Source: Flavobacterium suncheonense GH29-5 = DSM 17707
GTDB taxonomy: Bacteria > Bacteroidota > Bacteroidia > Flavobacteriales > Flavobacteriaceae
Reading direction: 5' to 3'
Length of the DNA: 64,000 bases
Assembly: GCF_000430025.1 (NCBI RefSeq)
Contig: NZ_AUCZ01000004.1
Coordinates: 248,001 to 312,000 of the forward strand
A program made the position numbers and the translations under genes. The notes below the pieces were generated by a model. That model was given only the letters and a program-made list of their open reading frames with translations, did no database searches and was not told the DNA's origin. Position 1 is the first letter of the stretch. Every line of letters starts with the position of its first letter. Shown here piece by piece: positions 1 through 64,000 of the stretch.

Positions 1-716
1 ACGAAAGTCAGGCCGCCAGTGATAAAATCATGCAACAGGCACAAACCGAGATGAACAACCAGCAGGTGGCCATGCATGCGTTAGGCGAACAGCTGAAACT
101 CATCAACATTAATCCAAATACGCTTACGGCTACTAAAATTTCCAAGAGTATTCCCGTATTAAGCCCGATTAACGGATTTGTGAGCAAGGTGAATGTAAAC
201 GTCGGGAAGTACGTTACGCCTTCCGATATTTTGTTTGAACTGATTAACCCGTCAAACATTCATCTGAACCTGAAAGTGTATGAAAGCGATGTGAATGTCT
301 TAAAAATAGGTCAGTCCGTAACCGCTTACACTAATGCCAATCCGGAGAAAAAATATCCGGCTAAAATTATGCTGATTAACCGGGACATTACCACAAACGG
401 GGTAACGGAAATCCATTGTTCTTTTTCTCAATATTCAAAAGAATTGCTTCCGGGCTTGTACATGAATGCCGATATAGAAACCGTGAGTTCGCTGGATAAT
501 TCACTTCCGGAACAAAGCATTGTAAATTTTGAAGCCAAAAATTTTGTGTTTGTAGAAACAGAAAAACAAACCTACAAAATGGAGGAAGTAACTTTAGGAA
601 CTGAGGAAAACGGTTTTGTTACCATTAAAAACAGCGAAATTCTTAAAGGAAAAACGATTGTGAACAAAGGTGCCTACACCTTATTGATGAAATTAAAAAA
701 CACGGACGAAGAATAA
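1..716 (+). CDS. Efflux RND/HlyD-type periplasmic adaptor subunit (5' end missing)
   Basis: C-terminal part of a membrane-fusion adaptor that links an inner-membrane pump to an outer-membrane channel in tripartite efflux. The reading frame (codons begin at base 3) is open to the left edge, so the N-terminus and signal peptide lie outside the window. Visible parts are the end of a coiled-coil hairpin, the second half of the lipoyl-like domain (around SPINGFVSKVNVNVGKYV), a beta-barrel segment (LKVYESDVNVLKIGQSV) and a membrane-proximal domain. CzcB/CusB-like adaptors have this order, but the substrate (metal or drug) cannot be read from this half. The pump gene is probably upstream, because downstream comes pcm with its own leader. 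Confidence 0.8.
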   Translation, partial: ESQAASDKIMQQAQTEMNNQQVAMHALGEQLKLININPNTLTATKISKSIPVLSPINGFVSKVNVNVGKYVTPSDILFELINPSNIHLNLKVYESDVNVLKIGQSVTAYTNANPEKKYPAKIMLINRDITTNGVTEIHCSFSQYSKELLPGLYMNADIETVSSLDNSLPEQSIVNFEAKNFVFVETEKQTYKMEEVTLGTEENGFVTIKNSEILKGKTIVNKGAYTLLMKLKNTDEE

Positions 717-867
717 AAAGTAAGTTTGTTACCGCTGTAAAATCAGCAGCATGAAGCCATTAAGAAAAACGAATCAGAAAAGCATTTGTTATTCGGTTAA
801 AATTGCCTTTTTGATTTTAAATTGCCGATTTCTTTGCTAATTTTACAGCAACAAACAAGCCGAAAAC

Positions 868-1509
868 GTGAGAGATTTAGCCAAACATCAAGGACTTAGA
901 AATCAGTTGGTAAGCCTTTTGGAGAAGAAAGGAATTACCGATAAAAATGTATTGGAAGCCATCAGAAAGATTCCGCGCCACTTATTTCTGAATTCGAGTT
1001 TTGAAGATTTTGCCTATCAGGACAAACCGTTCCCGATTGGTGCAGGACAGACTATTTCTCAACCGTACACCGTTGCGTTTCAAACCGAATTGCTTCAGGT
1101 GAAAAAAGACGATAAGGTTTTGGAAATCGGTACGGGTTCCGGTTATCAGACGGCTGTTTTATGTACGATGGGCGCGAAAGTGTATTCCATCGAAAGACAA
1201 AACGAATTGTTTAAAACGACGTCACTTTTATTGCCGAAACTGCACATTCGTCCGAAACATCTGGCTTTTGGCGATGGTTACAAAGGACTTCCGGCCTATG
1301 CTCCGTTTGACAGTATTATTGTAACTGCCGGTGCGCCGTATATTCCGCAGCCGCTTATGGCACAGTTAAAAATAGGAGGAAGGCTGGTGATTCCTGTCGG
1401 GGAAGATGTTCAGGTGATGACACTGCTTATCCGTAAAAACGAAACCCAGTTTGAAAAACACGAATTTGGCGATTTCCGTTTTGTTCCGCTTCTGGAAGAT
1501 AAAAACTAA
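868..1509 (+). CDS. pcm: Protein-L-isoaspartate O-methyltransferase
   Basis: Repairs age-damaged proteins by methylating L-isoaspartyl residues with S-adenosylmethionine; cytosolic. The 213-residue length is normal. Residues 60-70 ([11 protein letters not shown]) are the family signature and 84-94 ([11 protein letters not shown]) the SAM-binding motif I. The start is GTG; no in-frame ATG gives a complete protein, and the N-terminus [15 protein letters not shown] fits the family. A TAATTTTA element at 838-845 could be the promoter -7 box. The stop overlaps the smpB stop by 4 bp on the opposite strand. Confidence 0.93.
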
Positions 1510-1958
1510 TGTGATTTTTTGATACGGTCCAGATCGCGCTTGTTGTCGCGGTCTTTGATGGTTTCGCGTTTGTCGAAGGTTTTCTTTCCGCGGCATAAGG
1601 CGATGTCCAGTTTTGCCAAACCTTTTTCGTTAGTGAATAGACGCAGCGGAATGATGGTCAAACCTTTGTTCTGAAGACTTTTTTCCAGACTTTTAAGCTC
1701 TTTTTTGTTCAAAAGTAATTTTCGTTCGCTTTTCGCTTTGTGGTTGTAATGCGTTCCGTAAAGGTATTCTTCTATGTGGGAGTTGATTACAAACAGTTCT
1801 CCGTTGTGGAATTCGCAAAAACTTTCAGCAATACCGGCTTTTCCCAGACGGATTGATTTGATTTCCGTTCCGGTTAAAACGATTCCGGCCGTATATTTTT
1901 CGAGTATTTCGTAATCGAATTTGGCTCTTTTATTCAGTATGTTGACTGTTTTTTGCAT
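1506..1958 (-). CDS. smpB: SsrA-binding protein SmpB
   Basis: Binds tmRNA and delivers it to stalled ribosomes for trans-translation. At 150 residues it shows the beta-barrel signature ([43 protein letters not shown]) and the basic C-terminal tail ending [10 protein letters not shown], which mimics the decoding helix. I chose the ATG at 1956-1958 ([17 protein letters not shown]); an in-frame ATG seven codons upstream gives a non-family extension. A TACATTTG -7 box (minus strand, 1965-1972) lies only 6 bases before the ATG, with TTG 20 bp further upstream, so the mRNA may be nearly leaderless. Confidence 0.96.
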
Positions 1959-2002
1959 AGGGAGCAAATGTAAGAACAAAATGAAGATGGAGCAATACCT
2001 GT

Positions 2003-2494
2003 TTACGGTAATTTCAACAACTGACAGCTAACCGAATCACCGTTAACCATAACTATATAAAGATTCCCGAAATCCGTTTCGTCAATATCCGTGTAAACCG
2101 TTTTTCCGGTCAGTTTGTTTACAAGAGTCGGAATGGTGTTGCTGTGGCCTACAACAAGTACATTTTTGTGCAGATTTTCTTTGATGAACGAGGAAGCATC
2201 AAAAGTTTTGTGATCGTAAATTTTTATGGTTTTATGATTCTTTTCGGCTGTTGGTGTACCGGTGGAAATGGTTCTCTTGTAATTGGTACTGTATACTTCG
2301 TCAAATTTGATGTCAGACAAAATTGTACTCCAGTTTTCTGCTCTTTTTAACCCGGCTTCTGATAACTCAGGATTTGCGGAATTGTCCGCCTTTTCCGCAT
2401 GACGAATCAGGTAGAAAGTGGTCGGTTGGTTTTGAGCGTTGTCAAGTTGTGTGAAAAACATAACAATCAGAGTAACAATAAATTTCAATTTCAT
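2003..2494 (-). CDS. Secreted histidine phosphatase family protein
   Basis: Phosphoglycerate-mutase-fold phosphatase. The RHG-type motif LIRHAEK carries the phospho-accepting histidine (about residue 32), and VVGHSNT carries the second catalytic histidine. From [14 protein letters not shown] the N-terminus is a signal peptide ending near DNAQ, so the enzyme is probably periplasmic. I prefer this start over an ATG seven codons upstream (2515), which would put charged residues before the signal peptide and overlap the acetyltransferase gene. It follows that gene on the same strand, probably as one transcript. Substrate unknown; SixA-like or broad phosphomonoesterase roles are possible. Confidence 0.82.
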
Positions 2495-2504
2495 ATCGGT
2501 AAAA

Positions 2505-3062
2505 TTAATTTTCATTTGGGTTTAAGAGCGAATACACAAAACTGTCCAGATATACGCCCTGCCAATAAGTATCCTGTTTAAAATGCCCTTCGCGGATGAA
2601 ACCGTTTTTCTCCAGCAGTTTCCAGGATGGATAATTTTCGGGATCGGTAACGGCTTCTATGGAATGCAGTTTCATGTTTTGAAAACCATATTCGATGATT
2701 CGTGTTAAGGCTTCCTGCATGATTCCTTTTCCGTGAAATTCGGTTGCGAGCATGTAGCCGATTTCTGCCCGGTGGTTTTCCGGCTGCATTCTGAAATAAC
2801 CAATGTTGCCGATTAGTTTTGGGTTTTCTTTTAAACAAATGGCCCAGTTGATACATTCATTATTGTCTAAAAGTCCCTGCATGTATTCGATGTGATTTAT
2901 GGCATCGTCGATGTTTTTTGGCATTTCACGCGGAATGTACCTCATGATTTCCGGATTGGAGCGCAGGGCAAACATTTCGCTGGCATCTTCTTTTACGATT
3001 TGACGTAACAGTAATCGGTTGGTTTCCAGTATTGGGAAGTCTGAAAAATCGAAAATCAGCAT
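2505..3062 (-). CDS. GNAT family N-acetyltransferase (RimJ/RimL-like)
   Basis: Cytosolic acetyl-CoA-dependent N-acetyltransferase of 185 residues. Family features are the start ETNRLLLRQIVKEDA, the central HRAEIGYMLATEFHGKGIMQEAL segment that holds the acetyl-CoA pyrophosphate loop, and the C-terminal NYPSWKLLEKNGFIREG helix-strand. This subgroup acetylates N-termini of ribosomal proteins or small amines; the substrate here cannot be told. The stop lies about 10 bases before the chosen start of the histidine phosphatase, consistent with an operon. Confidence 0.9.
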   Translation of the reverse strand: MLIFDFSDFPILETNRLLLRQIVKEDASEMFALRSNPEIMRYIPREMPKNIDDAINHIEYMQGLLDNNECINWAICLKENPKLIGNIGYFRMQPENHRAEIGYMLATEFHGKGIMQEALTRIIEYGFQNMKLHSIEAVTDPENYPSWKLLEKNGFIREGHFKQDTYWQGVYLDSFVYSLLNPNEN

Positions 3063-3190
3063 ATGGTAATCTTTTTTGTAAAGTTAGTCTTTTAAGAAGA
3101 ATTAAAGGAATACATTAAAAAAATAGTTGAAATACTGTTTATTTTATAAAAATTATTAAATTTATAAGACCAAAAACTAACAGACTAATT

Positions 3191-3484
3191 ATGAATACTA
3201 TGGAATCGATGTATGAAACAATTGATAAAGAGCTTATTAGCTCTTTGTCGTTTCCGGAAAATGATGTTTTAGATGATGATAAAGAAGCAATTTTACAGCG
3301 ACAAAACGATTTGAATCGCGCTTTAGCGTTAGGCAATCTGGAACATTTAAAAATAAAAATTTATTTTGAAGACGATAAATCTAAAAAAGTGGTAGACACT
3401 ACTATTTGGGGACTTACCGATGAACGGATAATCTTAAAACAGGGAGTCGTAATTCCCATCAAAAGAATTTATAAAACAATTTAA
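3191..3484 (+). CDS. Hypothetical protein, 97 aa
   Basis: I do not recognise a characterised family. The protein is soluble, acidic in its first third (FPENDVLDDDKEAIL) and ends in a strand-rich segment with charged positions (IKIYFEDDKSKKVV, TTIWGLTDERIILKQGVVIPIKRI). It has no signal peptide or membrane segment. A TAAATTTA -7-like box at 3157-3164 and a hairpin terminator directly after the stop suggest a single-gene transcript, which supports it being real. Met codons at positions 4 and 7 are alternative starts. Confidence 0.7.
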   Translation: MNTMESMYETIDKELISSLSFPENDVLDDDKEAILQRQNDLNRALALGNLEHLKIKIYFEDDKSKKVVDTTIWGLTDERIILKQGVVIPIKRIYKTI

Positions 3485-3510
3485 AGCTGTCATTTGATAG
3501 CTTTTTTTTT
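3483..3510 (+). terminator. Intrinsic terminator of the 97-aa gene
   Basis: Stem AAAGCTGTCA / TGATAGCTTT with one G-T pair and a 2-base loop, followed by a run of T. It begins inside the stop codon region of the preceding gene. Confidence 0.7.
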
Positions 3511-3793
3511 ATGAATTTGTCAAATGCTAAAATTACCCAAAAAATTATAACATTTTATGTAGATAATTTTAACAAACTGCTGTTTTCAAATAGAGTACCT
3601 TTATCACAGTAAAACTCCTCCGTCTACCTCTACTTGTAAAATAATCCATTGAATTTCATAAGGTAATCCCATTCTGATGCTTTGAGAATGCAGGGAAAAA
3701 TGTCATACTAACAAAAAGGGGAAGTAATAGTAAGCCTTATCCAAAGTTTTTCCCGAACAGTCGTCATTAATCATTTAATCAAAACCGAACATT
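3511..3793. other. Intergenic region, probable long leader
   Basis: About 280 bases without a credible gene. It holds a TACCTTTA -7-like element near 3596-3603 on the plus strand, which would give the next gene a leader of about 180 nt. I see no known riboswitch and no strong hairpin in it. Confidence 0.4.
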
Positions 3794-4333
3794 ATGAAAT
3801 CAATTGCAAGACTATTATTAGTATTGGGAATGTCGTATACGGCTATGGCCCAAGATGCCCCTAAAAACATTTTTGAAGAGGAAGAGGCAATGGAATCAAG
3901 AAATTTGCCTGAAATTGTAATTAAGAAAGCCGGTGATGATTTCTCTGTATATTTGCCTGAGTATGAAAGTAAAGATCAGAAAATCAAAAACTTGCAGGAT
4001 GCCTTTATTGCTTATGATTTAGGAAAAGACTACGAAGGCTATGAAAATTATCTGGTAACCATGAAAATTAAAGACGGTTCCTTAGTTGCTACCTATAACG
4101 AAAAAGGAAAACTTACCAGAGTGGTAGAAAAGTATGATAATGTGAAATTGCCAATGTCTGTTATTTATGGAGTTTATAAAGAATTTCCGGGATGGCAAAT
4201 TGTAAATGACAAGTATTTGTATGCTCAGGAAGACGGAGATATTGTTAAAAAACAGTACAATCTGAAACTGAAAAAGGATAAAGAAACCAAAAGAATAGTG
4301 GTCAATTCGAAAGGCCAACTGCTTAAAGGTTAA
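3794..4333 (+). CDS. Secreted protein of unknown function, possibly PepSY-like
   Basis: 179 residues with a clear signal peptide (MKSIARLLLVLGMSYTAMAQ, cleavage near residue 20), so probably periplasmic or surface-exposed. The mature part is strand-rich with repeated charged turns (MKIKDGSLVATYNEKGKLTRVVEKYDNV, then VYKEFPGWQIVNDKYLYAQEDG and the end IVVNSKGQLLKG). The pattern of a strand with an asparagine-rich turn followed by a short helix and another strand recalls PepSY-like domains, but this is a guess from pattern. It is monocistronic, with a long upstream gap and a terminator 14 bases after the stop. Confidence 0.75.
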   Translation: MKSIARLLLVLGMSYTAMAQDAPKNIFEEEEAMESRNLPEIVIKKAGDDFSVYLPEYESKDQKIKNLQDAFIAYDLGKDYEGYENYLVTMKIKDGSLVATYNEKGKLTRVVEKYDNVKLPMSVIYGVYKEFPGWQIVNDKYLYAQEDGDIVKKQYNLKLKKDKETKRIVVNSKGQLLKG

Positions 4334-4346
4334 TACTATAAAGCTA

Positions 4347-4373
4347 AAAAGCTGCCGATTGGCAGCTTTTTTT
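4347..4373. terminator. Bidirectional terminator between convergent genes
   Basis: Ten-base stem AAAAGCTGCC / GGCAGCTTTT with a GATT loop, T-rich on both strands. It serves the plus-strand secreted protein gene and the minus-strand MFS gene. Confidence 0.8.
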
Positions 4374-5640
4374 ATTCCGTAAAATCCAAATCTTTGTTGT
4401 GCGTTTCCGAGATGGTTAGTGTGGCGTAAATCCCTAATCCAAAAGCGATAAACCCTACGATGGTTGCGGAAAGGATGACTCCGCTATTAAGTTTAAAAGA
4501 ATCAAATGCCAAAAGCATTACCGGAACCAGACCGCGAACCATGTTGGGAATGGTAGTGGTTGCCGTGCTTCTTATGTTTGTGCCGAATTGTTCAGCGCCT
4601 ACCGTTACAAACATCGCCCAATAACCCGTACCTAAGCCTAACCAGGCACAATAAAAATAATACATATTCTCAGACATTTTTCCTGAAAACAGCAGTAACA
4701 ACACCCCGATAATGGTAAACAGCATCATGTATAAAATCGCTTTCTTTCGGGAATGCAGCCAATGTGAAATAAAACCGCTGGCAAAATCCCCAATCGAAAT
4801 CCCCACATAAGCCCACATAATCGCTTTGCCGGGCGCTATGGAAGAAATACCCATAACCGGAGCAAACTGATTGGCCATCATGGCTAAAATTCCAATACAA
4901 AACCAGGTTGGTAAGCCAATGGCAATACATTTCATATACTTAACAAACCGATCCCAATTGGTAAAAAACGAAAAGAAATTGCCTTTTTGAATGTTGTCAG
5001 AATCTTTGATTTCGTTGTAAATTCCCGATTCCGCCACGCTTACCCTTAAGAACAAAAGCAGAATTCCCAATCCGCCACCGATGAAGTAGGCAATGGTCCA
5101 ATCGCCGGCGAGTTCAACGGTTAACTGGGCAACCACAGCGCCCAGCAACCCAAAACCGGCCACGATAGACGTACCAATGGCGCGCAACTGTTTGGGCAGG
5201 GATTCCGATACTAAAGTAATTCCGGCGCCTAATTCTCCCGCCAATCCGATTCCGGCAATAAAGCGCAATACGGCATAAACCGTTGTTTTGTCTTCAACCG
5301 GCATTTGTGGTAAAAATCCGCAGGCAATATTAGCCAGCGAATACACTAAAATGGAACCAAAAAGTACGGAAAGACGCCCTTTTTTATCGCCCCAAATGCC
5401 CCAGAGAATCCCGCCAAGCAGCAATCCCGTCATCTGATAGTTTAGGATAAGTGTACCCGCGGTATCAACATCCAGATTCAAATCTTTTAAACTGGGAAGG
5501 CGTACAATACCGAACAGCAATAAGTCGTAAATATCCACGAAATAACCTAAGGCTGCGACAATTACAGGAAAAGAGAACAGGTGTTTCAGTTTCTCGTTCA
5601 GGGTGAATTCTTTCATTTTTGTTTTTGGTTTGGTGGTCAA
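4372..5640 (-). CDS. MFS transporter (sugar/metabolite:H+ symporter type)
   Basis: Twelve-helix inner-membrane secondary transporter, 422 residues. The loop between helices 2 and 3 carries the major facilitator signature GDKKGR near residue 85, and helices 4-5 carry ELGAGITLVSESLP and an arginine-lined turn as in the SV2/metabolite symporter branch. The N-terminal segment FPVIVAALGYFVDIYDLLLFGIV is helix 1. An alternative ATG at 5616 (MKEFTLNEKLKHLF) is equally plausible. Substrate not predictable; organic acids or sugars are typical for this branch. Neighbours give no pathway hint. Confidence 0.87.
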   Translation of the reverse strand: MTTKPKTKMKEFTLNEKLKHLFSFPVIVAALGYFVDIYDLLLFGIVRLPSLKDLNLDVDTAGTLILNYQMTGLLLGGILWGIWGDKKGRLSVLFGSILVYSLANIACGFLPQMPVEDKTTVYAVLRFIAGIGLAGELGAGITLVSESLPKQLRAIGTSIVAGFGLLGAVVAQLTVELAGDWTIAYFIGGGLGILLLFLRVSVAESGIYNEIKDSDNIQKGNFFSFFTNWDRFVKYMKCIAIGLPTWFCIGILAMMANQFAPVMGISSIAPGKAIMWAYVGISIGDFASGFISHWLHSRKKAILYMMLFTIIGVLLLLFSGKMSENMYYFYCAWLGLGTGYWAMFVTVGAEQFGTNIRSTATTTIPNMVRGLVPVMLLAFDSFKLNSGVILSATIVGFIAFGLGIYATLTISETHNKDLDFTE

Positions 5641-5689
5641 AAATAGAAAATTCCTGAAATTAGAAGAACTTTTACATCATTCATATAAA

Positions 5690-5719
5690 AAAAGAGCTGC
5701 CAATGATGACAACTCTTTT
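5690..5719 (-). terminator. Terminator of the flotillin operon
   Basis: Ten-base stem AAAAGAGCTG / CAACTCTTTT with one G-T pair and a 10-base loop, followed on the minus strand by a T run. It lies 25 bases past the flotillin stop. Confidence 0.7.
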
Positions 5720-5744
5720 AGTATTAGCAGGGCTATACTGTTGA

Positions 5745-7259
5745 TTATTCTTTAGCAGGAGTTTCGCTTTCTGCGGTTTCAACAGTATCTGCCGTATCTT
5801 CTCCTTTCAGATAGGTGGGAAGGTTTAATCCGGCCATGTTAAACAAATCGTTTAAAGGCGGTACGGTTTTCATCATACCGGAAACAAAATTTGCCGTAGA
5901 ACCGTTTCCGTTGTCACCATTTCCGGAATCCCAAACGGTAATTTTATCAATTTTGATGTTTTTAACGGCTTCCACCTGGGTTTTCACCAAGTCCGGTAAT
6001 TTCTCAATCAATAACAACTGGAAGGCTTTCGTCGGATCACCGCCGGCAGCAGAAACCACTTCTTTGTAACCTTCAGCCTGTTTGGTTAAGATTTCGTATA
6101 AACCTTTCGCTTCCGCTTCCATTTTGGCATAAATCGCATCGGCTTCACCTTTTGCCTGCTCACGGATTCTTTCCGCTTCGGCCTGTGCGTCGATGATTGC
6201 TTTTTGTTTGGCGATTTCAGCCGGTACCACGATGTTTGCGTTTTGGGTAGAACGTTCTCTTTCAGCTCTGGCTTGTTCTGCTTTTTGTTCCGCCACATAG
6301 GATTCTTCCAAAGCTTTTGCCTGTTGTACTTTTTCGGAAGCTAAGGCGATACGCAAGGCTTCGGCTTCTTTTTCCCTTCTGACAGCCTCCGATTGTGCAA
6401 TGGCAATTTTCGCTTCGTTTTCCCCCTGAATTGCAATAGCATTTGCTTCGGAAGTTTTTACACGCGTATCCCGTTCCGCTTCTGCTTTACCGATGCTTTC
6501 ATCCTTAAATGCCGAAGCAATACTGATTTCACGGTCTTTGTTGGTGATGGCGATTTTAACATCACGGTCACGGTGCGTTTCGGCGATCTGAACGTCTTTT
6601 TCTCGGTCTGCAACGGCTTTACCGGTTTCCCCGATTTTTTCCTGCTCGGCTACAGAAATTTTAGCTTCGTTGATGGCTTTTGCAGCCGCTTCTTTTCCTA
6701 ACGCTTCAATATAACCGGATTCGTCTTTAATATCGGTTACGTTAACGTTGATTAGTTTTAAACCGATTTTTTTCAGTTCCGTGTCCACGTTTTTGGAAAT
6801 GTTGTCTAAGAATTTATCGCGGTCGGAATTAATTTCTTCAATGGTCATCGTTGCAATTACCAGACGCAATTGTCCGAAAAGAATATCTTTGGCCAGTTCC
6901 TGAATCTGTTCCGGAGTTAAACCCAATAAGCGTTCCGCTGCCGTGTTCATACTTTCTGTGTCGGTAGAAATGGCAATGGTAAAACGACAAGGTACATCAA
7001 CACGGATGTTTTGTCTGGAAAGGGCGTTGGTCAGGTTGGCTTCAATGGATATCGGTTTTAAATCCAAAAAGGAATAATCCTGAATGACCGGCCAGATGAA
7101 GGCACCTCCACCGTGAACACATTTTGCGGAAGTTCCGCCGGTTTTACCGTAGATTACTAAAATTTTGTCGGACGGACATCGCTTGTAGCGTGAAATTAAG
7201 GCGGTAATAGTTACAAAAAGAACTAGTACAAAAACAACGATAATAATAATTTGTGTCAT
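5745..7259 (-). CDS. Flotillin family protein (SPFH/band 7)
   Basis: Membrane scaffold protein of ordered lipid domains, 504 residues. An N-terminal helix (residues 2-25) anchors it. The SPFH/PHB domain follows to about 200 (KILVIYGKTGG, CVHGGGAFIWPVIQDY, SIEANLTNALSRQNIRVDVPC). A long coiled coil with many EA and AE repeats spans about 200-400, and the flotillin C-terminal part ends in a short acidic tail. This is the order of eukaryotic flotillins and of YqiK/FloT-like proteins. It follows the NfeD-like gene by 9 bases, the usual partner arrangement. Confidence 0.93.
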   Translation of the reverse strand: MTQIIIIVVFVLVLFVTITALISRYKRCPSDKILVIYGKTGGTSAKCVHGGGAFIWPVIQDYSFLDLKPISIEANLTNALSRQNIRVDVPCRFTIAISTDTESMNTAAERLLGLTPEQIQELAKDILFGQLRLVIATMTIEEINSDRDKFLDNISKNVDTELKKIGLKLINVNVTDIKDESGYIEALGKEAAAKAINEAKISVAEQEKIGETGKAVADREKDVQIAETHRDRDVKIAITNKDREISIASAFKDESIGKAEAERDTRVKTSEANAIAIQGENEAKIAIAQSEAVRREKEAEALRIALASEKVQQAKALEESYVAEQKAEQARAERERSTQNANIVVPAEIAKQKAIIDAQAEAERIREQAKGEADAIYAKMEAEAKGLYEILTKQAEGYKEVVSAAGGDPTKAFQLLLIEKLPDLVKTQVEAVKNIKIDKITVWDSGNGDNGNGSTANFVSGMMKTVPPLNDLFNMAGLNLPTYLKGEDTADTVETAESETPAKE

Positions 7260-7268
7260 ATTGGTTAA

Positions 7269-7832
7269 TTAAATTTTTTCAACAATTAGCAGGTTATGGT
7301 TTTCAATGCGGATTACTTTTACCACACTTCCGGTTTCGATTTTATCATTTTCGGTTAAAGCCGCTAGTTCATGAATACTGCCGCCCACACTGATTTGCAC
7401 TTTTCCCGTTCCTGATTTTCTTTCCGGAATGGTTAAATACACGGTTCCGGTTTTGTTAATGGTTTTTTCGTAGGTAAACGAGTTGTCTTCGCTCAGTTTC
7501 AGCAATTGTTTGATGATGAAGAAGAAAACGGCCACAAAGAACAATCCGATTAAAATGGCAGCCAGAATTAAAACGGCTTTGTTTTCAATCAGGTTGTACA
7601 AGGAAATGCCGCCCCAGCTGAATCCTAATAAAAAGTTGATTAAGTTTCGGAGGGTGAACAATTCGAACGGCATATCACCGTCGTGGGTTTCGGTCTCAAA
7701 ATCGGTTTCGGTGTCTGCTCCACCCAATCCCATAAAAGTAGCAACGGTTTGGATTAAAAAGAACAGACTTACCGGCAAAGCGATATACCAGAACGCTTTG
7801 AGCAAAGAATCATAATTTTCCAGGAAGGTCAT
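7269..7832 (-). CDS. NfeD-like membrane protein, flotillin partner
   Basis: 187 residues with hydrophobic helices near 14-34, 65-80 and 85-110, then a C-terminal OB-fold-like beta domain (about 125-187, from TGTVYLTIPERKSGTGKVQISVG to VKVIRIENHNLLIVEKI). NfeD proteins without a protease domain pair with flotillins and are thought to help place or regulate them in the membrane. The gene lies directly upstream of flotillin on the same strand, so the two form an operon. The acidic stretch TETDFETETHDGD between helices is unusual but not diagnostic. Confidence 0.85.
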   Translation of the reverse strand: MTFLENYDSLLKAFWYIALPVSLFFLIQTVATFMGLGGADTETDFETETHDGDMPFELFTLRNLINFLLGFSWGGISLYNLIENKAVLILAAILIGLFFVAVFFFIIKQLLKLSEDNSFTYEKTINKTGTVYLTIPERKSGTGKVQISVGGSIHELAALTENDKIETGSVVKVIRIENHNLLIVEKI

Positions 7833-7948
7833 AATTTGGTTGTTTACTGTTTTTACGGAGTATTCTTAAAAAAGTTACAAATTATTTTGAAAATAGTGAC
7901 ACAATTTTCAGGATTTGGAAGCTGATTTTGTGTATGACCTTTACCGTT

Positions 7949-8048
7949 TAGCCCTGATGGGAGCGACATCTTTTTACACCAGACAGGTGTAAAAAATACA
8001 GCGGACAGCAGGAATAGGGAATCCAAAAACGCACTGACCATTCGCTCC
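7949..8048 (+). ncRNA. Candidate structured element, copy 2 (Flavo-1-like or REP-like)
   Basis: In the clpB-nfeD gap the plus strand carries TAGCCCTGAT, AGCGACATC, a perfect 10-bp hairpin (TTTTTACACC, loop AGACA, GGTGTAAAAA; 7971-7995), then ATACAGCGGACAGC. GGAGCG (7960-7965) can pair with CGCTCC (8043-8048). The blocks flanking the hairpin match those of the element at 32084-32168 on the minus strand, while the hairpin itself differs, which is the pattern expected of an RNA family or a mobile palindromic repeat. I did not find a convincing promoter for it. My recollection that Flavobacteria carry a Flavo-1 RNA motif makes that the first model to test. Confidence 0.45.
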
Positions 8049-8055
8049 AAAAAAA

Positions 8056-8089
8056 TACCCGACTGATTCTTTTAAAAACCAGTCGGGTA
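8056..8089 (-). terminator. Terminator of clpB
   Basis: Perfect 10-bp stem TACCCGACTG / CAGTCGGGTA with a 14-base loop; a T run follows on the minus strand. It lies about 35 bases past the clpB stop. Confidence 0.8.
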
Positions 8090-8125
8090 CAACCAAAAAA
8101 CCAAAATAAAAAATATGAAAAACTA

Positions 8126-10729
8126 TTACTCTTCTTTGTGTGTTTGATTTCTAAAGACTAACTGTCCGTCGAAACTGTCTAACAGGATGATACTGTCTGT
8201 GGTTACTTTTCCGGCAAGAATTTCTTTGGAAAGCTGGTTTAAAACTTCACGCTGAATCACACGTTTTACCGGTCTTGCTCCAAAAGTAGGATCGTATCCT
8301 TTTTCGGATAAGTACGCAATGGCTTCGGGAGTGGCATCCATCGTAATGTGTTGTTGTGCCAGCATTTTGATGACGCTTTTTAACTGTAAACCAACGATTT
8401 CGCGGATGTTTTCGTCTGTTAGCGGCGTGAACATCACGATTTCATCGATACGGTTGATGAATTCCGGACGCACGGTTTGTTTTAGCAAGCCCAACACTTC
8501 TGTTTTGGCTGCTTCGGTAGCCGCTTCGATACCGCCTTTTAAATTTTCGAATTTCTCTTGTATGATGTGACTTCCCATGTTGGAGGTCATGATGATGATC
8601 GTGTTTTTGAAATCCGCCAGACGGCCTTTGTTGTCGGTCAAACGTCCTTCGTCCAAAACCTGTAACAGGATGTTGAAGGTGTCCGGATGCGCTTTTTCGA
8701 TTTCGTCCAAAAGCACTACGGAATACGGTTTTCTTCGCACGGCTTCGGTAAGCTGACCGCCTTCATCATAGCCCACATATCCCGGAGGCGCACCTACTAA
8801 ACGGCTTACGCTGTGACGTTCCTGATATTCGCTCATGTCGATTCGGGTCATCGCGTTTTCATCGTCGAATAAATATTCTGCTAGAGCTTTCGCCAATTCG
8901 GTTTTTCCGACTCCGGTCGTTCCTAAGAACAGGAAGGAACCGATAGGTTTTTTAGCATCCTGTAATCCGGCGCGGCTTCTGCGGACAGCGTCACTGATGG
9001 CCTGAATCGCTTCTTCCTGGCCGACTACTCTGTGGTGCAATTCGTCTTCGAGTTTCAGTAATTTTTCGCGTTCGCTCTGCAGCATTTTGGTTACCGGAAT
9101 TCCAGTCCATTTGGCTACTACTTCGGCGATGTCGTCGTGGGTTACTTCTTCTTTAATCAACGATTTATCCGATTGGTTTTCCTGTAACTGTTTTTGTAAA
9201 CCGTCCAGTTTTTCCTGAGCTTCTTTTATTTTTCCGTAACGGATTTCGGCTACTTTTCCGTAATCACCGTCGCGTTCGGCACGTTCGGCTTCGGCTTTGA
9301 AATCTTCAATTTGCTGTTTTACGTTTTGGATGTTGTCCACCAGATCTTTTTCGGATTTCCAGCGGGTGAAAACTTCGTTGCGCTCTTCTTTTAAGTTCGC
9401 CAAATCTAAACCTAAAATTTTCAGTTTGTTCTCGTCGTTTTCACGTTTAATCGCTTCGATTTCGATTTCCAATTGCATGATTTTACGGTCCAAAACGTCT
9501 AATTCTTCCGGTTTGGAGTTGATTTCCATGCGCAGTTTGGAAGCGGCTTCGTCCATCAAGTCGATAGCTTTGTCCGGTAAGAAACGATTGGTGATGTAAC
9601 GCTGTGACAATTCCACAGCCGCAATAATTGCATCGTCTTTGATGCGCACTTTGTGGTGTGTTTCGTATTTCTCTTTGATACCGCGTAAAATCGAAATCGC
9701 ACTTTCGGTATCGGGTTCATCGATGTTAACTTTCTGGAAACGACGCTCTAAGGCTTTGTCTTTCTCGAAATATTTTTGATACTCGTCTAAAGTGGTGGCA
9801 CCGATGGCTCTTAATTCGCCTCGTGCTAAAGCAGGTTTTAAGATATTGGCTGCATCCATAGCACCTTCGCCACCTCCGGCACCTACCAACGTGTGGATTT
9901 CGTCAATGAAAAGTACGATGTCGCCTTCCGCGGAAGTTACTTCTTTCACTACGGATTTCAAACGCTCTTCGAATTCCCCTTTGTATTTGGCTCCGGCAAT
10001 TAAGGCTCCCATATCCAAAGAGTACACAACTTTGTCTTTCAGGTTTTCCGGAACGTCACCGGCTACGATTCTGTGGGCTAAGCCTTCTGCAATGGCGGTT
10101 TTACCCACACCGGGTTCTCCAATCAGCATCGGGTTGTTTTTAGTTCTTCGGGATAAAATCTGTAGCACGCGGCGGATTTCCTCATCACGGCCAATCACCG
10201 GATCGAGTTTGCCGTCATTGGCCAACTGGTTTAAATTTTTGGCGTATTTGTTTAGTGCATTGTACGTTTCTTCGGCTGAGGCTGAGGTTACGCGTTCTCC
10301 TTTGCGGATTTCGGCAATCGCGGCTTCCAGACCTTTTTCGGTTACGCCTTGGTCTTTTAAAATTTGCGCAACTTTGCTTTTGGATTTAAAAATGGCTAAG
10401 ATTAAATGTTCAATCGAAACGTATTCGTCGTTCATTTTTTTAGCAATGATGTTGGCTTCGTTTAACGCGGTTCCGGCTTCACGGGAAAGCATTAAATCGC
10501 CGCCCGAAACTTTCGGGAAACTCTGAATGGTGCTGTCCAGAATCTGTTTGAACAGGTTTACGTTTACATTCAGTTTTTTTAAGATGAATGGCGCAACGTT
10601 TTCGTCCACCTCTAAAATACCTTTAAAGATGTGTTCGTTTTCCAGCTGTTGCTGGCCGTTACCTTGTGCAATTTGCTGTGCCTGCTGCAAAGCCTCTTGC
10701 GATTTAATAGTTAAATTGTTTAAATTCAT
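8126..10729 (-). CDS. clpB: ATP-dependent disaggregase ClpB
   Basis: Hexameric AAA+ chaperone that, with DnaK, pulls proteins out of aggregates; cytosolic. The 867 residues from MNLNNLTIKSQEALQQAQQ match the family length. Order: ClpN domain (1-150), first ATPase with Walker A GEPGVGKTAIAEG and Walker B VLFIDEIHTLVGAG, coiled-coil middle domain (about 400-530), second ATPase with GTTGVGKTELAKA and VVLLDEIEKAHPD. The open frame continues 101 codons upstream, but that stretch has no family similarity, so I set the start at 10729. The gene is divergent from ytxJ, and the gap carries repeated GACA-N3-TGnn motifs that may be a stress operator. Confidence 0.97.
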   Translation of the reverse strand: MNLNNLTIKSQEALQQAQQIAQGNGQQQLENEHIFKGILEVDENVAPFILKKLNVNVNLFKQILDSTIQSFPKVSGGDLMLSREAGTALNEANIIAKKMNDEYVSIEHLILAIFKSKSKVAQILKDQGVTEKGLEAAIAEIRKGERVTSASAEETYNALNKYAKNLNQLANDGKLDPVIGRDEEIRRVLQILSRRTKNNPMLIGEPGVGKTAIAEGLAHRIVAGDVPENLKDKVVYSLDMGALIAGAKYKGEFEERLKSVVKEVTSAEGDIVLFIDEIHTLVGAGGGEGAMDAANILKPALARGELRAIGATTLDEYQKYFEKDKALERRFQKVNIDEPDTESAISILRGIKEKYETHHKVRIKDDAIIAAVELSQRYITNRFLPDKAIDLMDEAASKLRMEINSKPEELDVLDRKIMQLEIEIEAIKRENDENKLKILGLDLANLKEERNEVFTRWKSEKDLVDNIQNVKQQIEDFKAEAERAERDGDYGKVAEIRYGKIKEAQEKLDGLQKQLQENQSDKSLIKEEVTHDDIAEVVAKWTGIPVTKMLQSEREKLLKLEDELHHRVVGQEEAIQAISDAVRRSRAGLQDAKKPIGSFLFLGTTGVGKTELAKALAEYLFDDENAMTRIDMSEYQERHSVSRLVGAPPGYVGYDEGGQLTEAVRRKPYSVVLLDEIEKAHPDTFNILLQVLDEGRLTDNKGRLADFKNTIIIMTSNMGSHIIQEKFENLKGGIEAATEAAKTEVLGLLKQTVRPEFINRIDEIVMFTPLTDENIREIVGLQLKSVIKMLAQQHITMDATPEAIAYLSEKGYDPTFGARPVKRVIQREVLNQLSKEILAGKVTTDSIILLDSFDGQLVFRNQTHKEE

Positions 10730-10783
10730 ATCGTTAAATGTTGTTTGTCTGTGGTTGTTTTTGTTTAGCTTTGCATTCAAATA

Positions 10784-10866
10784 GACAATTTGTGTTCCAA
10801 GTGCAGAAATCAGGACAAAATGACTGATTTTGGTTGATTTCCCGTATAAAATTAGGACAAAATGTC
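10784..10866. promoter_or_regulatory. Three GACA-N3-TGnn motifs between clpB and ytxJ
   Basis: Three similar boxes: GACAATTTGTG (10784-10794), GACAAAATGAC (10814-10824) and GACAAAATGTC (10856-10866). The last has perfect GACA/TGTC arms. The second and third share a longer direct repeat, AGGACAAAATGnCTGA, 42 bp apart; the first and second are 30 bp apart, so all lie on about the same helix face. The first overlaps a weak -7 element for clpB (TCTATTTG, minus strand, 10778-10785). Inferred to bind a dimeric regulator of clpB, ytxJ or both. Confidence 0.5.
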
Positions 10867-10883
10867 TGAAAACGCGACAAATT

Positions 10884-11273
10884 ATGGGGTTTTTTACTAC
10901 GCTTTTCGGTGAAAATAACAGGAATAAAGAGGAACAGCCAAAGTCCTTTTGGATGTATCTGGAAGAAACGCCGTTGGATGAAATTGAAAAGATTTCTTTT
11001 GAAAAACCTGTGGCTATTTTTAAACACAGCACCCGATGTTCGGTAAGCCGTATGGCCTGGAATCAATTCGCGAAGCAGTTTGATATCGAATTTGAGAAGA
11101 TGGAACTTTATTTTCTTGATTTGCTGGCATACCGTTCCTTATCCAATGAAGTGGCCGAACGATTTGGCGTGGTGCATCAGTCGCCGCAACTCATTGTAAT
11201 TAAAAATGGTAAGGCGGTTTATGACGCTTCCCACAGTGCTATCGATGCAGAGGATTTGAAAAACTATCTTTAA
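10884..11273 (+). CDS. ytxJ: Bacillithiol-system redox protein YtxJ-like
   Basis: 129-residue thioredoxin-fold protein with a single conserved cysteine (Cys52 in FKHSTRCSVSRMAW), where classical thioredoxins have CxxC. The motif and the ending (QSPQLIVIKNGKAVYDASHSAI) fit the YtxJ family, a proposed monothiol bacilliredoxin. Flavobacteria make bacillithiol, so a role in removing bacillithiol from oxidised proteins is likely but inferred. I set the start at the ATG at 10884 (MGFFTTLFGENN); an upstream in-frame GTG would run through the repeated GACA boxes. One base separates it from the Crp-like gene. Confidence 0.85.
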   Translation: MGFFTTLFGENNRNKEEQPKSFWMYLEETPLDEIEKISFEKPVAIFKHSTRCSVSRMAWNQFAKQFDIEFEKMELYFLDLLAYRSLSNEVAERFGVVHQSPQLIVIKNGKAVYDASHSAIDAEDLKNYL

Positions 11274-11274
11274 A

Positions 11275-11814
11275 ATGGCAGTGCAACCTTCCGGAATTTT
11301 AGCATTACTTACAGCACACAACCTGTTTGAAAAGGATTTGGTCCTGAAGCGGAATGAATTTCTGAAAGTAGCCGGAACCATTGATACTAACATTTATTTC
11401 ATAGAAGAAGGAAGCCTCCGGATTTTTATTGAGCAAGAAGGCGAAGAACAAATCATCCGGTTTGGCTATCTGAACGATTTGATTGTTTCGTTAGATTCTT
11501 TCCTGACAGAACAACCTTCTGATTTTTACATTCAGGCGATTAAGAAAACAACTGTGAAAATCATCTCTAAGAAAGTTTTTTTCGAATTTATCAACGAAAG
11601 TGAAGAGAACCTGAAGCTGTGGAACGCCATCCTTGAAAACTTAGTGTTACAGCAAATGGAGCGCGAAAAAGATTTGCTTATTTCGTCGGTAAACGAGCGC
11701 TATTCCAGAGTTTTGAAACGAAGCCCTCGTCTTTTTCAGGAAATTCCGCATAAGTACATAGCTAATTATCTTCGCATGACGCCTGAAACATTGTCGCGTT
11801 TGAAAAAGTCTTGA
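11275..11814 (+). CDS. Crp/Fnr family transcriptional regulator
   Basis: 179-residue one-component regulator. The cNMP-binding-type jelly roll spans about 20-120 (NIYFIEEGSLRIFIEQEGEEQIIRFGY), and the C-terminal HTH ends in YIANYLRMTPETLSRLKKS, the recognition helix common to this family in Bacteroidota. It lacks Fnr-type cysteine clusters and a complete cAMP phosphate-binding motif, so the ligand is unknown. It is one base downstream of ytxJ and probably cotranscribed; it may act on the DinB-family gene that follows or on thiol-stress genes. Confidence 0.88.
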   Translation: MAVQPSGILALLTAHNLFEKDLVLKRNEFLKVAGTIDTNIYFIEEGSLRIFIEQEGEEQIIRFGYLNDLIVSLDSFLTEQPSDFYIQAIKKTTVKIISKKVFFEFINESEENLKLWNAILENLVLQQMEREKDLLISSVNERYSRVLKRSPRLFQEIPHKYIANYLRMTPETLSRLKKS

Positions 11815-11869
11815 TTTCAATCAATTTTTTACTGCGGATTAATGCTGAAATTTGCCTAAAATAAAGATA

Positions 11870-12439
11870 ATGAAAACGAAAGATCTAATTTGGGGACTAA
11901 AAAATTCAGTGCATCAGCATATTGATTTTGCACAACAGCTTCAAACTTTATCCGATACAGCGTTAAATTGGAGAACCGATGCGGAAAGCTGGAGTGTTTT
12001 GGAATGTCTGGAGCACTTAAACAGATACGGAAATTTTTATCTTCCGGAAATAGAAAAATCGATGCAGAATGCTACAGACGCACCGGATTCCGAGTTCCGT
12101 CCGGGTTTATTAGGCGATTATTTTGCCAAGAGCATGCAGCCCAAAGCGAAATTGAACAAGATGAAAACCTTCAAGCAGATGAATCCGTCAGGCAGCACAT
12201 TAAACAGAAAGGTTATCGATACGTTTATCCTTCAGCAGCATAAGATGTTGGAATTGCTGGAAAATTCACAAAGCGCAAACCTGAACAAAGTAAAAACCGG
12301 CATCAGTATTGCGAAATGGATTCGCATCAAATTGGGCGATACCTTCCGGTTTGTGATTTATCATAACCAAAGACATGTGCTTCAGGCCGAAAAAGTTTTG
12401 GCTTTTCAAAAGAATGCAATAGAAAAATCCGAAGCCTAA
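11870..12439 (+). CDS. DinB family protein
   Basis: 189-residue four-helix-bundle protein of the DinB/YfiT superfamily, which includes thiol-dependent transferases using bacillithiol or mycothiol. Visible signatures are WRTDAESWSVLECLEHLNRYGNFYLPEI, with the first metal-type histidine, and FRFVIYHNQRHVLQAEKVL with the paired histidines near the C-terminus (HNQRH). I start at ATG 11870; a TTG six codons upstream is less likely. The position after ytxJ and the Crp-like gene fits a bacillithiol-dependent role, but this is inference. Confidence 0.87.
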   Translation: MKTKDLIWGLKNSVHQHIDFAQQLQTLSDTALNWRTDAESWSVLECLEHLNRYGNFYLPEIEKSMQNATDAPDSEFRPGLLGDYFAKSMQPKAKLNKMKTFKQMNPSGSTLNRKVIDTFILQQHKMLELLENSQSANLNKVKTGISIAKWIRIKLGDTFRFVIYHNQRHVLQAEKVLAFQKNAIEKSEA

Positions 12440-12454
12440 ACTCCGGATTTTTTT
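12423..12454. terminator. Bidirectional terminator, DinB / amidase
   Basis: Stem AAAAATCCG / CGGATTTTT with a 12-base loop and T-rich flanks on both sides. It overlaps the last codons of the DinB-family gene and lies 3 bases past the amidase stop. Confidence 0.75.
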
Positions 12455-12456
12455 AT

Positions 12457-13914
12457 TTATTGTTTTACGATTCTCCTGAAATATTCCTTACCGTCAATTG
12501 TTGCTTTCAAAAGGTAAATGCCTTTCGCAAACCGGCTGATGTCAATCGTCTTGTTTTGATTGTCCGTCGTTATTTTTTCCGTGAAAATCGTTTTTCCGTT
12601 TATATCCATTACTGTTATATCAAAATGTTCGGCTATGATTCCTTTAAAAGCCAGCGATACAAAATCACGGGCCGGATTAGGATAAACCGTAAATGTGAAG
12701 TTTTCGGATGCTGTATTTTCCTCTGAAATTTTAGCCGCACAACCAATCGCTGTAACCGATCGTGTTCCGTTGGAATTATTCAAGGTTCCGGCGCTGTTTT
12801 TAGCTTTCATGGAATAGGTGTACGTCGTTCCGGCCGTAATCAGATAGGTGTTTAAAAAACTGGTTCCGGTTACATCGGAAGCGTATAAATTGCCGTTGCG
12901 GTAAATATCGTAGCTTGTGGCATTAGCCGAAGCCGTCCAGGTCAGGTTAACGGCGCTGGTACTTCCGCTGCACGTTGCTGTGGCTGTTAGGGTGAAGGCT
13001 CCCGGAGCACAGGTTATGGCGGTAGCCGATAAAGTTCCGTTGGAATTATTCGTGGTTCCGGTCGCATTTTTGGCTTTGATGGAGTAGGTGTAACTGGTCC
13101 CGACGGTAATGTAAGTATTCAGGAATTGGGTTCCGGTGATATTGCTTGCATAAAGCGAACCGTTCCGGTAAATATCATAGACTGTGGCGTTGGCCGAAGC
13201 CGTCCAGTTCAGTCGGATTTGGCTGGTTGTTCCGCTGCATTCCGGAGTTGCGGTGAACGTAAAAGCTCCCGGAAGCGGAGACGAACAGGTAACGCCTAAA
13301 TTAGATTTTAAAGAGTTGAAGTAGGAAAGGGCAAACGTATCGCGCCACGCAGAACTCGTCAGTTTGGCAGCATCCGCAGAATCCACAAAACCAAGTTCGT
13401 TCAGGCATCCGGTTGCAGTCGAATATCTTAAAACGCCCAAATGATAACCCAAATAACTGTTGTCTTCCACGCATCTTCGGTTGTTCAAGGCTCCGTTGGT
13501 TGTCATATCGTTTTGGATTTTCTGTGCGAAAGCAATATCCGGCGCTGTGTTGGTGTCATCAGCAGTGCAATAGAATGTTTCGGTTCCGGTTCCGCCGCCT
13601 GCGTTACAGTGAATGCTCAATAATCGGTCGGCGTTCCAGTTGTTGGCCATGGTGGCCCGTTGTGTTACGGAAATCCAACTGTTCAAATTGGTGGTCCGCG
13701 TCATGTGGACGGTCCAGGCAGCGCAGGAATTTTGGATTAAGGCTCGGGTTCTTAAGCCTACTTCTAACGAGGTTTCTATTTCGGTGGCGGTTCTTCCGTC
13801 GGGATTATCGCTTGTGGTAGCACCGTAACCGTGTCCCGGATCAAGTACTACAATTTGTGCATTTACTGTAAACATGGCTAAAAGGGCAAAAAGCAGTGTG
13901 ATAATTTTTTTCAT
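12457..13914 (-). CDS. Secreted N-acetylmuramoyl-L-alanine amidase with FN3 repeats and T9SS sorting domain
   Basis: Zinc amidase that cuts the bond between N-acetylmuramate and the peptide stem. Order: signal peptide (1-20, ending VNAQ); amidase_3 domain (about 21-210) with VVLDPGHGY (His28), a glutamate in TEIETSL, LLSIHCNAGG (His102) and LNELGFVDS (catalytic Glu about 173); two fibronectin type III repeats (about 215-303 and 304-392) that are close copies of each other; and a C-terminal domain (about 400-485, starting FTVYPNPARDFVSL) typical of type IX secretion cargo. The sorting domain implies release or surface anchoring, so its target may be foreign rather than own peptidoglycan. Three bases downstream of a beta-propeller gene on the same strand. 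Confidence 0.92.
   Translation of the reverse strand: MKKIITLLFALLAMFTVNAQIVVLDPGHGYGATTSDNPDGRTATEIETSLEVGLRTRALIQNSCAAWTVHMTRTTNLNSWISVTQRATMANNWNADRLLSIHCNAGGGTGTETFYCTADDTNTAPDIAFAQKIQNDMTTNGALNNRRCVEDNSYLGYHLGVLRYSTATGCLNELGFVDSADAAKLTSSAWRDTFALSYFNSLKSNLGVTCSSPLPGAFTFTATPECSGTTSQIRLNWTASANATVYDIYRNGSLYASNITGTQFLNTYITVGTSYTYSIKAKNATGTTNNSNGTLSATAITCAPGAFTLTATATCSGSTSAVNLTWTASANATSYDIYRNGNLYASDVTGTSFLNTYLITAGTTYTYSMKAKNSAGTLNNSNGTRSVTAIGCAAKISEENTASENFTFTVYPNPARDFVSLAFKGIIAEHFDITVMDINGKTIFTEKITTDNQNKTIDISRFAKGIYLLKATIDGKEYFRRIVKQ
12739..13272 (-). repeat. Tandem FN3-encoding repeat inside the amidase gene
   Basis: Two consecutive segments of about 267 bp each encode closely similar 89-residue FN3 modules. 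Both contain NWTASANAT or TWTASANAT, YDIYRNG, LYAS, FLNTY and NNSNGT, and begin PGAFT. The similarity indicates an internal duplication. Confidence 0.8.
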
Positions 13915-13917
13915 GGC

Positions 13918-14760
13918 TTAGAATTTTAAAGTTGAAACATAGAGTTTTCCGGTTTTTTCATCCGTAAAAAATACCTGATTGTTGCCGTACAGCGACGGGA
14001 ACATTTCAATCTGATTTTCCGTAGACGTAAGTTTGACAGTTCGTGAATTTTCAACATCAAACAGTAACAGTTCGGAATTGTCCACGGAATGGCCGTCATG
14101 GCTTTCGTCTAAAAATCCGATAAGATAGCGGTCGTCTTTAGACCATCCGGTCACTAATCCGGTACCGACGTATTTTCCTTTATCGGTTCCGTTAACATCA
14201 TAAACCCAAATATCCGCGCCTTTATGAACGGCTACTTTTGTTCCGTTATTGGAAAGAATTGCGTTGTAGAATTGGCCTTCGTCATTGGTTACGGTCCAGC
14301 TTTTCGAAGTTTTCAAATCGGTTGCTTCAATTTTTAATGTGGACGGATTCGTATGTACCACGATTTCCGTTTTACCCTTGTAAGCCGGAAGGAAATTATG
14401 ATTTAAATCCAGGTCTTTCGATTTTTTCTGACCGATGGTATAAGCTTTTACTTTGGCATCGGAGAAATATTCTTTTTCACTTTTTGTTTTAAAATAGAAC
14501 GTTTTACTGTCGGAATTCCAGGCATAACCATAACCGATTCCTTCTTCCGGAGCTACGGGCGTAACTTTTTTGGTCGTCATGTCTAACAGATACACTCCGC
14601 GATTGTGTTCTTTGGTCAGTAAAACATATTTTCCGTCTGGTGAAGCAACGGGATTGGTAAAGGAATCCTTAAGTTTAATTTCCTTTGGTTTGGAGAATTC
14701 CTGCGCCTGCAACGCTATCCCCAGAAACAATGTGGCAACGAGTAAAAATTTTGTTTTCAT
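13918..14760 (-). CDS. Secreted TolB-like beta-propeller protein
   Basis: 280 residues with a signal peptide (MKTKFLLVATLFLGIALQAQ). Repeats of the PD40/TolB type are visible: NPVASPDGKYVLLTKEHNRGVYLLDMTT, GYAWNSDSKTFYFKT, AILSNNGTKVAVHKGADIWVYDV, GWSKDDRYLIGFLDES and PSLYGNNQVFFTDEKTGKLYV, enough for most of one propeller. It lacks a C-terminal peptidase. Probably periplasmic and protein-binding; it is cotranscribed with the amidase (3-base gap). A GTAGT-N6-ACTAC dyad (14780-14795) overlaps a TACATTTA -7-like box just upstream. Confidence 0.82.
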   Translation of the reverse strand: MKTKFLLVATLFLGIALQAQEFSKPKEIKLKDSFTNPVASPDGKYVLLTKEHNRGVYLLDMTTKKVTPVAPEEGIGYGYAWNSDSKTFYFKTKSEKEYFSDAKVKAYTIGQKKSKDLDLNHNFLPAYKGKTEIVVHTNPSTLKIEATDLKTSKSWTVTNDEGQFYNAILSNNGTKVAVHKGADIWVYDVNGTDKGKYVGTGLVTGWSKDDRYLIGFLDESHDGHSVDNSELLLFDVENSRTVKLTSTENQIEMFPSLYGNNQVFFTDEKTGKLYVSTLKF

Positions 14761-14779
14761 AAAAAATTGTTTTGAATTA

Positions 14780-14795
14780 GTAGTAAATGTACTAC
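14780..14795. promoter_or_regulatory. Dyad GTAGT-N6-ACTAC at the beta-propeller/amidase promoter
   Basis: Perfect 5-bp arms around AAATGT. The same bases contain TACATTTA read on the minus strand (14784-14791), a -7-like element about 23 bases upstream of the start codon. Seen directly; a regulator is only inferred. Confidence 0.35.
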
Positions 14796-14816
14796 AAAAT
14801 AATTTTAAAACAAAAA

Positions 14817-14840
14817 AAACACCTTGATTTTAAGGTGTTT
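14817..14840 (-). terminator. Terminator of the 394-aa lipoprotein gene
   Basis: Stem AAACACCTT / AAGGTGTTT with a 6-base loop, followed on the minus strand by a run of eight T. Confidence 0.8.
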
Positions 14841-14861
14841 ATTAGTATAAGGTTTAAAAGA

Positions 14862-16046
14862 TTATCGTCGGAACTTATTCCGTGTGATGATGGCTTTCAG
14901 TTTCGCTTTTAAATCTTCCCCGCTATCGTAAACCATTTGCTCGTTACTTGGGAACGGAACGGCTCTGCGGTCAAAATAGGGAAGATAATCCGTGTCACAG
15001 GCATTTCTGTCTCCGTTGTAATTGGCGTAAATGTATTCAAATACAAACTCGCTGGTTAGTGGAAAAGTATCAATTAACTGGTTTGTTCTGAAATCAATAT
15101 AATCTACTTTGGCCGTAACATTACAAGCCTTAAACTGGCGGAATTCATAAACATTGGCGCGAATCGTTTTGAAATTATCCACTTTAATCGGATTGCCTAA
15201 ACTGTCTTTCACGACATTTCCGTTGGCATCCAACAAGGTTTTGGTGCCGTCTTTAATTTGTTTTTCTTTGATGAATTCTTTCTCTTTAACCTGTTCCGGA
15301 GAAATGTTAATCTGACGGAAATTCACAATCAAACCGTAATCATAGTTGATGCCTTTTTGTTTGTTGCTGTGGTAAACCGTCCATTTGTCATTTAATCCGA
15401 AAGTACTGAAATCAAGTAAATCGCTTTGCAGACGTGCCGGAATAACCATGTTGGTTTCGTTTTTGGTATACACGTTTACGAAATCCGTTCCTTTGAATTG
15501 CGCCTCGTCCATCAGTTGTTTCACATCTTTATAACCGGGATTGATGCTTTCCAGATAAGCGAAATCATCATACGCACGACGGTAACTCATTTTGTCGTTG
15601 GTTTTCAACAGTAGTTTAGAGTTATCATACAAGTATTTTGACAGTGCATTTTTGCTGTTTACAATCTCATCGGAATAATCGTCAAAAGGGAAAATCGCAT
15701 TACGGCCTTCTTTGATTAATCGCAAAGGCAACAACGGACGGATTTTCTCCTGACGGGCATTCAATTGTAAATATGTATTGTAAATCTTTTCCAGATTGGC
15801 GGGATTGGCATCTTTGGACAACATTTCAACAGTTCGCAAATCGCGTTCTTTGGCTTTGGCAAAGGCTTCTTCCATCAAATAAATGTAATCCTGTTTTCCT
15901 TTGGAAGTTTTGTTGGTGCGTAAGGCTTCGGCGGCACGATAAATGGCACCGTCGTAATCGCCGTCACTCAGCATGCTTTGGGTTTGTTTCACCCCGCAGG
16001 AATAAACGAAAATCAGCAATAAAAACAGTGAAGTAATTTTTTTCAT
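14862..16046 (-). CDS. Lipoprotein of unknown function, 394 aa
   Basis: The signal peptide ends in a lipobox (FVYSC, Cys17), so this is probably an envelope lipoprotein. The first half is helical and may hold TPR-like helices (SDGDYDGAIYRAAEALRTN, KQDYIYLMEEAFAKAKERD, YRRAYDDFAYLESINPGY). The second half is strand-rich (NVYEFRQFKACNVTAKVDYIDFRTNQLIDTFPLTSEFVFEY), with cysteines at CNV and ACD that could form a disulfide. I do not recognise a characterised family. Monocistronic, with its own terminator. Confidence 0.8.
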   Translation of the reverse strand: MKKITSLFLLLIFVYSCGVKQTQSMLSDGDYDGAIYRAAEALRTNKTSKGKQDYIYLMEEAFAKAKERDLRTVEMLSKDANPANLEKIYNTYLQLNARQEKIRPLLPLRLIKEGRNAIFPFDDYSDEIVNSKNALSKYLYDNSKLLLKTNDKMSYRRAYDDFAYLESINPGYKDVKQLMDEAQFKGTDFVNVYTKNETNMVIPARLQSDLLDFSTFGLNDKWTVYHSNKQKGINYDYGLIVNFRQINISPEQVKEKEFIKEKQIKDGTKTLLDANGNVVKDSLGNPIKVDNFKTIRANVYEFRQFKACNVTAKVDYIDFRTNQLIDTFPLTSEFVFEYIYANYNGDRNACDTDYLPYFDRRAVPFPSNEQMVYDSGEDLKAKLKAIITRNKFRR

Positions 16047-16099
16047 AAACGGTTAATTTTAGCAAATATAAAAGTTTAGTACAAATTTCAGGCCATAAA

Positions 16100-16128
16100 A
16101 AAACTCTGAAGTTGATTTTCAGAGTTTT
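16100..16128 (-). terminator. Terminator of fahA
   Basis: Eleven-base stem AAAACTCTGAA / TTCAGAGTTTT with a 7-base loop and T run on the minus strand, 18 bases past the stop. Confidence 0.75.
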
Positions 16129-16145
16129 CTTAATATTTTTGAGTA

Positions 16146-17429
16146 TTATTTAATTGGAAGCGGAGGAAGTAACTTGCTCGAAACTTCTCCAAACCCGATT
16201 CGCACCTCATTGTTTTTACAATATCCTCTCATAATAACGGTATCACCGTCGTTGATGAATTTACGCTCGGAACCGTCATTCATTTTGATTGGATTTTTAC
16301 CTCCCCAAGTTAACTCGAGCATCGAACCAAAAGAATCTTCCGTTGGTCCTGAAATCGTACCGGAGCCCATCATGTCACCGGAATTGATTCGACAGCCGTT
16401 GATGGTGTGGTGCGCCAATTGCTGGCTCATGGTCCAGTACATGTATTTTAAATTCGATTTGCTTACGACAGTTTCTTCACTGTTTTCCGGCGCAATCGAC
16501 ACTTCTAAATTAATATCAAAAGCGTGGTCGCCGGTTTGCTGTAAATAAGGAAGTGGCGTAGGCTCCTGTTTAGGCGATGAACAACGGAAAGGTTCCAAAG
16601 CATCCATCGTTACAATCCAGGGAGAAATGGACGAAGCAAAGTTTTTGGCCAAGAACGGCCCAAGCGGCACGTATTCCCATTTCTGGATATCACGCGCTGA
16701 CCAGTCGTTTAACAATACCATTCCGAAGATGTAATCTTCTGCTTCTCCAACCGGGATGTTTTCGCCCATGATGTTGGCATCGGTAGTGATGAAAGCGGTT
16801 TCCAATTCGAAATCCACCAACCGGGAAGGACCGAATACCGGAGCAGTTGCATCAGCCGGCATGGTTTGTCCCATTGGACGGTGTACCGGAATCCCGGAAG
16901 GAACAATTGTAGAACTTCTTCCGTGGTAACCTACCGGGATGTGCAACCAGTTCGGCAATAACGCATTCTCAGGATCGCGGAACATTTTACCCACATTGGT
17001 AGCGTGTTCTCTGCTGGAATAAAAATCCGTGTAATCACCAATATGAACTGGTAACTGCATTTCCACATCGGCAATATTGAAAATCACTGCGTCGCGGTGT
17101 GCCTGATTGTCTCTCAGTTCGGAATTGTTGTTGTCAAAAATGTCTGCTAAACGGTTGCGAACGAGCCTCCAGGTTTTTTTACCGTCTGAAATGAAGTCGT
17201 TCAACGTATCCTGCATGAACATATCGTCGGTCAGATCAATACCTTCAAAGTAGCCCAGTTGTTGTAAGGCTCCCATATCGATGGCATAATCTCCGATTCT
17301 CGTGCCAATGGTTACCACATCTTCTTTCGTTATGAAAACCCCGAAAGGAATATTCTGGATAGGGAAATCACTGTTTTCGGGAACTGGTAACCAAGAGGTT
17401 CTATTTGGATCATTTGCTGTTATAGGCAT
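16146..17429 (-). CDS. fahA: Fumarylacetoacetase
   Basis: Last enzyme of tyrosine/homogentisate breakdown: splits 4-fumarylacetoacetate into fumarate and acetoacetate. The 427 residues match the full-length eukaryotic-type enzyme. The N-terminal SH3-like domain starts SWLPVPENSDFPIQNIPFGVF. The catalytic fold carries the metal-site residues (IGDYTDFYSSREHATNVG, PVGYHGRSSTIVPSG, LETAFIT, LNDWSARDIQKWEYVPLGPFLAKNF) and the C-terminal RINSGDMMGSGTISGP. No other tyrosine-pathway gene is adjacent. A consensus promoter (17468-17498, minus strand) overlaps the region upstream of glyA. Confidence 0.96.
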   Translation of the reverse strand: MPITANDPNRTSWLPVPENSDFPIQNIPFGVFITKEDVVTIGTRIGDYAIDMGALQQLGYFEGIDLTDDMFMQDTLNDFISDGKKTWRLVRNRLADIFDNNNSELRDNQAHRDAVIFNIADVEMQLPVHIGDYTDFYSSREHATNVGKMFRDPENALLPNWLHIPVGYHGRSSTIVPSGIPVHRPMGQTMPADATAPVFGPSRLVDFELETAFITTDANIMGENIPVGEAEDYIFGMVLLNDWSARDIQKWEYVPLGPFLAKNFASSISPWIVTMDALEPFRCSSPKQEPTPLPYLQQTGDHAFDINLEVSIAPENSEETVVSKSNLKYMYWTMSQQLAHHTINGCRINSGDMMGSGTISGPTEDSFGSMLELTWGGKNPIKMNDGSERKFINDGDTVIMRGYCKNNEVRIGFGEVSSKLLPPLPIK

Positions 17430-17467
17430 AATGTTGTGTATTTATTAAAAAATGTATTTTCAGTTAT

Positions 17468-17498
17468 CAAATATACTTTCAATTGGGATTTTACCAAA
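17468..17498 (-). promoter_or_regulatory. Bacteroidota consensus promoter of fahA
   Basis: On the minus strand TTTG (17495-17498), 19 bp, TATATTTG (17468-17475), an exact match to TTTG-N19-TAnnTTTG. The leader would be about 30 nt. The glyA -7 box TATTTTTG (plus strand, 17508-17515) lies just beside it, so the two divergent promoters overlap. Confidence 0.75.
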
Positions 17499-17541
17499 CA
17501 CTTTTCGTATTTTTGAGCTCGATTTAACAAAATATTTGAAA

Positions 17542-18816
17542 ATGCAACGCGACGAACAAATTTTCGACTTAATTCTTGAAGAACAAGAGAGACAAATCCA
17601 CGGATTAGAACTTATTGCCTCTGAAAACTTCGTTAGCGACCAGGTGATGGAAGCTGCGGGTTCAGTTTTAACCAATAAATATGCAGAAGGTTATCCGGGA
17701 AAAAGATATTACGGTGGTTGTGAGGTAGTGGATGTTATCGAGCAAATTGCTATCGACAGAGCCAAAGCCCTATTTGGTGCGGAATATGTAAACGTACAGC
17801 CACACTCAGGTTCCCAGGCCAATACAGCGGTTTTGGCAGCTTGTTTAAAACCCGGTGATAAATTTTTAGGTTTCGATTTATCGCATGGCGGACACTTAAC
17901 GCACGGTTCTCCGGTAAACTTCTCGGGTAAATTATACAATCCGGTGTTTTACGGTGTAGAGCAGGAGACAGGCCGTCTGAACTACGATAAAATTCAGGAA
18001 ATTGCCACTAAAGAACAACCGAAATTAATCATCGCCGGAGCTTCGGCATATTCCCGTGATATGGATTTCAAACGTTTCCGTGAAATTGCGGATTCGGTTG
18101 GTGCTATTTTAATGGCGGATATTGCTCACCCGGCAGGTTTAATTGCAAAAGGGTTGATGAACGATCCGATTCCGCATTGTCATATTGTAACTACGACTAC
18201 GCACAAAACATTGCGTGGGCCTCGTGGAGGTATGATCATGATGGGGAAAGATTTTGAAAATCCTTGGGGTTTAACTACGCCAAAAGGAGAAATCCGTATG
18301 ATGTCGCATGTATTGGATATGTCGGTTTTCCCTGGAAATCAAGGCGGTCCGTTAGAACACATTATCGCGGCTAAAGCTGTAGCTTTTGGTGAAGCTTTGA
18401 CAGACGAGTTCTTCCACTATGCAATGCAAGTACAGAAAAATGCTAAAGCAATGGCGGAAGCTTTCGTAAAAAGAGGCTACAACATCATCTCAGGGGGAAC
18501 AGATAACCATATGATGTTAATCGATTTAAGAAACAAGGGAATCTCCGGTAAAGAAGCAGAAAATGCGTTAGTAAAAGCAGAAATTACCGTAAACAAAAAC
18601 ATGGTGCCTTTTGATGATAAATCGCCATTCGTTACTTCCGGTATTCGTGTAGGAACGCCAGCCATCACCACTCGTGGTTTAGTGGAAGCCGATATGGAAA
18701 CGGTTGTAGATTTAATCGACAGAGTAATCATGAACCACACCAACGAAGAAGTGCTGGAACAAGTTGCCGATGAGGTAAACGACATGATGAGCGAAAGAGC
18801 GATGTTTGTTTTCTAA
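17542..18816 (+). CDS. glyA: Serine hydroxymethyltransferase
   Basis: PLP enzyme converting serine and tetrahydrofolate to glycine and methylene-THF; cytosolic supply of one-carbon units. 424 residues, normal length, starting [18 protein letters not shown]. The PLP lysine is in [14 protein letters not shown], and [16 protein letters not shown] and HGGHLTHG line the active site. The open frame continues 30 codons upstream through the promoter region (TATTTTTG at 17508-17515), so the ATG at 17542 is the start. Followed by a strong terminator. Confidence 0.98.
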
Positions 18817-18837
18817 ACAGCGTTATATTATAAAAAG

Positions 18838-18869
18838 AAAGTCCTTCAAATTATTGAGGGACTTTTTTT
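18838..18869. terminator. Bidirectional terminator, glyA / P-type ATPase
   Basis: Twelve-base stem AAAGTCCTTCAA / TTGAGGGACTTT with one G-T pair and a 4-base loop, followed by T on the plus strand, between two convergent genes. Confidence 0.8.
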
Positions 18870-18882
18870 GAAGCAATTGGTC

Positions 18883-21390
18883 TTAATTCTTGTGTCGGAT
18901 TCTTTTAATCAACTTATAAATTTCAAACCACAAGACCGAAATGCCTGCTACGGTAAGCGCAAACATAATTTCATTAAAAGTAAGGGTGGCGACCTGAAAA
19001 AATCGGGAAACCGGTGTAATGAAAAGAATTGAAAAAAGCAATGTAAGTGTAGCAAGTGTGATGCCCAACAATAACAAATTTCTGTTTTTGAGGCTTTCAA
19101 AAATGCTGTAATAGAAAGATCGGTTGGTATAACTCAACAATATATTGCTAAAAATAAGTGTCGTAAAAACGATGGCTCTTGTTTTTTCTTCGCTGCCTCC
19201 GTTTTGTACGGTATACTGATAAGCAAATAACACGCCTGCTGTAATTACCAAACCCTGAATGATGCTCATAATCAGTTCTTTCCAGTTCAGGAAGGTTTCG
19301 GTCATTTTTCTGGGTTTCTGCCGCATGGTGTTTTTTTCCATGGGTTCGTTTTCGTACACGATGGAGCAGGTTGGTCCCATAATCAGTTCAAGAAAAATTA
19401 CATGGACGGGCGTAAAAATAGTTGGGTATTTCCATCCTAAAAATAAAGGAAGGGAAACTGTCAGGATGATCGGGATATGAATCGAAATGATGTATTGCAC
19501 CGCTTTTTTGATGTTCGCATAAATCCTGCGCCCGGCGGCAATTCCGGTAATCAGTTTGTCCAGATTGTCGTCTACGATTACTAAGGATGCGGCTGCTTTG
19601 GCAATTTCCGTACCTTTATTTCCCATGGCAACCCCGATGTGAGCCGCTTTCAAAGCCGGAGCATCATTTACGCCGTCGCCCAGCATGGCCACCACTTCAT
19701 CGTCTTGTTTTAAAGCCTTAACCATCGCTAATTTTACTTCCGGAAACATACGGGTAAACAAGGTGGTTTTCTTAGTCAATGCTATCAGTTCTGAGGGTGT
19801 GTTGTTGGTGATTTCCGCACCATTTACCGCCGATGTGGAATTACGGATTCCCGCCTGCAAAGCAATGGCTTTGGTGGTATCGGCATTATCGCCTGTAATT
19901 ACTTTTACTTTGATGCCGGCGTCGTATATTTTTTGAAAAACATCCTGAATGCCTTGTTTCGGCGGATCGTAAAATACGGTAAAGCCTAAAAATTCAAAAG
20001 AAAAATCTTGTTGCTTTTCCGGGAAATGGTTTCCGGTAAACGTTGATTTGGCGACACCCAAAACGCGATACCCTTCTTGTCCGAAAGTCTGGATTTTTTT
20101 CCGAAGCACTTCTTTCTGCTGTTCGGTTAAATCTGAAACGGCAAGAATAGCTTCCGGCGCTCCTTTGGCTGCAATGATTCGCTCTCCCGAATGGTTCTCG
20201 AAAAGATGCGTCATCATGGGTGGTTTGCCGTCCAGCGGATATTCGTGTATCATCCGGAACTCATTTCGTCTGTCGGTTTGCTGAGTTTGTTCGTAGATGT
20301 TGTGGATTGTTTTTTCCATCGGATCAAACGGCACCGGTTCGCTGCTCCACATGGCGTAGGTTATCAGTTGTGATAAATCTGTCTCTTTAAACTCGTCGTG
20401 ATTATAAGTTTTGTCGGTCTTGAAATCGTACAACTGCTTCAAATGCATAGTGTTTTCGGTAATTGTTCCGGTTTTGTCGGTACAAATTACGGTAGTACTG
20501 CCGAGTGTTTCCACCACGCTGCTTTGTTTGATAATAATGCCTTCCCGCATCAGTTTCCATGCGCCTAAGGCCATAAAAGTGGTAAAGGCAACGGGGATTT
20601 CTTCCGGTAAGACCGACATGGCCAGCGTAAGACCGGTCAGTAAACTCTCAATGATGCTTCCGGTTTGGTAAAAACTATAAATCCAGACCATCAGAAATAC
20701 TGCAATCCCGATATAAGCCATGTTTTTGACAAAACGGGTAATCTGCTTTTGTAACGGAGAAACTTCTTCCTTGATTTCCTTAATTGATTGGCCTATTTTT
20801 CCCAGCCGTGTATTTTTCCCGATTGCCGTTACTTTAATCACGGCCAAACCCGAAACAACCAAGGTGCCGCTGTACACATTCGCATCGGTAGTGTCGCTGC
20901 TTTTAAAAACGGAAAAGCTTTCGCCTGTAAGCGAGGCTTCGTTCACTGAAAAATCATTGCTGTGGACGATTTTCCCATCGGCATTAATCATTTTTCCTTC
21001 TTCTATGATGCACAAATCGCCAACTGTAATTTCATGAGTGGGAACCTGAACTACTTTGCTGTTTCTGATGACGATACTTAAAGGTTCGTTGAGTTTTTCA
21101 AGCGCTTCCAACGCAATTCTGCTGCGGTTGTCCTGATAGAAAGAAATGGCAGAAACCGCCACAATGGCGCCAAACATAAACAGTGCTTCGGTATAATTGC
21201 CTACAATGACGTAGATTATTGAAACGGCAATCAGCAGCAGTAACATCGGTTCTTTGAGAATATTGAAGAGCAAATAGTACCATGAAGATTTTTGTTGGCC
21301 GTCAATCTGATTGTAACCAAATTCCTTTTGGGATTTTTTTACTTCTTCGTCTGTAAGCCCTTTTAAATGGTCTGGAATATTGTACGACAT
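18883..21390 (-). CDS. Cation-translocating P-type ATPase (calcium type)
   Basis: Inner-membrane P-type ATPase of 835 residues, probably exporting Ca2+ or another divalent cation. In order: actuator domain with SLTGESFSV, transmembrane helix 4 with LPEEIPVAF, phosphorylation site ICTDKTGTIT, nucleotide-binding domain, hinge MLGDGVNDAPALKAAHIG, and six C-terminal helices starting with the motif PTCSIVYENEPMEKN. The PEEIP motif replaces the PEGLP of SERCA pumps, so ion choice is less certain. The frame extends 69 codons upstream without family similarity; I start at MSYNIPDHLKGL (21390). A TAGCTTTG -7 box lies at 21426-21433 on the minus strand. Confidence 0.93.
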   Translation of the reverse strand: MSYNIPDHLKGLTDEEVKKSQKEFGYNQIDGQQKSSWYYLLFNILKEPMLLLLIAVSIIYVIVGNYTEALFMFGAIVAVSAISFYQDNRSRIALEALEKLNEPLSIVIRNSKVVQVPTHEITVGDLCIIEEGKMINADGKIVHSNDFSVNEASLTGESFSVFKSSDTTDANVYSGTLVVSGLAVIKVTAIGKNTRLGKIGQSIKEIKEEVSPLQKQITRFVKNMAYIGIAVFLMVWIYSFYQTGSIIESLLTGLTLAMSVLPEEIPVAFTTFMALGAWKLMREGIIIKQSSVVETLGSTTVICTDKTGTITENTMHLKQLYDFKTDKTYNHDEFKETDLSQLITYAMWSSEPVPFDPMEKTIHNIYEQTQQTDRRNEFRMIHEYPLDGKPPMMTHLFENHSGERIIAAKGAPEAILAVSDLTEQQKEVLRKKIQTFGQEGYRVLGVAKSTFTGNHFPEKQQDFSFEFLGFTVFYDPPKQGIQDVFQKIYDAGIKVKVITGDNADTTKAIALQAGIRNSTSAVNGAEITNNTPSELIALTKKTTLFTRMFPEVKLAMVKALKQDDEVVAMLGDGVNDAPALKAAHIGVAMGNKGTEIAKAAASLVIVDDNLDKLITGIAAGRRIYANIKKAVQYIISIHIPIILTVSLPLFLGWKYPTIFTPVHVIFLELIMGPTCSIVYENEPMEKNTMRQKPRKMTETFLNWKELIMSIIQGLVITAGVLFAYQYTVQNGGSEEKTRAIVFTTLIFSNILLSYTNRSFYYSIFESLKNRNLLLLGITLATLTLLFSILFITPVSRFFQVATLTFNEIMFALTVAGISVLWFEIYKLIKRIRHKN

Positions 21391-21601
21391 TACTACTGTA
21401 TTTTGATAAGGGATCAGTTGTACTACAAAGCTAATCAAAAACCTTCCTAAAACATATATTAGAAAAATTTCTGAATCAGCTCCGGAACAAATGCATTTTA
21501 GGCATCCGGAAATAAATTTAACCCTTTTTAACGCTTTCTGTGAAAAATTTAAGAATGGAATAGTTTTTGATTTACTATTTTTGAATTCAAATACCAAAAA
21601 C

Positions 21602-22279
21602 GTGAACTATTTATACGCATTACTTCTGGCCTTATTTTTTTCTGCGGCCGCTTTTGCCCAACCCGATAACGGAAAGAAAACCGTTGTAATTCCGCGTGTG
21701 AAAGATCCGGAAGTAAAAGCAAATACTACACCAGCAACCATTGCTGAACCCCGTTTCAAAGCTATGGAGTTTGCCGAATCGGTATTGGACAAAGACAAAC
21801 CGTTAACGTTCCCAAAAGAAGGAAACAAACCTTTCCAGATTGGAGAAACAGCAGAAAAGAAACCGGAACAGTTTGCCAATCCGAGGGAAATCCCGAAAAA
21901 TGCCGTGCCGAAATTTCAAGGTGATGAGAACACAAAAGTTTTCCGCAGAAACCAATCTTTTGGAGAATTCAGAACCAAATCGAACATGGTTAAAATTTTG
22001 TGCAGAGATCATATGGCGGAAGATGGCGATATCGTAAAAGTAATGATCAATAATATGGTGGTGAATGCCCGCTTATTTCTTACGAACGGCTTTAAAACCA
22101 TCGAAGTCGGTTTAACCCCGGGCTTTAATAAAATTGAATTTGAAGCCTTGAATCAGGGAACTTCCGGGCCAAATACGGCAGAATTCCACATTTTTGACGA
22201 TAAAAATCAGTTAATCACCGCAAATCAATGGGACTTGGCGACGGGGTTTAAAGGTTCCGTAATGATTATCAAAGAATAA
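21602..22279 (+). CDS. Secreted protein of unknown function, 225 aa
   Basis: I choose the GTG at 21602 because it begins a clean signal peptide (MNYLYALLLALFFSAAAFAQ); the longer open frame has no start near it and crosses a TATTTTTG -7 box at 21576-21583. The mature protein has a proline- and lysine-rich, probably disordered first half (PRVKDPEVKANTTPATIAEP, FPKEGNKPFQIGETAEKKP) and a beta-rich C-terminal half (VKVMINNMVVNARLFLTNGFKTIEVGLTPGFNKIEFEALNQG) that looks like an immunoglobulin-like domain. I do not recognise a named family. A terminator follows 9 bases after the stop. Confidence 0.78.
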   Translation: MNYLYALLLALFFSAAAFAQPDNGKKTVVIPRVKDPEVKANTTPATIAEPRFKAMEFAESVLDKDKPLTFPKEGNKPFQIGETAEKKPEQFANPREIPKNAVPKFQGDENTKVFRRNQSFGEFRTKSNMVKILCRDHMAEDGDIVKVMINNMVVNARLFLTNGFKTIEVGLTPGFNKIEFEALNQGTSGPNTAEFHIFDDKNQLITANQWDLATGFKGSVMIIKE

Positions 22280-22288
22280 CAACAAAAG

Positions 22289-22318
22289 AACTCCAAATTT
22301 CAGTTTGGAGTTTTTTTA
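22289..22318 (+). terminator. Terminator of the 225-aa secreted protein gene
   Basis: Stem AACTCCAAA / TTTGGAGTT with a 6-base loop and a run of seven T. Confidence 0.8.
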
Positions 22319-22411
22319 TGACCTTTATCAGTAATTCCTTCATAAAATTCCAGTAAATTTGGTAGTGTGGAGTGAATAGGTTAATTGTTTGCATTTCAAT
22401 CCAATCAGCTT

Positions 22412-23506
22412 ATGATAAGGTTAAAAGTAGTTGTTTCTGTTGGCGTTTTACTGTGGTTAACAGCCTGCAAAGATAAAAGTTCGGGCATTCAGCCAACGGT
22501 TGGCGCCATTACGCAGAGTGTTTATGCTTCCGGGGTTATAAAAGCAGACGGACAATATATTGTTTATCCGAATGCCAGCGGAGTACTGAAAAAAATCAAT
22601 GTAACAGTAGGCGATACCATCGTAAAAGATCAACCGTTGTTTGAACTTGACAACGATAAAGCAGCATTATCCACCGAAAGTGCCCGTTTGGCCTATCAGT
22701 TAAGCAATGAAAACAGCCGGTATATTCAGGATAAAATTACCGAACTCGAATTAGCCGTACAAAACGCAAAAGACAAACTGAAACTTGACGAATCCCTTTA
22801 CAACAGAAATGTAAGAGTAAAAGATCAGGGCGGCATTTCAGAAGTCGATTTTGAAAGGGTGGAGTTAGCCTATAAAAGTTCCAAACTGGCTTACGAAACG
22901 GCACAAAACCGGTTAAACCAATTCCGAATACAGGCCAAAAACGAACAATCCCGAAGCAATGTGAATCTTCGTTTAAGCGAAAAGTCGCAAAGTGATTTTA
23001 CGGTAAAAAGTGCTTTTTCAGGGCTGTTGTTCGATATTTTGGCAAAAGAAGGAACGCTGGTTTCTCCGCAAACACCTTTGGCCGTAATTGGTAAGGCAAA
23101 TGCTTTTCTGTTAGAGTTGGAAGTCGATGAAAACGATATGGTTCAGGTAACCACCGGACAAAAAGTACTGGTAACACTCGACAGTTACAAAAATCAGGTT
23201 TTTGAAGCCGAAGTACACAAAATCTATCCGATTATGGACGAACGCTCCCGAACCTTTAAAATTGAAGCGCTGTTCACGGAAATTCCCAAAAAGCTATATC
23301 CGAATTTAACGGCCGAAGCGAACATCATCATCCAAACCAAAAAACAAGCCGTCACCATTCCGAAAAACTACCTGATTGATAAGGAATATGTTTTGGTAAA
23401 CGGCGACGAAAAACGAAAAGTAAAAACCGGCCTTTCCGATTATCAGTACGTTGAAATTCTTGAAGGCTTAAAAGCCGGTGAAACGATTTATCCCGCAGAA
23501 GAATGA
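22412..23506 (+). CDS. HlyD-family adaptor lipoprotein of an ABC export system
   Basis: 364-residue periplasmic adaptor with a lipoprotein signal (LLWLTACKDKSS, lipobox cysteine near residue 18). Order: first lipoyl half (IVYPNASGVLKKINVTVGDTIVKDQPLFELDN), long coiled-coil hairpin (about 80-190), second lipoyl half (FTVKSAFSGLLFDILAKEGTLVSPQTPLAVIG), beta barrel (LLELEVDENDMVQVTTGQKVLV) and membrane-proximal domain. I start at the ATG at 22412; a TTG 9 codons upstream adds a non-signal extension. The stop overlaps the permease start (ATGA), so the cassette with permease and ATPase is translationally coupled, as in MacAB-type exporters. Confidence 0.9.
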   Translation: MIRLKVVVSVGVLLWLTACKDKSSGIQPTVGAITQSVYASGVIKADGQYIVYPNASGVLKKINVTVGDTIVKDQPLFELDNDKAALSTESARLAYQLSNENSRYIQDKITELELAVQNAKDKLKLDESLYNRNVRVKDQGGISEVDFERVELAYKSSKLAYETAQNRLNQFRIQAKNEQSRSNVNLRLSEKSQSDFTVKSAFSGLLFDILAKEGTLVSPQTPLAVIGKANAFLLELEVDENDMVQVTTGQKVLVTLDSYKNQVFEAEVHKIYPIMDERSRTFKIEALFTEIPKKLYPNLTAEANIIIQTKKQAVTIPKNYLIDKEYVLVNGDEKRKVKTGLSDYQYVEILEGLKAGETIYPAEE

Positions 23507-24759
23507 ATTACAGACTGATTCTGAATATTGCCGTTCACTTACTTCGGGCCCGACTGAAACAAACAATTGTGGCCGCTGCGGGCGTAACGTTCGGAATTGC
23601 GATGTTCATTACGCTTTTGGGTTTTATGAACGGTTTAAACGATTTGCTGGACGGGCTGATGCTGAACCGAACCCCGCACGTACGCCTATATAACGAAATA
23701 AAACCTGTGGAAAATCAGCCGGTTAATTTGTCGGAAAAGTATAAAAATGCTACGAATTTCATCACTTCCATCAAACCTAAAGACAGAGGAAAAGCCATCT
23801 ACAACAGTAAAACCATTATTAAAGTCCTGAAAGAAGACAAGCGAATCGTGGATGTGGCACCCAAAGTATCCACGCCGGTTTTCTTCAATTCCGGAACGAT
23901 TGAAATTTCGGGTATTATCAATGGGATTTCTGTGACGGCGGAAGAAGAACTCTTTAAATTCAGCGATTACATAACAGACGGAAATATTGCTGATCTGGAG
24001 CAAAACAACAGTATCATCATCGGTTCCGGACTGGCGAAGAAAATGATGCTCGAAAGAGGTGATATTATAAAAGTCACCACCCCGAAAGGCAATTTGGCAT
24101 CGTTAAAAATCGTCGGAATTTCGCAAATAGGGATTGCTGAAATTGATGATGTGATGAGTACCACGTCTTTAAGCACGTCGCAAAAAATCCTTGGAGAATC
24201 GACCAATTATATTACGGATATTCAGTTGAAATTGCACGATATCAGTCTGGCTCCGCAATTGGCTAAAGAGTTCAGTACTCAATTTGGAGTGGATACCATC
24301 GATTACCAAACGGCCAATTCCCAATTTGAAACCGGCAGCACGGTTCGGAGCATCATTTCCTATGCGGTTGGAATTGTTTTGCTGATTGTGGCCGGTTTCG
24401 GAATTTACAACATTCTGAACATGATGATTTATGAAAAAATGGACAGCATTGCCATTTTAAAAGCCACCGGATTTTCAGGCAATGATGTCAAGTGGATTTT
24501 TCTTTCGCTTTCGATGATTATCGGTATCGCAGGAGGAATTTTAGGCCTGATTTTCGGTTTGCTGTTTTCCGGTATAATCGATACCATTCCGTTTGAAACC
24601 GCTTCCTTGCCAACCATTAAAACGTATCCGATTAATTACAATATGCTGTATTATATAATAGGAATTACATTCGCATTGGTTACAACGGTCATTGCAGGAC
24701 TGTTGCCCGCCCTGAAAGCCAGTAAAATAGATCCTGTTGAAATTATTAGAGGAAAATAG
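23503..24759 (+). CDS. ABC transporter permease (MacB/FtsX-like)
   Basis: 418-residue permease with the MacB/LolC layout: one helix near 20-45 (LKQTIVAAAGVTFGIAMFITLLGFMNGL), a large periplasmic domain (about 50-280), then three helices (about 285-310, 330-365, 385-405) containing the FtsX domain (GIYNILNMMIYEKMDSIAILKATGFSGNDV) and the end SKIDPVEIIRGK. The ATPase is a separate protein encoded 2 bases downstream. Together with the adaptor it should form a MacAB-like exporter; the outer-membrane channel is not in this cluster. Substrate unknown. Confidence 0.92.
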   Translation: MNYRLILNIAVHLLRARLKQTIVAAAGVTFGIAMFITLLGFMNGLNDLLDGLMLNRTPHVRLYNEIKPVENQPVNLSEKYKNATNFITSIKPKDRGKAIYNSKTIIKVLKEDKRIVDVAPKVSTPVFFNSGTIEISGIINGISVTAEEELFKFSDYITDGNIADLEQNNSIIIGSGLAKKMMLERGDIIKVTTPKGNLASLKIVGISQIGIAEIDDVMSTTSLSTSQKILGESTNYITDIQLKLHDISLAPQLAKEFSTQFGVDTIDYQTANSQFETGSTVRSIISYAVGIVLLIVAGFGIYNILNMMIYEKMDSIAILKATGFSGNDVKWIFLSLSMIIGIAGGILGLIFGLLFSGIIDTIPFETASLPTIKTYPINYNMLYYIIGITFALVTTVIAGLLPALKASKIDPVEIIRGK

Positions 24760-24761
24760 TC

Positions 24762-25439
24762 ATGAGTGATATCGTACTGGAAACCAAAGGACTAACCAAG
24801 TATTTTTACGAACCGACAAAGTTTAAAGTGTTGGACAATATCACCATGAGTGTCAATCACGGTGAATTTGTGTCTATCGTCGGGAAATCCGGATGCGGAA
24901 AATCGACGCTGTTGTACCTTTTATCAACGATGGACACCGATTACGAAGGGGAAATTCTCATTCATGAAGAATTGGTTACCGGACAGTCCGACAATGATTT
25001 GGCGCGCATCCGCAACGGTAAAATCGGTTTTGTGTTCCAGTTTCATTATTTGCTTTCCGAATACAACGTCCTGAAAAACGTCATGCTGCCCGGACTGAAA
25101 TTACAGCAGTATTCCGAAGCCGAAATAGAACACCGCGCCATGGAGCATTTAAAAACGCTCGGCATGGAAGATCAGGCGCTTAAAATGCCCAATCAGCTTA
25201 GCGGCGGACAGAAACAGCGCGTTGCCATTGCCCGGGCTTTAATCAATAACCCCTTGATTATTATGGGTGATGAACCGACGGGCAATCTCGACAAAAGAAA
25301 CAGTGATCTGGTGTTTGATATTTTTAAGGAACTTACGCAGGAATACAATCAGACGCTTTTGGTTGTTACCCACGATCCGGATTTTGCCGCGCGAACCAAT
25401 CGTATCATCACCATGGAAGACGGCAAAATTATCGTCTAA
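24762..25439 (+). CDS. ABC transporter ATP-binding protein (MacB/LolD type)
   Basis: 225-residue ATPase: Walker A GKSGCGKSTLLYLL, Q-loop FVFQFHYLLSEYNV, signature LSGGQKQRVAIARAL, Walker B LIIMGDEPTGNLDK and switch histidine VVTHDPDFAAR. The MacB/LolD subfamily is recognised by the QFHYLLSEYNVLKNVMLP and TGNLD segments. It is the last gene of the adaptor-permease-ATPase cassette. Its stop overlaps by 4 bp the stop of the pentapeptide-repeat gene on the other strand. Confidence 0.94.
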   Translation: MSDIVLETKGLTKYFYEPTKFKVLDNITMSVNHGEFVSIVGKSGCGKSTLLYLLSTMDTDYEGEILIHEELVTGQSDNDLARIRNGKIGFVFQFHYLLSEYNVLKNVMLPGLKLQQYSEAEIEHRAMEHLKTLGMEDQALKMPNQLSGGQKQRVAIARALINNPLIIMGDEPTGNLDKRNSDLVFDIFKELTQEYNQTLLVVTHDPDFAARTNRIITMEDGKIIV

Positions 25440-26011
25440 TCTTTTATAATTAAATTGTACTTTATCAGCAGCCCTTTGATGCCTTCTGAGGAGAAAATGG
25501 CGCGTTTCAGTCTGGTTTTTTCAGGGTCGATGGTGAAATCGAAGCTCGTGTAAAAATCGGCTTTTTCGCAATTGGCATCGGTGAAAACGGCTAAGCGTAA
25601 ATTGCAATTGTCGAAAAGTGCTTCCGATAAATCGGTTTGCATAAAATCGACGCTTACCATGCTGCAATTGGTGAAGGTAATTTTCTTCAGTTTCAGCGCA
25701 TAAAACTGAGCGTAATCCAGCAAACAGGTGTTAAAGTGAAATTCGTGAATCACCTGATCGGTCATCGCAAAATTTACGGAAGTGAAATTACAGTGGTTAA
25801 AAAGCGCATTGCGAAATCCGACATGACCGATTTTAGCCTCTTTAAAATTGCAGTCGTAAAACGTACAGTCGATAAAAAGCGTTCCGGAAAAGTTGGCCTG
25901 CGTGAAATCGCAATTGAGAAACGTACAGTTCTCGAATTCTTTCCGTTGAATTTCGTAGGCACCGAAAATCGTGTTTTTGTATTCTTTGTCGTAGATGAAA
26001 TCCGAAGTCAT
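25436..26011 (-). CDS. Pentapeptide repeat-containing protein
   Basis: 191 residues built almost entirely of A(D/N)LXX-like pentapeptides (FENCTFLNCDFTQANFSGTLF, CTFYDCNFKEAKIGHVGFRN, LFDNCNLRLAVFTDANCEKA), which fold into a right-handed square beta helix. Many central positions are F or L, and cysteines are frequent in the i-2 position. It resembles Qnr/McbG-like proteins in length, but the loops that define Qnr gyrase protection are not evident, so the function is open. No signal peptide; cytosolic. Confidence 0.88.
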   Translation of the reverse strand: MTSDFIYDKEYKNTIFGAYEIQRKEFENCTFLNCDFTQANFSGTLFIDCTFYDCNFKEAKIGHVGFRNALFNHCNFTSVNFAMTDQVIHEFHFNTCLLDYAQFYALKLKKITFTNCSMVSVDFMQTDLSEALFDNCNLRLAVFTDANCEKADFYTSFDFTIDPEKTRLKRAIFSSEGIKGLLIKYNLIIKD

Positions 26012-26037
26012 TTTGTCTTATTTCCGGCAAATATACA

Positions 26038-26421
26038 TTAATCCGGGTTGGCAATTTTCTCAATTTTGGATAAGGTTACCGGTTTGCTGATAAAACCCTT
26101 TATGCAGCCATACGTTAATGCTTTTTCTTTGTCTTCTTTGGCAATGGAGGAACTTACAATATAGATGCTGGTGTCTGCATTAAACCGGTTCCGGATGGAA
26201 ACAATTTCATCGAGGAAATCCCAACCGTCCATAACAGGCATTTCAATATCTAAAAGAATAACATCGGGCAAGGCTGCGGATTGCTGAAAATAGGATATTG
26301 CTTCCAAACCATTAGTAAAAGAACTGACAATCGGGAAAAAAAAGCTTTTCTCAATTATTTTTTTGGTAACTAACTGATAAATTGGGTCGTCATCGATAAT
26401 ACAAATGGTTGCTTTGCTCAT
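26038..26421 (-). CDS. Single-domain response regulator
   Basis: 127-residue receiver domain without an output domain. Acidic pocket DDD (10-12), phospho-acceptor Asp58 in VILLDIEMPVMDG, conserved Ser/Thr in IVSSS, and Lys in FISKPVT. It overlaps the histidine kinase stop by 4 bp (ATGA), so it should be translated with that kinase and receive its phosphate. Rcp1/CheY-like proteins of this layout act through protein contacts rather than DNA binding. Confidence 0.92.
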   Translation of the reverse strand: MSKATICIIDDDPIYQLVTKKIIEKSFFFPIVSSFTNGLEAISYFQQSAALPDVILLDIEMPVMDGWDFLDEIVSIRNRFNADTSIYIVSSSIAKEDKEKALTYGCIKGFISKPVTLSKIEKIANPD

Positions 26422-28778
26422 CGTTTAAAATACACTTTTATAACCGTTCCGGTTCCCGGTTCGCTTTCCACTTCAATTTTTCCCTGCATCGTATCGATTT
26501 GATTTTTAGTGATAAAAAGCCCAATACCTTTCGATTCTGGATTGTCTGTAAATGTTTTGTACATTCCGAAAAGTTTATGGCCGTTTTTCTTTAAATCAAT
26601 TCCTATTCCGTTGTCTTTCACACACATTACAAGATAATCATTTTCCTCATAAGTTTTCAGTTCAATAACCGGATTTCTTTCCGGATGCGAATAACGAATA
26701 CTGTTCGAAATCAGATTGAGCAATATGCTTTCAAGATAAGCCGCATTATATTTAACGTTGCAGTCGTCTGAAATAGTATTGAGTATCGTTGCGTTTTTCT
26801 TCATAATCTGATTGCTCAGAATATTTTCCGTTTTACGGATGTATTCGTTGAGGTTCAGCAATTCGATAGAACGGTTTATATCGGTCTGAACGGAAACCAC
26901 ATCGTTGAGGTTGTCCATGGTTTCAGTAAGCGCTTCTGAAACTTTTTTCAACAGGCCGAGCAGCTCCTTTTTTTCGTTTTCATCTTGGCTTTCTTCAATT
27001 AAATTGGTAAGCGATTCAATATTGCTGGTATGCGACCGGAGATTGTGAGAAACGATATGCGAGAAATCTAGCAACCTTTTATTTTGTTCTGTGAGCAATT
27101 GTACCGAATGATTCAGATCCAGTTCAAATTGTTTTGTTTTTGAAATATCGATTAAGATACCTCTAAATTTAAACGATTCGTCATTTTCAATAAAAATGCT
27201 CACGATGTCTCTTACCCAAACGACATTGCCGGCTTTGTTAATCATGCGATATTCCCAGGTATGCGGTTGTTTCTTTTCCGCACATTCTTTTGAAAATTTT
27301 GTAACCCATTCCCGGTCTTCGGGATACAGATGATCGTACCAGAAATTATCATCGCTTATCCATTCTTCTGCAGTATAACCTAAAATATCTTTGGATTTTT
27401 CACTAACAAAAGTAACACCGGGCTTATCCGGATAACCTTCCCACACAATCCCGTCAACAGTATTGATGAGCGACTGAATGTTTTGTTTGGATAGCAATAA
27501 ATCCTGTTCCACCTGTTTACGCTTTGTGATGTCTTCCACAATAGTCATATGACTTGAGGGTTTTTCATTTTTGGTCCATAAAGGTGAAACCGTAATATTA
27601 ACCCAAATGATACTGCCATTTTTATGGAAATACCTTTTTTCGAGAGAAAAACCGTCAATTTCGCCGTTTCTGAGACGTTCCATTTGTTTTAAATCGGCTT
27701 CCAGATCGTCCAGATGGGTAATCATCATGAAATCCATGGTTTTGATTTCCTCCTGAGTATAGCCGATTTGCTCGCAAAATTTGTCATTGGCATCAATGAA
27801 GGTTCCGTTAACCGAGTTGGTGTGGGTAATTCCAAGACCGGCATGCTCGAACAACGATTTGAAAAGCAGCTCGTTTTTAATGATTTTTTCGGTCTGGATT
27901 TTTACCAGATTTTCCAGTTCGTACGGTCTTCGAAGTACTATGTTTACAAGCATTCCGCTTATGATGGACAAGATAAAAGTAAGGAACAGTACAGGAATGA
28001 ATTCTTTAATTAAAGCCGTATCGCTTTTTTCGATAATGTATAATTTCCAGTCGCCTTCGGGAATGGAGACACTTTTGAAATTTTTGTCTTTGAAATCGGA
28101 ACTTTCGTTAAGAAAAAACTGTTCGGTTTTGGTTTTCAGATCTGTTTTAGACAATTGAAAATAAAAACGGTCATCGTGCAGAGAACTGATTCCTGCAGCT
28201 CTCATAAAGGTTGAAAACCGGATGACTACAGCCGAAAAACCCCAGAATTTTCCTTTTTTAAAAACGGGTAAGCGTCCTACAATTCCCATTCCGCCTTGTT
28301 TTAATTCTACCGGCCCTACGTAATACATTTTACGCGTTTCAATGGCTTTCATGGCAGCATCTTTATGCAGAGGGCTTGTTAAAATGTTGAAATTGGCAGC
28401 TGCTTCATTCCCTTTTTCCGGGTAGGTATATTTAATGATTCCGTCTGGGACCAATTGTACGGCGTCTATGGAAGTATTGTAGCTTAAAAGTTGCTTTCCG
28501 GCTTCTTCAAAGTTTTTGGGAATTCCGTTGTCGTCTATGGTGAGGGCCATTCCTGTTGTGGTGGCATAGCTGTTTTTGAGGGTTTGTTCGATATTCTGAT
28601 GAACAATGGTAAGCAGATTTTCCATTTCAAACTGTCTGTTTTTCTTGACAACCTGATACCTGAAAAACAAAGTCAGATTCAAAACAAACAAAACCAAGAT
28701 AAAAACAAGTATCCCGGAAGTTTTAGGTCGAGAAACAAACCAACTGCTAAGAGATGTTATTTTTTTTTCAATACTCAT
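26418..28778 (-). CDS. CHASE-PAS-PAS sensor histidine kinase
   Basis: 786-residue membrane kinase. Transmembrane helix 1 at about 21-40; extracytoplasmic CHASE-like sensor (about 45-260, with SIDAVQLVPDGIIKYTYPEKGNEAAANFN and PVELKQGGMGIVGRLPVFKKG); transmembrane helix 2 at about 262-284; two PAS/PAC domains (about 300-425 and 430-555; MTIVEDITKRKQVEQDL, FRGILIDISKTKQFE); dimerisation helix with the probable phospho-histidine in FSHIVSHNLRSHTSN; and a HATPase domain with N-box LISNSIRYS, DNGIGID and GIGLFITK. CHASE domains sense small molecules such as peptides or cytokinin-like compounds; the ligand is unknown. Coupled to the response regulator gene. Confidence 0.92.
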   Translation of the reverse strand: MSIEKKITSLSSWFVSRPKTSGILVFILVLFVLNLTLFFRYQVVKKNRQFEMENLLTIVHQNIEQTLKNSYATTTGMALTIDDNGIPKNFEEAGKQLLSYNTSIDAVQLVPDGIIKYTYPEKGNEAAANFNILTSPLHKDAAMKAIETRKMYYVGPVELKQGGMGIVGRLPVFKKGKFWGFSAVVIRFSTFMRAAGISSLHDDRFYFQLSKTDLKTKTEQFFLNESSDFKDKNFKSVSIPEGDWKLYIIEKSDTALIKEFIPVLFLTFILSIISGMLVNIVLRRPYELENLVKIQTEKIIKNELLFKSLFEHAGLGITHTNSVNGTFIDANDKFCEQIGYTQEEIKTMDFMMITHLDDLEADLKQMERLRNGEIDGFSLEKRYFHKNGSIIWVNITVSPLWTKNEKPSSHMTIVEDITKRKQVEQDLLLSKQNIQSLINTVDGIVWEGYPDKPGVTFVSEKSKDILGYTAEEWISDDNFWYDHLYPEDREWVTKFSKECAEKKQPHTWEYRMINKAGNVVWVRDIVSIFIENDESFKFRGILIDISKTKQFELDLNHSVQLLTEQNKRLLDFSHIVSHNLRSHTSNIESLTNLIEESQDENEKKELLGLLKKVSEALTETMDNLNDVVSVQTDINRSIELLNLNEYIRKTENILSNQIMKKNATILNTISDDCNVKYNAAYLESILLNLISNSIRYSHPERNPVIELKTYEENDYLVMCVKDNGIGIDLKKNGHKLFGMYKTFTDNPESKGIGLFITKNQIDTMQGKIEVESEPGTGTVIKVYFKR

Positions 28779-28878
28779 TTACAGGATGAAATCAGTCCAA
28801 TCAGAAGTAAATATAATTAAAATTAAGATAGAAAAGCAGCAATTAACAGTTTAAGAAACAGGATGAGGAATAAAATAA

Positions 28879-28905
28879 AAAAAGCCCTGCAGAACAGAGC
28901 TTTTT
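28879..28905 (-). terminator. Terminator after tRNA-Arg
   Basis: Eleven-base stem AAAAAGCTCTG / CAGGGCTTTTT on the minus strand with one G-T pair and a 5-base loop, T-rich tail, starting 2 bases past the tRNA 3' end. Confidence 0.8.
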
Positions 28906-28906
28906 G

Positions 28907-28980
28907 TGACCTCGACAGGATTCAAACCTGTAACCTTCTGAGCCGTAATCAGATGCGCTATTCAGTTGCGCCACGAGGCC
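28907..28980 (-). tRNA. tRNA-Arg (anticodon ACG)
   Basis: The minus strand folds into a 74-nt cloverleaf: acceptor GGCCTCG / CGAGGTC with one G-T pair, discriminator A, D arm with GGCGCAACTGAATAGCGCA, anticodon stem TCTGA / TCAGA around TTACGGC (anticodon ACG), and T arm ACAGG-TTTGAAT-CCTGT. CCA is not encoded. It reads CGN arginine codons after A34-to-inosine editing. No integrase or attachment-site duplication is seen nearby. Confidence 0.95.
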
Positions 28981-29054
28981 GTTGTTTAATCGGGTGCAAA
29001 TATAGGAAGAAATGCGTAACTTGCAAATCAAAATCAAATAAAAATTAGAAAAAA

Positions 29055-29567
29055 ATGTCGTTACAGCAGTACATCCGTGATATTCAGGATTTTCCGAAAA
29101 CAGGAATTGTTTTTAAAGATATTACGCCCCTTTTATTGAGTCCCGAAGCCACCAGAGAATGTTTGGCATTATTAATCAGTAGTTTAGGCGAAAAAAAGAT
29201 TGATAAAGTAGTAGGAGTGGAGAGCCGCGGCTTTTTCTTTGCCACACTGTTGGCACACGAATTGAATGCGGGTTTTATACCGGTGCGGAAACCTAAAAAA
29301 TTACCATTTTCAACGATTTCCGCTTCTTATGCATTAGAATACGGTACCGATACACTGGAAATTCATACCGACGCCATCCAAAAAGGCGACAGAGTTTTAA
29401 TTCACGATGATGTTTTAGCAACCGGCGGAACCGCTAAAGCCGTTTGCGAATTGGTTGAAAAACTCGGAGGCGAAATCGTACAGTGTAACTTTCTGATGGA
29501 ATTATCGTTTCTTAACGGAAGAGAAAAACTTGAGAATAAAGAAATTTTTGCGGCAATGACTTATTAG
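29055..29567 (+). CDS. apt: Adenine phosphoribosyltransferase
   Basis: Purine salvage: adenine + PRPP to AMP. 170 residues, normal length. Substrate segments are visible: IRDIQDFPKTGIVFKDITPLL at the N-terminus, VVGVESRGFFFATLLAHEL for adenine binding, RKPKKLP, and the PRPP loop RVLIHDDVLATGGTAKA. Start at MSLQQYIRD. Its leader separates it from the divergent tRNA gene; no operon partner follows. Confidence 0.97.
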   Translation: MSLQQYIRDIQDFPKTGIVFKDITPLLLSPEATRECLALLISSLGEKKIDKVVGVESRGFFFATLLAHELNAGFIPVRKPKKLPFSTISASYALEYGTDTLEIHTDAIQKGDRVLIHDDVLATGGTAKAVCELVEKLGGEIVQCNFLMELSFLNGREKLENKEIFAAMTY

Positions 29568-29622
29568 TCGACAGTGTTTAGTAAACAGTTGGGGTTACAA
29601 GTTATTTTTCCTTCATAACAAT

Positions 29623-29763
29623 TTAGTCCAATGCTCTTGTGGTAATGTAATAGCGCCAGGCGATTATGGCTTTCTGCCAGTTTTTGGCTTTGGCTAAATC
29701 CAGACGTTGTTTGGTGAAACTCGGTAAAATCAGTTTGTTTATTTTAGCTAATATTTTGAACAT
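29623..29763 (-). CDS. Conserved-looking small basic protein, 46 aa
   Basis: A 46-codon frame with ATG at 29761-29763 and TAA at 29623-29625, bounded upstream by an in-frame stop. The product starts MFKILAKINKLILPSF and ends QKAIIAWRYYITTRALD: basic, one amphipathic helix with an aromatic C-terminal patch. From memory, proteins of this shape occur widely in Flavobacterium and are often labelled SsrA-binding protein by error; it has no SmpB features. Too short for an ORF cutoff of 60 aa, but the composition and isolated position between apt and the M56 gene support it. Function unknown. Confidence 0.65.
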   Translation of the reverse strand: MFKILAKINKLILPSFTKQRLDLAKAKNWQKAIIAWRYYITTRALD

Positions 29764-29793
29764 AAATCACTTATTTGCCGCAAAGGTATAAAA

Positions 29794-29819
29794 AAAGACC
29801 GCTTTCAGTAGCGGTCTTT
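29794..29819 (-). terminator. Terminator of the blaI-M56 operon
   Basis: Perfect 10-bp stem AAAGACCGCT / AGCGGTCTTT with a 6-base loop; the minus strand continues with a T run. Four bases past the M56 stop codon. Confidence 0.85.
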
Positions 29820-29823
29820 GTAT

Positions 29824-31695
29824 TTAGGCTTTTTTGTTTTTTAAATCAGCTTTTGCTTTTTCGAGTTCGGCTTTGGCTTTTTCCATTTCGGCTTTGGCTT
29901 TCATCATTTCTTCTTTTGCCTTCATCATTTCTTCTCGCGCACTTTCCATTTCCGGTTGTGCTTCTCTCATTCGAATCTTAGCTCTTTCCATTTCCGGACG
30001 CATTTCTTCCCTATGCTTTCTTGCTTTTTCCATGTGGATTTTTGCTCCATCCATTGCCTCTTTTCTGATTTTTTCGATTTCTTTTCTCGAAATCACCATG
30101 TTGCCGTCTTCATCTTTTAAAATGAAATCTTTTGGACCTTTTTCGCCTTTTGGTCCTTTAGTGTCGAAGGAGAACGTAAAAGCTTTTTCCATGTCTTTAA
30201 AATCCATGTCGCCCAACATATCTTCGCTTACTTTTTCGCCGTTAATCCAAACTTCTTTTTTACCGTCTTTCTCTTTTACAACGATACTTTTTTTCATTGT
30301 TCTTGGAGTTTTTGGAGGTTTTGGCGCACCTGGAACGCCTTCTGTTTCGGGTGTTTCCGGAACTTCGGGAACATCAAAGTCGAAGTCAAAATCGTCGGCC
30401 CAAACGAAAGCATCATCGTCACCATCTATGATAACACTCATCTCTTCACTGTCGTCGTTTAAGTGTTTGAAGGCTTTGATTTTTGCCAAACCTTCTCTCG
30501 GTCCTCTTTCTTTCGGAGCGCCAAAACCAATGGCTCCCTTGCCGTTTTCGTCCATTTCTTTGAAGAAACGAATCGGCTGGATTGGAGCATCACCGGAGAC
30601 CTGAGTTGTTCCTTTTTGGCCGTCTTTGTCTTTAAAATCCACTTTAACAGCGGTAATTTCTCCTTTGCTGTTTCGTTTGATTTTGGAAACTTTCAAGGTA
30701 ACACCGAATTCGTTTTTAAGCATTTCGATGTTTTTTTTAATGGCTGCATCCGATGAATTTTTGTCGATAACCACGGAAACAACTTTTTTGTTTTGCGTTC
30801 TGCTTTCCACTTTCGGAGCAGATTTTTCCTGAGCCAGCACTTTAGTCTGAAACTGGAACATGAATAAGGCCAGTAAAGGCAATACTGCGAAATACTTCCA
30901 CGAGTTTTTCTTGTCGGATTGATTTCTGTTTAACATAACAATTCGTTTTTTGATTAATGATTGATAAAAAGGATTGGTGATTGCAATGCACTGCGACTGC
31001 ATTGTTACTTTTAATAAAGTTTTCTGATAACTTTTTACGTCTTCGATGTTTTTGGTAGCTTCCGCATCGGCAATGAATTCAAGGTTTTGCGCAATGGCTT
31101 TTTTGTACAGCCATACAATCGGGTTGAACCAGAATGCGATGCAGAAAATCTGGGCGATCATCATGTCCCAGGAATGTTTCTGGGCGCTGTGAACCTGTTC
31201 GTGCTGTAAAATATTCTCCAGTTCGTCTTCTTTTAAAACCGAAGAATTGTACACGATGTAATTAAAGAAAGAGAACGGTGATTGTACTTTATCCGTATCC
31301 ACGAAATAGAAATCATTGCGTTTGATGGCTTTTGGATTTTTCAGCAATTGTTTAACGGCAAAACAGTCCACCAAGAACTTCAGCAGGAAAACCGCAATTC
31401 CGATGCCGTACAACACCGCAGCCACCATAAGCCAGTTAATCTCAAAACCCGATTCTTCCGCCGGAACGTAAGCAGTAAGCGGAATATCCGAATACTCATA
31501 AACCGACGCCGGATCTACCCAAATCACTTTCGTGTACGTAATGAACGGCAAAACCATCGAGGTGACTAACCCGGCCAGCAAAAACCAACGGTTCGAATTG
31601 AAAAACGTTTCTTTTCGAAGAAATACAAAGTAAGCGAGATAGAAAACTCCCATCAGGGCACTTACTTTAAGCAGATAAATTCCAAAAGCTTCCAT
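29824..31695 (-). CDS. BlaR1-like M56 family membrane metallopeptidase
   Basis: 623-residue regulatory protease. Four N-terminal membrane helices (about 5-25, 35-55, 88-110 and 270-285) enclose the zinc peptidase domain with HEQVH (His165, His169) and a third ligand in LEFIADAEA. In BlaR1/MecR1 such a domain cleaves the BlaI repressor. The C-terminal half is not a penicillin-binding sensor: it contains charged and strand-rich segments (KSIVVKEKDGKKEVWINGEKVSEDM) and ends in a Met/Lys/Glu/Ala coiled coil of 7-residue repeats (EEMMKAK, AEMEKAK, AELEKAK). The signal is therefore probably not a beta-lactam bound to a PBP domain. Five bases downstream of blaI. Confidence 0.88.
   Translation of the reverse strand: MEAFGIYLLKVSALMGVFYLAYFVFLRKETFFNSNRWFLLAGLVTSMVLPFITYTKVIWVDPASVYEYSDIPLTAYVPAEESGFEINWLMVAAVLYGIGIAVFLLKFLVDCFAVKQLLKNPKAIKRNDFYFVDTDKVQSPFSFFNYIVYNSSVLKEDELENILQHEQVHSAQKHSWDMMIAQIFCIAFWFNPIVWLYKKAIAQNLEFIADAEATKNIEDVKSYQKTLLKVTMQSQCIAITNPFYQSLIKKRIVMLNRNQSDKKNSWKYFAVLPLLALFMFQFQTKVLAQEKSAPKVESRTQNKKVVSVVIDKNSSDAAIKKNIEMLKNEFGVTLKVSKIKRNSKGEITAVKVDFKDKDGQKGTTQVSGDAPIQPIRFFKEMDENGKGAIGFGAPKERGPREGLAKIKAFKHLNDDSEEMSVIIDGDDDAFVWADDFDFDFDVPEVPETPETEGVPGAPKPPKTPRTMKKSIVVKEKDGKKEVWINGEKVSEDMLGDMDFKDMEKAFTFSFDTKGPKGEKGPKDFILKDEDGNMVISRKEIEKIRKEAMDGAKIHMEKARKHREEMRPEMERAKIRMREAQPEMESAREEMMKAKEEMMKAKAEMEKAKAELEKAKADLKNKKA
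29830..30050 (-). repeat. Imperfect 21-bp repeats encoding a 7-residue coiled coil
   Basis: The end of the M56 gene repeats units translating to (E/K)-M-M-K-A-K-x and variants such as AEMEKAK, AELEKAK and AKADLKN, preceded by EMERAKIRMREAQPEMES. The DNA units are near copies and could change number by slippage. Confidence 0.7.
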
Positions 31696-31700
31696 AGGCT

Positions 31701-32060
31701 TTATTTTTTCTGTTCAATCATTTCTAAAATTTCGCGTAATTCTTTAGCGCTGATTTTTTCTTCTTTCGCAAAAAAGGAAACCATGCTTTTATAGGAGTTA
31801 TTGAAATAATTTTCAATGGCAGTATTCATAAAACCTTTACGGTAATCTTCCTTCGATACAATAGGGTAGTACTGGTGCGTGTTCCCGAAGGCATTGTGCC
31901 CCACATAGCCTTTTTCTTCCAAGTTGCGGATAATCGTAGAAAGCGTGTTGTAATGCGGCTGATCTTCCGTGATTTCAGCCAAAACCTCTTTTACGAACGC
32001 TTTTTGCAGCTTCCATAAAATGTGCATTACTTCTTCTTCTTTGTTGGTTAACTTTTGCAT
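31701..32060 (-). CDS. BlaI/MecI/CopY family transcriptional repressor
   Basis: 119-residue repressor with the winged helix in residues 1-75 (LTNKEEEVMHILWKLQKAFVKEVLAEI, YNTLSTIIRNLEEKGYV) and a dimerisation tail (about 80-119). The family is inactivated by an M56 protease, encoded 5 bases downstream. Upstream on the minus strand are a promoter and two dyads with the ACTA-N6-TAGT core of the staphylococcal mec/bla operators, so autoregulation is likely. The transcript should start about 130 bases before the ATG and carry the structured element at 32084-32168. Confidence 0.93.
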   Translation of the reverse strand: MQKLTNKEEEVMHILWKLQKAFVKEVLAEITEDQPHYNTLSTIIRNLEEKGYVGHNAFGNTHQYYPIVSKEDYRKGFMNTAIENYFNNSYKSMVSFFAKEEKISAKELREILEMIEQKK

Positions 32061-32083
32061 GATCTGTTCTTTACTTATTTTTT

Positions 32084-32168
32084 GGGCGTTACCACAAGGG
32101 TCGGGCTATCCGCTGTATCTTTTGCTGCACTTCGTTTCACAAAAGGATGCCGCTGCTATCCCTAACGC
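32084..32168 (-). ncRNA. Candidate structured leader element, copy 1 (Flavo-1-like or REP-like)
   Basis: Read on the minus strand: closing arms GCGTTA / TAACGC, then AGCAGCGGCATCC, a stem CTTTTG / CAAAAG around a 15-base loop, and ATACAGCGGATAGCCCGACC. The blocks AGCGrCATCyTTTT and AAAArATACAGCGGAyAGC also occur in the element at 7949-8048, with a different hairpin between them. The promoter predicted at 32196-32226 would place the whole element in the blaI leader, ending 23 bases before the start codon. It could be a structured RNA or a REP-like repeat inserted in the leader. Confidence 0.5.
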
Positions 32169-32195
32169 AAATTCGGCTTTCATTCAAGCACAAAA

Positions 32196-32226
32196 CAAAC
32201 GTACAACTATATTTTTAGTTACACAA
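32196..32226 (-). promoter_or_regulatory. Promoter of the blaI-M56 operon
   Basis: Minus strand: TTG (32224-32226), 20 bp, TACGTTTG (32196-32203), matching TTTG-N19/20-TAnnTTTG except for the first T. Transcription should start near 32190. Confidence 0.6.
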
Positions 32227-32241
32227 CTATTTTTTTAGTTG
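32205..32241. promoter_or_regulatory. Two tandem BlaI-type operators
   Basis: Two perfect dyads: AACTA-N6-TAGTT (32205-32220) and CAACTA-N6-TAGTTG (32224-32241). Their centres are 20 bp apart, about two helical turns. Both contain ACTA-N6-TAGT, the core of the MecI/BlaI operator TACTACATATGTAGTA. They cover the spacer and the -33 element of the blaI promoter, as a repressor site should. Confidence 0.7.
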
Positions 32242-32320
32242 AATAACGAAATTTATAGTTTTATTAACATAATTGGTGAGAAGGGAGAAGGGAAAAGGGA
32301 AAAGTGAAAGGATATTGAAA
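32242..32320. other. Short intergenic region with purine-rich repeats
   Basis: AT-rich stretch followed by GAGAAGG/GAAAAGG-type repeats (about 32277-32311) directly after the MFS stop. No terminator-like hairpin seen. Confidence 0.35.
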
Positions 32321-33535
32321 TTAGATGTTTTCTTTAAGTAAAATGCGTTGTAACCAAACGGCGCAGCCTACGGCAAATACTGCCAAAGTCGCCATAAAAA
32401 ACCAATTTACGGTATACCCGAATTGAGCAATAATTCCCATACCGGTTTTGGAACTCATGATGTGCGCCAGACTGAAACTCATGGTGTAAAGTGCCATGTA
32501 TCTTCCTTCGTGGCCTTTTGGCGCGCGGCTCATCGCAAAGGAATTCGAGAACGGGAACGCGAACATTTCCCCAAAAGTCACAAACAGTATGCTTACAATT
32601 AAAATCCCGACCCAAAAATCAATAAGCAGCAAATAATAACTGATGGCCATAAACAAAGCGCCATACATTACAATTTTTACTTTGTCGGTTTTTTTACGTT
32701 CGAAGTAGCTTACAATCGGCATTTCCAAAAAGAAAATCATTAGTCCGTTGAACGACATCAGTAGTCCGGTCTGGAATTCCGTCAGGGCAAACTGCTCGTG
32801 ATGATACAGCGGTAAAGTGGTAAACAGCTGGAAGAAAACCATCGCAGTAGTAAAACTGATAAACAGGAAAATCCAAAACGGTTTATCCTGAAACACGGAT
32901 TTGCGCTTGGTATCTCCAATCGCATCAAGATGTACTGTTTCTTTTTTCTTTTCTTTCACCAACAAAGCAAAAATCAGAATGGAAACAATGCAGCTCGTGC
33001 CGTCAACCCAAAACAATCCTTTGTAGCCAATGCTCATAATAATAAGACCGCCCATCGCCGGACCGGCTGCAAAGCCTAAATTTACGGCCAAACGAACTAA
33101 GGTCAAAGCGCGGGTTCTGTTCTCCGGTTTGGCGTAGACACCTAACGAAACGAACATCGCCGGTCGGAACATATCCGCAATAATCATAATGGAAAACATC
33201 GCCAGACAAAGTCCTTCAAATGTTTTGATGAACTGTATCACAAAAAACAATAGACCGCTGGTAAACAAGCTGAATATCATTATTTTATAGAATCCTATTT
33301 TATCTGATAGTTTACCTCCTAACCAGGAGCCAATCATCGATCCGAAGCCAAAACAAACCATCACCCAACCCACTTGTTCATAGGAAAAATGCAGGTCTTC
33401 TTTCAGGTATTTGGAAAGAAAAGGCAACACCATCGTACCGGCACGATTAATGAACGTAATCAGGGTAAGAATCCAAATCTCACGGGAAAAACCGCGAAAG
33501 TTGTTGACGTATCGGTTAAAGGCATTGACAAGCAT
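32321..33535 (-). CDS. MFS transporter (DHA1-like)
   Basis: 404-residue major facilitator with twelve helices, likely a drug/metabolite:H+ antiporter. The loop after helix 2 has GGKLSDKIGFYK, the MFS motif A, and helix 5 carries RLAVNLGFAAGPAMGGLI, the antiporter motif C region. The central loop is short and charged (LVKEKKKETVHLD). I start at 33535 (MLVNAFNRYVNNFRGFSREI); an ATG ten codons upstream adds a hydrophobic stretch unlike the family. Substrate unknown. It lies upstream of the blaI locus but has no visible link to it. Confidence 0.88.
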   Translation of the reverse strand: MLVNAFNRYVNNFRGFSREIWILTLITFINRAGTMVLPFLSKYLKEDLHFSYEQVGWVMVCFGFGSMIGSWLGGKLSDKIGFYKIMIFSLFTSGLLFFVIQFIKTFEGLCLAMFSIMIIADMFRPAMFVSLGVYAKPENRTRALTLVRLAVNLGFAAGPAMGGLIIMSIGYKGLFWVDGTSCIVSILIFALLVKEKKKETVHLDAIGDTKRKSVFQDKPFWIFLFISFTTAMVFFQLFTTLPLYHHEQFALTEFQTGLLMSFNGLMIFFLEMPIVSYFERKKTDKVKIVMYGALFMAISYYLLLIDFWVGILIVSILFVTFGEMFAFPFSNSFAMSRAPKGHEGRYMALYTMSFSLAHIMSSKTGMGIIAQFGYTVNWFFMATLAVFAVGCAVWLQRILLKENI

Positions 33536-33668
33536 CGGGAGGAAAATTAAAGTGCAAAGGTACAAACTAAGCCGTGGTTTAAAGGTAACGATTTGCGTTG
33601 TTAGCTGTTAAATTGTTGTGAATTTTTTTAGCCTGAATTTTAACTACTTTTGCATAAAATCAGTTTGT

Positions 33669-34259
33669 ATGAAAAAGATCCTTTTGATGCTTTTGTTACC
33701 GGTAGCGGTTTCGGCACAATGTTCCGTAGAAATTTCGAAAGCGTTTCAGAATCAGTTAAATAAAGAATATGCCGATGAAAAGGAAAGTCCTTTAAAAAAG
33801 GAAGATTTGGTGCATTTCTCAGGCCTTGATTTTTACGACATCAACGGTGAATTTTGCGTGGAAGCCAGACTCACACGCACACCGAAAGAAAAGCCGTTTG
33901 TGATGCCTACATCGGGAACAAGAAAACCGTTATATGTGAAGTACGGCGAACTGGAGTTTATGTTGCAGGGTAAAAAGTGCAATCTGAACGTTTACCGAAA
34001 CATCGAGCTTTCCAAAATGGAAAAATTCAAAAACCATCTGTTTTTACCGTTTACCGATTTAACCAGCGGCGTGGAAAGTTACGGCGGCGGTCGCTACATC
34101 GATTTGGAAGCTACCGACAAAGACACCGTGATAATCGATTTCAATCAGGCATATAACCCGTATTGTGCTTATAATGAGGGGTATTCTTGCCCGATTCCGC
34201 CAAAAGAAAATGATTTACTGGTGGAAGTTAGAGCCGGAGTGAAGAAGTTTCATGATTAG
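33669..34259 (+). CDS. Secreted protein of unknown function, 196 aa
   Basis: Starts MKKILLMLLLPVAVSAQ, a short signal peptide with cleavage near residue 17. The ATG at 33669 is 16 bases after a TACTTTTG -7 box (33645-33652), so the longer upstream frame is not used. The mature protein has a charged helix (KAFQNQLNKEYADEKESPLKKE) and several strands ending in DTVIIDFNQAYNPYCAYNEGYSCPIPPKENDLLVEVRAG. The spaced YNPYCAYNEGYSCPIPPKEN segment, in which N-P, C-A and Y-S-C-P-I-P-P residues stand out, recalls the DUF1684 family, which would make it a DUF1684-like protein; this is a memory-based guess. Confidence 0.72.
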   Translation: MKKILLMLLLPVAVSAQCSVEISKAFQNQLNKEYADEKESPLKKEDLVHFSGLDFYDINGEFCVEARLTRTPKEKPFVMPTSGTRKPLYVKYGELEFMLQGKKCNLNVYRNIELSKMEKFKNHLFLPFTDLTSGVESYGGGRYIDLEATDKDTVIIDFNQAYNPYCAYNEGYSCPIPPKENDLLVEVRAGVKKFHD

Positions 34260-34297
34260 GGTTTGCGTTGAGTAAAGGCAAGAAATGGACTCATAGT

Positions 34298-34855
34298 ATG
34301 AGGAATATTTTGATATTGATAGTAATTTTCCGGGGCTTAGTACTACTTGGTCAGGAAAACAGAGTTAATTCATCAGGCAATGTGCTGGACCATATTATTG
34401 CCAAACGGGCGAATGCAGGGGGAGAAATTGAAATTATAGAAAAGCCGGTTGCTAAAATTATCGATTATCATTTAGCCAAAATTATTCATACAAAAGACAG
34501 GGTATTTGTTAATAATGATGAAGGAAAAAAGGCATCTATAAAACTAACAGAGAAGGAACGGGATTCAATAATAAGTGCTTTGCGGAGAGAACTGAAATTA
34601 TTTTGGAAACCGAACGATTTTCATTATCCGTTGGCAGGAACCAATAAAGACGGCTATTTAATTCACAAGCGTATTACCCGTTTGTTGCTAACACATCCGA
34701 TTTTTCTTCGCAATAATGAAATTACCGTAGTCTTGTTTGGAACGTACAATACCAATACAACCTATGGGCATTCCGATTTAGCTATTTATAAAAAAATGAA
34801 AGATGTCTGGACGATGTGGATACCGATAAGTTCCCGAACAGATGGTGAAAAATAA
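34298..34855 (+). CDS. Hypothetical protein with N-terminal signal, 185 aa
   Basis: The ATG at 34298 begins MRNILILIVIFRGLVLLGQ, a probable signal peptide; an in-frame TTG at 34268 would add ten charged residues before it. The rest is mixed helix and strand (SIKLTEKERDSIISALRREL, HKRITRLLLTHPIFLRNNEITVVLFGTYN). I recognise no family. It has 38 bases to the preceding gene and 6 to tatD, so it may share their transcript. Confidence 0.68.
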   Translation: MRNILILIVIFRGLVLLGQENRVNSSGNVLDHIIAKRANAGGEIEIIEKPVAKIIDYHLAKIIHTKDRVFVNNDEGKKASIKLTEKERDSIISALRRELKLFWKPNDFHYPLAGTNKDGYLIHKRITRLLLTHPIFLRNNEITVVLFGTYNTNTTYGHSDLAIYKKMKDVWTMWIPISSRTDGEK

Positions 34856-34861
34856 TCAATA

Positions 34862-35497
34862 ATGAAATTCAACCTCCACACCCATAAAAGTACCCATCAG
34901 GAAAATGTCTTGGAAATTGTCAATCAGTATCCTAATGAATTTGATAAGGATGTAAAATTCTTTTCCATTGGAATTCATCCTTGGTACATCGATTTGGATA
35001 ATTTGGAAGAACATATGCATACAATTGAAGAAAAGCTACAATTGAAGAACTGCCTGGCTTTAGGTGAATGCGGATTAGACAAACGAATCGAAACACCTTT
35101 GGACATCCAGACGGAAGTTTTCGAAAAACAATTGCACTTGGCGATACAATACCAAAAACCTGTAATTTTGCACTGCGTTTCCGCGTATCAGGAAGTCATC
35201 GAAATCAAAAAACGCCTGAAAATTGAAGTTCCGATGGTAATTCATGGCTTTTCCAAAAACGGGCAGGTGGCCAAATCGTTGCTGGACAATGGTTTTTACC
35301 TGTCGTTTGGGAAGTATTTGTTGCGAAATCCTGAATTAGCGTCGGTTTTTGAACAGGTTCCGGACAACCGTTTTTTTCTGGAAACCGATACAATTGAAGA
35401 AAGCATCCAAGATGTTTACATAAAAGCCGCATCCATAAAGAAAAAAGATGTGGAACAGATTATCGAAGATAATTTTAAGTTAGTTTTTAACCCGTAG
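34862..35497 (+). CDS. TatD family metal-dependent hydrolase
   Basis: 211-residue TIM-barrel hydrolase, shorter than E. coli TatD (260) but typical for the Bacteroidota branch. Metal ligands are visible in order: NLHTH at the N-terminus, Glu in LALGECGLD, His in VILHC, His in MVIHGFS, and Asp in RFFLETD. The family acts as a nuclease or D-aminoacyl-tRNA deacylase; which one applies here is unknown. It shares the strand with tcdA, 50 bases apart. Confidence 0.9.
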   Translation: MKFNLHTHKSTHQENVLEIVNQYPNEFDKDVKFFSIGIHPWYIDLDNLEEHMHTIEEKLQLKNCLALGECGLDKRIETPLDIQTEVFEKQLHLAIQYQKPVILHCVSAYQEVIEIKKRLKIEVPMVIHGFSKNGQVAKSLLDNGFYLSFGKYLLRNPELASVFEQVPDNRFFLETDTIEESIQDVYIKAASIKKKDVEQIIEDNFKLVFNP

Positions 35498-35547
35498 TGG
35501 TCAGACCGGTTTTTCGACCGGAAGCGCACTGCAAAAAATGTTTTAAA

Positions 35548-36267
35548 ATGGCAGAATGGACCGAAAGAGCCGAATTATTATTTAAAAAAGAAGGATTAGA
35601 AAAATTAAAGAATTCCAATGTTCTGGTTGTGGGAATGGGCGGTGTAGGCTCGTTTGCAGCGGAATTCATCGCACGTGCAGGCGTTGGAAAAATGACGATT
35701 GTGGACGGAGACACGGTAGATATTACCAACATCAACCGACAATTGCCGGCTTTGCATTCCACAGTGGGACAGCCGAAAGTGAAAATTGTGGGTGACCGTT
35801 TAATGGACATTAATCCGGAATTGCAATTAACACGCGTTCAGGAGTTTTTATCGCCGGAAAGAGCTTTCGAACTGGTAACTCCAGAGTTCGATTACGTTTT
35901 GGATTGCATTGACAGCATCACGCCAAAGTTGAATTTGATTTTGGCCGCAAAGCGTAAAAGAGTGCGTATTATAAGCAATATGGGTGCCGGCGGGAAGATG
36001 CTGGCCAGTAAAGTGGTGGTTCGGGATATCAGTAAAACCGATGTTTGTCCGTTGGCGAAAGTAATCCGTAAACGATTGAAAAAAGAAGGCATTTCAAGTG
36101 GCGTAAAAGCGGTATTTTCAGTAGAGAAACCTGATCAGAGCAGTTTAAAAATGACCGACGGAAGCAACTTCAAAAAATCGTTCTTCGGAACAAACAGCTG
36201 GATGCCGGCTTTATTTGGCTTGCACGCAGCAGAAACCGTAATCAAGCAATTGCTGAAAAACGATTAA
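35548..36267 (+). CDS. tcdA: tRNA threonylcarbamoyladenosine dehydratase
   Basis: E1-like enzyme that uses ATP to cyclise t6A37 to ct6A in ANN-decoding tRNAs. 239 residues. N-terminal arginine-bearing helix WTERAELLFKKEGLEKLKN, nucleotide-binding VLVVGMGGVGSFAAEFIARAG followed by VDGDTVDITNINRQ, and DYVLDCIDSITPKLNLI. E. coli TcdA is slightly longer. The ATG at 35548 (MAEWTERAELLF) is chosen; a GTG that would join the tatD stop adds 17 unrelated residues. A strong terminator follows. Confidence 0.93.
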   Translation: MAEWTERAELLFKKEGLEKLKNSNVLVVGMGGVGSFAAEFIARAGVGKMTIVDGDTVDITNINRQLPALHSTVGQPKVKIVGDRLMDINPELQLTRVQEFLSPERAFELVTPEFDYVLDCIDSITPKLNLILAAKRKRVRIISNMGAGGKMLASKVVVRDISKTDVCPLAKVIRKRLKKEGISSGVKAVFSVEKPDQSSLKMTDGSNFKKSFFGTNSWMPALFGLHAAETVIKQLLKND

Positions 36268-36291
36268 TGGATTGCTAAAAATAACAGAAAC

Positions 36292-36319
36292 AAAAAAGTC
36301 CCGTTTTCGGGACTTTTTT
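36292..36319. terminator. Bidirectional terminator, tcdA / SRPBCC gene
   Basis: Perfect 12-bp stem AAAAAAGTCCCG / CGGGACTTTTTT with a 4-base loop; it overlaps the stop codon of the minus-strand gene. Confidence 0.9.
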
Positions 36320-37398
36320 TATGGTTGAACTTTTGTTGAATCGCTTGACGTTACGGCTGCCGGCTGAACGGGTTTAGCCTTTTCCACTATAGGAATATAA
36401 ATTTCCGTAATCCATTCTGAAGGTTTGCGCGTTTGTTTGGTTCCGACTTTGTAAACTTCGATGTATTTGCCGTATGCGTTTTCTTTCCAGTGATTTTTGG
36501 CAATTTCCGCGTATGCTTTATCCCAGGCTTTCTTGCTGTGTGAGTAGTCGCCTTTGAGAGTGGTTTTCAGGGCTAAATACGAATTAAATCTTCCGCCGGA
36601 AATGTCGCTGCCTTCCGAAGTGTAAATTTCCTGTTCAATCGGTAAGCAAACGGAGAATGAAACGATTCCGCGGACTTCGTCATAAGTGTCATAAATCGCA
36701 AAAGGCGATCCTGTAACGGTTATTTTATTATCGTCGGCGAATTTTGTAATGTTTCGCATCAGTACTCCCATGTTGTTTGACAGGGAAGTTATTTTACAGG
36801 TGATAGACTGTTTGATGTAATTTTCCCCCGATTTGCGAACTAATCCGTTAACGGTTACGGAGTAATTTTTAAGTTCTTGAACGAGAATATTATCGATGTT
36901 GTCCAGTCCTTTTTCGAACATTGGCGCCATCATGTTTTCCACACCTCCGCTAAACATGGCGAAGGCTTTCATCATGAAATCCATTTTACCTTTCATACGC
37001 CAGGTTACTTTGGTACCGCTGTTTACTTTCTGGAATCCCCAGATGATATCGGAGGCATCGCTGTCTTCAAAATAAATTTTCTGGAAAATACTGTCGTTTT
37101 GAGTGGTCTGAACGGTATTCATTTTTCCGGTACCTTCTTTTCCGACCCATGAAAAAGATGCGCCGGCTCCTTTAGTTTTTCCCGGATAGGTGTATTGAAT
37201 GGTTTTATCTTCTTCGGCCCAAGGTCCCCAGTCTTCCCAGTTTCGGTATTCGTCAATATAGTTAAATACAACCTGCTGGTCGATGGCAATTACTTTACTT
37301 CGCTGAATATCAAAATCACTGCTCTGCGTTGCAATGTATACGGAAACCGCAACGGCAGCCAAAAGAATTAAAAGAAATATATATTTTACGATACGCAT
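36319..37398 (-). CDS. SRPBCC-GyrI fusion membrane protein
   Basis: 359 residues. One N-terminal membrane helix (about 4-24), a START/SRPBCC ligand-pocket domain (about 33-180, with NYIDEYRNWEDWGPWAEED, GKGAGASFSWVGKEGTG and GTKVTWRMKGKMDFMMKAFAMF), and a C-terminal GyrI-like effector-binding domain (about 200-345, with SPFAIYDTYDEVRGIVSFSVCLPI and HSKKAWDKAYAEIAKNHW). Both domains bind hydrophobic small molecules. It is anchored in the membrane without a DNA-binding part, so it is not a transcription factor by itself. Ligand unknown. Confidence 0.82.
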   Translation of the reverse strand: MRIVKYIFLLILLAAVAVSVYIATQSSDFDIQRSKVIAIDQQVVFNYIDEYRNWEDWGPWAEEDKTIQYTYPGKTKGAGASFSWVGKEGTGKMNTVQTTQNDSIFQKIYFEDSDASDIIWGFQKVNSGTKVTWRMKGKMDFMMKAFAMFSGGVENMMAPMFEKGLDNIDNILVQELKNYSVTVNGLVRKSGENYIKQSITCKITSLSNNMGVLMRNITKFADDNKITVTGSPFAIYDTYDEVRGIVSFSVCLPIEQEIYTSEGSDISGGRFNSYLALKTTLKGDYSHSKKAWDKAYAEIAKNHWKENAYGKYIEVYKVGTKQTRKPSEWITEIYIPIVEKAKPVQPAAVTSSDSTKVQP

Positions 37399-37436
37399 AA
37401 TTTTACTAATTATGATAAGTTCTCAAAAATACAATA

Positions 37437-37625
37437 TTATTCCTTGAGATAGGCCTTAATTATGAATAAAATTCCTATAAAAAGCAAAAAGAAGAACAAA
37501 ATCCACAAACTTCCTTTGTAGTGAATCCTGTGTAACGACAAATCTTTACGGTAAACATAAATCATAACGCTCACAAAAGCGATTACGAAAAAAAGGGCAA
37601 AATACAATTGGCCTGTTGAAAACAT
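37437..37625 (-). CDS. Small two-helix membrane protein, 62 aa
   Basis: MFSTGQLYFALFFVIAFVSV leads into helix 1; a positive loop YRKDLSLHRIHYKGSLW and helix 2 (FFFLLFIGILFIIKAYLK) follow. The charge pattern puts the loop in the cytoplasm. Conserved-looking size and composition resemble small membrane proteins common in flavobacteria. 38 bases upstream of the SRPBCC gene on the same strand, possibly cotranscribed. Function unknown. Confidence 0.72.
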   Translation of the reverse strand: MFSTGQLYFALFFVIAFVSVMIYVYRKDLSLHRIHYKGSLWILFFFLLFIGILFIIKAYLKE

Positions 37626-37697
37626 GGTTTGAAAATTTATACAAAATTAGTTTTTTGAATTTTCTTTTTAATTAATTTCCTCACAAAATTTCAGACT

Positions 37698-38081
37698 ATG
37701 CAAAAACAACTCAATTCGGTAAAAGAATTCCACGAAGCCTTTGGTTTAGGCGTGAGTTTTTCACCCAAAGGACATTTAGGAGAACAGAAAAACATGTTGC
37801 GTTTTAACCTGATGAAGGAGGAAAACGAAGAATACCTGGAAGCGGTTCAAAACGACGATATCGTTGAAATAGCCGATGCTTTGGGCGATATGCTGTATAT
37901 CTTGTGCGGAACTATTTTAGAACACGGTCTGCAACATAAAATAGAAGAAGTTTTCGACGAAATTCAGCGCAGCAACATGAGTAAATTAGGCGAAGACGGG
38001 AAACCGATTTACCGTGAAGACGGTAAAGTCATGAAAGGGCCAAATTATTTTAAGCCGAATTTTGAGGCGATTTTGGGGTAG
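37698..38081 (+). CDS. MazG-like nucleotide pyrophosphohydrolase
   Basis: 127-residue all-alpha NTP pyrophosphohydrolase. The metal motif is visible: KEENEEYLEAVQNDDIVEIADALGD, that is EExxE followed by ExxD. Such enzymes cleave (d)NTPs or related substrates to NMP and PPi. The C-terminal segment YREDGKVMKGPNYFKPNF fits the phosphoribosyl-ATP-pyrophosphatase-like branch of the family. Substrate unknown. Monocistronic, ending at a bidirectional terminator shared with ilvE. Confidence 0.87.
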   Translation: MQKQLNSVKEFHEAFGLGVSFSPKGHLGEQKNMLRFNLMKEENEEYLEAVQNDDIVEIADALGDMLYILCGTILEHGLQHKIEEVFDEIQRSNMSKLGEDGKPIYREDGKVMKGPNYFKPNFEAILG

Positions 38082-38131
38082 AAGTGAGAAGTGAGAAGTG
38101 ATAGGATGTGTTATCACACTTTAATTTAATA

Positions 38132-38163
38132 AAAAAACTCCTAAATTTCTTTAGGAGTTTTTT
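38132..38163. terminator. Bidirectional terminator, MazG-like / ilvE
   Basis: Fourteen-base stem AAAAAACTCCTAAA / TTTAGGAGTTTTTT with a 4-base loop between convergent genes. Confidence 0.85.
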
Positions 38164-38186
38164 GTATTGTAAACTGTGACTGAAAA

Positions 38187-39254
38187 CTAAACTTTTACGG
38201 TCCAGCCGAAAGTATCAGTGTCCAGTTTGTGTTGGATATTCGTTAATTTCTCCTTGATGATTGCGGCGAATGAGTTCTCAAGCTTAGGCAATTCATAATA
38301 GGTGTCCTGATAGGAGAAACCTGCAATCGGGTTCACTACAGCTGCGGTTCCGGCTCCGAAAATTTCTTTTAAAGTTCCGTTTTTAGCGGCTTCCACGATT
38401 TCTGAAACCAAAACCGGACGTACTTCAACGTTGATGCCTAGGGTTGGTGCCAATTCTACGATACTTTTACGGGTAACACCATCCAGAATTCTTTCACTGG
38501 TAGGAGCGGTGTAAAGTGTATCGTTGATGCGGAAGAAAACGTTCATGGTTCCTGCTTCCTCCAGTTTTGTATGAGTGGCGTCATCGGTCCAGATTACCTG
38601 CTGAAACCCTTTTTCATTGGCTAATTTGGTTGGATAAAATTGTCCTGAGTAGTTTCCTGCTGCTTTTGCCGCTCCGATACCTCCGTTGGCTGCACGGCTG
38701 TAATGGTCTGCAATTACCACTTTCACCTCACCTGAATAATATGCTTTGGCAGGTGATAAAATCACGCAAAAGCGGTATTCGTTTGAAGGCGAAGCGATTA
38801 CGCCTTGACCTGTAGCTATCATGAACGGACGGATATATAAAGTGTTTCCTTTTCCTTTTTTAACCCAGTCTTTTTCAACTTCCAGTAGTTTGTGCAAACC
38901 ACCTAAGAAAACTTCTTCCGGAACTTCAGGCATTGCCAAACGAACCGCCGATTTGTTAAAGCGTTCAAAATTCTGGTCCGGACGGAACAACCATACATCA
39001 TCGTTGTCATCTTTGTAAGCTTTCATACCTTCAAAAATGGCCTGTCCGTAATGGAAAACGCGCGATGAAGGATCCATGGTGAAAGATTCATACGGCATGA
39101 TTACGGGTTGATCCCAGGCGCCGTCATGATAGTCGCAAACCAGCATATGGTCTGTAAAAACATTTCCGAACGTAAGATTTTCAAAATCAACTGAATTGAT
39201 TTTACTTTCTTTTGCAGTAACTACTTTAATGTTACTTGATGTGGTTAATTCCAT
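38187..39254 (-). CDS. ilvE: Branched-chain amino acid aminotransferase
   Basis: PLP fold-type IV aminotransferase for leucine, isoleucine and valine. 355 residues, the longer BCAT form (BCAT2-like). PLP lysine in GGIGAAKAAGNYSGQ; other signatures are SSRVFHYGQAIFEGMKAY at the N-terminus, LYIRPFMIATG, QVIWTD and EEAGTMNVFF, and the phosphate loop with GTAAVVNPI. A TAGATTTG -7 box (minus strand, 39350-39357) suggests a leader of about 95 nt. No other branched-chain gene is adjacent. Confidence 0.95.
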   Translation of the reverse strand: MELTTSSNIKVVTAKESKINSVDFENLTFGNVFTDHMLVCDYHDGAWDQPVIMPYESFTMDPSSRVFHYGQAIFEGMKAYKDDNDDVWLFRPDQNFERFNKSAVRLAMPEVPEEVFLGGLHKLLEVEKDWVKKGKGNTLYIRPFMIATGQGVIASPSNEYRFCVILSPAKAYYSGEVKVVIADHYSRAANGGIGAAKAAGNYSGQFYPTKLANEKGFQQVIWTDDATHTKLEEAGTMNVFFRINDTLYTAPTSERILDGVTRKSIVELAPTLGINVEVRPVLVSEIVEAAKNGTLKEIFGAGTAAVVNPIAGFSYQDTYYELPKLENSFAAIIKEKLTNIQHKLDTDTFGWTVKV

Positions 39255-39563
39255 TTAAATTCAATAATTAATGTGCTGTAACATTAACGTGTTGATTATC
39301 AGTTTAAAAAATCTATTTTAACCTAAATAAAAAACCAGTTGTGTCATTGCAAATCTAATAAAAAATCCAACCTATTTGTGCCGCTTTGAAAAAATAACAG
39401 ATTTACTTACATATCTATTAATTTGTTTCCGAATTCTCAATAAATAATTTGTTTTGTTCCGATTTTGTTATGCGAATTAAAAAAAGTATAAAGTCGGATT
39501 TACATTCAAATTAAATTTGTTTCTTTGAAAATCCATTTTTAAAAAAGTAAAACCTATACCAAA
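39255..39563. promoter_or_regulatory. Divergent promoter region, ilvE / DUF4920 gene
   Basis: 309 bases with no gene. It holds the ilvE -7 box TAGATTTG (minus strand, 39350-39357) and TAAATTTG (plus strand, 39512-39519) for the lipoprotein gene. No consensus -33 box is seen at the right distance for either. The rest is AT-rich without an obvious structure. Confidence 0.5.
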
Positions 39564-40061
39564 ATGAAAAGAATTGTACTTTTGGGCTTAACACTTGCCT
39601 TATTTAGCTGTAACAAAAAGCAGGAAGAAGTTAAAAATGAAGCTGTTGCCGAAAAAACAAACTACGCCGTTTTCGGAGACAGTATTACCGATACAGAAGC
39701 GTTAACCAGCGCAGAAATGATGGCGAAGTTTAAAGAAATGAAGGAAGAAGATACGCTAAATGTGAAATTCAAATCGAAAATTAACGGGGTTTGTCAAAAG
39801 AAAGGTTGCTGGATGACAATGGATTTAGGAGAAGAAAAAGAAGCCTTTGTGAAATTTAAAGACTATGCTTTTTTTGTACCGATGAATGCTGCCAATCAGG
39901 ATGCGGTTATCAGCGGAAAAGCGTTCGTAAGCGTTGAATCGGTTGAAGAACAAAAGCATTATGCAAAAGATGCCGGTAAATCGCAGGCGACCATTGACAG
40001 TATCACGGAACCGAAAATCACGTATTCTTTCATGGCTGACGGTGTGTTAATCAGTAAATAA
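39564..40061 (+). CDS. DUF4920 domain lipoprotein
   Basis: 165-residue lipoprotein: signal peptide MKRIVLLGLTLALFSC with the lipidated cysteine at 16, then an acidic linker and a domain I recall as DUF4920. Its mark is GVCQKKGCWMTMDLGEEKEAFVKFKDYAFFVP, with two cysteines four residues apart flanking KKG; these could bind a metal or form a disulfide. DUF4920 proteins resemble the copper-responsive or OB-fold group in pattern only; function is unknown. Directly followed, after 9 bases, by a second lipoprotein with a heme c motif, so the two may act together. Confidence 0.82.
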   Translation: MKRIVLLGLTLALFSCNKKQEEVKNEAVAEKTNYAVFGDSITDTEALTSAEMMAKFKEMKEEDTLNVKFKSKINGVCQKKGCWMTMDLGEEKEAFVKFKDYAFFVPMNAANQDAVISGKAFVSVESVEEQKHYAKDAGKSQATIDSITEPKITYSFMADGVLISK

Positions 40062-40070
40062 TGAAAAGTA

Positions 40071-40514
40071 ATGAAAAAGGTATTCGTTTTTTTGGTCACT
40101 GCTGTCCTGACTTTTTCTTGCGGTAAGAAGGAAGAAAATAAAGGAGAAGAGACCACTGCTGTCAAAGAAGAAAAGCAGTTTGAGATGTATGAAATGTCTG
40201 AAATGGCCGCTTTGATGGAACAGATGTATGTAGACAATCAACGTCTGAAAGAGCGCATTAAAGCCGGTGATACCATTGGGCAGTTTCCGTCACATTTCAT
40301 GAGAATACACAGTGCCGTGATGACGGACAAGCAGGAAAACGACGCTTTTTTCAAAGAACAGGCGGCTAATTTTATCAAAGCTCAGGAACTGATTTATAAA
40401 GATCCCGCAAATGCAAAGAAACATTTTAATAACGGCGTGGATGCCTGTATCAAATGTCACGAAGTAAAATGCGGCGGACCCATTCCGAGAATTAAAAAAC
40501 TTTATATTGAATAA
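40071..40514 (+). CDS. Lipoprotein with C-terminal heme c motif (cytochrome c'-like)
   Basis: 147 residues. Signal peptide with lipobox FSC (Cys17), a charged linker (EENKGEETTAVKEEKQ), then helical segments and a CxxCH heme-attachment motif close to the C-terminus (Cys126, Cys129, His130 in DACIKCHEVKCGG) with an extra Cys134. A C-terminal CxxCH after about four helices is the layout of cytochrome c'; the methionine-rich segment EMYEMSEMAALMEQMY could supply an axial ligand or be part of helix 1. A role as a gas or redox sensor, or as an electron carrier for the neighbouring DUF4920 lipoprotein, is inference. Confidence 0.72.
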   Translation: MKKVFVFLVTAVLTFSCGKKEENKGEETTAVKEEKQFEMYEMSEMAALMEQMYVDNQRLKERIKAGDTIGQFPSHFMRIHSAVMTDKQENDAFFKEQAANFIKAQELIYKDPANAKKHFNNGVDACIKCHEVKCGGPIPRIKKLYIE

Positions 40515-40520
40515 AAAATC

Positions 40521-41189
40521 GTGAAACGCAAGATTATCCAAACGGCAGACGGTTCTTCTTCTTTGATAGTGGAAGACTGGGGGGAAACCTATCATTCCCG
40601 TCACGGTGCCATTCAGGAAGCCAAACACGTATTCATACAAAACGGACTGTCACTTTTCAAAGAACAGTCCGTTGCTGTTTTAGAGATTGGCTTCGGAACC
40701 GGTTTAAATGCTTTCATAACCTTTTTGGAAGCGGAAAAACGACAGCTTAAAATTGATTATGTCGGTGTTGAAGCGTATCCTATTTTAAAAGAAGAAGCCG
40801 AAAAACTCAATTATGTAACGCAACTCGAAGCAAATCAGTATGTTGCTCAGTTTGAATTGATGCATACTTCGGAATGGGGTGTGAGTACAACTATTTCGGA
40901 CCATTTCAGTTTAACAAAAAGACAACAATACTTTAACGAAATAAGCGATGAAAACCGCTTTGATTTGATTTACTTTGACGCATTCGGTTTTCAGTATCAG
41001 CCGGAACTCTGGTCGGTGGAAATTTTCAGGAAAATGTTTGTAGCGTTAAAACCTAACGGCATATTGGTTACTTATGCCTGCAGAGGTCCTATTAAAAGAG
41101 CGATGCAGGAAGCAGGTTTCACAACCAGAAAATTGGCCGGGCCTCCCGGGAAACGCGAAATGCTCAGGGCTGAAAAAATAATAACATAA
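40521..41189 (+). CDS. mnmD: tRNA 5-methylaminomethyl-2-thiouridine methyltransferase MnmD
   Basis: Stand-alone version of the N-terminal domain of MnmC, finishing mnm5s2U34 in tRNA wobble positions. 222 residues. SAM motif LEIGFGTGLNAFITFLEAEK, DYVGVEAYP for the acidic post-strand residue, and the family's FDLIYFDAFGFQYQPELWS. The start is GTG at 40521, 6 bases after the heme lipoprotein stop, so these three genes may share a transcript. An ATG alternative would cut off the family N-terminus. Confidence 0.92.
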   Translation: MKRKIIQTADGSSSLIVEDWGETYHSRHGAIQEAKHVFIQNGLSLFKEQSVAVLEIGFGTGLNAFITFLEAEKRQLKIDYVGVEAYPILKEEAEKLNYVTQLEANQYVAQFELMHTSEWGVSTTISDHFSLTKRQQYFNEISDENRFDLIYFDAFGFQYQPELWSVEIFRKMFVALKPNGILVTYACRGPIKRAMQEAGFTTRKLAGPPGKREMLRAEKIIT

Positions 41190-41266
41190 TGTGTTAAAAA
41201 AGTTTGACAAGTATTTTTTTATCTTAAATTCTGTAAACATAATTGTGTAATCTGATATTTTTTTTA

Positions 41267-41274
41267 TAAATTTA
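41267..41274 (+). promoter_or_regulatory. Promoter -7 box of the first small paralogue
   Basis: TAAATTTA at 41267-41274, with TTG at 41243-41245 (21 bp spacing). The following CACACGTTCT resembles TCAACGTTCT downstream of the corresponding box of the second paralogue. Confidence 0.5.
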
Positions 41275-41321
41275 TCACACGTTCTCCACTAGATTAATCA
41301 TTCAAAATAAAGTTAACAACT

Positions 41322-41519
41322 ATGCCAAGAGTTATGTATGCTTACACTAAGTCTATTTTAGAAAGAGTAAGTTTCGACCCAAAACTATTTTGTAAAGAGT
41401 TGGAAAAAGCAGTTAAGATTCTTCTTCCTTATGAATTGGAACAATTAACGGAATGGCTTTTAAGTTTTACAAAAGAAAAACCTGAGTTAAGACAATGTTT
41501 AATTTACATCAATCAATAA
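41322..41519 (+). CDS. Small protein, 65 aa, tandem paralogue A
   Basis: Starts MPRVMYAYTKSILERVSFDP. No signal or membrane segment; probably helical (KLFCKELEKAVKILLPYELEQLTEWLLSF) with a short C-terminal tail. The second copy at 41728-41928 shares most positions, including MPR-Y-YTKS-LERVSFDP, the ELEKAVK / LLPYE core and FT-EKP. Each has its own promoter box and terminator. Proteins of this shape occur widely in Flavobacterium; function unknown. Confidence 0.78.
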   Translation: MPRVMYAYTKSILERVSFDPKLFCKELEKAVKILLPYELEQLTEWLLSFTKEKPELRQCLIYINQ

Positions 41520-41525
41520 TTTATT

Positions 41526-41548
41526 AGGAGCCAAGCGCTCCTTTTTTT
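41526..41548 (+). terminator. Terminator of paralogue A
   Basis: Stem AGGAGC / GCTCCT with a 5-base loop and a T run. Confidence 0.65.
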
Positions 41549-41653
41549 ATTTTAACAACTTTGATTTATGTAAATAAAATCGTTATTATTTCGGTGTTTT
41601 TAGCAGTTAATCGATTAAAAAAGTAGTTAAACGATAAAAAAAGTTATAAATTG

Positions 41654-41685
41654 TTTGTATTATCACAATCATTTATTTAATTTTA
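41654..41685 (+). promoter_or_regulatory. Promoter of the second small paralogue
   Basis: TTTG (41654-41657), 20 bp, TAATTTTA (41678-41685): close to the Bacteroidota consensus. The 207-base gap between the two paralogues otherwise holds only the first terminator. Confidence 0.55.
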
Positions 41686-41727
41686 CTCAACGTTCTTACA
41701 ATGAGTTAACTAAAATTTGGATTGACT

Positions 41728-41928
41728 ATGCCTCGAATGATTTATGATTACACGAAATCCGTTTTGGAAAGAGTGAGTTTTGACCCCTTATTGTTCATGA
41801 AAGAATTGAAAAAAGCTGTTAAGAGTTTATTACCCTATGAAATAGAGCAATTAACAAAATGGTTGTTCTATTTTACAGCGGAGAAACCACAATTAAAGCC
41901 CTGTTTATCAGTCTTGAGTGAAGCTTAA
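41728..41928 (+). CDS. Small protein, 66 aa, tandem paralogue B
   Basis: Starts MPRMIYDYTKSVLERVSFDP; the ATG at 41728 matches the start of paralogue A, so an upstream TTG is rejected. The core LLFMKELKKAVKSLLPYEIEQLTKWLFYFTAEKPQLKPCL is the same layout with substitutions (for example FCKELEKA to FMKELKKA). The two differ mostly at the C-terminus. Duplication with separate promoters suggests different expression of near-identical products. Confidence 0.78.
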   Translation: MPRMIYDYTKSVLERVSFDPLLFMKELKKAVKSLLPYEIEQLTKWLFYFTAEKPQLKPCLSVLSEA

Positions 41929-41964
41929 CCAAAGTAAGTATTAACTAACTAACCAACCAAAAAT

Positions 41965-41986
41965 AAAGGAACCAACCGGTTCCTTT
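41965..41986. terminator. Bidirectional terminator, paralogue B / oxyR
   Basis: Stem AAAGGAACC / GGTTCCTTT with a 4-base loop, T-rich after the plus-strand arm. It touches the oxyR stop codon. An AACTAACTAACCAACC tract precedes it. Confidence 0.8.
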
Positions 41987-42926
41987 ATTTTTTTTGCAGC
42001 GGACTGATAATCTGAACGTTGTGAAAAGCAATGGCACCTTTTACAACGCCTGATATGGTACTTCTCAATGCATCAATAATGTGCAGTTTGAGTTCTTTTT
42101 TCGGAAAAATTAGGCTGACTTCTCTTGCCGGCCTCGGTTCTTTAAAATGTCTTAGTTTCAGTTTGTCTTTCTCTTTTAAATCTAAAGTGTGCAGGTAGGG
42201 CAGTAAGGTAAAGCCCAATCCTTCATCGGCAAGTTTTACCAATGTTTCAAAACTGCCGCTTTCTATCTGAAAGTGATTGCTGCGAATTTGGTTGGCGTTT
42301 TTGCACAGGTTCAGAATTCCGTCTCTGAAGCAATGTCCGTCCTGCAGTAACAGCACATTTTCCAGATCCAGATCATCAATTTCAATTTCGGTTTTATGGT
42401 AATTGGGATGATTTTCAGGAAAATAACCAACAAACGGCTCATAATACAAAACCACTTCTTTAATGGAATCTTCCTCCAAAGGCGTAGCTGCAATAGCCGC
42501 ATCCAACTGGCCGTTTTTTAGTCGTTTGATGATTTCGTCCGTCGTAAGTTCTTCAATAATCAAATTGATTTTCGGGTACTTTTTTACGAAGTTATTCAGA
42601 AACATCGGGAGCAATGTCGGCATGACTGTCGGAATGATGCCTATTTTGAAATCACCGCCAAAATACCCTTTCTGCTGATCCACAATATCTTTTATCCGGT
42701 CGGATTCGTTAACGATGCTCCGGGCCTGTTCCACAATTTTTTCGCCGATTTCGGTTAGCTGAATCGGTTTCTTGCTGCGGTCAAAAATCTGAATATCAAG
42801 TTCTTCCTCCAGCTTTTGAATCTGCATGCTTAACGTAGGTTGGGTAACAAAACACTTTTCGGCTGCTAAAGTGAAATTTTTATGTTCAGCCACCGCTAAA
42901 ACGTAATATAATTGTGTAATGGTCAT
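41985..42926 (-). CDS. oxyR: Hydrogen-peroxide-sensing LysR regulator OxyR
   Basis: 313 residues. N-terminal winged HTH (about 1-60; NFTLAAEKCFVTQPTLSMQIQKLEEEL) and LysR substrate-binding fold. The redox pair is conserved with the E. coli numbering: Cys199 in LQDGHCFRDG and Cys208 in ILNLCKN. An extra cysteine (Cys25) lies in the HTH. It senses H2O2 by forming the 199-208 disulfide. Divergent from dps across a 107-bp gap with a long dyad, so it probably controls dps and itself. Confidence 0.95.
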   Translation of the reverse strand: MTITQLYYVLAVAEHKNFTLAAEKCFVTQPTLSMQIQKLEEELDIQIFDRSKKPIQLTEIGEKIVEQARSIVNESDRIKDIVDQQKGYFGGDFKIGIIPTVMPTLLPMFLNNFVKKYPKINLIIEELTTDEIIKRLKNGQLDAAIAATPLEEDSIKEVVLYYEPFVGYFPENHPNYHKTEIEIDDLDLENVLLLQDGHCFRDGILNLCKNANQIRSNHFQIESGSFETLVKLADEGLGFTLLPYLHTLDLKEKDKLKLRHFKEPRPAREVSLIFPKKELKLHIIDALRSTISGVVKGAIAFHNVQIISPLQKK

Positions 42927-42950
42927 TGTATAGGAATTTTCGATAAAAAT

Positions 42951-42974
42951 ATAAAATCAATCGATTATAATTAT
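42951..42974. promoter_or_regulatory. Candidate OxyR operator between oxyR and dps
   Basis: Interrupted perfect dyad ATAA-N4-AATCGATT-N4-TTAT. It lies between the two divergent starts, about 25 bp from oxyR and 60 bp from dps. It does not match the E. coli OxyR site spacing but has the multi-block symmetry expected of a LysR-type tetramer site. Assignment to OxyR is inferred from position. Confidence 0.5.
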
Positions 42975-42996
42975 ACTCTTGCGGTTTAAAAATCAA

Positions 42997-43004
42997 TAAT
43001 TTTG
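42997..43004 (+). promoter_or_regulatory. -7 box of the dps promoter
   Basis: TAATTTTG matches TAnnTTTG and lies 29 bases before the dps ATG. No consensus TTTG is seen at -33, as expected for an activator-dependent promoter. Confidence 0.55.
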
Positions 43005-43033
43005 TAAAACATTAACGATTAAATGCTACTCAG

Positions 43034-43513
43034 ATGAAAACAAACAGTTTAGGATTACCGGTTAAACAAGCACAGGTTTTAGCTGCCGAATTGAATATAC
43101 TTTTAGCCAATTTTCAGGTATATTATCAGAACCTCAGAGGATTACATTGGAATATCAGAGGAAGACGTTTCTTCGATTTGCATCTGAAATTCGAGGAATT
43201 GTACAACGACAGTCAGCTGAAAATAGATTTAGTGGCCGAACGAATCCTGACGCTTGGCGGAACACCGTTGCATACATTCGAGGATTACATCAAAAACAAA
43301 AAGATTAAAGTCGGGAAAAACATTTCTAACGATGAAGAAGCCATTCAGCTTATCATCGCTTCCTTAACAGAATTGCTAAAAATCGAACGCGTAATTTTGA
43401 AGCAAGCGGCTGATATTGAAGACGAAGGAACCAATTCCATGATGAGCGACTTTATCTCCGAGCAGGAAAAAACCATGTGGATGATGAAAGCCTGGATGGA
43501 AGAAGAAATATAA
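43034..43513 (+). CDS. dps: Dps family DNA-binding ferritin-like protein
   Basis: 159-residue ferritin-like protein forming a dodecameric cage that oxidises Fe2+ with H2O2 and protects DNA. Intersubunit ferroxidase residues are visible: His in LRGLHWNIRGRRFFDLH, Asp/Glu in HLKFEELYNDSQ, and the helix KIDLVAERILTLGGTPL. Divergent from oxyR, whose regulation it shares in other Bacteroidota. A weak hairpin with GCCTGA / TCAGGC arms about 30 bases apart follows (43527-43573). Confidence 0.95.
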   Translation: MKTNSLGLPVKQAQVLAAELNILLANFQVYYQNLRGLHWNIRGRRFFDLHLKFEELYNDSQLKIDLVAERILTLGGTPLHTFEDYIKNKKIKVGKNISNDEEAIQLIIASLTELLKIERVILKQAADIEDEGTNSMMSDFISEQEKTMWMMKAWMEEEI

Positions 43514-43594
43514 AACTGATAAAAATGGCCTGAGAGCTATTAAAATAATCATAATAAGTTTTCAGGCTGTTTTTTAAATGTCTATTTTCGCAAC

Positions 43595-43879
43595 ATGAAA
43601 TTTCTGGTAAACATAGTATTGTTTCTTTTTATCACTTTCCTGGCAACACCAACGATTATCAGTGTTTTGGAAGAAAGTGTAGATACTTCTGTTGTTTACA
43701 CATATTCGGAAGAGGAAATTCACAAAGAAGTGAAAGAAATTCCCATGAACATCGGAGAAATACTTCAAATTCCGATGGTGCCTTCTCTTCAAAAATCTAC
43801 AGTTATTAATACAGAAAACGAACAGAAACACGACAACGTTTCTGAAGAGATTTTCTCCCCGCCTCCCGAACTGGTATAA
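43595..43879 (+). CDS. Small membrane-anchored protein, 94 aa
   Basis: One N-terminal helix (FLVNIVLFLFITFLATPTII) followed by a polar tail (SVLEESVDTSVVYTYSEEEIHKEVKEIPMN, ending EEIFSPPPELV). The helix could be an uncleaved signal anchor. 72 bases upstream of the sulP start and on the same strand, so it may belong to the bicarbonate-transport transcript. I do not recognise a characterised family. Confidence 0.68.
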   Translation: MKFLVNIVLFLFITFLATPTIISVLEESVDTSVVYTYSEEEIHKEVKEIPMNIGEILQIPMVPSLQKSTVINTENEQKHDNVSEEIFSPPPELV

Positions 43880-43951
43880 TACATCAAGACTTTAATTGCG
43901 TTGAAATTCCTGGAGTTTCAACAGGTTTATTGTATTATATTTTATCGGATT

Positions 43952-45616
43952 ATGACAAAAAAAACAAATATTTTTGGTCACCTCAAATCGGATTTTGCAT
44001 CGGGTTTGGTGGTCTTCCTTGTGGCATTGCCTTTGTGTTTAGGTATTGCCATGGCTTCCGGAGCGCCTTTATTTTCCGGAATTATCGCAGGTGTCGTTGG
44101 CGGAATTGTTGTGGGATATCTGAGTAAATCCCACGTAAGTGTTTCCGGTCCTGCCGCGGGTTTAACAGCCATCGTATTAACCGCCATTACAGAATTTGGC
44201 GCTTTTAATATTTTTCTGACAGCTGTATTGCTGGCCGGGATTCTTCAGCTTATTTTAGGTTTTGTTAAAGCGGGAAGCATTTCGAATTATTTTCCCAACA
44301 ATGTAATTGAAGGAATGTTAGCCGGTATCGGAGTCATTATCATCCTGAAACAGTTGCCCCACGCCGTTGGCTATGATGCAGATTATGAAGGAGATATAGC
44401 TTTTGCGCAAGCTGATGGCAGCAATACTTTTTCCACTTTATTAGGTGCTTTGGATTACGTTCAGTTGGGAGCAATCATCATCACGCTTATTTCGCTAGCC
44501 ATTTTAATTGCCTGGGATAAAGTTCCTTTCCTGAAAAAATTAAAACTGATTCCGGGTGCTTTGGTGGCTGTAACAGTGGGCGTAATTCTGAATGAATTAT
44601 TTATTGCAAGCGGAAGTCCGTTAGCCATTGCAAAGGAACATTTGGTTGCTTTACCGGTTCCGACCTCGTTAGAAGATTTTCAGAACATTTTAGTACTTCC
44701 GGATTTTACCGCCATAACCAATCCTAAGGTTTGGATAGTGGGGTTAACGATTGCGATTGTAGCTTCGATTGAAAGTTTGTTGTGTATTGAAGCCGCCGAC
44801 CGTTTGGATCCGCAGAAACGCTTCACCGACACCAATAACGAATTACGTGCACAGGGAATCGGTAACATTGTAAGTTCGCTTTTAGGCGGTTTGCCAATGA
44901 CTTCGGTTGTGGTGCGTACCTCAGCGAATGTAAATGCCGGAGCCAAAACAAAAATGTCGGCCATTGTTCATGGGGCATTACTTTTGGTTAGTGTATTGGT
45001 TATTCCTGTCATTCTGAACAAAATACCGTTGGCAACTTTAGCCGCAGTATTGTTGCTGGTCGGATACAAATTGGCCAAACCGTCAACAATTATGCACTTC
45101 TGGCACAAAGGAAAATATCAGTTTATTCCTTTTGCGGCAACACTTTTAGCAGTGGTTTTCCTCGATTTGTTAAAAGGCGTGGCGTTAGGAATGATCATCA
45201 GTATTATTTTCGTTTTAAGAGGAAATCTGAAACGCGCTTACTATTTCCGCAAAGAAGAGTACGAGGACGGCGACATCATCCACATCGATTTGGCTCAGGA
45301 AGTTTCGTTCTTAAATAAAGCCGCTATCAAATTGACGCTGAACAATCTTCCGGAAAATTCCAATGTGATTATCAATGCTTCGGATACTGTGTACATTGCG
45401 CACGACGTCATCGATTTAATTAAAGAATTCAAACAGATTAATGCCGTCGAGAAGCATATCGATGTGACGTTAATCGGTTTCAAGGAAGCTTATGAACTGG
45501 ACAATACGAACTATGAAAACAACCACGTATTTCTGGAACACGATGCCCTGATTAAGTACAGAACTAATTCGATTTCCTCACATAAAGAAGCTATTGAGGA
45601 ACTAACAGCAAATTAA
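43952..45616 (+). CDS. SulP family anion transporter
   Basis: 554-residue inner-membrane transporter with a sulfate-transporter core of 12-14 helices. The N-terminal signature is DFASGLVVFLVALPLCLGIAMASGAP, and SHVSVSGPAAGLTAIVLTAI is the conserved GP-rich helix 3; then a C-terminal STAS-like domain (about 460-550; VSFLNKAAIKLTLNNLPENSNVIINASDTVYIAHDV). The next gene is a beta-carbonic anhydrase, so bicarbonate is the most likely substrate, as in BicA-type SulP proteins; sulfate remains possible. I start at the ATG at 43952; a TTG 17 codons upstream is unlikely. Confidence 0.9.
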   Translation: MTKKTNIFGHLKSDFASGLVVFLVALPLCLGIAMASGAPLFSGIIAGVVGGIVVGYLSKSHVSVSGPAAGLTAIVLTAITEFGAFNIFLTAVLLAGILQLILGFVKAGSISNYFPNNVIEGMLAGIGVIIILKQLPHAVGYDADYEGDIAFAQADGSNTFSTLLGALDYVQLGAIIITLISLAILIAWDKVPFLKKLKLIPGALVAVTVGVILNELFIASGSPLAIAKEHLVALPVPTSLEDFQNILVLPDFTAITNPKVWIVGLTIAIVASIESLLCIEAADRLDPQKRFTDTNNELRAQGIGNIVSSLLGGLPMTSVVVRTSANVNAGAKTKMSAIVHGALLLVSVLVIPVILNKIPLATLAAVLLLVGYKLAKPSTIMHFWHKGKYQFIPFAATLLAVVFLDLLKGVALGMIISIIFVLRGNLKRAYYFRKEEYEDGDIIHIDLAQEVSFLNKAAIKLTLNNLPENSNVIINASDTVYIAHDVIDLIKEFKQINAVEKHIDVTLIGFKEAYELDNTNYENNHVFLEHDALIKYRTNSISSHKEAIEELTAN

Positions 45617-45702
45617 ATAGTAACATTCGTCAATTTAACGTAAATTCGCCACTTGTTGGGATTGTTAAATTGACTGACAATACAACAAGTAAAATTATGG
45701 TA

Positions 45703-46338
45703 ATGAGTGATTTTTATAAAAAAATATTAGACAACAATAAAAAGTGGGTAGAAGAAAAACTGGCCATTGATAAGGACTATTTTAAGGATTTGGCCAAAGG
45801 TCAGGAACCGCCGCTTTTGTGGATTGGCTGTTCTGACAGTCGTGTACCGGCTAACGAAATTATCGGAGCAGCACCGGGCGAAGTTTTTGTGCACCGCAAC
45901 ATTGCCAACATGGTAATTCACACAGACATGAATATGCTGAGTGTGCTGGATTATGCCGTAAATGCCTTGAAAATCAAACATATTATCGTTTGCGGACATT
46001 ACGGTTGTGGTGGTGTGAAAGCCGCTATGGGGAATGATTCTATCGGTATTATCGACAACTGGATCCGTCATATTAAAGATGTTTACAGACATCATAAATT
46101 GTATCTGGATTCTATTCTGGATGAGAAAGAACGCTTTAACAAGTTTGTGGAGCTGAACGTAAAAGAACAGGTTTTCGATTTAGCCAAAACTTCCATTGTT
46201 CAGAATGCCTGGAGATTAGGTCAGGAGTTAAGCCTGCACGGTTGGGTTTACGGATTGAATTCCGGCTACGTAACCGATCTGAATGTAAACATCAATTCCA
46301 ATGATCAGCTTGACGAAGTGTACCAATTGAAATTCTAA
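45703..46338 (+). CDS. Beta-class carbonic anhydrase
   Basis: Interconverts CO2 and bicarbonate. 211 residues with the zinc ligands in WIGCSDSRVPANE and IIVCGHYGCGGVKAAM, plus the Asp-Arg dyad in CSDSR. I choose MSDFYKKILDNNKKWVEE (45703); an ATG two codons earlier and a TTG at 45670 are possible. 86 bases after the sulP stop. A TAAATTCG box near 45641 may be its own promoter, so cotranscription with sulP is possible but not certain. Ends at a strong terminator. Confidence 0.95.
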   Translation: MSDFYKKILDNNKKWVEEKLAIDKDYFKDLAKGQEPPLLWIGCSDSRVPANEIIGAAPGEVFVHRNIANMVIHTDMNMLSVLDYAVNALKIKHIIVCGHYGCGGVKAAMGNDSIGIIDNWIRHIKDVYRHHKLYLDSILDEKERFNKFVELNVKEQVFDLAKTSIVQNAWRLGQELSLHGWVYGLNSGYVTDLNVNINSNDQLDEVYQLKF

Positions 46339-46349
46339 AGTTTTAAATA

Positions 46350-46378
46350 AAAAAATCCGCTTTTTCAGCGGATTTTTT
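46350..46378. terminator. Bidirectional terminator, carbonic anhydrase / LETM1-like
   Basis: Twelve-base stem AAAAAATCCGCT / AGCGGATTTTTT with a 5-base loop between convergent genes. Confidence 0.85.
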
Positions 46379-47592
46379 TATTCTGTATCAATATCTAAAT
46401 TTTCATTAAAAGCAGACGGTAAAAGCTGCGGGATGAATTTTATCAGAATCGGTAACAGCAAGCCGCCTCCGGGTAACAGGAAAATGGTTAACGACGGAAT
46501 GCTTTTGCAGATGTCCAGCAACTGTTTTTTCATTTTCTTTTTCTCCTTATCCGACAAATCGCGTTGGGTGGAGTAGGCGATAAGTTTCATCAGTTCACCG
46601 CTTTCCATGATTTCTTTTACCAGACGGTTTTTGTTCCGGGTAAGCAAAATCTGGACGTTCTGCGTCGTCTGATCGTAAAAATGTTTTACCGGATTCGAAT
46701 ATTTGAAATACGGGATTTCCTGTTTGTATTTGTGGATGAAATCGTCAATCGATTCAATGCTTTGGATGGCGTAACCTCTGTCAATTTCCAGTAAATCAGA
46801 TAGTTTGAAAAGGAAATCGCTTTCTTTCTGTTCCAGAATACCGTCACTCCACATTGCCATACCGGCCATATCCAAAAGGTAATTTTTCTCCAGATTTGAG
46901 GCAAAATACTCTAATTCAAGCATTTCAATATTCTCAACATTAATTTTAGAGAATTTGGAATACCGAACTGATGATTCAAACAATTTAATGAGCAAATCGT
47001 CGTAATTGGATTTTACCGTTTTGGTTTTCAGCGCCAACGAAACAATACTGATAATCGTCTCTTCCAGTTTTTTCAGATAATTGACCGGAATTTCCTTGTG
47101 CAAAAGATATTGTCGAAATGCCAGAACATCCATAAAAAGCAGGGCATTGGTCAGGATATGTGAAAAGTTCTTGCTAATGATGTTGTCGTTTGTCTGCACG
47201 CGTTCGTCAATCATTTCTTCCAGGCGATGACTGGCTGAGGCTTCCGGCAACATTTTCTTCAGTAGGTTAAAACCTTCCGGGTTCATCTGTTTGTAAAATC
47301 CGTTGGCTTTTTCGATAAAATCTTTCGGATTGCCGTCGTGTGTAATCAGACCAAAAACGCCGTAAAGCGTATTAAGCAAAGCAACTTTGGTGATTTCCTG
47401 CGTTGTCCAGCCTTTGGTATTGATGGGTTTGTCTGTGTCGAATTCGACCGTGTGTCCGTAAATAAAACCGGTGTGGCGAACGTTCAGATAAAACTCCTTC
47501 GAATAGATAACAACAGGCAACGGCAGAGGTTGTTGCTGCAAAAAGAATTTGTCAATCCATCCGTTTGTTGAAGGGTTAATCATCTCGCTCAA
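46378..47592 (-). CDS. LETM1-related protein (biofilm-associated family)
   Basis: 404 residues, mostly helical. The C-terminal segment (SDKEKKKMKKQLLDICKSIPSLTIFLLPGGGLLLPILIKFIPQLLP) matches the membrane helix and loop of LETM1 proteins, including the IPSLTIFLLPGGG turn. The first 300 residues contain helices such as NPEGFNLLKKMLPEASASHRLEEMIDERV and a TerB-like acidic helical pattern (GMAMWSDGILEQKESDFLFKLSDLLEID). Mitochondrial LETM1 is a cation/H+ antiporter; whether this family transports ions is unknown. Named biofilm-associated in flavobacterial genomes, by recollection. Monocistronic. Confidence 0.82.
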   Translation of the reverse strand: MSEMINPSTNGWIDKFFLQQQPLPLPVVIYSKEFYLNVRHTGFIYGHTVEFDTDKPINTKGWTTQEITKVALLNTLYGVFGLITHDGNPKDFIEKANGFYKQMNPEGFNLLKKMLPEASASHRLEEMIDERVQTNDNIISKNFSHILTNALLFMDVLAFRQYLLHKEIPVNYLKKLEETIISIVSLALKTKTVKSNYDDLLIKLFESSVRYSKFSKINVENIEMLELEYFASNLEKNYLLDMAGMAMWSDGILEQKESDFLFKLSDLLEIDRGYAIQSIESIDDFIHKYKQEIPYFKYSNPVKHFYDQTTQNVQILLTRNKNRLVKEIMESGELMKLIAYSTQRDLSDKEKKKMKKQLLDICKSIPSLTIFLLPGGGLLLPILIKFIPQLLPSAFNENLDIDTE

Positions 47593-47655
47593 TTATACTG
47601 CAAAGCTAAATTATTTTCCGTTTCAGATACAAGTTTAGCGGTAAGTTTTCGGTAA

Positions 47656-48225
47656 TTATTGGCGGGATTTCAGGTTGGCCGCACAAAGTTTTACGATTTC
47701 GGCTATGCGCGTTTTACGGGTTTCTTCGCGTTTGGCATGATTCAGCCAATACAAATAGCTTTTGCGATAGGAAAAACTGAAGTTTAAAAAGTTCTCAAAG
47801 GCTTTTTTATTCTTATTGAACGCTTTCTGCAAATCTTCCGGAATAACCAAATCTTCCACATGATCCAGGGAATTCCAGGAGCCGTTTTGTTTGGCTATTT
47901 CAATTTTTTTCAAACCGCTTTCGTGCATCAGATTTTCGGCAATCAGTTTTTCGATGTAGTTTTTGTTGACTTTGCTCCAGACACTTTTGTCTTTTCTGGG
48001 ACCGAAAACTTGTTTACGGCGTTCTTCATCAATTTTTCGGACGGTAGAATCAATCCAGCCGTAGCAAAGTGCTACCTGAACAGCTTCTTCCCACCGCATG
48101 CTTTCGGATTCACTTCCGACTTTATAAAAAATCAGTTCGATTCCTTTTGAAGTGTTGTGGTTTTCATGTAACCAGTTGCGCCATTCTTCAGCATTTTTGA
48201 AATAATGAAGTTCTTTTTCTTTCAA
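47656..48225 (-). CDS. YdeI/OmpD-associated family protein
   Basis: 189 residues. The YdeI pattern is visible: WLHENHNTSKGIELIFYKVG, ESMRWEEAVQVALCYGWIDSTVRKIDEERRKQVFGPRKDKSVWSKVNKNYIEKLI, and the C-terminal RKSYLYWLNHAKREETRKTRIAEIV. Cytosolic. Members have been linked to polymyxin resistance in Salmonella and to bacteriocin protection; the mechanism is unknown. It is 13 bases from the next gene upstream, probably cotranscribed. Confidence 0.9.
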   Translation of the reverse strand: MKEKELHYFKNAEEWRNWLHENHNTSKGIELIFYKVGSESESMRWEEAVQVALCYGWIDSTVRKIDEERRKQVFGPRKDKSVWSKVNKNYIEKLIAENLMHESGLKKIEIAKQNGSWNSLDHVEDLVIPEDLQKAFNKNKKAFENFLNFSFSYRKSYLYWLNHAKREETRKTRIAEIVKLCAANLKSRQ

Positions 48226-48237
48226 AATACTTTATTT

Positions 48238-48807
48238 TCATGGAAGTGTTTGATTTTCCTCATCATCCATAATTTCTTCATCGCTTTCCGGATTTGAATA
48301 ATATCGTTGCAGTTTAGCAATCTGATTTTGTCTGTTAAAACGCTCATCAAAAAAGTAGGCGATAATAAAACTTAACATCCATATAATCAACAATATAATT
48401 TTTTCTTTGTCAAAGAAATTAGAGTCGATAATTGAAGCAAGTATACAAAAGATAAAGCCCGTCCAGGAATAATAACAAGCTTGTTTTAGTTTTAAAACAT
48501 AGCCATCCTCATAAAAATTTCGTCGTAACGGAAAATTCAGGAACGGTAACCATATAAAGAAAAAGATTAATTTCTGAAAGAAAGACAGGTCATTAACTAT
48601 ATTCTTCTGAATAAAAGTATTGAATTCTTTTATTTTCGTGTTTTTATAGGCTTTAATGTCATCTTCATCAAGTTTTCTTTTTGAAATTTCTTCTAAAGCG
48701 ACAGCAATTGCCAATTCGGTATAGCTGAATTTGTTTTCTATTATGTCTAACAGTTCCTTGTTGGATAATTCAGCATATCGTTTTTCAAGTTCTTCTTTGG
48801 TTACCAT
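48238..48807 (-). CDS. Hypothetical membrane protein, 189 aa
   Basis: N-terminal helical part (LSNKELLDIIENKFSYTELAIAVALEEISKRKL) with three probable membrane helices (about 78-95, 112-130 and 138-155; LIFFFIWLPFLNFPL, YYSWTGFIFCILASII, IILLIIWMLSFIIAYFF) and a polar acidic tail. The N-terminal motif of short helix pairs resembles soluble repeat proteins but matches no family I can name. It precedes the ydeI-like gene on the same strand. Confidence 0.72.
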   Translation of the reverse strand: MVTKEELEKRYAELSNKELLDIIENKFSYTELAIAVALEEISKRKLDEDDIKAYKNTKIKEFNTFIQKNIVNDLSFFQKLIFFFIWLPFLNFPLRRNFYEDGYVLKLKQACYYSWTGFIFCILASIIDSNFFDKEKIILLIIWMLSFIIAYFFDERFNRQNQIAKLQRYYSNPESDEEIMDDEENQTLP

Positions 48808-48823
48808 TGCACAGTTACAATAT

Positions 48824-49351
48824 TTATTTGATAATCGCCGTACAGGCTACACGACCACCCGCATTTCCGGTAGGTTGCGTTGTAAAATCGTCTTGCCCTT
48901 GATGGACAATAATGGCTTTTCCTAAAACGTCTTTGGTTTCATCCCCACAGCCAATGCACCATTCGTCTGTGGTTAAAGTGATTTTTCCGTTTCCGTTGGC
49001 ATCTGCCGTGAAGTTTCCGATATCGCCTTTATGATATTCATCAGAACCCCATTTGCCGTGTTTTTTGAATGTGGGATTCCAATGCCCGCCTGCTGAAGTC
49101 GCATCTGCTGCAGAACAATCTGATTTTTCATGGATGTGGATGGCGTGAACTCCCGGAGTTAACCCTGAAATGTTAGCTGTAAAAGTCACTTTGCCGCCTT
49201 TTTCTGAAAACACAACCGTTCCGGAAGTTGTGGTTCCGCTTTTTGGTTCTAAGGCTATTTTTAATTCATTTGGTTTGTTTTCGGTTTTTGTTTTACAACC
49301 AACCGTTGTTAAGGCGATTATTCCGCATGCAAATAAGATGGTTTTTTTCAT
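48824..49351 (-). CDS. sodC: Cu/Zn superoxide dismutase lipoprotein
   Basis: Converts superoxide to H2O2 and O2 outside the cytoplasm. 175 residues from MKKTILFACGIIALTTVGCK, lipobox cysteine 19, so it is anchored in an envelope membrane. Metal ligands are present: HAIHIHEKSDCS, AGGHWNP, HKGDIGNF and IIVHQGQDDF, with the disulfide cysteines DC and RVAC. The upstream frame extension of 25 codons is not signal-like. With oxyR/dps it adds to oxidative-stress protection in the window. Confidence 0.94.
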   Translation of the reverse strand: MKKTILFACGIIALTTVGCKTKTENKPNELKIALEPKSGTTTSGTVVFSEKGGKVTFTANISGLTPGVHAIHIHEKSDCSAADATSAGGHWNPTFKKHGKWGSDEYHKGDIGNFTADANGNGKITLTTDEWCIGCGDETKDVLGKAIIVHQGQDDFTTQPTGNAGGRVACTAIIK

Positions 49352-49412
49352 GATTCCTTTTTCTTTCAAATTTACAGAAATTTTACACAATTTGTCTGTT
49401 AAAAAAACATAA

Positions 49413-49449
49413 AAAACCGCCCCCACATTTTACTGCAAGAGCGGCTTTT
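49413..49449 (-). terminator. Probable terminator of the beta-oxidation operon
   Basis: Minus strand: arms CCGCTC / GGGCGG with AAAA/TTTT flanks and a loop of about 16 bases, 33 bases past the acyl-CoA dehydrogenase stop. Less regular than others in the window. Confidence 0.55.
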
Positions 49450-49481
49450 AAACAAACTAAACCAAAATTTTATTGCATCTG

Positions 49482-51278
49482 TTAAAAGCAATAAGCGTTC
49501 TCTGCTACTAATTTGGCAGCGATGGTTTCACGTAACGCTACTACATTAGGCATATTTGTGTATTTTGTAAAACGGCGCAATCCCATTAACATCATGCGTT
49601 GTTCGTCGCCTTCGGCAAAAGAAACGATTCCTTCTTTTCCTTTCTGTGCGATGATGTCAACGGCGTGGTATAAGTACAATTGCGCCATTGCGATTTGTTC
49701 TTTTACATTAGCTTCTCCTTTGGATTTAGCTAATTTTTCAGTTCTTAAAATTGCAGATTCCGCCATGTAGATTTCGATTAACATATCGGCAGCTGCCATT
49801 AACAACTGTTGATGTGCTTCTAAATCCGGACCGTATTTCTGTACAGCCGAACCGGCAACCATTAAGAAGGCTTTTTTCAGTTTTCCGATTAATTCTTTTT
49901 CTTCTGCAAATAATTCGGAATAATCCGGAGTGTCGAAAGACGGAATTCCCATTAATTCTTCTGCAACTTTCATCGCAGGACCTAATAAATCCACATGGCC
50001 TTTCATGGCTTTTTTGATTAACATTCCTACGGAAAGCATACGGTTAATTTCATTCGTGCCTTCGTAAATACGGGCAATACGGGCATCTCTCCAGGCGGAT
50101 TCCATCGGGGTATCTTCCGAGAATCCCATACCACCGAAGATTTGGATACCTTCGTCGGAACAGTTTTGGATGTCTTCAGAAACCGCTACTTTTAAGATAG
50201 AACATTCGATGGCGAATTCTTCAACTCCTTTTAATTCCGCTTCCTGATGCGAATTTCCTTCCGCAACACGGGCGTTGATTCTTTCCTCAATACTTCCTCC
50301 GGCACGGTACGAAGCACTTTCACCTGCATATGCTGAAGCTGCCATTTCAGCTAATTTAGCACGGATGGCACCGAAATTGGCAATAGGCGTGTTGAACTGC
50401 ATTCTCTCGTTAGCATATTTCACGGCTCCGGAAATGGTTCTTCTCTGAGCGTCCAGACAAGCAGCCGCTAATTTGATACGGCCCACATTCAAAGCGTTCA
50501 TAGCGATTTTGAAACCTTCACCGCGACCCGCTAACATGTTTTCTACCGGAACAATGGTGTCGTTGAAGAAAACCTGACGGGTAGAAGAGGAGCGGATTCC
50601 CAATTTGTGTTCTTCCTCACCAAGCGTGATTCCGTTTGGATTGGCCGGATCGTATTCCACGATGAAACCGGTGATGTTTTTATCGTCTTCAATTCTGGCG
50701 AAAACAATCATTAAGTGACAGAAACCTGCGTTGGAAATCCACATTTTCTGTCCGTTGATTTTGTAGGTTTTACCGTCTGCAGAAAGTTCCGCTTTGGTTT
50801 TTCCTGAATTAGCATCAGAACCAGCGCCAGGTTCCGTTAAACAGTACGAACCGAACCATTCTCCCGAAGCCAATTTCGGAACGTATTTTTTCTTTTGTTC
50901 TTCCGTACCGTACAAAGTGATTGGCATGGTTCCAATTCCGGTATGCGCACCGAAAGCTGTTGAAAACGAACCTGTTGCGCCGGAAATGTAGTCGCAGGTT
51001 AACATCGTGTTTACGAAGCCCATGCCCAAACCGCCGTATTCTTCCGGAACGGCTACGCCTAAGAAACCAAGTTCTCCGGCTTTTTTCATACACTCTTCGG
51101 TGTAAGCGTAATCTTTTTTCTCAAATTTATCTTTGTGAGCCCATAATTCTTTGTCTACGAATTCTTTAACAGAATCGCGCATCATGATTTGCTCTTCGTT
51201 GAAATCTTCAGGTGTGAAAACGTTTTCGCATTTTGTTTCCTTAACCAAAAACTGTCCACCTCTTGTAATATCTTCCAT
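49482..51278 (-). CDS. Acyl-CoA dehydrogenase
   Basis: FAD enzyme for the first step of beta-oxidation, acyl-CoA to enoyl-CoA. 598 residues, the larger Bacteroidota/ACAD9-like form. N-terminal helices EQIMMRDSVKEFVDKELWAH; FAD-binding strands FGSYCLTEPGAGSDANSGKTKA and MWISNAGFCHLMIVFAR; catalytic glutamate in ARIYEGTNEINRMLSV; and an extra C-terminal helical domain (about 440-598). Last gene of the marR-fadB-fadA-acd transcript, 33 bases after the thiolase gene. Confidence 0.95.
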   Translation of the reverse strand: MEDITRGGQFLVKETKCENVFTPEDFNEEQIMMRDSVKEFVDKELWAHKDKFEKKDYAYTEECMKKAGELGFLGVAVPEEYGGLGMGFVNTMLTCDYISGATGSFSTAFGAHTGIGTMPITLYGTEEQKKKYVPKLASGEWFGSYCLTEPGAGSDANSGKTKAELSADGKTYKINGQKMWISNAGFCHLMIVFARIEDDKNITGFIVEYDPANPNGITLGEEEHKLGIRSSSTRQVFFNDTIVPVENMLAGRGEGFKIAMNALNVGRIKLAAACLDAQRRTISGAVKYANERMQFNTPIANFGAIRAKLAEMAASAYAGESASYRAGGSIEERINARVAEGNSHQEAELKGVEEFAIECSILKVAVSEDIQNCSDEGIQIFGGMGFSEDTPMESAWRDARIARIYEGTNEINRMLSVGMLIKKAMKGHVDLLGPAMKVAEELMGIPSFDTPDYSELFAEEKELIGKLKKAFLMVAGSAVQKYGPDLEAHQQLLMAAADMLIEIYMAESAILRTEKLAKSKGEANVKEQIAMAQLYLYHAVDIIAQKGKEGIVSFAEGDEQRMMLMGLRRFTKYTNMPNVVALRETIAAKLVAENAYCF

Positions 51279-51311
51279 AACTTAAAATATTTTGTTCTTT
51301 GACTGACTTAA

Positions 51312-52493
51312 TTATAGTAATTCATAGATTCCTGCGGTTCCCTGTCCGGTTCCCACACACATGGTAACCATTCCGTATTTGCTGCCGCGACGTTTCATTT
51401 CGTCGAATAACTGCACGGAAAGTTTTGCTCCGGTACAGCCCAGCGGGTGACCCAATGCAATAGCACCTCCGTTTACGTTTATGATATCAGGGTTCAATCC
51501 CAATTCACGAATTACAGCTAACGATTGCGATGCAAAAGCCTCATTCAATTCGATTAATTCGATGTCTTTCAGTTGTAAACCGGCTTGTTTTACGGCTTTC
51601 GGAATTGCTTTAACCGGTCCGATTCCCATAATTCTCGGTTCCACTCCGGCCGAAGCGAAGTTTACCAGACGGGCAATGGGCTCCAGATTTAATTCTTTTA
51701 CCATTTCTTCCGACATTACCATTACGAATGCCGCACCGTCACTCATTTGAGAGGAGTTACCGGCAGTTACGGAACCATCCGCTGCGAATACCGGGCGAAG
51801 TTTATTTAAAGCTGCAACGTTGGTATCTGCTCTTGGGCCTTCGTCTTTGGTTACGGTATAGGATTTGGTTTCTTTTTTGCCGTTTTCGTTGATGAATGTG
51901 TGCTCAACGGTAATCGGAACGATTTGTTTGTCGAATTTACCTTCCGCCTGAGCTTTCAAAGCTTTCACGTGGGAATTGTAGGCAAACTCATCCTGATCTT
52001 CACGGGAAACGTTGAATTGTTTGGCAACCGCTTCGGCTGTTAAGCCCATTCCCCAGTAATAATCCTCGTGACCTGCTGCGGCCGCTTTATAATCCGGAGT
52101 TGGTTTGTAACCGCCCATCGGGATATAACTCATGCTTTCCGCTCCACCGGCGATGATGCAATGTGCCATTCCGGCCTGGATTTTAGCTGTCGCCATTCCG
52201 ATTGTTTCCAGTCCTGAGGCACAGTAACGGTTTACGGTAACGCCCGGAACATCGTCAATTTTCAGTCCCATTAAAGAAATCAAACGACCTACGTTTAAGC
52301 CTTGTTCGGCTTCCGGCATGGCGTTTCCAACCATTACGTCGTCGATTCGGGTTTTGTCGAAATTTGGCAGTTCGTTCATCAGGTATTCGATGGTTTCGGC
52401 TGCTAATTCGTCCGGTCTTTTAAAACGGAACACGCCTTTTGGGGCTTTACCCACTGCGGTTCGGTATGCTTTAACTATATATGCTGTTTTCAT
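51312..52493 (-). CDS. Acetyl-CoA C-acyltransferase (thiolase)
   Basis: Last step of beta-oxidation: 3-ketoacyl-CoA + CoA to acetyl-CoA + shortened acyl-CoA. 393 residues. Acyl-accepting cysteine in VNRYCASGLETI, then IIAGGAESMS, histidine in AIALGHPLGCTGAKLS and second cysteine in MVTMCVGTGQGTA; NEAFASQ is the conserved oxyanion asparagine. FadA-type (degradative) rather than biosynthetic is supported by position, 4 bases after the hydroxyacyl-CoA dehydrogenase gene. Confidence 0.95.
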   Translation of the reverse strand: MKTAYIVKAYRTAVGKAPKGVFRFKRPDELAAETIEYLMNELPNFDKTRIDDVMVGNAMPEAEQGLNVGRLISLMGLKIDDVPGVTVNRYCASGLETIGMATAKIQAGMAHCIIAGGAESMSYIPMGGYKPTPDYKAAAAGHEDYYWGMGLTAEAVAKQFNVSREDQDEFAYNSHVKALKAQAEGKFDKQIVPITVEHTFINENGKKETKSYTVTKDEGPRADTNVAALNKLRPVFAADGSVTAGNSSQMSDGAAFVMVMSEEMVKELNLEPIARLVNFASAGVEPRIMGIGPVKAIPKAVKQAGLQLKDIELIELNEAFASQSLAVIRELGLNPDIINVNGGAIALGHPLGCTGAKLSVQLFDEMKRRGSKYGMVTMCVGTGQGTAGIYELL

Positions 52494-52497
52494 TGTT

Positions 52498-54888
52498 TTA
52501 GTTTCTTAAAGGTTTTCCTTTGGTTAACATGAACTGGATTCTTTCCAAAGTTTTTCTTTCGGTACAAAGGGATAAGAAGGCTTCTCTTTCCAAATCCAAT
52601 AAGTATTGTTCGCTTACTAAAGTTGGTTCGGATAAATCACCACCGGCCATTACATAGGCTAATTTGTTGGCAATTTTCTGATCGTGTTCCGAAATGTACT
52701 GTCCGGCCACCATCTGATCGGTTCCTACCAAGAACATTCCTAAAGCCTGTTTTCCTAAAACTTTGATGTCCTTGCGTTTAACCGGTTGTGTATAACCTGC
52801 TTCCGCCATTAAAATGGCGTGTTTTTTGGCTTCGGCAATTTGACGGTCTTTGTTTACCACAACGATGTCTTTTCCTTTTTGTAGTACGCCAATGTCAAAA
52901 CCTTCGTAAGCAGAAGTTGCCACTTTAGCCATACCAACAGTTAGGAAATATTCTTGTAAAACGTTCAGTTCCACATCGTTTTTACGGAACGTATCGGAAG
53001 CTCTTAACGCCATTTCTTTAGAACCACCACCGCCAGGAATTACACCCACACCGAATTCTACTAAACCAATATAGGTTTCAGCAGCGGCTACGGCTCTGTC
53101 TGCGTGCATAGTCAATTCACAACCGCCACCTAATGTCATGCCGTGAGGCGCTGCAATTACAGGGATTCCGGAATAACGAACTTTCATCATCGTGTCCTGG
53201 AACATTTTAATAGCTAAGTTCAATTCATCGTATTCCTGTTCTACGGCCATCATGAAAATCATGGCCAGGTTAGCTCCAACAGAGAAATTCGGTGCTTGGT
53301 TTCCGATTACTAATCCGCGGAAGTCTTTTTCGGCTAAATCAATAGCTTTGTTGATTCCCTGAATTACGCCACCACCAATAGAATTCATTTTCGATTGGAA
53401 TTCCAGGTTTAAGATTCCGTCGCCCAAATCCTGAACGATAGCTTCACTGTTGCTCCATACTTTTTTGGTTTCGCGGATGTTGTTTAAGATAATGAACGCA
53501 TCTTGTCCCGGAATTTTAACCTGAGCTTTTGAAGCAATATTGTAATAATGTGTAGTGCCTTCTATTACAGTGTAGAAAGAAGTGTTACCTGAAGCAATCA
53601 TTTCAGTAACCCAGGCAGCGGGAGCAAGGCCTTCCGCTTTCATTAATTCGATTCCTTTTTCCACGCCGATGGCATCCCAGATTTCGAACGGACCGTTTTC
53701 CCATCCGAAACCGGCTTTCATGGCGTCGTCAATTTTGTAAAAATCGTCGGTGATTTCAGGAACGCGGTTGGAAACGTAAGCGAACATCGCCGAGAAATTT
53801 TTTCTGTAGAATTCACCTGCTTTGTCGGTTCCTTTTACCAATACTTTGAAACGGTCGATCGGTTTGTCGATCGTTTTGGTCATTTCCAAAGTAGCAAATG
53901 AGGCTTTTTTGGAAGCTCTGTATTCTAAAGTATCTAAATCTAACGATAAGATGTCTTTGTCTACTTTTTTGTAGAAACCTTGTCCGGTTTTGCTTCCTAA
54001 CCAATTGTTGGTCATCATCGTATTGATGAAATCCGGAAGTTTGAACAGGTCGTGCGCTTCGTCGTTCGGACAGTTTTCGTATAAGCCGTTGGCAACGTGA
54101 ACTAAAGTATCTAATCCAACTACGTCAACTGTTCTGAACGTAGCAGATTTTGGTCTTCCGATTACCGGTCCGGTTAATTTATCGACTTCTTCAATGGTTA
54201 AGCCCATGTCTTTTACCAAGTGGAACAAACTCATGATGCCGAAGATTCCGATTCGGTTTCCGATGAAAGCAGGCGTATCTTTGGCAACTACCGAAGTTTT
54301 TCCTAAGAATTTCTCCCCGTATTCATTTAGGAAATCCAATACTTCTTTCGATGTTTGCGGTCCAGGAATGATTTCGAATAATTTTAAGTAACGCGCCGGG
54401 TTAAAGAAGTGCGTTCCGCAGAAGTGTTTCTGGAAATCTTCGCTTCTTCCTTCGCTCATAAAATGAATCGGAATACCGGATGTGTTGGAAGTGATTAAAG
54501 TGCCCGGTTTTCTGTATTTTTCAATCTGTTCGAAAACCGCTTTTTTGATGTCTAAACGTTCAACAACTACTTCGATAATCCAGTCGCAGTCTTTGATTTT
54601 TTCTAAATCGTCGGTGGTGTTTCCCGTGGTAATCCGGCTGGAGAATTTCTGATCGTAAATAGGAGAGGGTTTTGATTTTAAAGCATTTGCTAAATGATCG
54701 TTTACCAATCTGTTACGCACAGCCTTACTGTCTAGTGTAAGACCTTTTTTCTGTTCAGCTTCGGTTAACTCGCGCGGTACGATGTCCAGAAGCAAAACTT
54801 CCACACCGATATTCGCGAAATGGCAGGCAATCCCTGAACCCATAATTCCCGAACCGATTACTGCTACTTTTTTAATTAGTCGTTTCAT
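52498..54888 (-). CDS. 3-hydroxyacyl-CoA dehydrogenase / enoyl-CoA hydratase
   Basis: Bifunctional beta-oxidation enzyme of 796 residues. The dehydrogenase half comes first (NAD-binding VAVIGSGIMGSGIACHFANIG; GTHFFNPARYLKL; RPKSATFRTVDVVGLDT), followed by an enoyl-CoA hydratase/crotonase half (about 490-720; FRGLVIGNQAPNFSVGANL, IPVIAAPHGMTLGGGCELTMHADR, GVGVIPGGGGSKEM). This order is the reverse of E. coli FadB and matches FadN of Bacillus. Hydratase glutamates are within GGGCELTMH and GLVEFGVG. Second gene of the operon, 88 bases after marR. Confidence 0.94.
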   Translation of the reverse strand: MKRLIKKVAVIGSGIMGSGIACHFANIGVEVLLLDIVPRELTEAEQKKGLTLDSKAVRNRLVNDHLANALKSKPSPIYDQKFSSRITTGNTTDDLEKIKDCDWIIEVVVERLDIKKAVFEQIEKYRKPGTLITSNTSGIPIHFMSEGRSEDFQKHFCGTHFFNPARYLKLFEIIPGPQTSKEVLDFLNEYGEKFLGKTSVVAKDTPAFIGNRIGIFGIMSLFHLVKDMGLTIEEVDKLTGPVIGRPKSATFRTVDVVGLDTLVHVANGLYENCPNDEAHDLFKLPDFINTMMTNNWLGSKTGQGFYKKVDKDILSLDLDTLEYRASKKASFATLEMTKTIDKPIDRFKVLVKGTDKAGEFYRKNFSAMFAYVSNRVPEITDDFYKIDDAMKAGFGWENGPFEIWDAIGVEKGIELMKAEGLAPAAWVTEMIASGNTSFYTVIEGTTHYYNIASKAQVKIPGQDAFIILNNIRETKKVWSNSEAIVQDLGDGILNLEFQSKMNSIGGGVIQGINKAIDLAEKDFRGLVIGNQAPNFSVGANLAMIFMMAVEQEYDELNLAIKMFQDTMMKVRYSGIPVIAAPHGMTLGGGCELTMHADRAVAAAETYIGLVEFGVGVIPGGGGSKEMALRASDTFRKNDVELNVLQEYFLTVGMAKVATSAYEGFDIGVLQKGKDIVVVNKDRQIAEAKKHAILMAEAGYTQPVKRKDIKVLGKQALGMFLVGTDQMVAGQYISEHDQKIANKLAYVMAGGDLSEPTLVSEQYLLDLEREAFLSLCTERKTLERIQFMLTKGKPLRN

Positions 54889-54976
54889 TTGTTGTTAATA
54901 GTGTTTTTAATGGTCAAAATGGAACTCGTTGCCTCGTTCATTTTAATTGTATACTTCTATTTTTAATTTGTTCGTT

Positions 54977-55429
54977 TTATTTGTCCGGATTCTCGTCTCC
55001 GAAAATGCTTTTGTCTACAATCAGTTCATTGATGATTTCCGCAACCTCCATGAAATGATTTAACTGTTCTTCCGAAACATGCTGCCTAACTGTTTCGTTG
55101 AATTTCAATACCGTCGATTTAGACAATTCCCGTTTTTCTTTCCCCAATTTGGTTAGATGTATTAAAACGCCCCGACCGTCAACCGGATTTTTCTTCCGGA
55201 TAATCAGACCTTTTTCTTCCATCGATTTTAGGGTTCGGGTTAAGCTTGTGGCTTCCATTCCCATTCGCTGACTGATAGCGGTGGAAGGTGTTCCTTTCTC
55301 CCGGTCGATGCTCAGCAAAGCAAATCCTGTGGCCATTGTTGCGCCATATTTCGTAGCTTCTTCGTTGTACATTCTGGCTACGGCCTGCCAAGTGGCTCTT
55401 AAAACGTAATCTATGGTTTTATCTTTCAT
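54977..55429 (-). CDS. MarR family transcriptional regulator
   Basis: 150-residue winged-helix dimer. Recognition region STAISQRMGMEATSLTRTLKSMEEKGLIIRKKNPVDGRGVLIHLT is a typical MarR wing. First gene of the beta-oxidation transcript. A perfect 12-bp palindrome, TATGCATGCATA, lies 36-47 bases upstream of the ATG, next to a TATATTTG -7 box, so it probably represses its own operon and is released by an acyl-CoA or fatty acid; the ligand is inferred. Confidence 0.92.
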   Translation of the reverse strand: MKDKTIDYVLRATWQAVARMYNEEATKYGATMATGFALLSIDREKGTPSTAISQRMGMEATSLTRTLKSMEEKGLIIRKKNPVDGRGVLIHLTKLGKEKRELSKSTVLKFNETVRQHVSEEQLNHFMEVAEIINELIVDKSIFGDENPDK

Positions 55430-55445
55430 AAACTTTTCGTGATTT

Positions 55446-55476
55446 CAAATATACAAAAAAATACTATGCATGCATA
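55446..55476 (-). promoter_or_regulatory. Promoter and operator palindrome of the beta-oxidation operon
   Basis: Minus strand: TATATTTG -7 box (55446-55453) preceded by the perfect palindrome TATGCATGCATA (55465-55476), which occupies the -33 region. No separate -33 TTTG is seen. Position and symmetry fit autorepression by the MarR protein encoded just downstream. Confidence 0.65.
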
Positions 55477-55511
55477 ATAAATTTAAATTATTTTTATGTT
55501 AATTAAAAAAA

Positions 55512-55533
55512 AACTCCTCAATTAAGAGGAGTT
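55512..55533 (-). terminator. Terminator of the acyl-CoA ligase gene
   Basis: Stem AACTCCTC / GAGGAGTT with a 6-base loop and T run on the minus strand, 9 bases past the stop. Confidence 0.8.
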
Positions 55534-55542
55534 GCTTGATTT

Positions 55543-57321
55543 TTAGGCATTATTATAAATTTTATCGTAAAGATACTGATATTTTTCTTTTATGATTTTT
55601 CGTTTCAGTTTCATAGTCGGAGTCAGGTGACCGGCATCGATAGACCAGATATCCGGAGTAAGTTCTATCTTTTTAACCTGTTCCCATTTTCCGAATCTTT
55701 TGTTCAATTCTTCTATTTCTTCTTCAATTCGTTGTTTTACTTCCGGATGTGCTGAAATTTCGGCTTCTGTCGTTCCGATGTTGATGCCTTTAATTTTGGC
55801 CCATTCTTTCACGAAATCAAAATTGGGTTGTACAAAAGCAGCCGGCATTTTTTCACCGTCGCCAATTACCATAATCTGTTCGATGAAACGGGATTGTTTA
55901 AATGTGTTTTCCAGAATCTGTGGTGCAACATATTTTCCGCCGGATGTTTTGAACATTTCTTTTTTGCGGTCTGTGATTTTCAGGAAGCCTTCGCTGTCAA
56001 TTTCTCCGATGTCGCCAGTGTGGAAATAACCGTTTTGCAAAGCTTCGTCTGTTTTTTCCTGATCTTTGTAATAACCAATCATCACGTTTGGTCCTTTGCA
56101 CAAGATTTCACCGTCTTCGGCTATTTTTACTTCAACACCTTCCAGTACTTTACCTACAGTTCCGATTTTGAATCCGCGGTTGCGCTGATCGTTTACGGCA
56201 ATTACCGGAGATGTTTCCGTTAAACCATAACCTTCCATAATAGGTATTCCGGCTGCGGCAAACACTCTGGTTAATCTTGGCTGTAAAGCGGCACTTCCGG
56301 AAACCATCAGTTCTAATTGGCCGCCCAACCCTTCCTGCCATTTGGAGAAAATCAGTTTGCGGGCGATTTTCAGCTGGAATTCGTACCACCAGCCGTTAGC
56401 TCCGTATGGTTCGTATTTTAAGCCAAGTTCGATGGCCCAGAAGAATAATTTTTTCTTTATTCCGGTTAAATCGGTTCCTTTGGCGTAGATTTTATCATAA
56501 ACTTTTTCCAATAAACGCGGAACGGCAGTCATTACATGAGGTTTCACTTCTTTTAAGTTGTCGCTCATTTTTTCGATGCTTTCCGCAAAATAGATGGAGA
56601 TGCCATAATATTGGTACAAATACAAAATCATTCGTTCGAAGATGTGGCAAACCGGTAAGAAGCTCAAGCCTCTGGTGTCGCCTGCTCGTAACGGAACGCG
56701 GGGCGCACTCATCAAAACGTTGGAAACAATGTTCTGATGGGTAAGCATTACGCCTTTTGGTCTTCCGGTTGTTCCTGAGGTGTAGATTATTGTTGCTAAA
56801 TCTGTGGTAACGATGCTGTCTTTTCGTGCTTCAACTTCGCTCTGGTTGCTTTCGTCTTCTCCCAATTCCAGAATTTCTTTCCAGCTTTTACAACCCGGAA
56901 TATCGTTAAAGGAATAGATTTCAATGAGAGAAGCCACTCTGTTTTTTACCGAACTTATTTTGTCGAAAACATCCTGATCGGAAATAAAGCAATATTTGGA
57001 TTCGGAATGGTTTAAGATATATTCGTAATCTTCAGCTGAAATGGTCGGATAGATCGGAACGGTTTGCGCTCCGGTTTGTAAGGCACCTATGTCTGTAATG
57101 TTCCATTCGGTTCGGTTGTTCGATGAAATAATGGCTATTTTATCATGTTTCTGAACTCCCAAACGAAGTAAGCCTCTGGAAACAGCGTTGGCTTTATCTA
57201 TGTATTCTTTAGTTGATGTTTTAACCCATTTTCCGTCGTATTTGGTAACTAATGCATCGGAAAGATTGTATTTTTCCAGCTGATAGTATGGAAAATCAAA
57301 AAGGCGGGTAACGTTAATCAT
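55543..57321 (-). CDS. Long-chain acyl-CoA synthetase (AMP-forming)
   Basis: Activates fatty acids to acyl-CoA with ATP. 592 residues. P-loop-like TIIYTSGTTGRPKGVMLTHQN, GYGLTETSPVI, and the adenylate motifs YFHTGDIGEIDSEGFLKITDRKKEMFKTSGGKYVAP. The N-terminus (NVTRLFDFPYYQLEKYN) and the long-form C-terminus fit the FadD15/FAA1 branch of Bacteroidota. It lies upstream of the beta-oxidation operon on the same strand but with its own terminator, so it is a separate transcript feeding the same pathway. Confidence 0.95.
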   Translation of the reverse strand: MINVTRLFDFPYYQLEKYNLSDALVTKYDGKWVKTSTKEYIDKANAVSRGLLRLGVQKHDKIAIISSNNRTEWNITDIGALQTGAQTVPIYPTISAEDYEYILNHSESKYCFISDQDVFDKISSVKNRVASLIEIYSFNDIPGCKSWKEILELGEDESNQSEVEARKDSIVTTDLATIIYTSGTTGRPKGVMLTHQNIVSNVLMSAPRVPLRAGDTRGLSFLPVCHIFERMILYLYQYYGISIYFAESIEKMSDNLKEVKPHVMTAVPRLLEKVYDKIYAKGTDLTGIKKKLFFWAIELGLKYEPYGANGWWYEFQLKIARKLIFSKWQEGLGGQLELMVSGSAALQPRLTRVFAAAGIPIMEGYGLTETSPVIAVNDQRNRGFKIGTVGKVLEGVEVKIAEDGEILCKGPNVMIGYYKDQEKTDEALQNGYFHTGDIGEIDSEGFLKITDRKKEMFKTSGGKYVAPQILENTFKQSRFIEQIMVIGDGEKMPAAFVQPNFDFVKEWAKIKGINIGTTEAEISAHPEVKQRIEEEIEELNKRFGKWEQVKKIELTPDIWSIDAGHLTPTMKLKRKIIKEKYQYLYDKIYNNA

Positions 57322-57457
57322 AATTATGAGGTTTTTAGCTGATGCAAATTATAAAAAAAATAATAAATTTTGCTTAAAGTTTTAATAATGCGTGAAAAAA
57401 GGCAGAGTTATTTTGTATTTTTGGCTACGTAATTTTACTGATTTCCATTAAATTAAC

Positions 57458-59383
57458 ATGAATAAATTTTTTCGTACGGAAGAATATAAAGCGCTGCTTT
57501 ATAGACTCTTTTTAGTTTATTTTTTCTACTTTCTGGCAAGATTGCTGTTTTTCGCCTATAACTATAAGCTCTTAAAAGTTGATTCCGTAACCGATTTTTT
57601 ATGGTTGCAATACCACGGGATGGCTTTTGATACCACTGCAATTTTGTATGCGAACGGACTTTTTATTTTACTTTCCATACTGCCTTTCTGGCATAATTCC
57701 AAGCGGGGTTACCAGCGTTTTTTGTTTTACGTGTACTTCATTTGCAACTTATTAGCGTATGCAACGAATTTCATAGACTTCATTTATTATAAGTATATCT
57801 ATTCGAGAACAACGATAGCCGTATTTGATGTTTTGGAGCACGAGACCAATAAAGGAAACATGTTTTTCCGTTTTATGATAAGTTACTGGCATGTGTACCT
57901 GCTTTTCTTTGCCTTGTCCGCTCTGTGGATTTATCTCTACAAGAAAGTAAGGGTGGAATACAAACAACCTGAAAAGCATTTAGCCTATTTTTCAACTTCC
58001 TTATTAGGCGTAATTGTCATTGCGACTATGGCAGTTGGCGGAATTCGCGGTGATTTTAAGAAAAGTACCCGCCCGTTAAACATGATTGACGCCAATCGCC
58101 ATGTAAAAAAAGCACAGCATGCAGACATCGTACTGAATACACCGTTTTCCATCATCCGAACCATCGGGAAAACCAGTTTTAAGAAAGTGAATCTGGTTGA
58201 TAAAAGTGTTGTGGAAGCTAATTTTCATCCGATTAAACAATACAATAACAATCCGCAGACCAAGCCAAACATTGTGCTTTTTATTACGGAAAGTTACGGT
58301 CGTGAATATTGGGGTGCGTTCAACAAAGGGACAGCAATTAAAGATTTCGTAAGTTATACTCCGTTTTTGGATTCTTTGGCCAATGAAAGTCTGATTTATT
58401 CAAACGCTTTTGCCAACGGAAGTAAGTCAATTCACGGAATGTCGTCTGTTTTGGCGGGAATTCCGTCGTTTAAAGACGCTTTTACGTCTTCGCCGTATCC
58501 GAAACAAAAAATACAGTCTTTGGTTTCGACGCTTAAAGAAATGGGATATGATACGTCCTTTTTTCATGGCGCACCAAACGGTTCAATGGGATTCTTGGGA
58601 TTTTCAAATATTTTAGGATTTGACCATTATTACGGCAAAACCGAATACAATAACGACGCAGACCACGACGGTTCCTGGGGAATCTGGGACGAGCCGTTTA
58701 TGCAGTTCATGAAACAAACGCTGGATAAAAAGCAAAAGCCTTTTTTCGGGACAATTTTCACGGTTTCTTCTCACGAACCTTATGTGGTTCCGAAACAATA
58801 CGAAGGGAAGTTTCCAAAGGGAACCAATGCCATGCATCAATGTGTAGGCTACACGGATTACGCGTTTAGGAAATTTTTCGAAGCCGCCAAAAAAGAGCCG
58901 TGGTTTAAAAATACCATTTTCATTATTACGGCCGATCACAGTAACTTAACGGCTTATGATGAATACAATAAAATCATCAATCGTCAGGCGGTACCGATTC
59001 TGTTTTACAAACCCGATGGCAGTTTGAAAGGAGAAGTTAAAGATTTAGCCCAGCAAATCGACATCTATCCGACTGTTTTGGATATGATTGGTTACAATAA
59101 GCCTTTCCGAAGCTGGGGAAGAAGTTTGGTAGGAGATAAAAAAACACTGCCTTATGTGGTAAATTTTAACGCAAATCAGTATCAGTTTCAGCGAGGCAGC
59201 TATATTTGTACTTTCGACGGAAAAAACATTACCGGATTTTATGATAGTAATGATAAAGGGCTGGAGCATAACCTAATCGGAAAGAAAAACAAGGAAATGA
59301 TTGAAACGGGTGAGGCTTGTAAAGCTTTTATTCAGGATTATTTCGAACGGATTATAGATCAGAAACTGTATTATTCAAAATAA
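57458..59383 (+). CDS. LTA synthase-family membrane sulfatase-fold enzyme
   Basis: 641 residues. Five membrane helices (about 10-185) and a periplasmic alkaline-phosphatase-superfamily domain with first metal Glu in IVLFITESYGREYWG (about 278), nucleophile region FANGSKSIHGMSSVLAGIP (Ser/Thr about 322-324), HEPYV, and metal pair ADHSN (about 493). LtaS-like proteins transfer phosphoglycerol or phosphoethanolamine to lipids or sugars; Gram-negative members often modify lipid A or capsule. The transferred group is unknown. A TATTTTTG -7 box lies at 57416-57423. One base separates it from the phosphatase gene. Confidence 0.87.
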   Translation: MNKFFRTEEYKALLYRLFLVYFFYFLARLLFFAYNYKLLKVDSVTDFLWLQYHGMAFDTTAILYANGLFILLSILPFWHNSKRGYQRFLFYVYFICNLLAYATNFIDFIYYKYIYSRTTIAVFDVLEHETNKGNMFFRFMISYWHVYLLFFALSALWIYLYKKVRVEYKQPEKHLAYFSTSLLGVIVIATMAVGGIRGDFKKSTRPLNMIDANRHVKKAQHADIVLNTPFSIIRTIGKTSFKKVNLVDKSVVEANFHPIKQYNNNPQTKPNIVLFITESYGREYWGAFNKGTAIKDFVSYTPFLDSLANESLIYSNAFANGSKSIHGMSSVLAGIPSFKDAFTSSPYPKQKIQSLVSTLKEMGYDTSFFHGAPNGSMGFLGFSNILGFDHYYGKTEYNNDADHDGSWGIWDEPFMQFMKQTLDKKQKPFFGTIFTVSSHEPYVVPKQYEGKFPKGTNAMHQCVGYTDYAFRKFFEAAKKEPWFKNTIFIITADHSNLTAYDEYNKIINRQAVPILFYKPDGSLKGEVKDLAQQIDIYPTVLDMIGYNKPFRSWGRSLVGDKKTLPYVVNFNANQYQFQRGSYICTFDGKNITGFYDSNDKGLEHNLIGKKNKEMIETGEACKAFIQDYFERIIDQKLYYSK

Positions 59384-59384
59384 T

Positions 59385-59957
59385 ATGAAAAAGAAAATTT
59401 TACTATTGGCTTTAGTTGTGGGTGCTGCATTTGGAGCCAAATATGTGTATGATATGCACATCAATCACAATTTTGAAACCATTACTGAAGGGAAAGTATA
59501 TAAAAGTGGAGTCATTCCGCCGGATGAAATCGAAGAATACGTAAAGAAATACAATATTAAAAGTATAGTCGATTTGCGTTTCCCCGGAACAGGAGATTTA
59601 GTGAACAATCCTGAAATTCCTGCCGAGTTAACCGCCGAAAAAGAAGCCATTGCCAAAATTCCGGGGGTTAATTATTTTAATAACGGTTCCGATCAGGTAC
59701 CAAAACAGGAAAATCTTGATTCGTTCTTTAAAATCATGGACAATCCCGACAATTATCCGGTTTTGATTCACTGTTATCACGGCGTTGGGAGAGCGGAAAT
59801 GTATTCAGCATTATACCGGATTGAGTATGAAAACATGGACAGAGATGAAGCCCGAACCAGTACCCGTTTCCTAACCAAATGGAGTTCGTTTGATTTAGGA
59901 AAACCAAAAGGCGATTATCTTCATAATTATAAACCGAGAAAAGATTCTATTAAATAA
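59385..59957 (+). CDS. Dual-specificity/tyrosine phosphatase family protein, membrane-anchored
   Basis: 190 residues. An N-terminal helix (about 4-20, KKILLLALVVGAAFGAKYVYD) may be a signal anchor, placing the domain in the periplasm. The catalytic loop is HCYHGVGRAEM: Cys130-X5-Arg136. Other family traits are YKSGVIPPDEIEEYVKKYNIKSIVDLRFPGTG, the start of DSP-type phosphatases. Paired with the LtaS-like gene (1-base gap), it might hydrolyse a phosphate made or handled by that enzyme, such as a phospholipid or phosphoglycan product; inference. Confidence 0.85.
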   Translation: MKKKILLLALVVGAAFGAKYVYDMHINHNFETITEGKVYKSGVIPPDEIEEYVKKYNIKSIVDLRFPGTGDLVNNPEIPAELTAEKEAIAKIPGVNYFNNGSDQVPKQENLDSFFKIMDNPDNYPVLIHCYHGVGRAEMYSALYRIEYENMDRDEARTSTRFLTKWSSFDLGKPKGDYLHNYKPRKDSIK

Positions 59958-59965
59958 ATCAAATA

Positions 59966-59997
59966 AAAAAGCACTCCGTTTAGAGTGCTTTTTTTAT
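59966..59997. terminator. Bidirectional terminator, phosphatase / purL
   Basis: Twelve-base stem AAAAAAGCACTC / GAGTGCTTTTTT with a 6-base loop between convergent genes. Confidence 0.85.
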
Positions 59998-60009
59998 GGT
60001 GTTAAGTCA

Positions 60010-63000
60010 TTATTTATTCCTCGCTTCAATCCATTTGCGGGCATTCACAAATGCTTCGTGCCAAGGCGTTACTTCGTCTTTGTGACCGTTATCCGGGTAA
60101 TGCGCCCAATTCCAAGGGAAAGTTGAACGTTCGATATGCGGCATCGTAACTAAGTGACGACCGGTTTTGTCACACATCATAGCTGTATTGAAGGCAGAGC
60201 CGTTCGGATTGGCCGGATAACTTTCGTAGCCGTATTTCCCAACAATATTGTATTGGTCTTCGGCATACGGTAAGTTGAATTTACCTTCCCCATGCGAAAT
60301 CCAAACTCCTAGAGTTGCCCCTTCCAAAGAAGAAAGCATCACCGAGTTGTTTTTCTGAATGGTAACCGATGTAAAACCGCTTTCGTGTTTATGCGAATTG
60401 TTGTGCAGCATTTTTCCGTGAACTTCATGCTCTGGATTGATCAGTTCCAATTCCATAAACAACTGGCAACCGTTACAGATTCCTACCGATAACGTATCTT
60501 CACGTTTGAAGAAATTCTCCAAGGCAGTTTTTGCCTTTTCGTTGTACAAGAACGCTCCGGCCCAACCTTTAGCCGAACCTAAAACGTCTGAATTCGAGAA
60601 ACCGCCAACTGCGCCGATGAACTGAATATCTTCCAATGTTTCACGACCGGAAATCAAATCCGTCATGTGAACGTCTTTTACATCAAATCCTGCTAAGTAC
60701 ATAGCATTTGCCATTTCGCGCTCGGAATTACTTCCTTTTTCACGGATGATGGCCGCTTTCGGTCTTGGTTTGGAATTGTCGATAACCGGTGCTTTTCCGT
60801 CAAAATGGGAAGGGAAAGTATAGGTTAAAGGTTGGTTTTTATAGTTGTCGTAACGTTCTTTTGCCGTTCCGTTTTTCGATTGTTTGGAATCTAAAAGGAA
60901 AGATGTTTTGAACCAGGTATCTCTTAATTTAGAAACACTTAACGTGAACGCATCGTCATTATTGATGAACGTTACCACATCGCCTTCCACTACAGAGCCG
61001 ATGTTGAAAATTTCGATATTGTTTTGGGCAAAAACCGCTTTCACTTCAGCATCCGCCTGGAAAACTACTCCAATGTTTTCGTTGAATAAAGCTTTTACGG
61101 TGTCTTTTTCGCCTAAGGAAGTCAAATCAAACGAAGCGCCTAAATTCACATCTGCAAAACACATTTCTAATAAAGTAGTAATCAAACCACCACTTCCGAT
61201 GTCGTGCCCGGCTTTAATTTTACGTTCTTTAATCAAATCCTGTAAAATGTTGAACGCTTTTTTGAAATACTCCGCATTTTTTATCGTTGGCACTTCCGAA
61301 CCGATTTTGTTTAAAATCTGAGCAAAGGAAGAACCGCCCAATTTGAAGTTATCCTGCGATAAATTGATATAGTAGATGTTTCCGCCGTTTCGTTTCAAAA
61401 CAGGTTCCACCACCTTAGTAATGTTGGAACAGTTTCCGGCTGCTGAAATAATAACCGTTCCCGGTGCGATTACTTCGTCATTCGGATATTTCTGTTTCAT
61501 GGAAAGCGAATCCTTTCCGGTTGGGATATTGATGCCCAATTCGATAGCAAAATCCGAACAGCCTTTTACGGCTTCGTATAATCTTGCGTCTTCGCCTTCA
61601 TTTTTACAGGCCCACATCCAGTTAGCGGATAAAGAAACCGATTTCAAACCGTCTTTTAACGGTGCCCAAACGATGTTGGATAATGCTTCTCCGATTGAAT
61701 TTCTGGAACCTGCCACCGGATCCACCAAAGCCGAAACAGGCGAGTGGCCGATAGTTGTGGCAATTCCTTCTTTTCCTTTGAAATCCAGCGCCATAACCCC
61801 AACGTTGTTCAAGGGTAATTGTAAGGGGCCGGCACATTGTTGTTTGGCTACGCGTCCGCCCACACAACGGTCTACTTTGTTGGTTAACCAGTCTTTACAC
61901 GCAACCGCTTCTAATTGAAGTACTTGGTTTAAATAGGTTGGAATATTTTCTGTTGAATAGTTTAAATCTGCATAATTTACCGCAACCGTTTTGTCGGTCA
62001 TGATGGTTTTTGGCGAACTTCCGAAGAAATCTTCCAAAGCGTAATCCATTGGTTTTGCACCAGTTGTTTTCGATTCAAACGTAAAACGGTGATCCGCAGT
62101 TACATCACCAACTTGGTACATTGGCGAACGCTCACGGTCTGCAATTTTCTGTAAAATATCGATGTCTTTTTCACCGATTACCAATCCCATTCGTTCCTGA
62201 GATTCGTTTCCGATGATTTCTTTAGCGGAAAGTGTAGGGTCGCCCACCGGTAATTTATCCAAATCGATTAGACCTCCTGTATCTTCCACTAATTCCGAAA
62301 GACAGTTCAAGTGACCACCAGCCCCGTGATCGTGAATCGAAACGATCGGGTTGTTATCGCTTTCCACCAAACCGCGAATGGCATTGGCAGCACGTTTTTG
62401 CATTTCCGGATTCGAACGCTGAATGGCATTCAATTCGATTCCTGAACCGAAAGCTCCTGTGTCTGCAGAAGAAACCGCAGCACCACCCATTCCGATTCTG
62501 TAATTTTCACCACCTAAGATTACGATTTTATCGCCTTCCTGTGGTTTCTTTTTAATGGCCTGATCTAATTTTCCGTATCCGATTCCACCCGCTTGCATGA
62601 TTACTTTGTCGTAACCGATTTTGCGGTTGTTCTCTTCATGCTCGAAAGTTAGAATTGAACCTGTAATAAGCGGTTGACCGAATTTGTTACCGAAATCCGA
62701 AGCTCCGTTGGACGCTTTGATTAAAATGTCCATTGGCGTTTGGTACAACCACGGTCTTTCGTTCATGGCTTCTTCCCAAGTTCTGTTTTCTTCTAATCTT
62801 GAGTAAGAAGTCATGTAAACTGCAGTTCCAGCTAATGGTAATGAACCTTGTCCACCGGCTAAACGGTCACGAATTTCTCCTCCTGAACCGGTTGCAGCAC
62901 CACTAAAAGGTTCCACCGTAGTAGGGAAGTTGTGTGTTTCTGCTTTTAACGAAAGAACTGAATCGAATTCTTTTTCTTCGTAAAAATCCGGTTTGTCCGC

Positions 63001-63678
63001 ACTTTTTGGTGCAAATTGCGTCACTTTTGGTCCTTTGATGAAAGCAACGTTGTCTTTATAAGCCGAAACAATATCGTTAGGATTTGTCTCGGATGTTTTC
63101 TTGATTAATTTGAATAACGAAGTCGGTTTTTCTTCACCATCCACAACAAAAGTTCCGTTGAAAATTTTGTGACGGCAGTGTTCCGAATTCGCTTGTGAGA
63201 AAGCAAAAACTTCAGAATCGGTTAATTTTCTTCCGATTTTAACAGCCAGATTATTTAAATAATCTACTTCTTCGTCACTTAAAGCTAAACCTTCCTGTTT
63301 GTTATAGGCAGCGATATTTTCAATTTCCAGAATGGGTTCCGGTTTGATGTTAATGGTGAAAATGTCCTGATTTAATTCGGCGTATTTCTGGGAAATCATC
63401 GGGTCGAAAGCCGTGAAATCGGCAGTGGATTTTTCAAATTCCTCAATTCGGATGATTCCGGAAATTCCCATATTCTGAGTAATTTCAACGGCATTGGTAC
63501 TCCAAGGGGTAACCATGGCGGCACGGGGACCAACAAAAAAATCCGACAGTGCGGATTTCTCTATTTTATGGGCGTTGCCAAAAAGCCAGTTTAATTTGTT
63601 GATGTCTTCAGTCGATAATTCGTTTTGCGATTGAACTGCAAAAACAGTGTTCGTTTGGTTTCCGAAGAAATGAATCAT
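60010..63678 (-). CDS. purL: Phosphoribosylformylglycinamidine synthase (large single-chain)
   Basis: De novo purine step 4: FGAR + glutamine + ATP to FGAM. 1222 residues, the single-chain form of proteobacteria and some Bacteroidota, from MIHFFGNQTNTVFAV. N-terminal PurS-like part; two AIRS-related halves with the ATP and substrate segments (SAETHNFPTTVEPFSGAATGSGGEIRD as GxxTGxGGxxRD, SIHDHGAGG, IPTGKDSLSMKQ); and the C-terminal glutamine amidotransferase with nucleophile Cys in SVGICNGCQLFMEL, and SHGEGKFNLP. The frame continues 11 codons upstream; the ATG at 63678 follows a consensus promoter and leader of about 70 nt. Confidence 0.97.
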   Translation of the reverse strand: MIHFFGNQTNTVFAVQSQNELSTEDINKLNWLFGNAHKIEKSALSDFFVGPRAAMVTPWSTNAVEITQNMGISGIIRIEEFEKSTADFTAFDPMISQKYAELNQDIFTINIKPEPILEIENIAAYNKQEGLALSDEEVDYLNNLAVKIGRKLTDSEVFAFSQANSEHCRHKIFNGTFVVDGEEKPTSLFKLIKKTSETNPNDIVSAYKDNVAFIKGPKVTQFAPKSADKPDFYEEKEFDSVLSLKAETHNFPTTVEPFSGAATGSGGEIRDRLAGGQGSLPLAGTAVYMTSYSRLEENRTWEEAMNERPWLYQTPMDILIKASNGASDFGNKFGQPLITGSILTFEHEENNRKIGYDKVIMQAGGIGYGKLDQAIKKKPQEGDKIVILGGENYRIGMGGAAVSSADTGAFGSGIELNAIQRSNPEMQKRAANAIRGLVESDNNPIVSIHDHGAGGHLNCLSELVEDTGGLIDLDKLPVGDPTLSAKEIIGNESQERMGLVIGEKDIDILQKIADRERSPMYQVGDVTADHRFTFESKTTGAKPMDYALEDFFGSSPKTIMTDKTVAVNYADLNYSTENIPTYLNQVLQLEAVACKDWLTNKVDRCVGGRVAKQQCAGPLQLPLNNVGVMALDFKGKEGIATTIGHSPVSALVDPVAGSRNSIGEALSNIVWAPLKDGLKSVSLSANWMWACKNEGEDARLYEAVKGCSDFAIELGINIPTGKDSLSMKQKYPNDEVIAPGTVIISAAGNCSNITKVVEPVLKRNGGNIYYINLSQDNFKLGGSSFAQILNKIGSEVPTIKNAEYFKKAFNILQDLIKERKIKAGHDIGSGGLITTLLEMCFADVNLGASFDLTSLGEKDTVKALFNENIGVVFQADAEVKAVFAQNNIEIFNIGSVVEGDVVTFINNDDAFTLSVSKLRDTWFKTSFLLDSKQSKNGTAKERYDNYKNQPLTYTFPSHFDGKAPVIDNSKPRPKAAIIREKGSNSEREMANAMYLAGFDVKDVHMTDLISGRETLEDIQFIGAVGGFSNSDVLGSAKGWAGAFLYNEKAKTALENFFKREDTLSVGICNGCQLFMELELINPEHEVHGKMLHNNSHKHESGFTSVTIQKNNSVMLSSLEGATLGVWISHGEGKFNLPYAEDQYNIVGKYGYESYPANPNGSAFNTAMMCDKTGRHLVTMPHIERSTFPWNWAHYPDNGHKDEVTPWHEAFVNARKWIEARNK

Positions 63679-63754
63679 TGTTGTGGTTGTTTTTATTCCG
63701 CTGCGCTCCAAACAATTCGGCGTGCCTCGGGTGTGTGTTGTTGTTTTGAAAGTG

Positions 63755-63785
63755 CAAATTTATTCTAAAAAAGTCAGTTAACAAA
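63755..63785 (-). promoter_or_regulatory. Consensus promoter of purL
   Basis: Minus strand: TTTG (63782-63785), exactly 19 bp, TAAATTTG (63755-63762), a full match to the Bacteroidota promoter TTTG-N19-TAnnTTTG. Start expected near 63748. Confidence 0.8.
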
Positions 63786-63797
63786 GTGTATAATCAT

Positions 63798-63829
63798 AAA
63801 AAAAGCACAAGATTTAACCTGTGCTTTTT
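63798..63829 (-). terminator. Terminator of the DUF1579 gene
   Basis: Perfect 10-bp stem AAAAAGCACA / TGTGCTTTTT with a 10-base loop; T run on the minus strand, 19 bases past the stop. Confidence 0.8.
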
Positions 63830-63848
63830 GTAGGATTTGTTCAGAAAA

Positions 63849-64000
63849 TTATTTCTTTCTGGTTGAGATAATTTCCATGTTTTTGAATTCTTTTCCGTCG
63901 TATCCGGTATCGAACATTTCCATTTTGCGGGTGTTGTCGTCAACAACGGTAACCACTTCTCTCATTTTTTTTGTCTTTTTGGTAACCGGGTCAACACAAT
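63849..64000 (-). CDS. DUF1579 family protein (N-terminus outside window)
   Basis: The minus strand is open from the right edge to TAA at 63849-63851; the last 49 residues read CVDPVTKKTKKMREVV, then TVVDDNTRKMEMFDTGYDGK and a tail EFKNMEIISTRKK. The pattern of a methionine-rich strand, Asp-Asn turn and final basic strand is that of DUF1579, a lipocalin-like beta barrel of unknown function. Only the C-terminal part is seen; a signal peptide cannot be checked. A terminator follows. Confidence 0.7.
   Translation of the reverse strand, partial: CVDPVTKKTKKMREVVTVVDDNTRKMEMFDTGYDGKEFKNMEIISTRKK

Follow-up and report, generated by a model that had tools for sequence, protein, structure and literature searches.

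Flavo-1 (RF01705) appears in a table of Weinberg et al. 2010 (PMC2864571), and a review (PMC9029176) places it among the most abundant small-RNA families, its function field being empty. The passage on Flavo-1 in a transcriptome study of F. psychrophilum (PMC9723704) reports hits sense or antisense of 5' transcribed regions, with many outside them, and yields no clue to function; it speaks against a discrete transcript from a Flavo-1 copy. A survey of REP elements (PMC12306157) includes two Flavobacterium genomes, and its main text contains neither "RAYT" nor "Rfam". Among the titles and opening lines of abstracts in the open-licence literature on Flavo-1 or on intergenic palindromic repeats of Flavobacterium, none explains Flavo-1. 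The segment described here, from a 64,000-nucleotide stretch of Flavobacterium suncheonense DNA (the window), is a new copy of this already known family.

Two Flavo-1 copies in the window

A cmscan search of the window against Rfam returned two Flavo-1 matches, both above the curated threshold, and one tRNA. Membership of RF01705 is defined by a covariance-model score of at least the gathering threshold, 42 bits. Both copies exceed it, as the original prediction of a dispersed family, perhaps Flavo-1, had anticipated. The features of copy 1 and its surroundings are as follows.

7922 to 8048, plus strand: whole Flavo-1 element (copy 1), consisting of left arm, core and right arm; left end approximate, right end GCTCC at 8044-8048
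7946 to 8019, plus strand: Flavo-1 core as defined by Rfam RF01705; 61.7 bits against the cut-off of 42
7953 to 8012, plus strand: outer and middle stems; structure counted over 48 and 103 copies, with which the copy's own fold agrees
7971 to 7995, plus strand: variable apical hairpin, a perfect 10 bp in this copy, from sequence and fold
8049 to 8089, minus strand: presumed clpB intrinsic terminator, from sequence; A-tract (8049-8055) and inverted repeat (8056-8065/8080-8089)
8126 to 11032, minus strand: clpB with Pfam ClpB domains, longest open frame, the true start probably lying further in
7269 to 7832, minus strand: left neighbour, encoding a 187-aa protein without a Pfam match at E 0.001 and adjoining a flotillin/SPFH gene

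The core of copy 1 matches its family with E-values of 4.8e-11 in the window search and 5.1e-13 in the genome search. Sequence homology with two other genomes, G227 and G159, begins at 7922-7923, and the right-end motif recurs in other copies as ...TTCGCTCC or ..GCTCC. Bases 7953-7956 pair with 8009-8012, 7958-7959 with 8006-8007 and 7963-7964 with 8001-8002, with a 3x3 internal loop formed by 7960-7962 and 8003-8005. The apical hairpin, whose perfect 10 bp had already been noted, pairs 7971-7980 with 7986-7995 around the loop AGACA. The 67-nt core folds at -20.9 kcal/mol, with a z-score of -4.45 against shuffled sequences. The presumed clpB terminator abuts the right end of the element and lies outside it, a layout that is the same in G159, G227 and G320. 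The setting first described, a gap between clpB and nfeD, holds for clpB through its Pfam domains; the name nfeD is given by context only, and among named records the 187-aa protein comes closest to two from Flavobacterium, at 69% identity.

Copy 2 belongs to a second subtype, and its surroundings are listed below.

32084 to 32168, minus strand: copy 2 of Flavo-1, of the subtype whose outer arms are GCGTTAGGG...GGTAACGCCC; 47.6 bits, Rfam core 32095-32173
31701 to 32060, minus strand: gene for a BlaI/MecI-type repressor (PF03965)
29824 to 31695: BlaR1-type M56 gene (Pfam), after the BlaI-type repressor gene

This copy (E 3.6e-7 in the window search) sits in sense orientation in the gap ahead of the start of the BlaI-type gene, and has same-site counterparts in G159, G227 and G320. 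Taken alone, it folds no better than its own shuffles (z -0.01), and its case therefore rests on homology.

The two copies share the conserved blocks from which they were originally recognised: AGCGACATCTTTTT and AAAAAATACAGCGGACAGC lie within 7962-8009 on the plus strand, and AGCGGCATCCTTTT and AAAAGATACAGCGGATAGC in the minus-strand copy. The 10-mer ATACAGCGGA is indeed identical at 7996-8005 (plus) and 32109-32118 (minus), and the hairpins of the two copies are, as noted at the outset, unrelated. The 10-mer is a poor probe, occurring at 21 places in the genome, 11 inside Rfam matches and 10 outside. Nine of the outside places were read (all except C23:4795); they have no partner block and look coding by eye, and none is an element.

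Family size and distribution

The F. suncheonense genome (G000; 2.88 Mb in 54 contigs) holds 42 matches to the Rfam model at E <= 0.001 among the 150 of 748 candidates scored, 31 of them above the cut-off. A covariance model of our own, built from 48 copies (alignment A1), finds 48 matches among 150 scored candidates, so that the proposed dispersed family is far from a mere pair. One copy may have been counted twice, since the first 808 bases of contigs C10 and C11, each start holding a Flavo-1 copy, are identical. Most copies escaped a regular-expression finder, which was abandoned.

With the same model and 150 candidates scored in each genome, there were 118 matches in G127, 51 in G159, 71 in G227, 76 in G320, 29 in G342 and 69 in G033. 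Flavo-1 was present in 96 of 149 sampled genomes of the family (up to 29 candidates scored in each), in 28 of 198 of the phylum (at most 22 scored) and in 0 of 14 control genomes. This distribution agrees with the occurrence in Bacteroidetes that characterises RF01705. Two queries against plasmids and one against phages gave no Flavo-1 match.

Anatomy of the element

Copies were aligned on the invariant AGCCC. Conserved letters extend past the Rfam model on both sides: information rises about 28 nt upstream (35 copies), marking a left arm, and a right arm reaches GCTCC, with long and short forms occurring. The outer stem of the core, read by eye, consists of CCNG/CNGG and two further pairs; inward of it lie a 3x3 loop, GNA/GGA, and two pairs, GY/RC. 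Many copies have a second, mirror-image 3x3 loop, GGA/GNA, which is absent in some, for example in the clpB-site copies of several genomes. The apical hairpin varies from a triloop to a long hairpin, and triloop copies as short as 51 nt exist. Neither pairing between left and right arms nor, in the listed copies, inverted ends of the kind that marks MITEs of DDE transposases were seen by eye.

Many copies (L010-L015 and L129-L152) have in common an apical module, TGAGGCTCTCGAA or a variant of it. A nested REP in the apical loop was considered and rejected: in hairpin form the module, TGAG(N)3-7TCGAA, occurs once outside and twice inside Flavo-1 in 733 kb of five genomes, and so looks like a feature of a Flavo-1 subfamily, not an independent repeat. 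In one further copy (L175:5782-5864, G227) the 5' outer stem contains an additional palindrome, CGATAGCTATCG.

Inheritance, gain, loss and possible exchange of copies

Our model found 22 matches at E <= 1 in 733,630 bases of five genomes, and the 19 below 1e-4 were compared by their flanks. An orthologous interval exists in another genome for 13 of these 19, at five sites designated A to E. Sites B (clpB) and C (blaI) are each common to G000, G159, G227 and G320. Site A, the location of the copy with the extra palindrome, is occupied in G159, G227, G320 and the more distant G342 and empty in G000, which is most simply read as a loss in G000. At site E G320 has a copy, for which no counterpart turned up at the orthologous position in G000, G159, G227 or G342; a gain in G320 would be the simplest reading of this pattern, in a region of messy flanks that lie 1.4 kb apart in G159 and G227. 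Site D has a copy in G227 and none in G159 or G000, with poorly aligned flanks. No clean insertion junction with a target-site duplication was found among the sites compared.

The clpB site was examined in 70 of the 198 genomes of the genus with a match, G000 among them (the 30 best matches plus 40 others of high rank). Flavo-1 lies in the stretch read in 16 of the 70. In 15 of these the distance to the clpB match is at most about 0.25 kb and the orientation is always the same; in L214 the copy is some 0.5 kb off, and L201 carries another copy at a greater distance. The clpB-side copy is thus an old, inherited copy next to the presumed clpB terminator.

Stems at orthologous sites change as pairs. 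The 20 scorable comparisons (of 39 listed), which are not independent because some sites recur, leave 138 stem pairs unchanged and show double Watson-Crick changes in 17, single changes in 3 and other changes in 2. Between L009 and L124 one outer pair has changed on both sides with the hairpin identical. In the comparison L009/L145, and also at sites B and C, the apical hairpin is wholly different between some genomes. At site C (32084-32168 of the window and its orthologues) the copies of G000 and G227 group together by apical module, as do those of G159 and G320, in contradiction to the flanks, which make G227 and G320 the closest pair; this hints at exchange between copies. An apparent flip of orientation (L048/L133) was rejected, as two different copies around trxA had been compared. 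Some sites have kept their copies by inheritance, others have gained or lost them, and the stems co-vary between orthologues.

Gene context

A crude call of open reading frames around the 42 copies gave 14 arrangements of the type "< <", 9 "< >", 8 "> >" and 7 "> <", with one side uncalled in 4. Four copies (L009, L022, L027, L043) overlap a called frame; these were read as over-extended starts, and intergenic position is thus shown for 38 of the 42. The copies show no overall bias with respect to replication, 82 of 164 lying on either strand in six complete genomes, a test that used 164 of 420 matches (25 of 29 in G342), assumed the origin at dnaA and took three genome lengths as rounded. G315 is an exception: its best-fit arc (permutation p 0.003) fails to line up with dnaA. 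Nine 258-aa open frames in genome G297 share the same weak Bac_DnaA score; we take them to be perhaps IstB-like genes of an IS21-type expansion.

The gene trxA is flanked by two Flavo-1 copies of opposite orientation in G000 (layout of L119:1996-2652 and L133:939-1599), and likewise in G159. G297 (L236) has one copy upstream of trxA and its second copy one gene further on.

Another reading would make the hairpin a cis-acting terminator or mRNA-end structure that works together with a neighbouring intrinsic terminator. In 40 of 65 copies with a GCTCC end (72 inspected) AAAA follows within 9 nt, against a rate of 8.8% at positions farther downstream, in a comparison made with a loosely defined end motif and a background that is partly coding; several copies also abut terminator-like hairpins. 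Such a role is improbable, given the nine copies that lie between divergent genes and the A-tract at clpB, which is part of the presumed opposite-strand terminator.

Covariation and pair types

The covariation of the stems was counted in two alignments, one fitted to the model and so favouring structure (A2, 103 copies) and one made freely by MAFFT (A1). In A2, 97.6% of 1409 cells are in standard pairs, against 81.2% when shuffled and at most 50% when slid. Both sides have changed in 251 of the 1409 cells against 68.1 in shuffles, so that the consensus structure and the compensatory changes of Flavo-1 are both present, and the covariation score is 0.414 against 0.136 shuffled and at most 0.096 slid. 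A1 gives the same picture, with 96.8% paired, 140 double-change cells and a score of 0.437. Four of five covariation measures exceed the shuffles; the exception is the number of further pair types, 25 against 23.5 in A2 (140 of 500 shuffles as high) and 20 against 21.3 in A1 (476 of 500 at least as high). The significant cmscan match and this strong covariation leave the original assignment standing, as does the genome-wide count.

Pair 10-132 is CG in 57 copies, TA in 33, GC in 9, AT in 3 and TT in 1, with neither G-T nor A-C; pair 14-128 is GC in 48, AT in 34 and TA in 21, with no others. The 1417 stem cells contain 5 G-T, 7 A-C and 27 other mismatches, and these nearly equal counts of G-T and A-C give no sign of selection on the sense RNA alone. 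Among 252 pairs of twelve distinct tRNAs from the fetched DNA, 23 are G-T and none is A-C (10 G-T in 126 in a smaller count of six tRNAs). The low G-T content of Flavo-1 relative to tRNAs is suggestive and not proof, because the control is small and concerns another kind of RNA. In the energy-folded apical hairpins G-T accounts for 50 of 1021 sense-strand pairs and for 35 of 1022 pairs on the opposite strand, which indicates no strong strand preference there.

The Rfam label of the family is "Gene; sRNA". Under this label Flavo-1 would be a functional structured RNA, transcribed alone or within untranslated regions, in which a putative protein on the 3x3 loops alters the stability or expression of the neighbouring mRNA. 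Strong covariation, conserved non-canonical loops and double changes at orthologous sites all fit such an RNA, as do the sense copy just ahead of blaI in four genomes and, in the published passage on F. psychrophilum, the several 5' transcribed regions that coincide with Flavo-1 (PMC9723704). The copies, however, occur in every orientation relative to genes, their G-T content (5 of 1417 against 23 of 252 in tRNAs) is low, and the same passage describes hits on either strand and many beyond transcribed regions (PMC9723704). A structured RNA is possible but somewhat doubtful, and the copy beside clpB probably does not constitute a small-RNA gene by itself.

The scarcity of G-T pairs is what would be expected if Flavo-1 were recognised as DNA, as a single strand or a cruciform, since neither strand would then tolerate them. 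Flavo-1 would be a widespread REP-like system without a RAYT and not an sRNA, its hairpin recognised by a mobilising or maintenance protein of its own, as yet putative, and its hairpin modules exchanged between copies. This reading is held tentatively, and we regard it as rather doubtful. If Flavo-1 is a hairpin repeat at the DNA level, many "sRNA" annotations in Bacteroidota are misleading and there is a mobilising or hairpin-binding protein still to be found. As a simple test, a near absence of G-U pairs could be looked for in other orphan Rfam families; this feature of Flavo-1 and its lack of a Y1 helper are the two results most likely to interest specialists.

A search for a mobilising enzyme

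The genome of F. suncheonense has one Y1 gene, of 184 aa, at G000:C3:32945. The Flavo-1 copies could be REP elements proper, moved by this RAYT-type transposase, a link that the original prediction had offered as a check only. Co-occurrence in the family sample lies above expectation (both present in 48 genomes, Flavo-1 only in 48, Y1 only in 11, neither in 42; odds ratio 3.8, p 0.0005), an association that could reflect a shared load of mobile elements or a since-lost helper. A Y1 gene accompanies Flavo-1 in G000 but not throughout the Flavo-1 family: Y1 hits are absent in 17 of 33 family genomes with at least 10 Flavo-1 hits, and G159 (51 copies) and G320 (76 copies) carry their many copies without one, so that a Y1 transposase is not needed. 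Nor do copies flank the transposase gene, as Flavo-1 lies within the fetched 1.5 kb on either side of only 1 of 23 Y1 loci, against 1.3 predicted from copy density. The Y1 gene of G000 has other inverted repeats at its boundaries and no Flavo-1 in the 3.2 kb fetched. The RAYT link is therefore unsupported, and movement of Flavo-1 by this enzyme is very unlikely.

The repeats that bound this Y1 gene (L039:1396-1950, outside the window) contain CCCGATAGCGCGGATTTGCAATCCGTGCCC. The first letters of this sequence resemble the outer stem of Flavo-1 by eye, and the Flavo-1 model does not match it. In Rfam the locus has weak hits only, none better than E 0.15.

We looked for an autonomous form of Flavo-1 among the open reading frames of 14 of 18 stretches between or around neighbouring copies (all except L242-L244 and L247) and of the trxA stretch, and rejected the idea. 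Of 30 proteins between or beside close copies, 27 match ordinary cellular families in Pfam, none of them a transposase, and 3 have no match. Neither the Y1 survey nor this Pfam scan found a mobilising enzyme for Flavo-1.

The reading that we favour, at about even confidence, is that Flavo-1 copies are non-autonomous, REP-like mobile repeats whose folded strand is recognised by a putative factor acting in trans, with the copies kept folded. We infer their REP-like mobility. The factor would recognise a folded single strand, of DNA or RNA, and resident copies may stay folded through selection or through exchange between copies. Against this REP-like reading, many copies are old, which active REPs are not; an RNA function would explain the in-place compensatory changes and the conserved internal loops equally well; and plasmids and phages, where mobile DNA might be expected, gave no match.

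Comparison with known systems

A comparison of the copies described here with the Rfam model of Flavo-1 (RF01705) shows the same stems and 3-nt loops, and both copies of the window score over its full 76 positions. They differ in being longer by a left and a right arm, and the family also includes the 51-nt triloop form and the form with GCGTTAGGG/GGTAACGCCC arms.

Two other systems share part of this design. Like integron attC sites, Flavo-1 conserves its stems as pairs over letters and has unpaired spacers and a terminal structure of variable length; unlike them, it has no attC core sites by eye and its copies do not lie in arrays. REP and BIME elements with their RAYTs are, like Flavo-1, short, intergenic and palindromic, present in tens to more than 100 copies, apparently non-autonomous and found in all gene contexts. 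Flavo-1 differs from them in showing neither dependence on a Y1 transposase nor linkage to one, in its conserved internal loops, and in the retention of its copies at orthologous sites across species.
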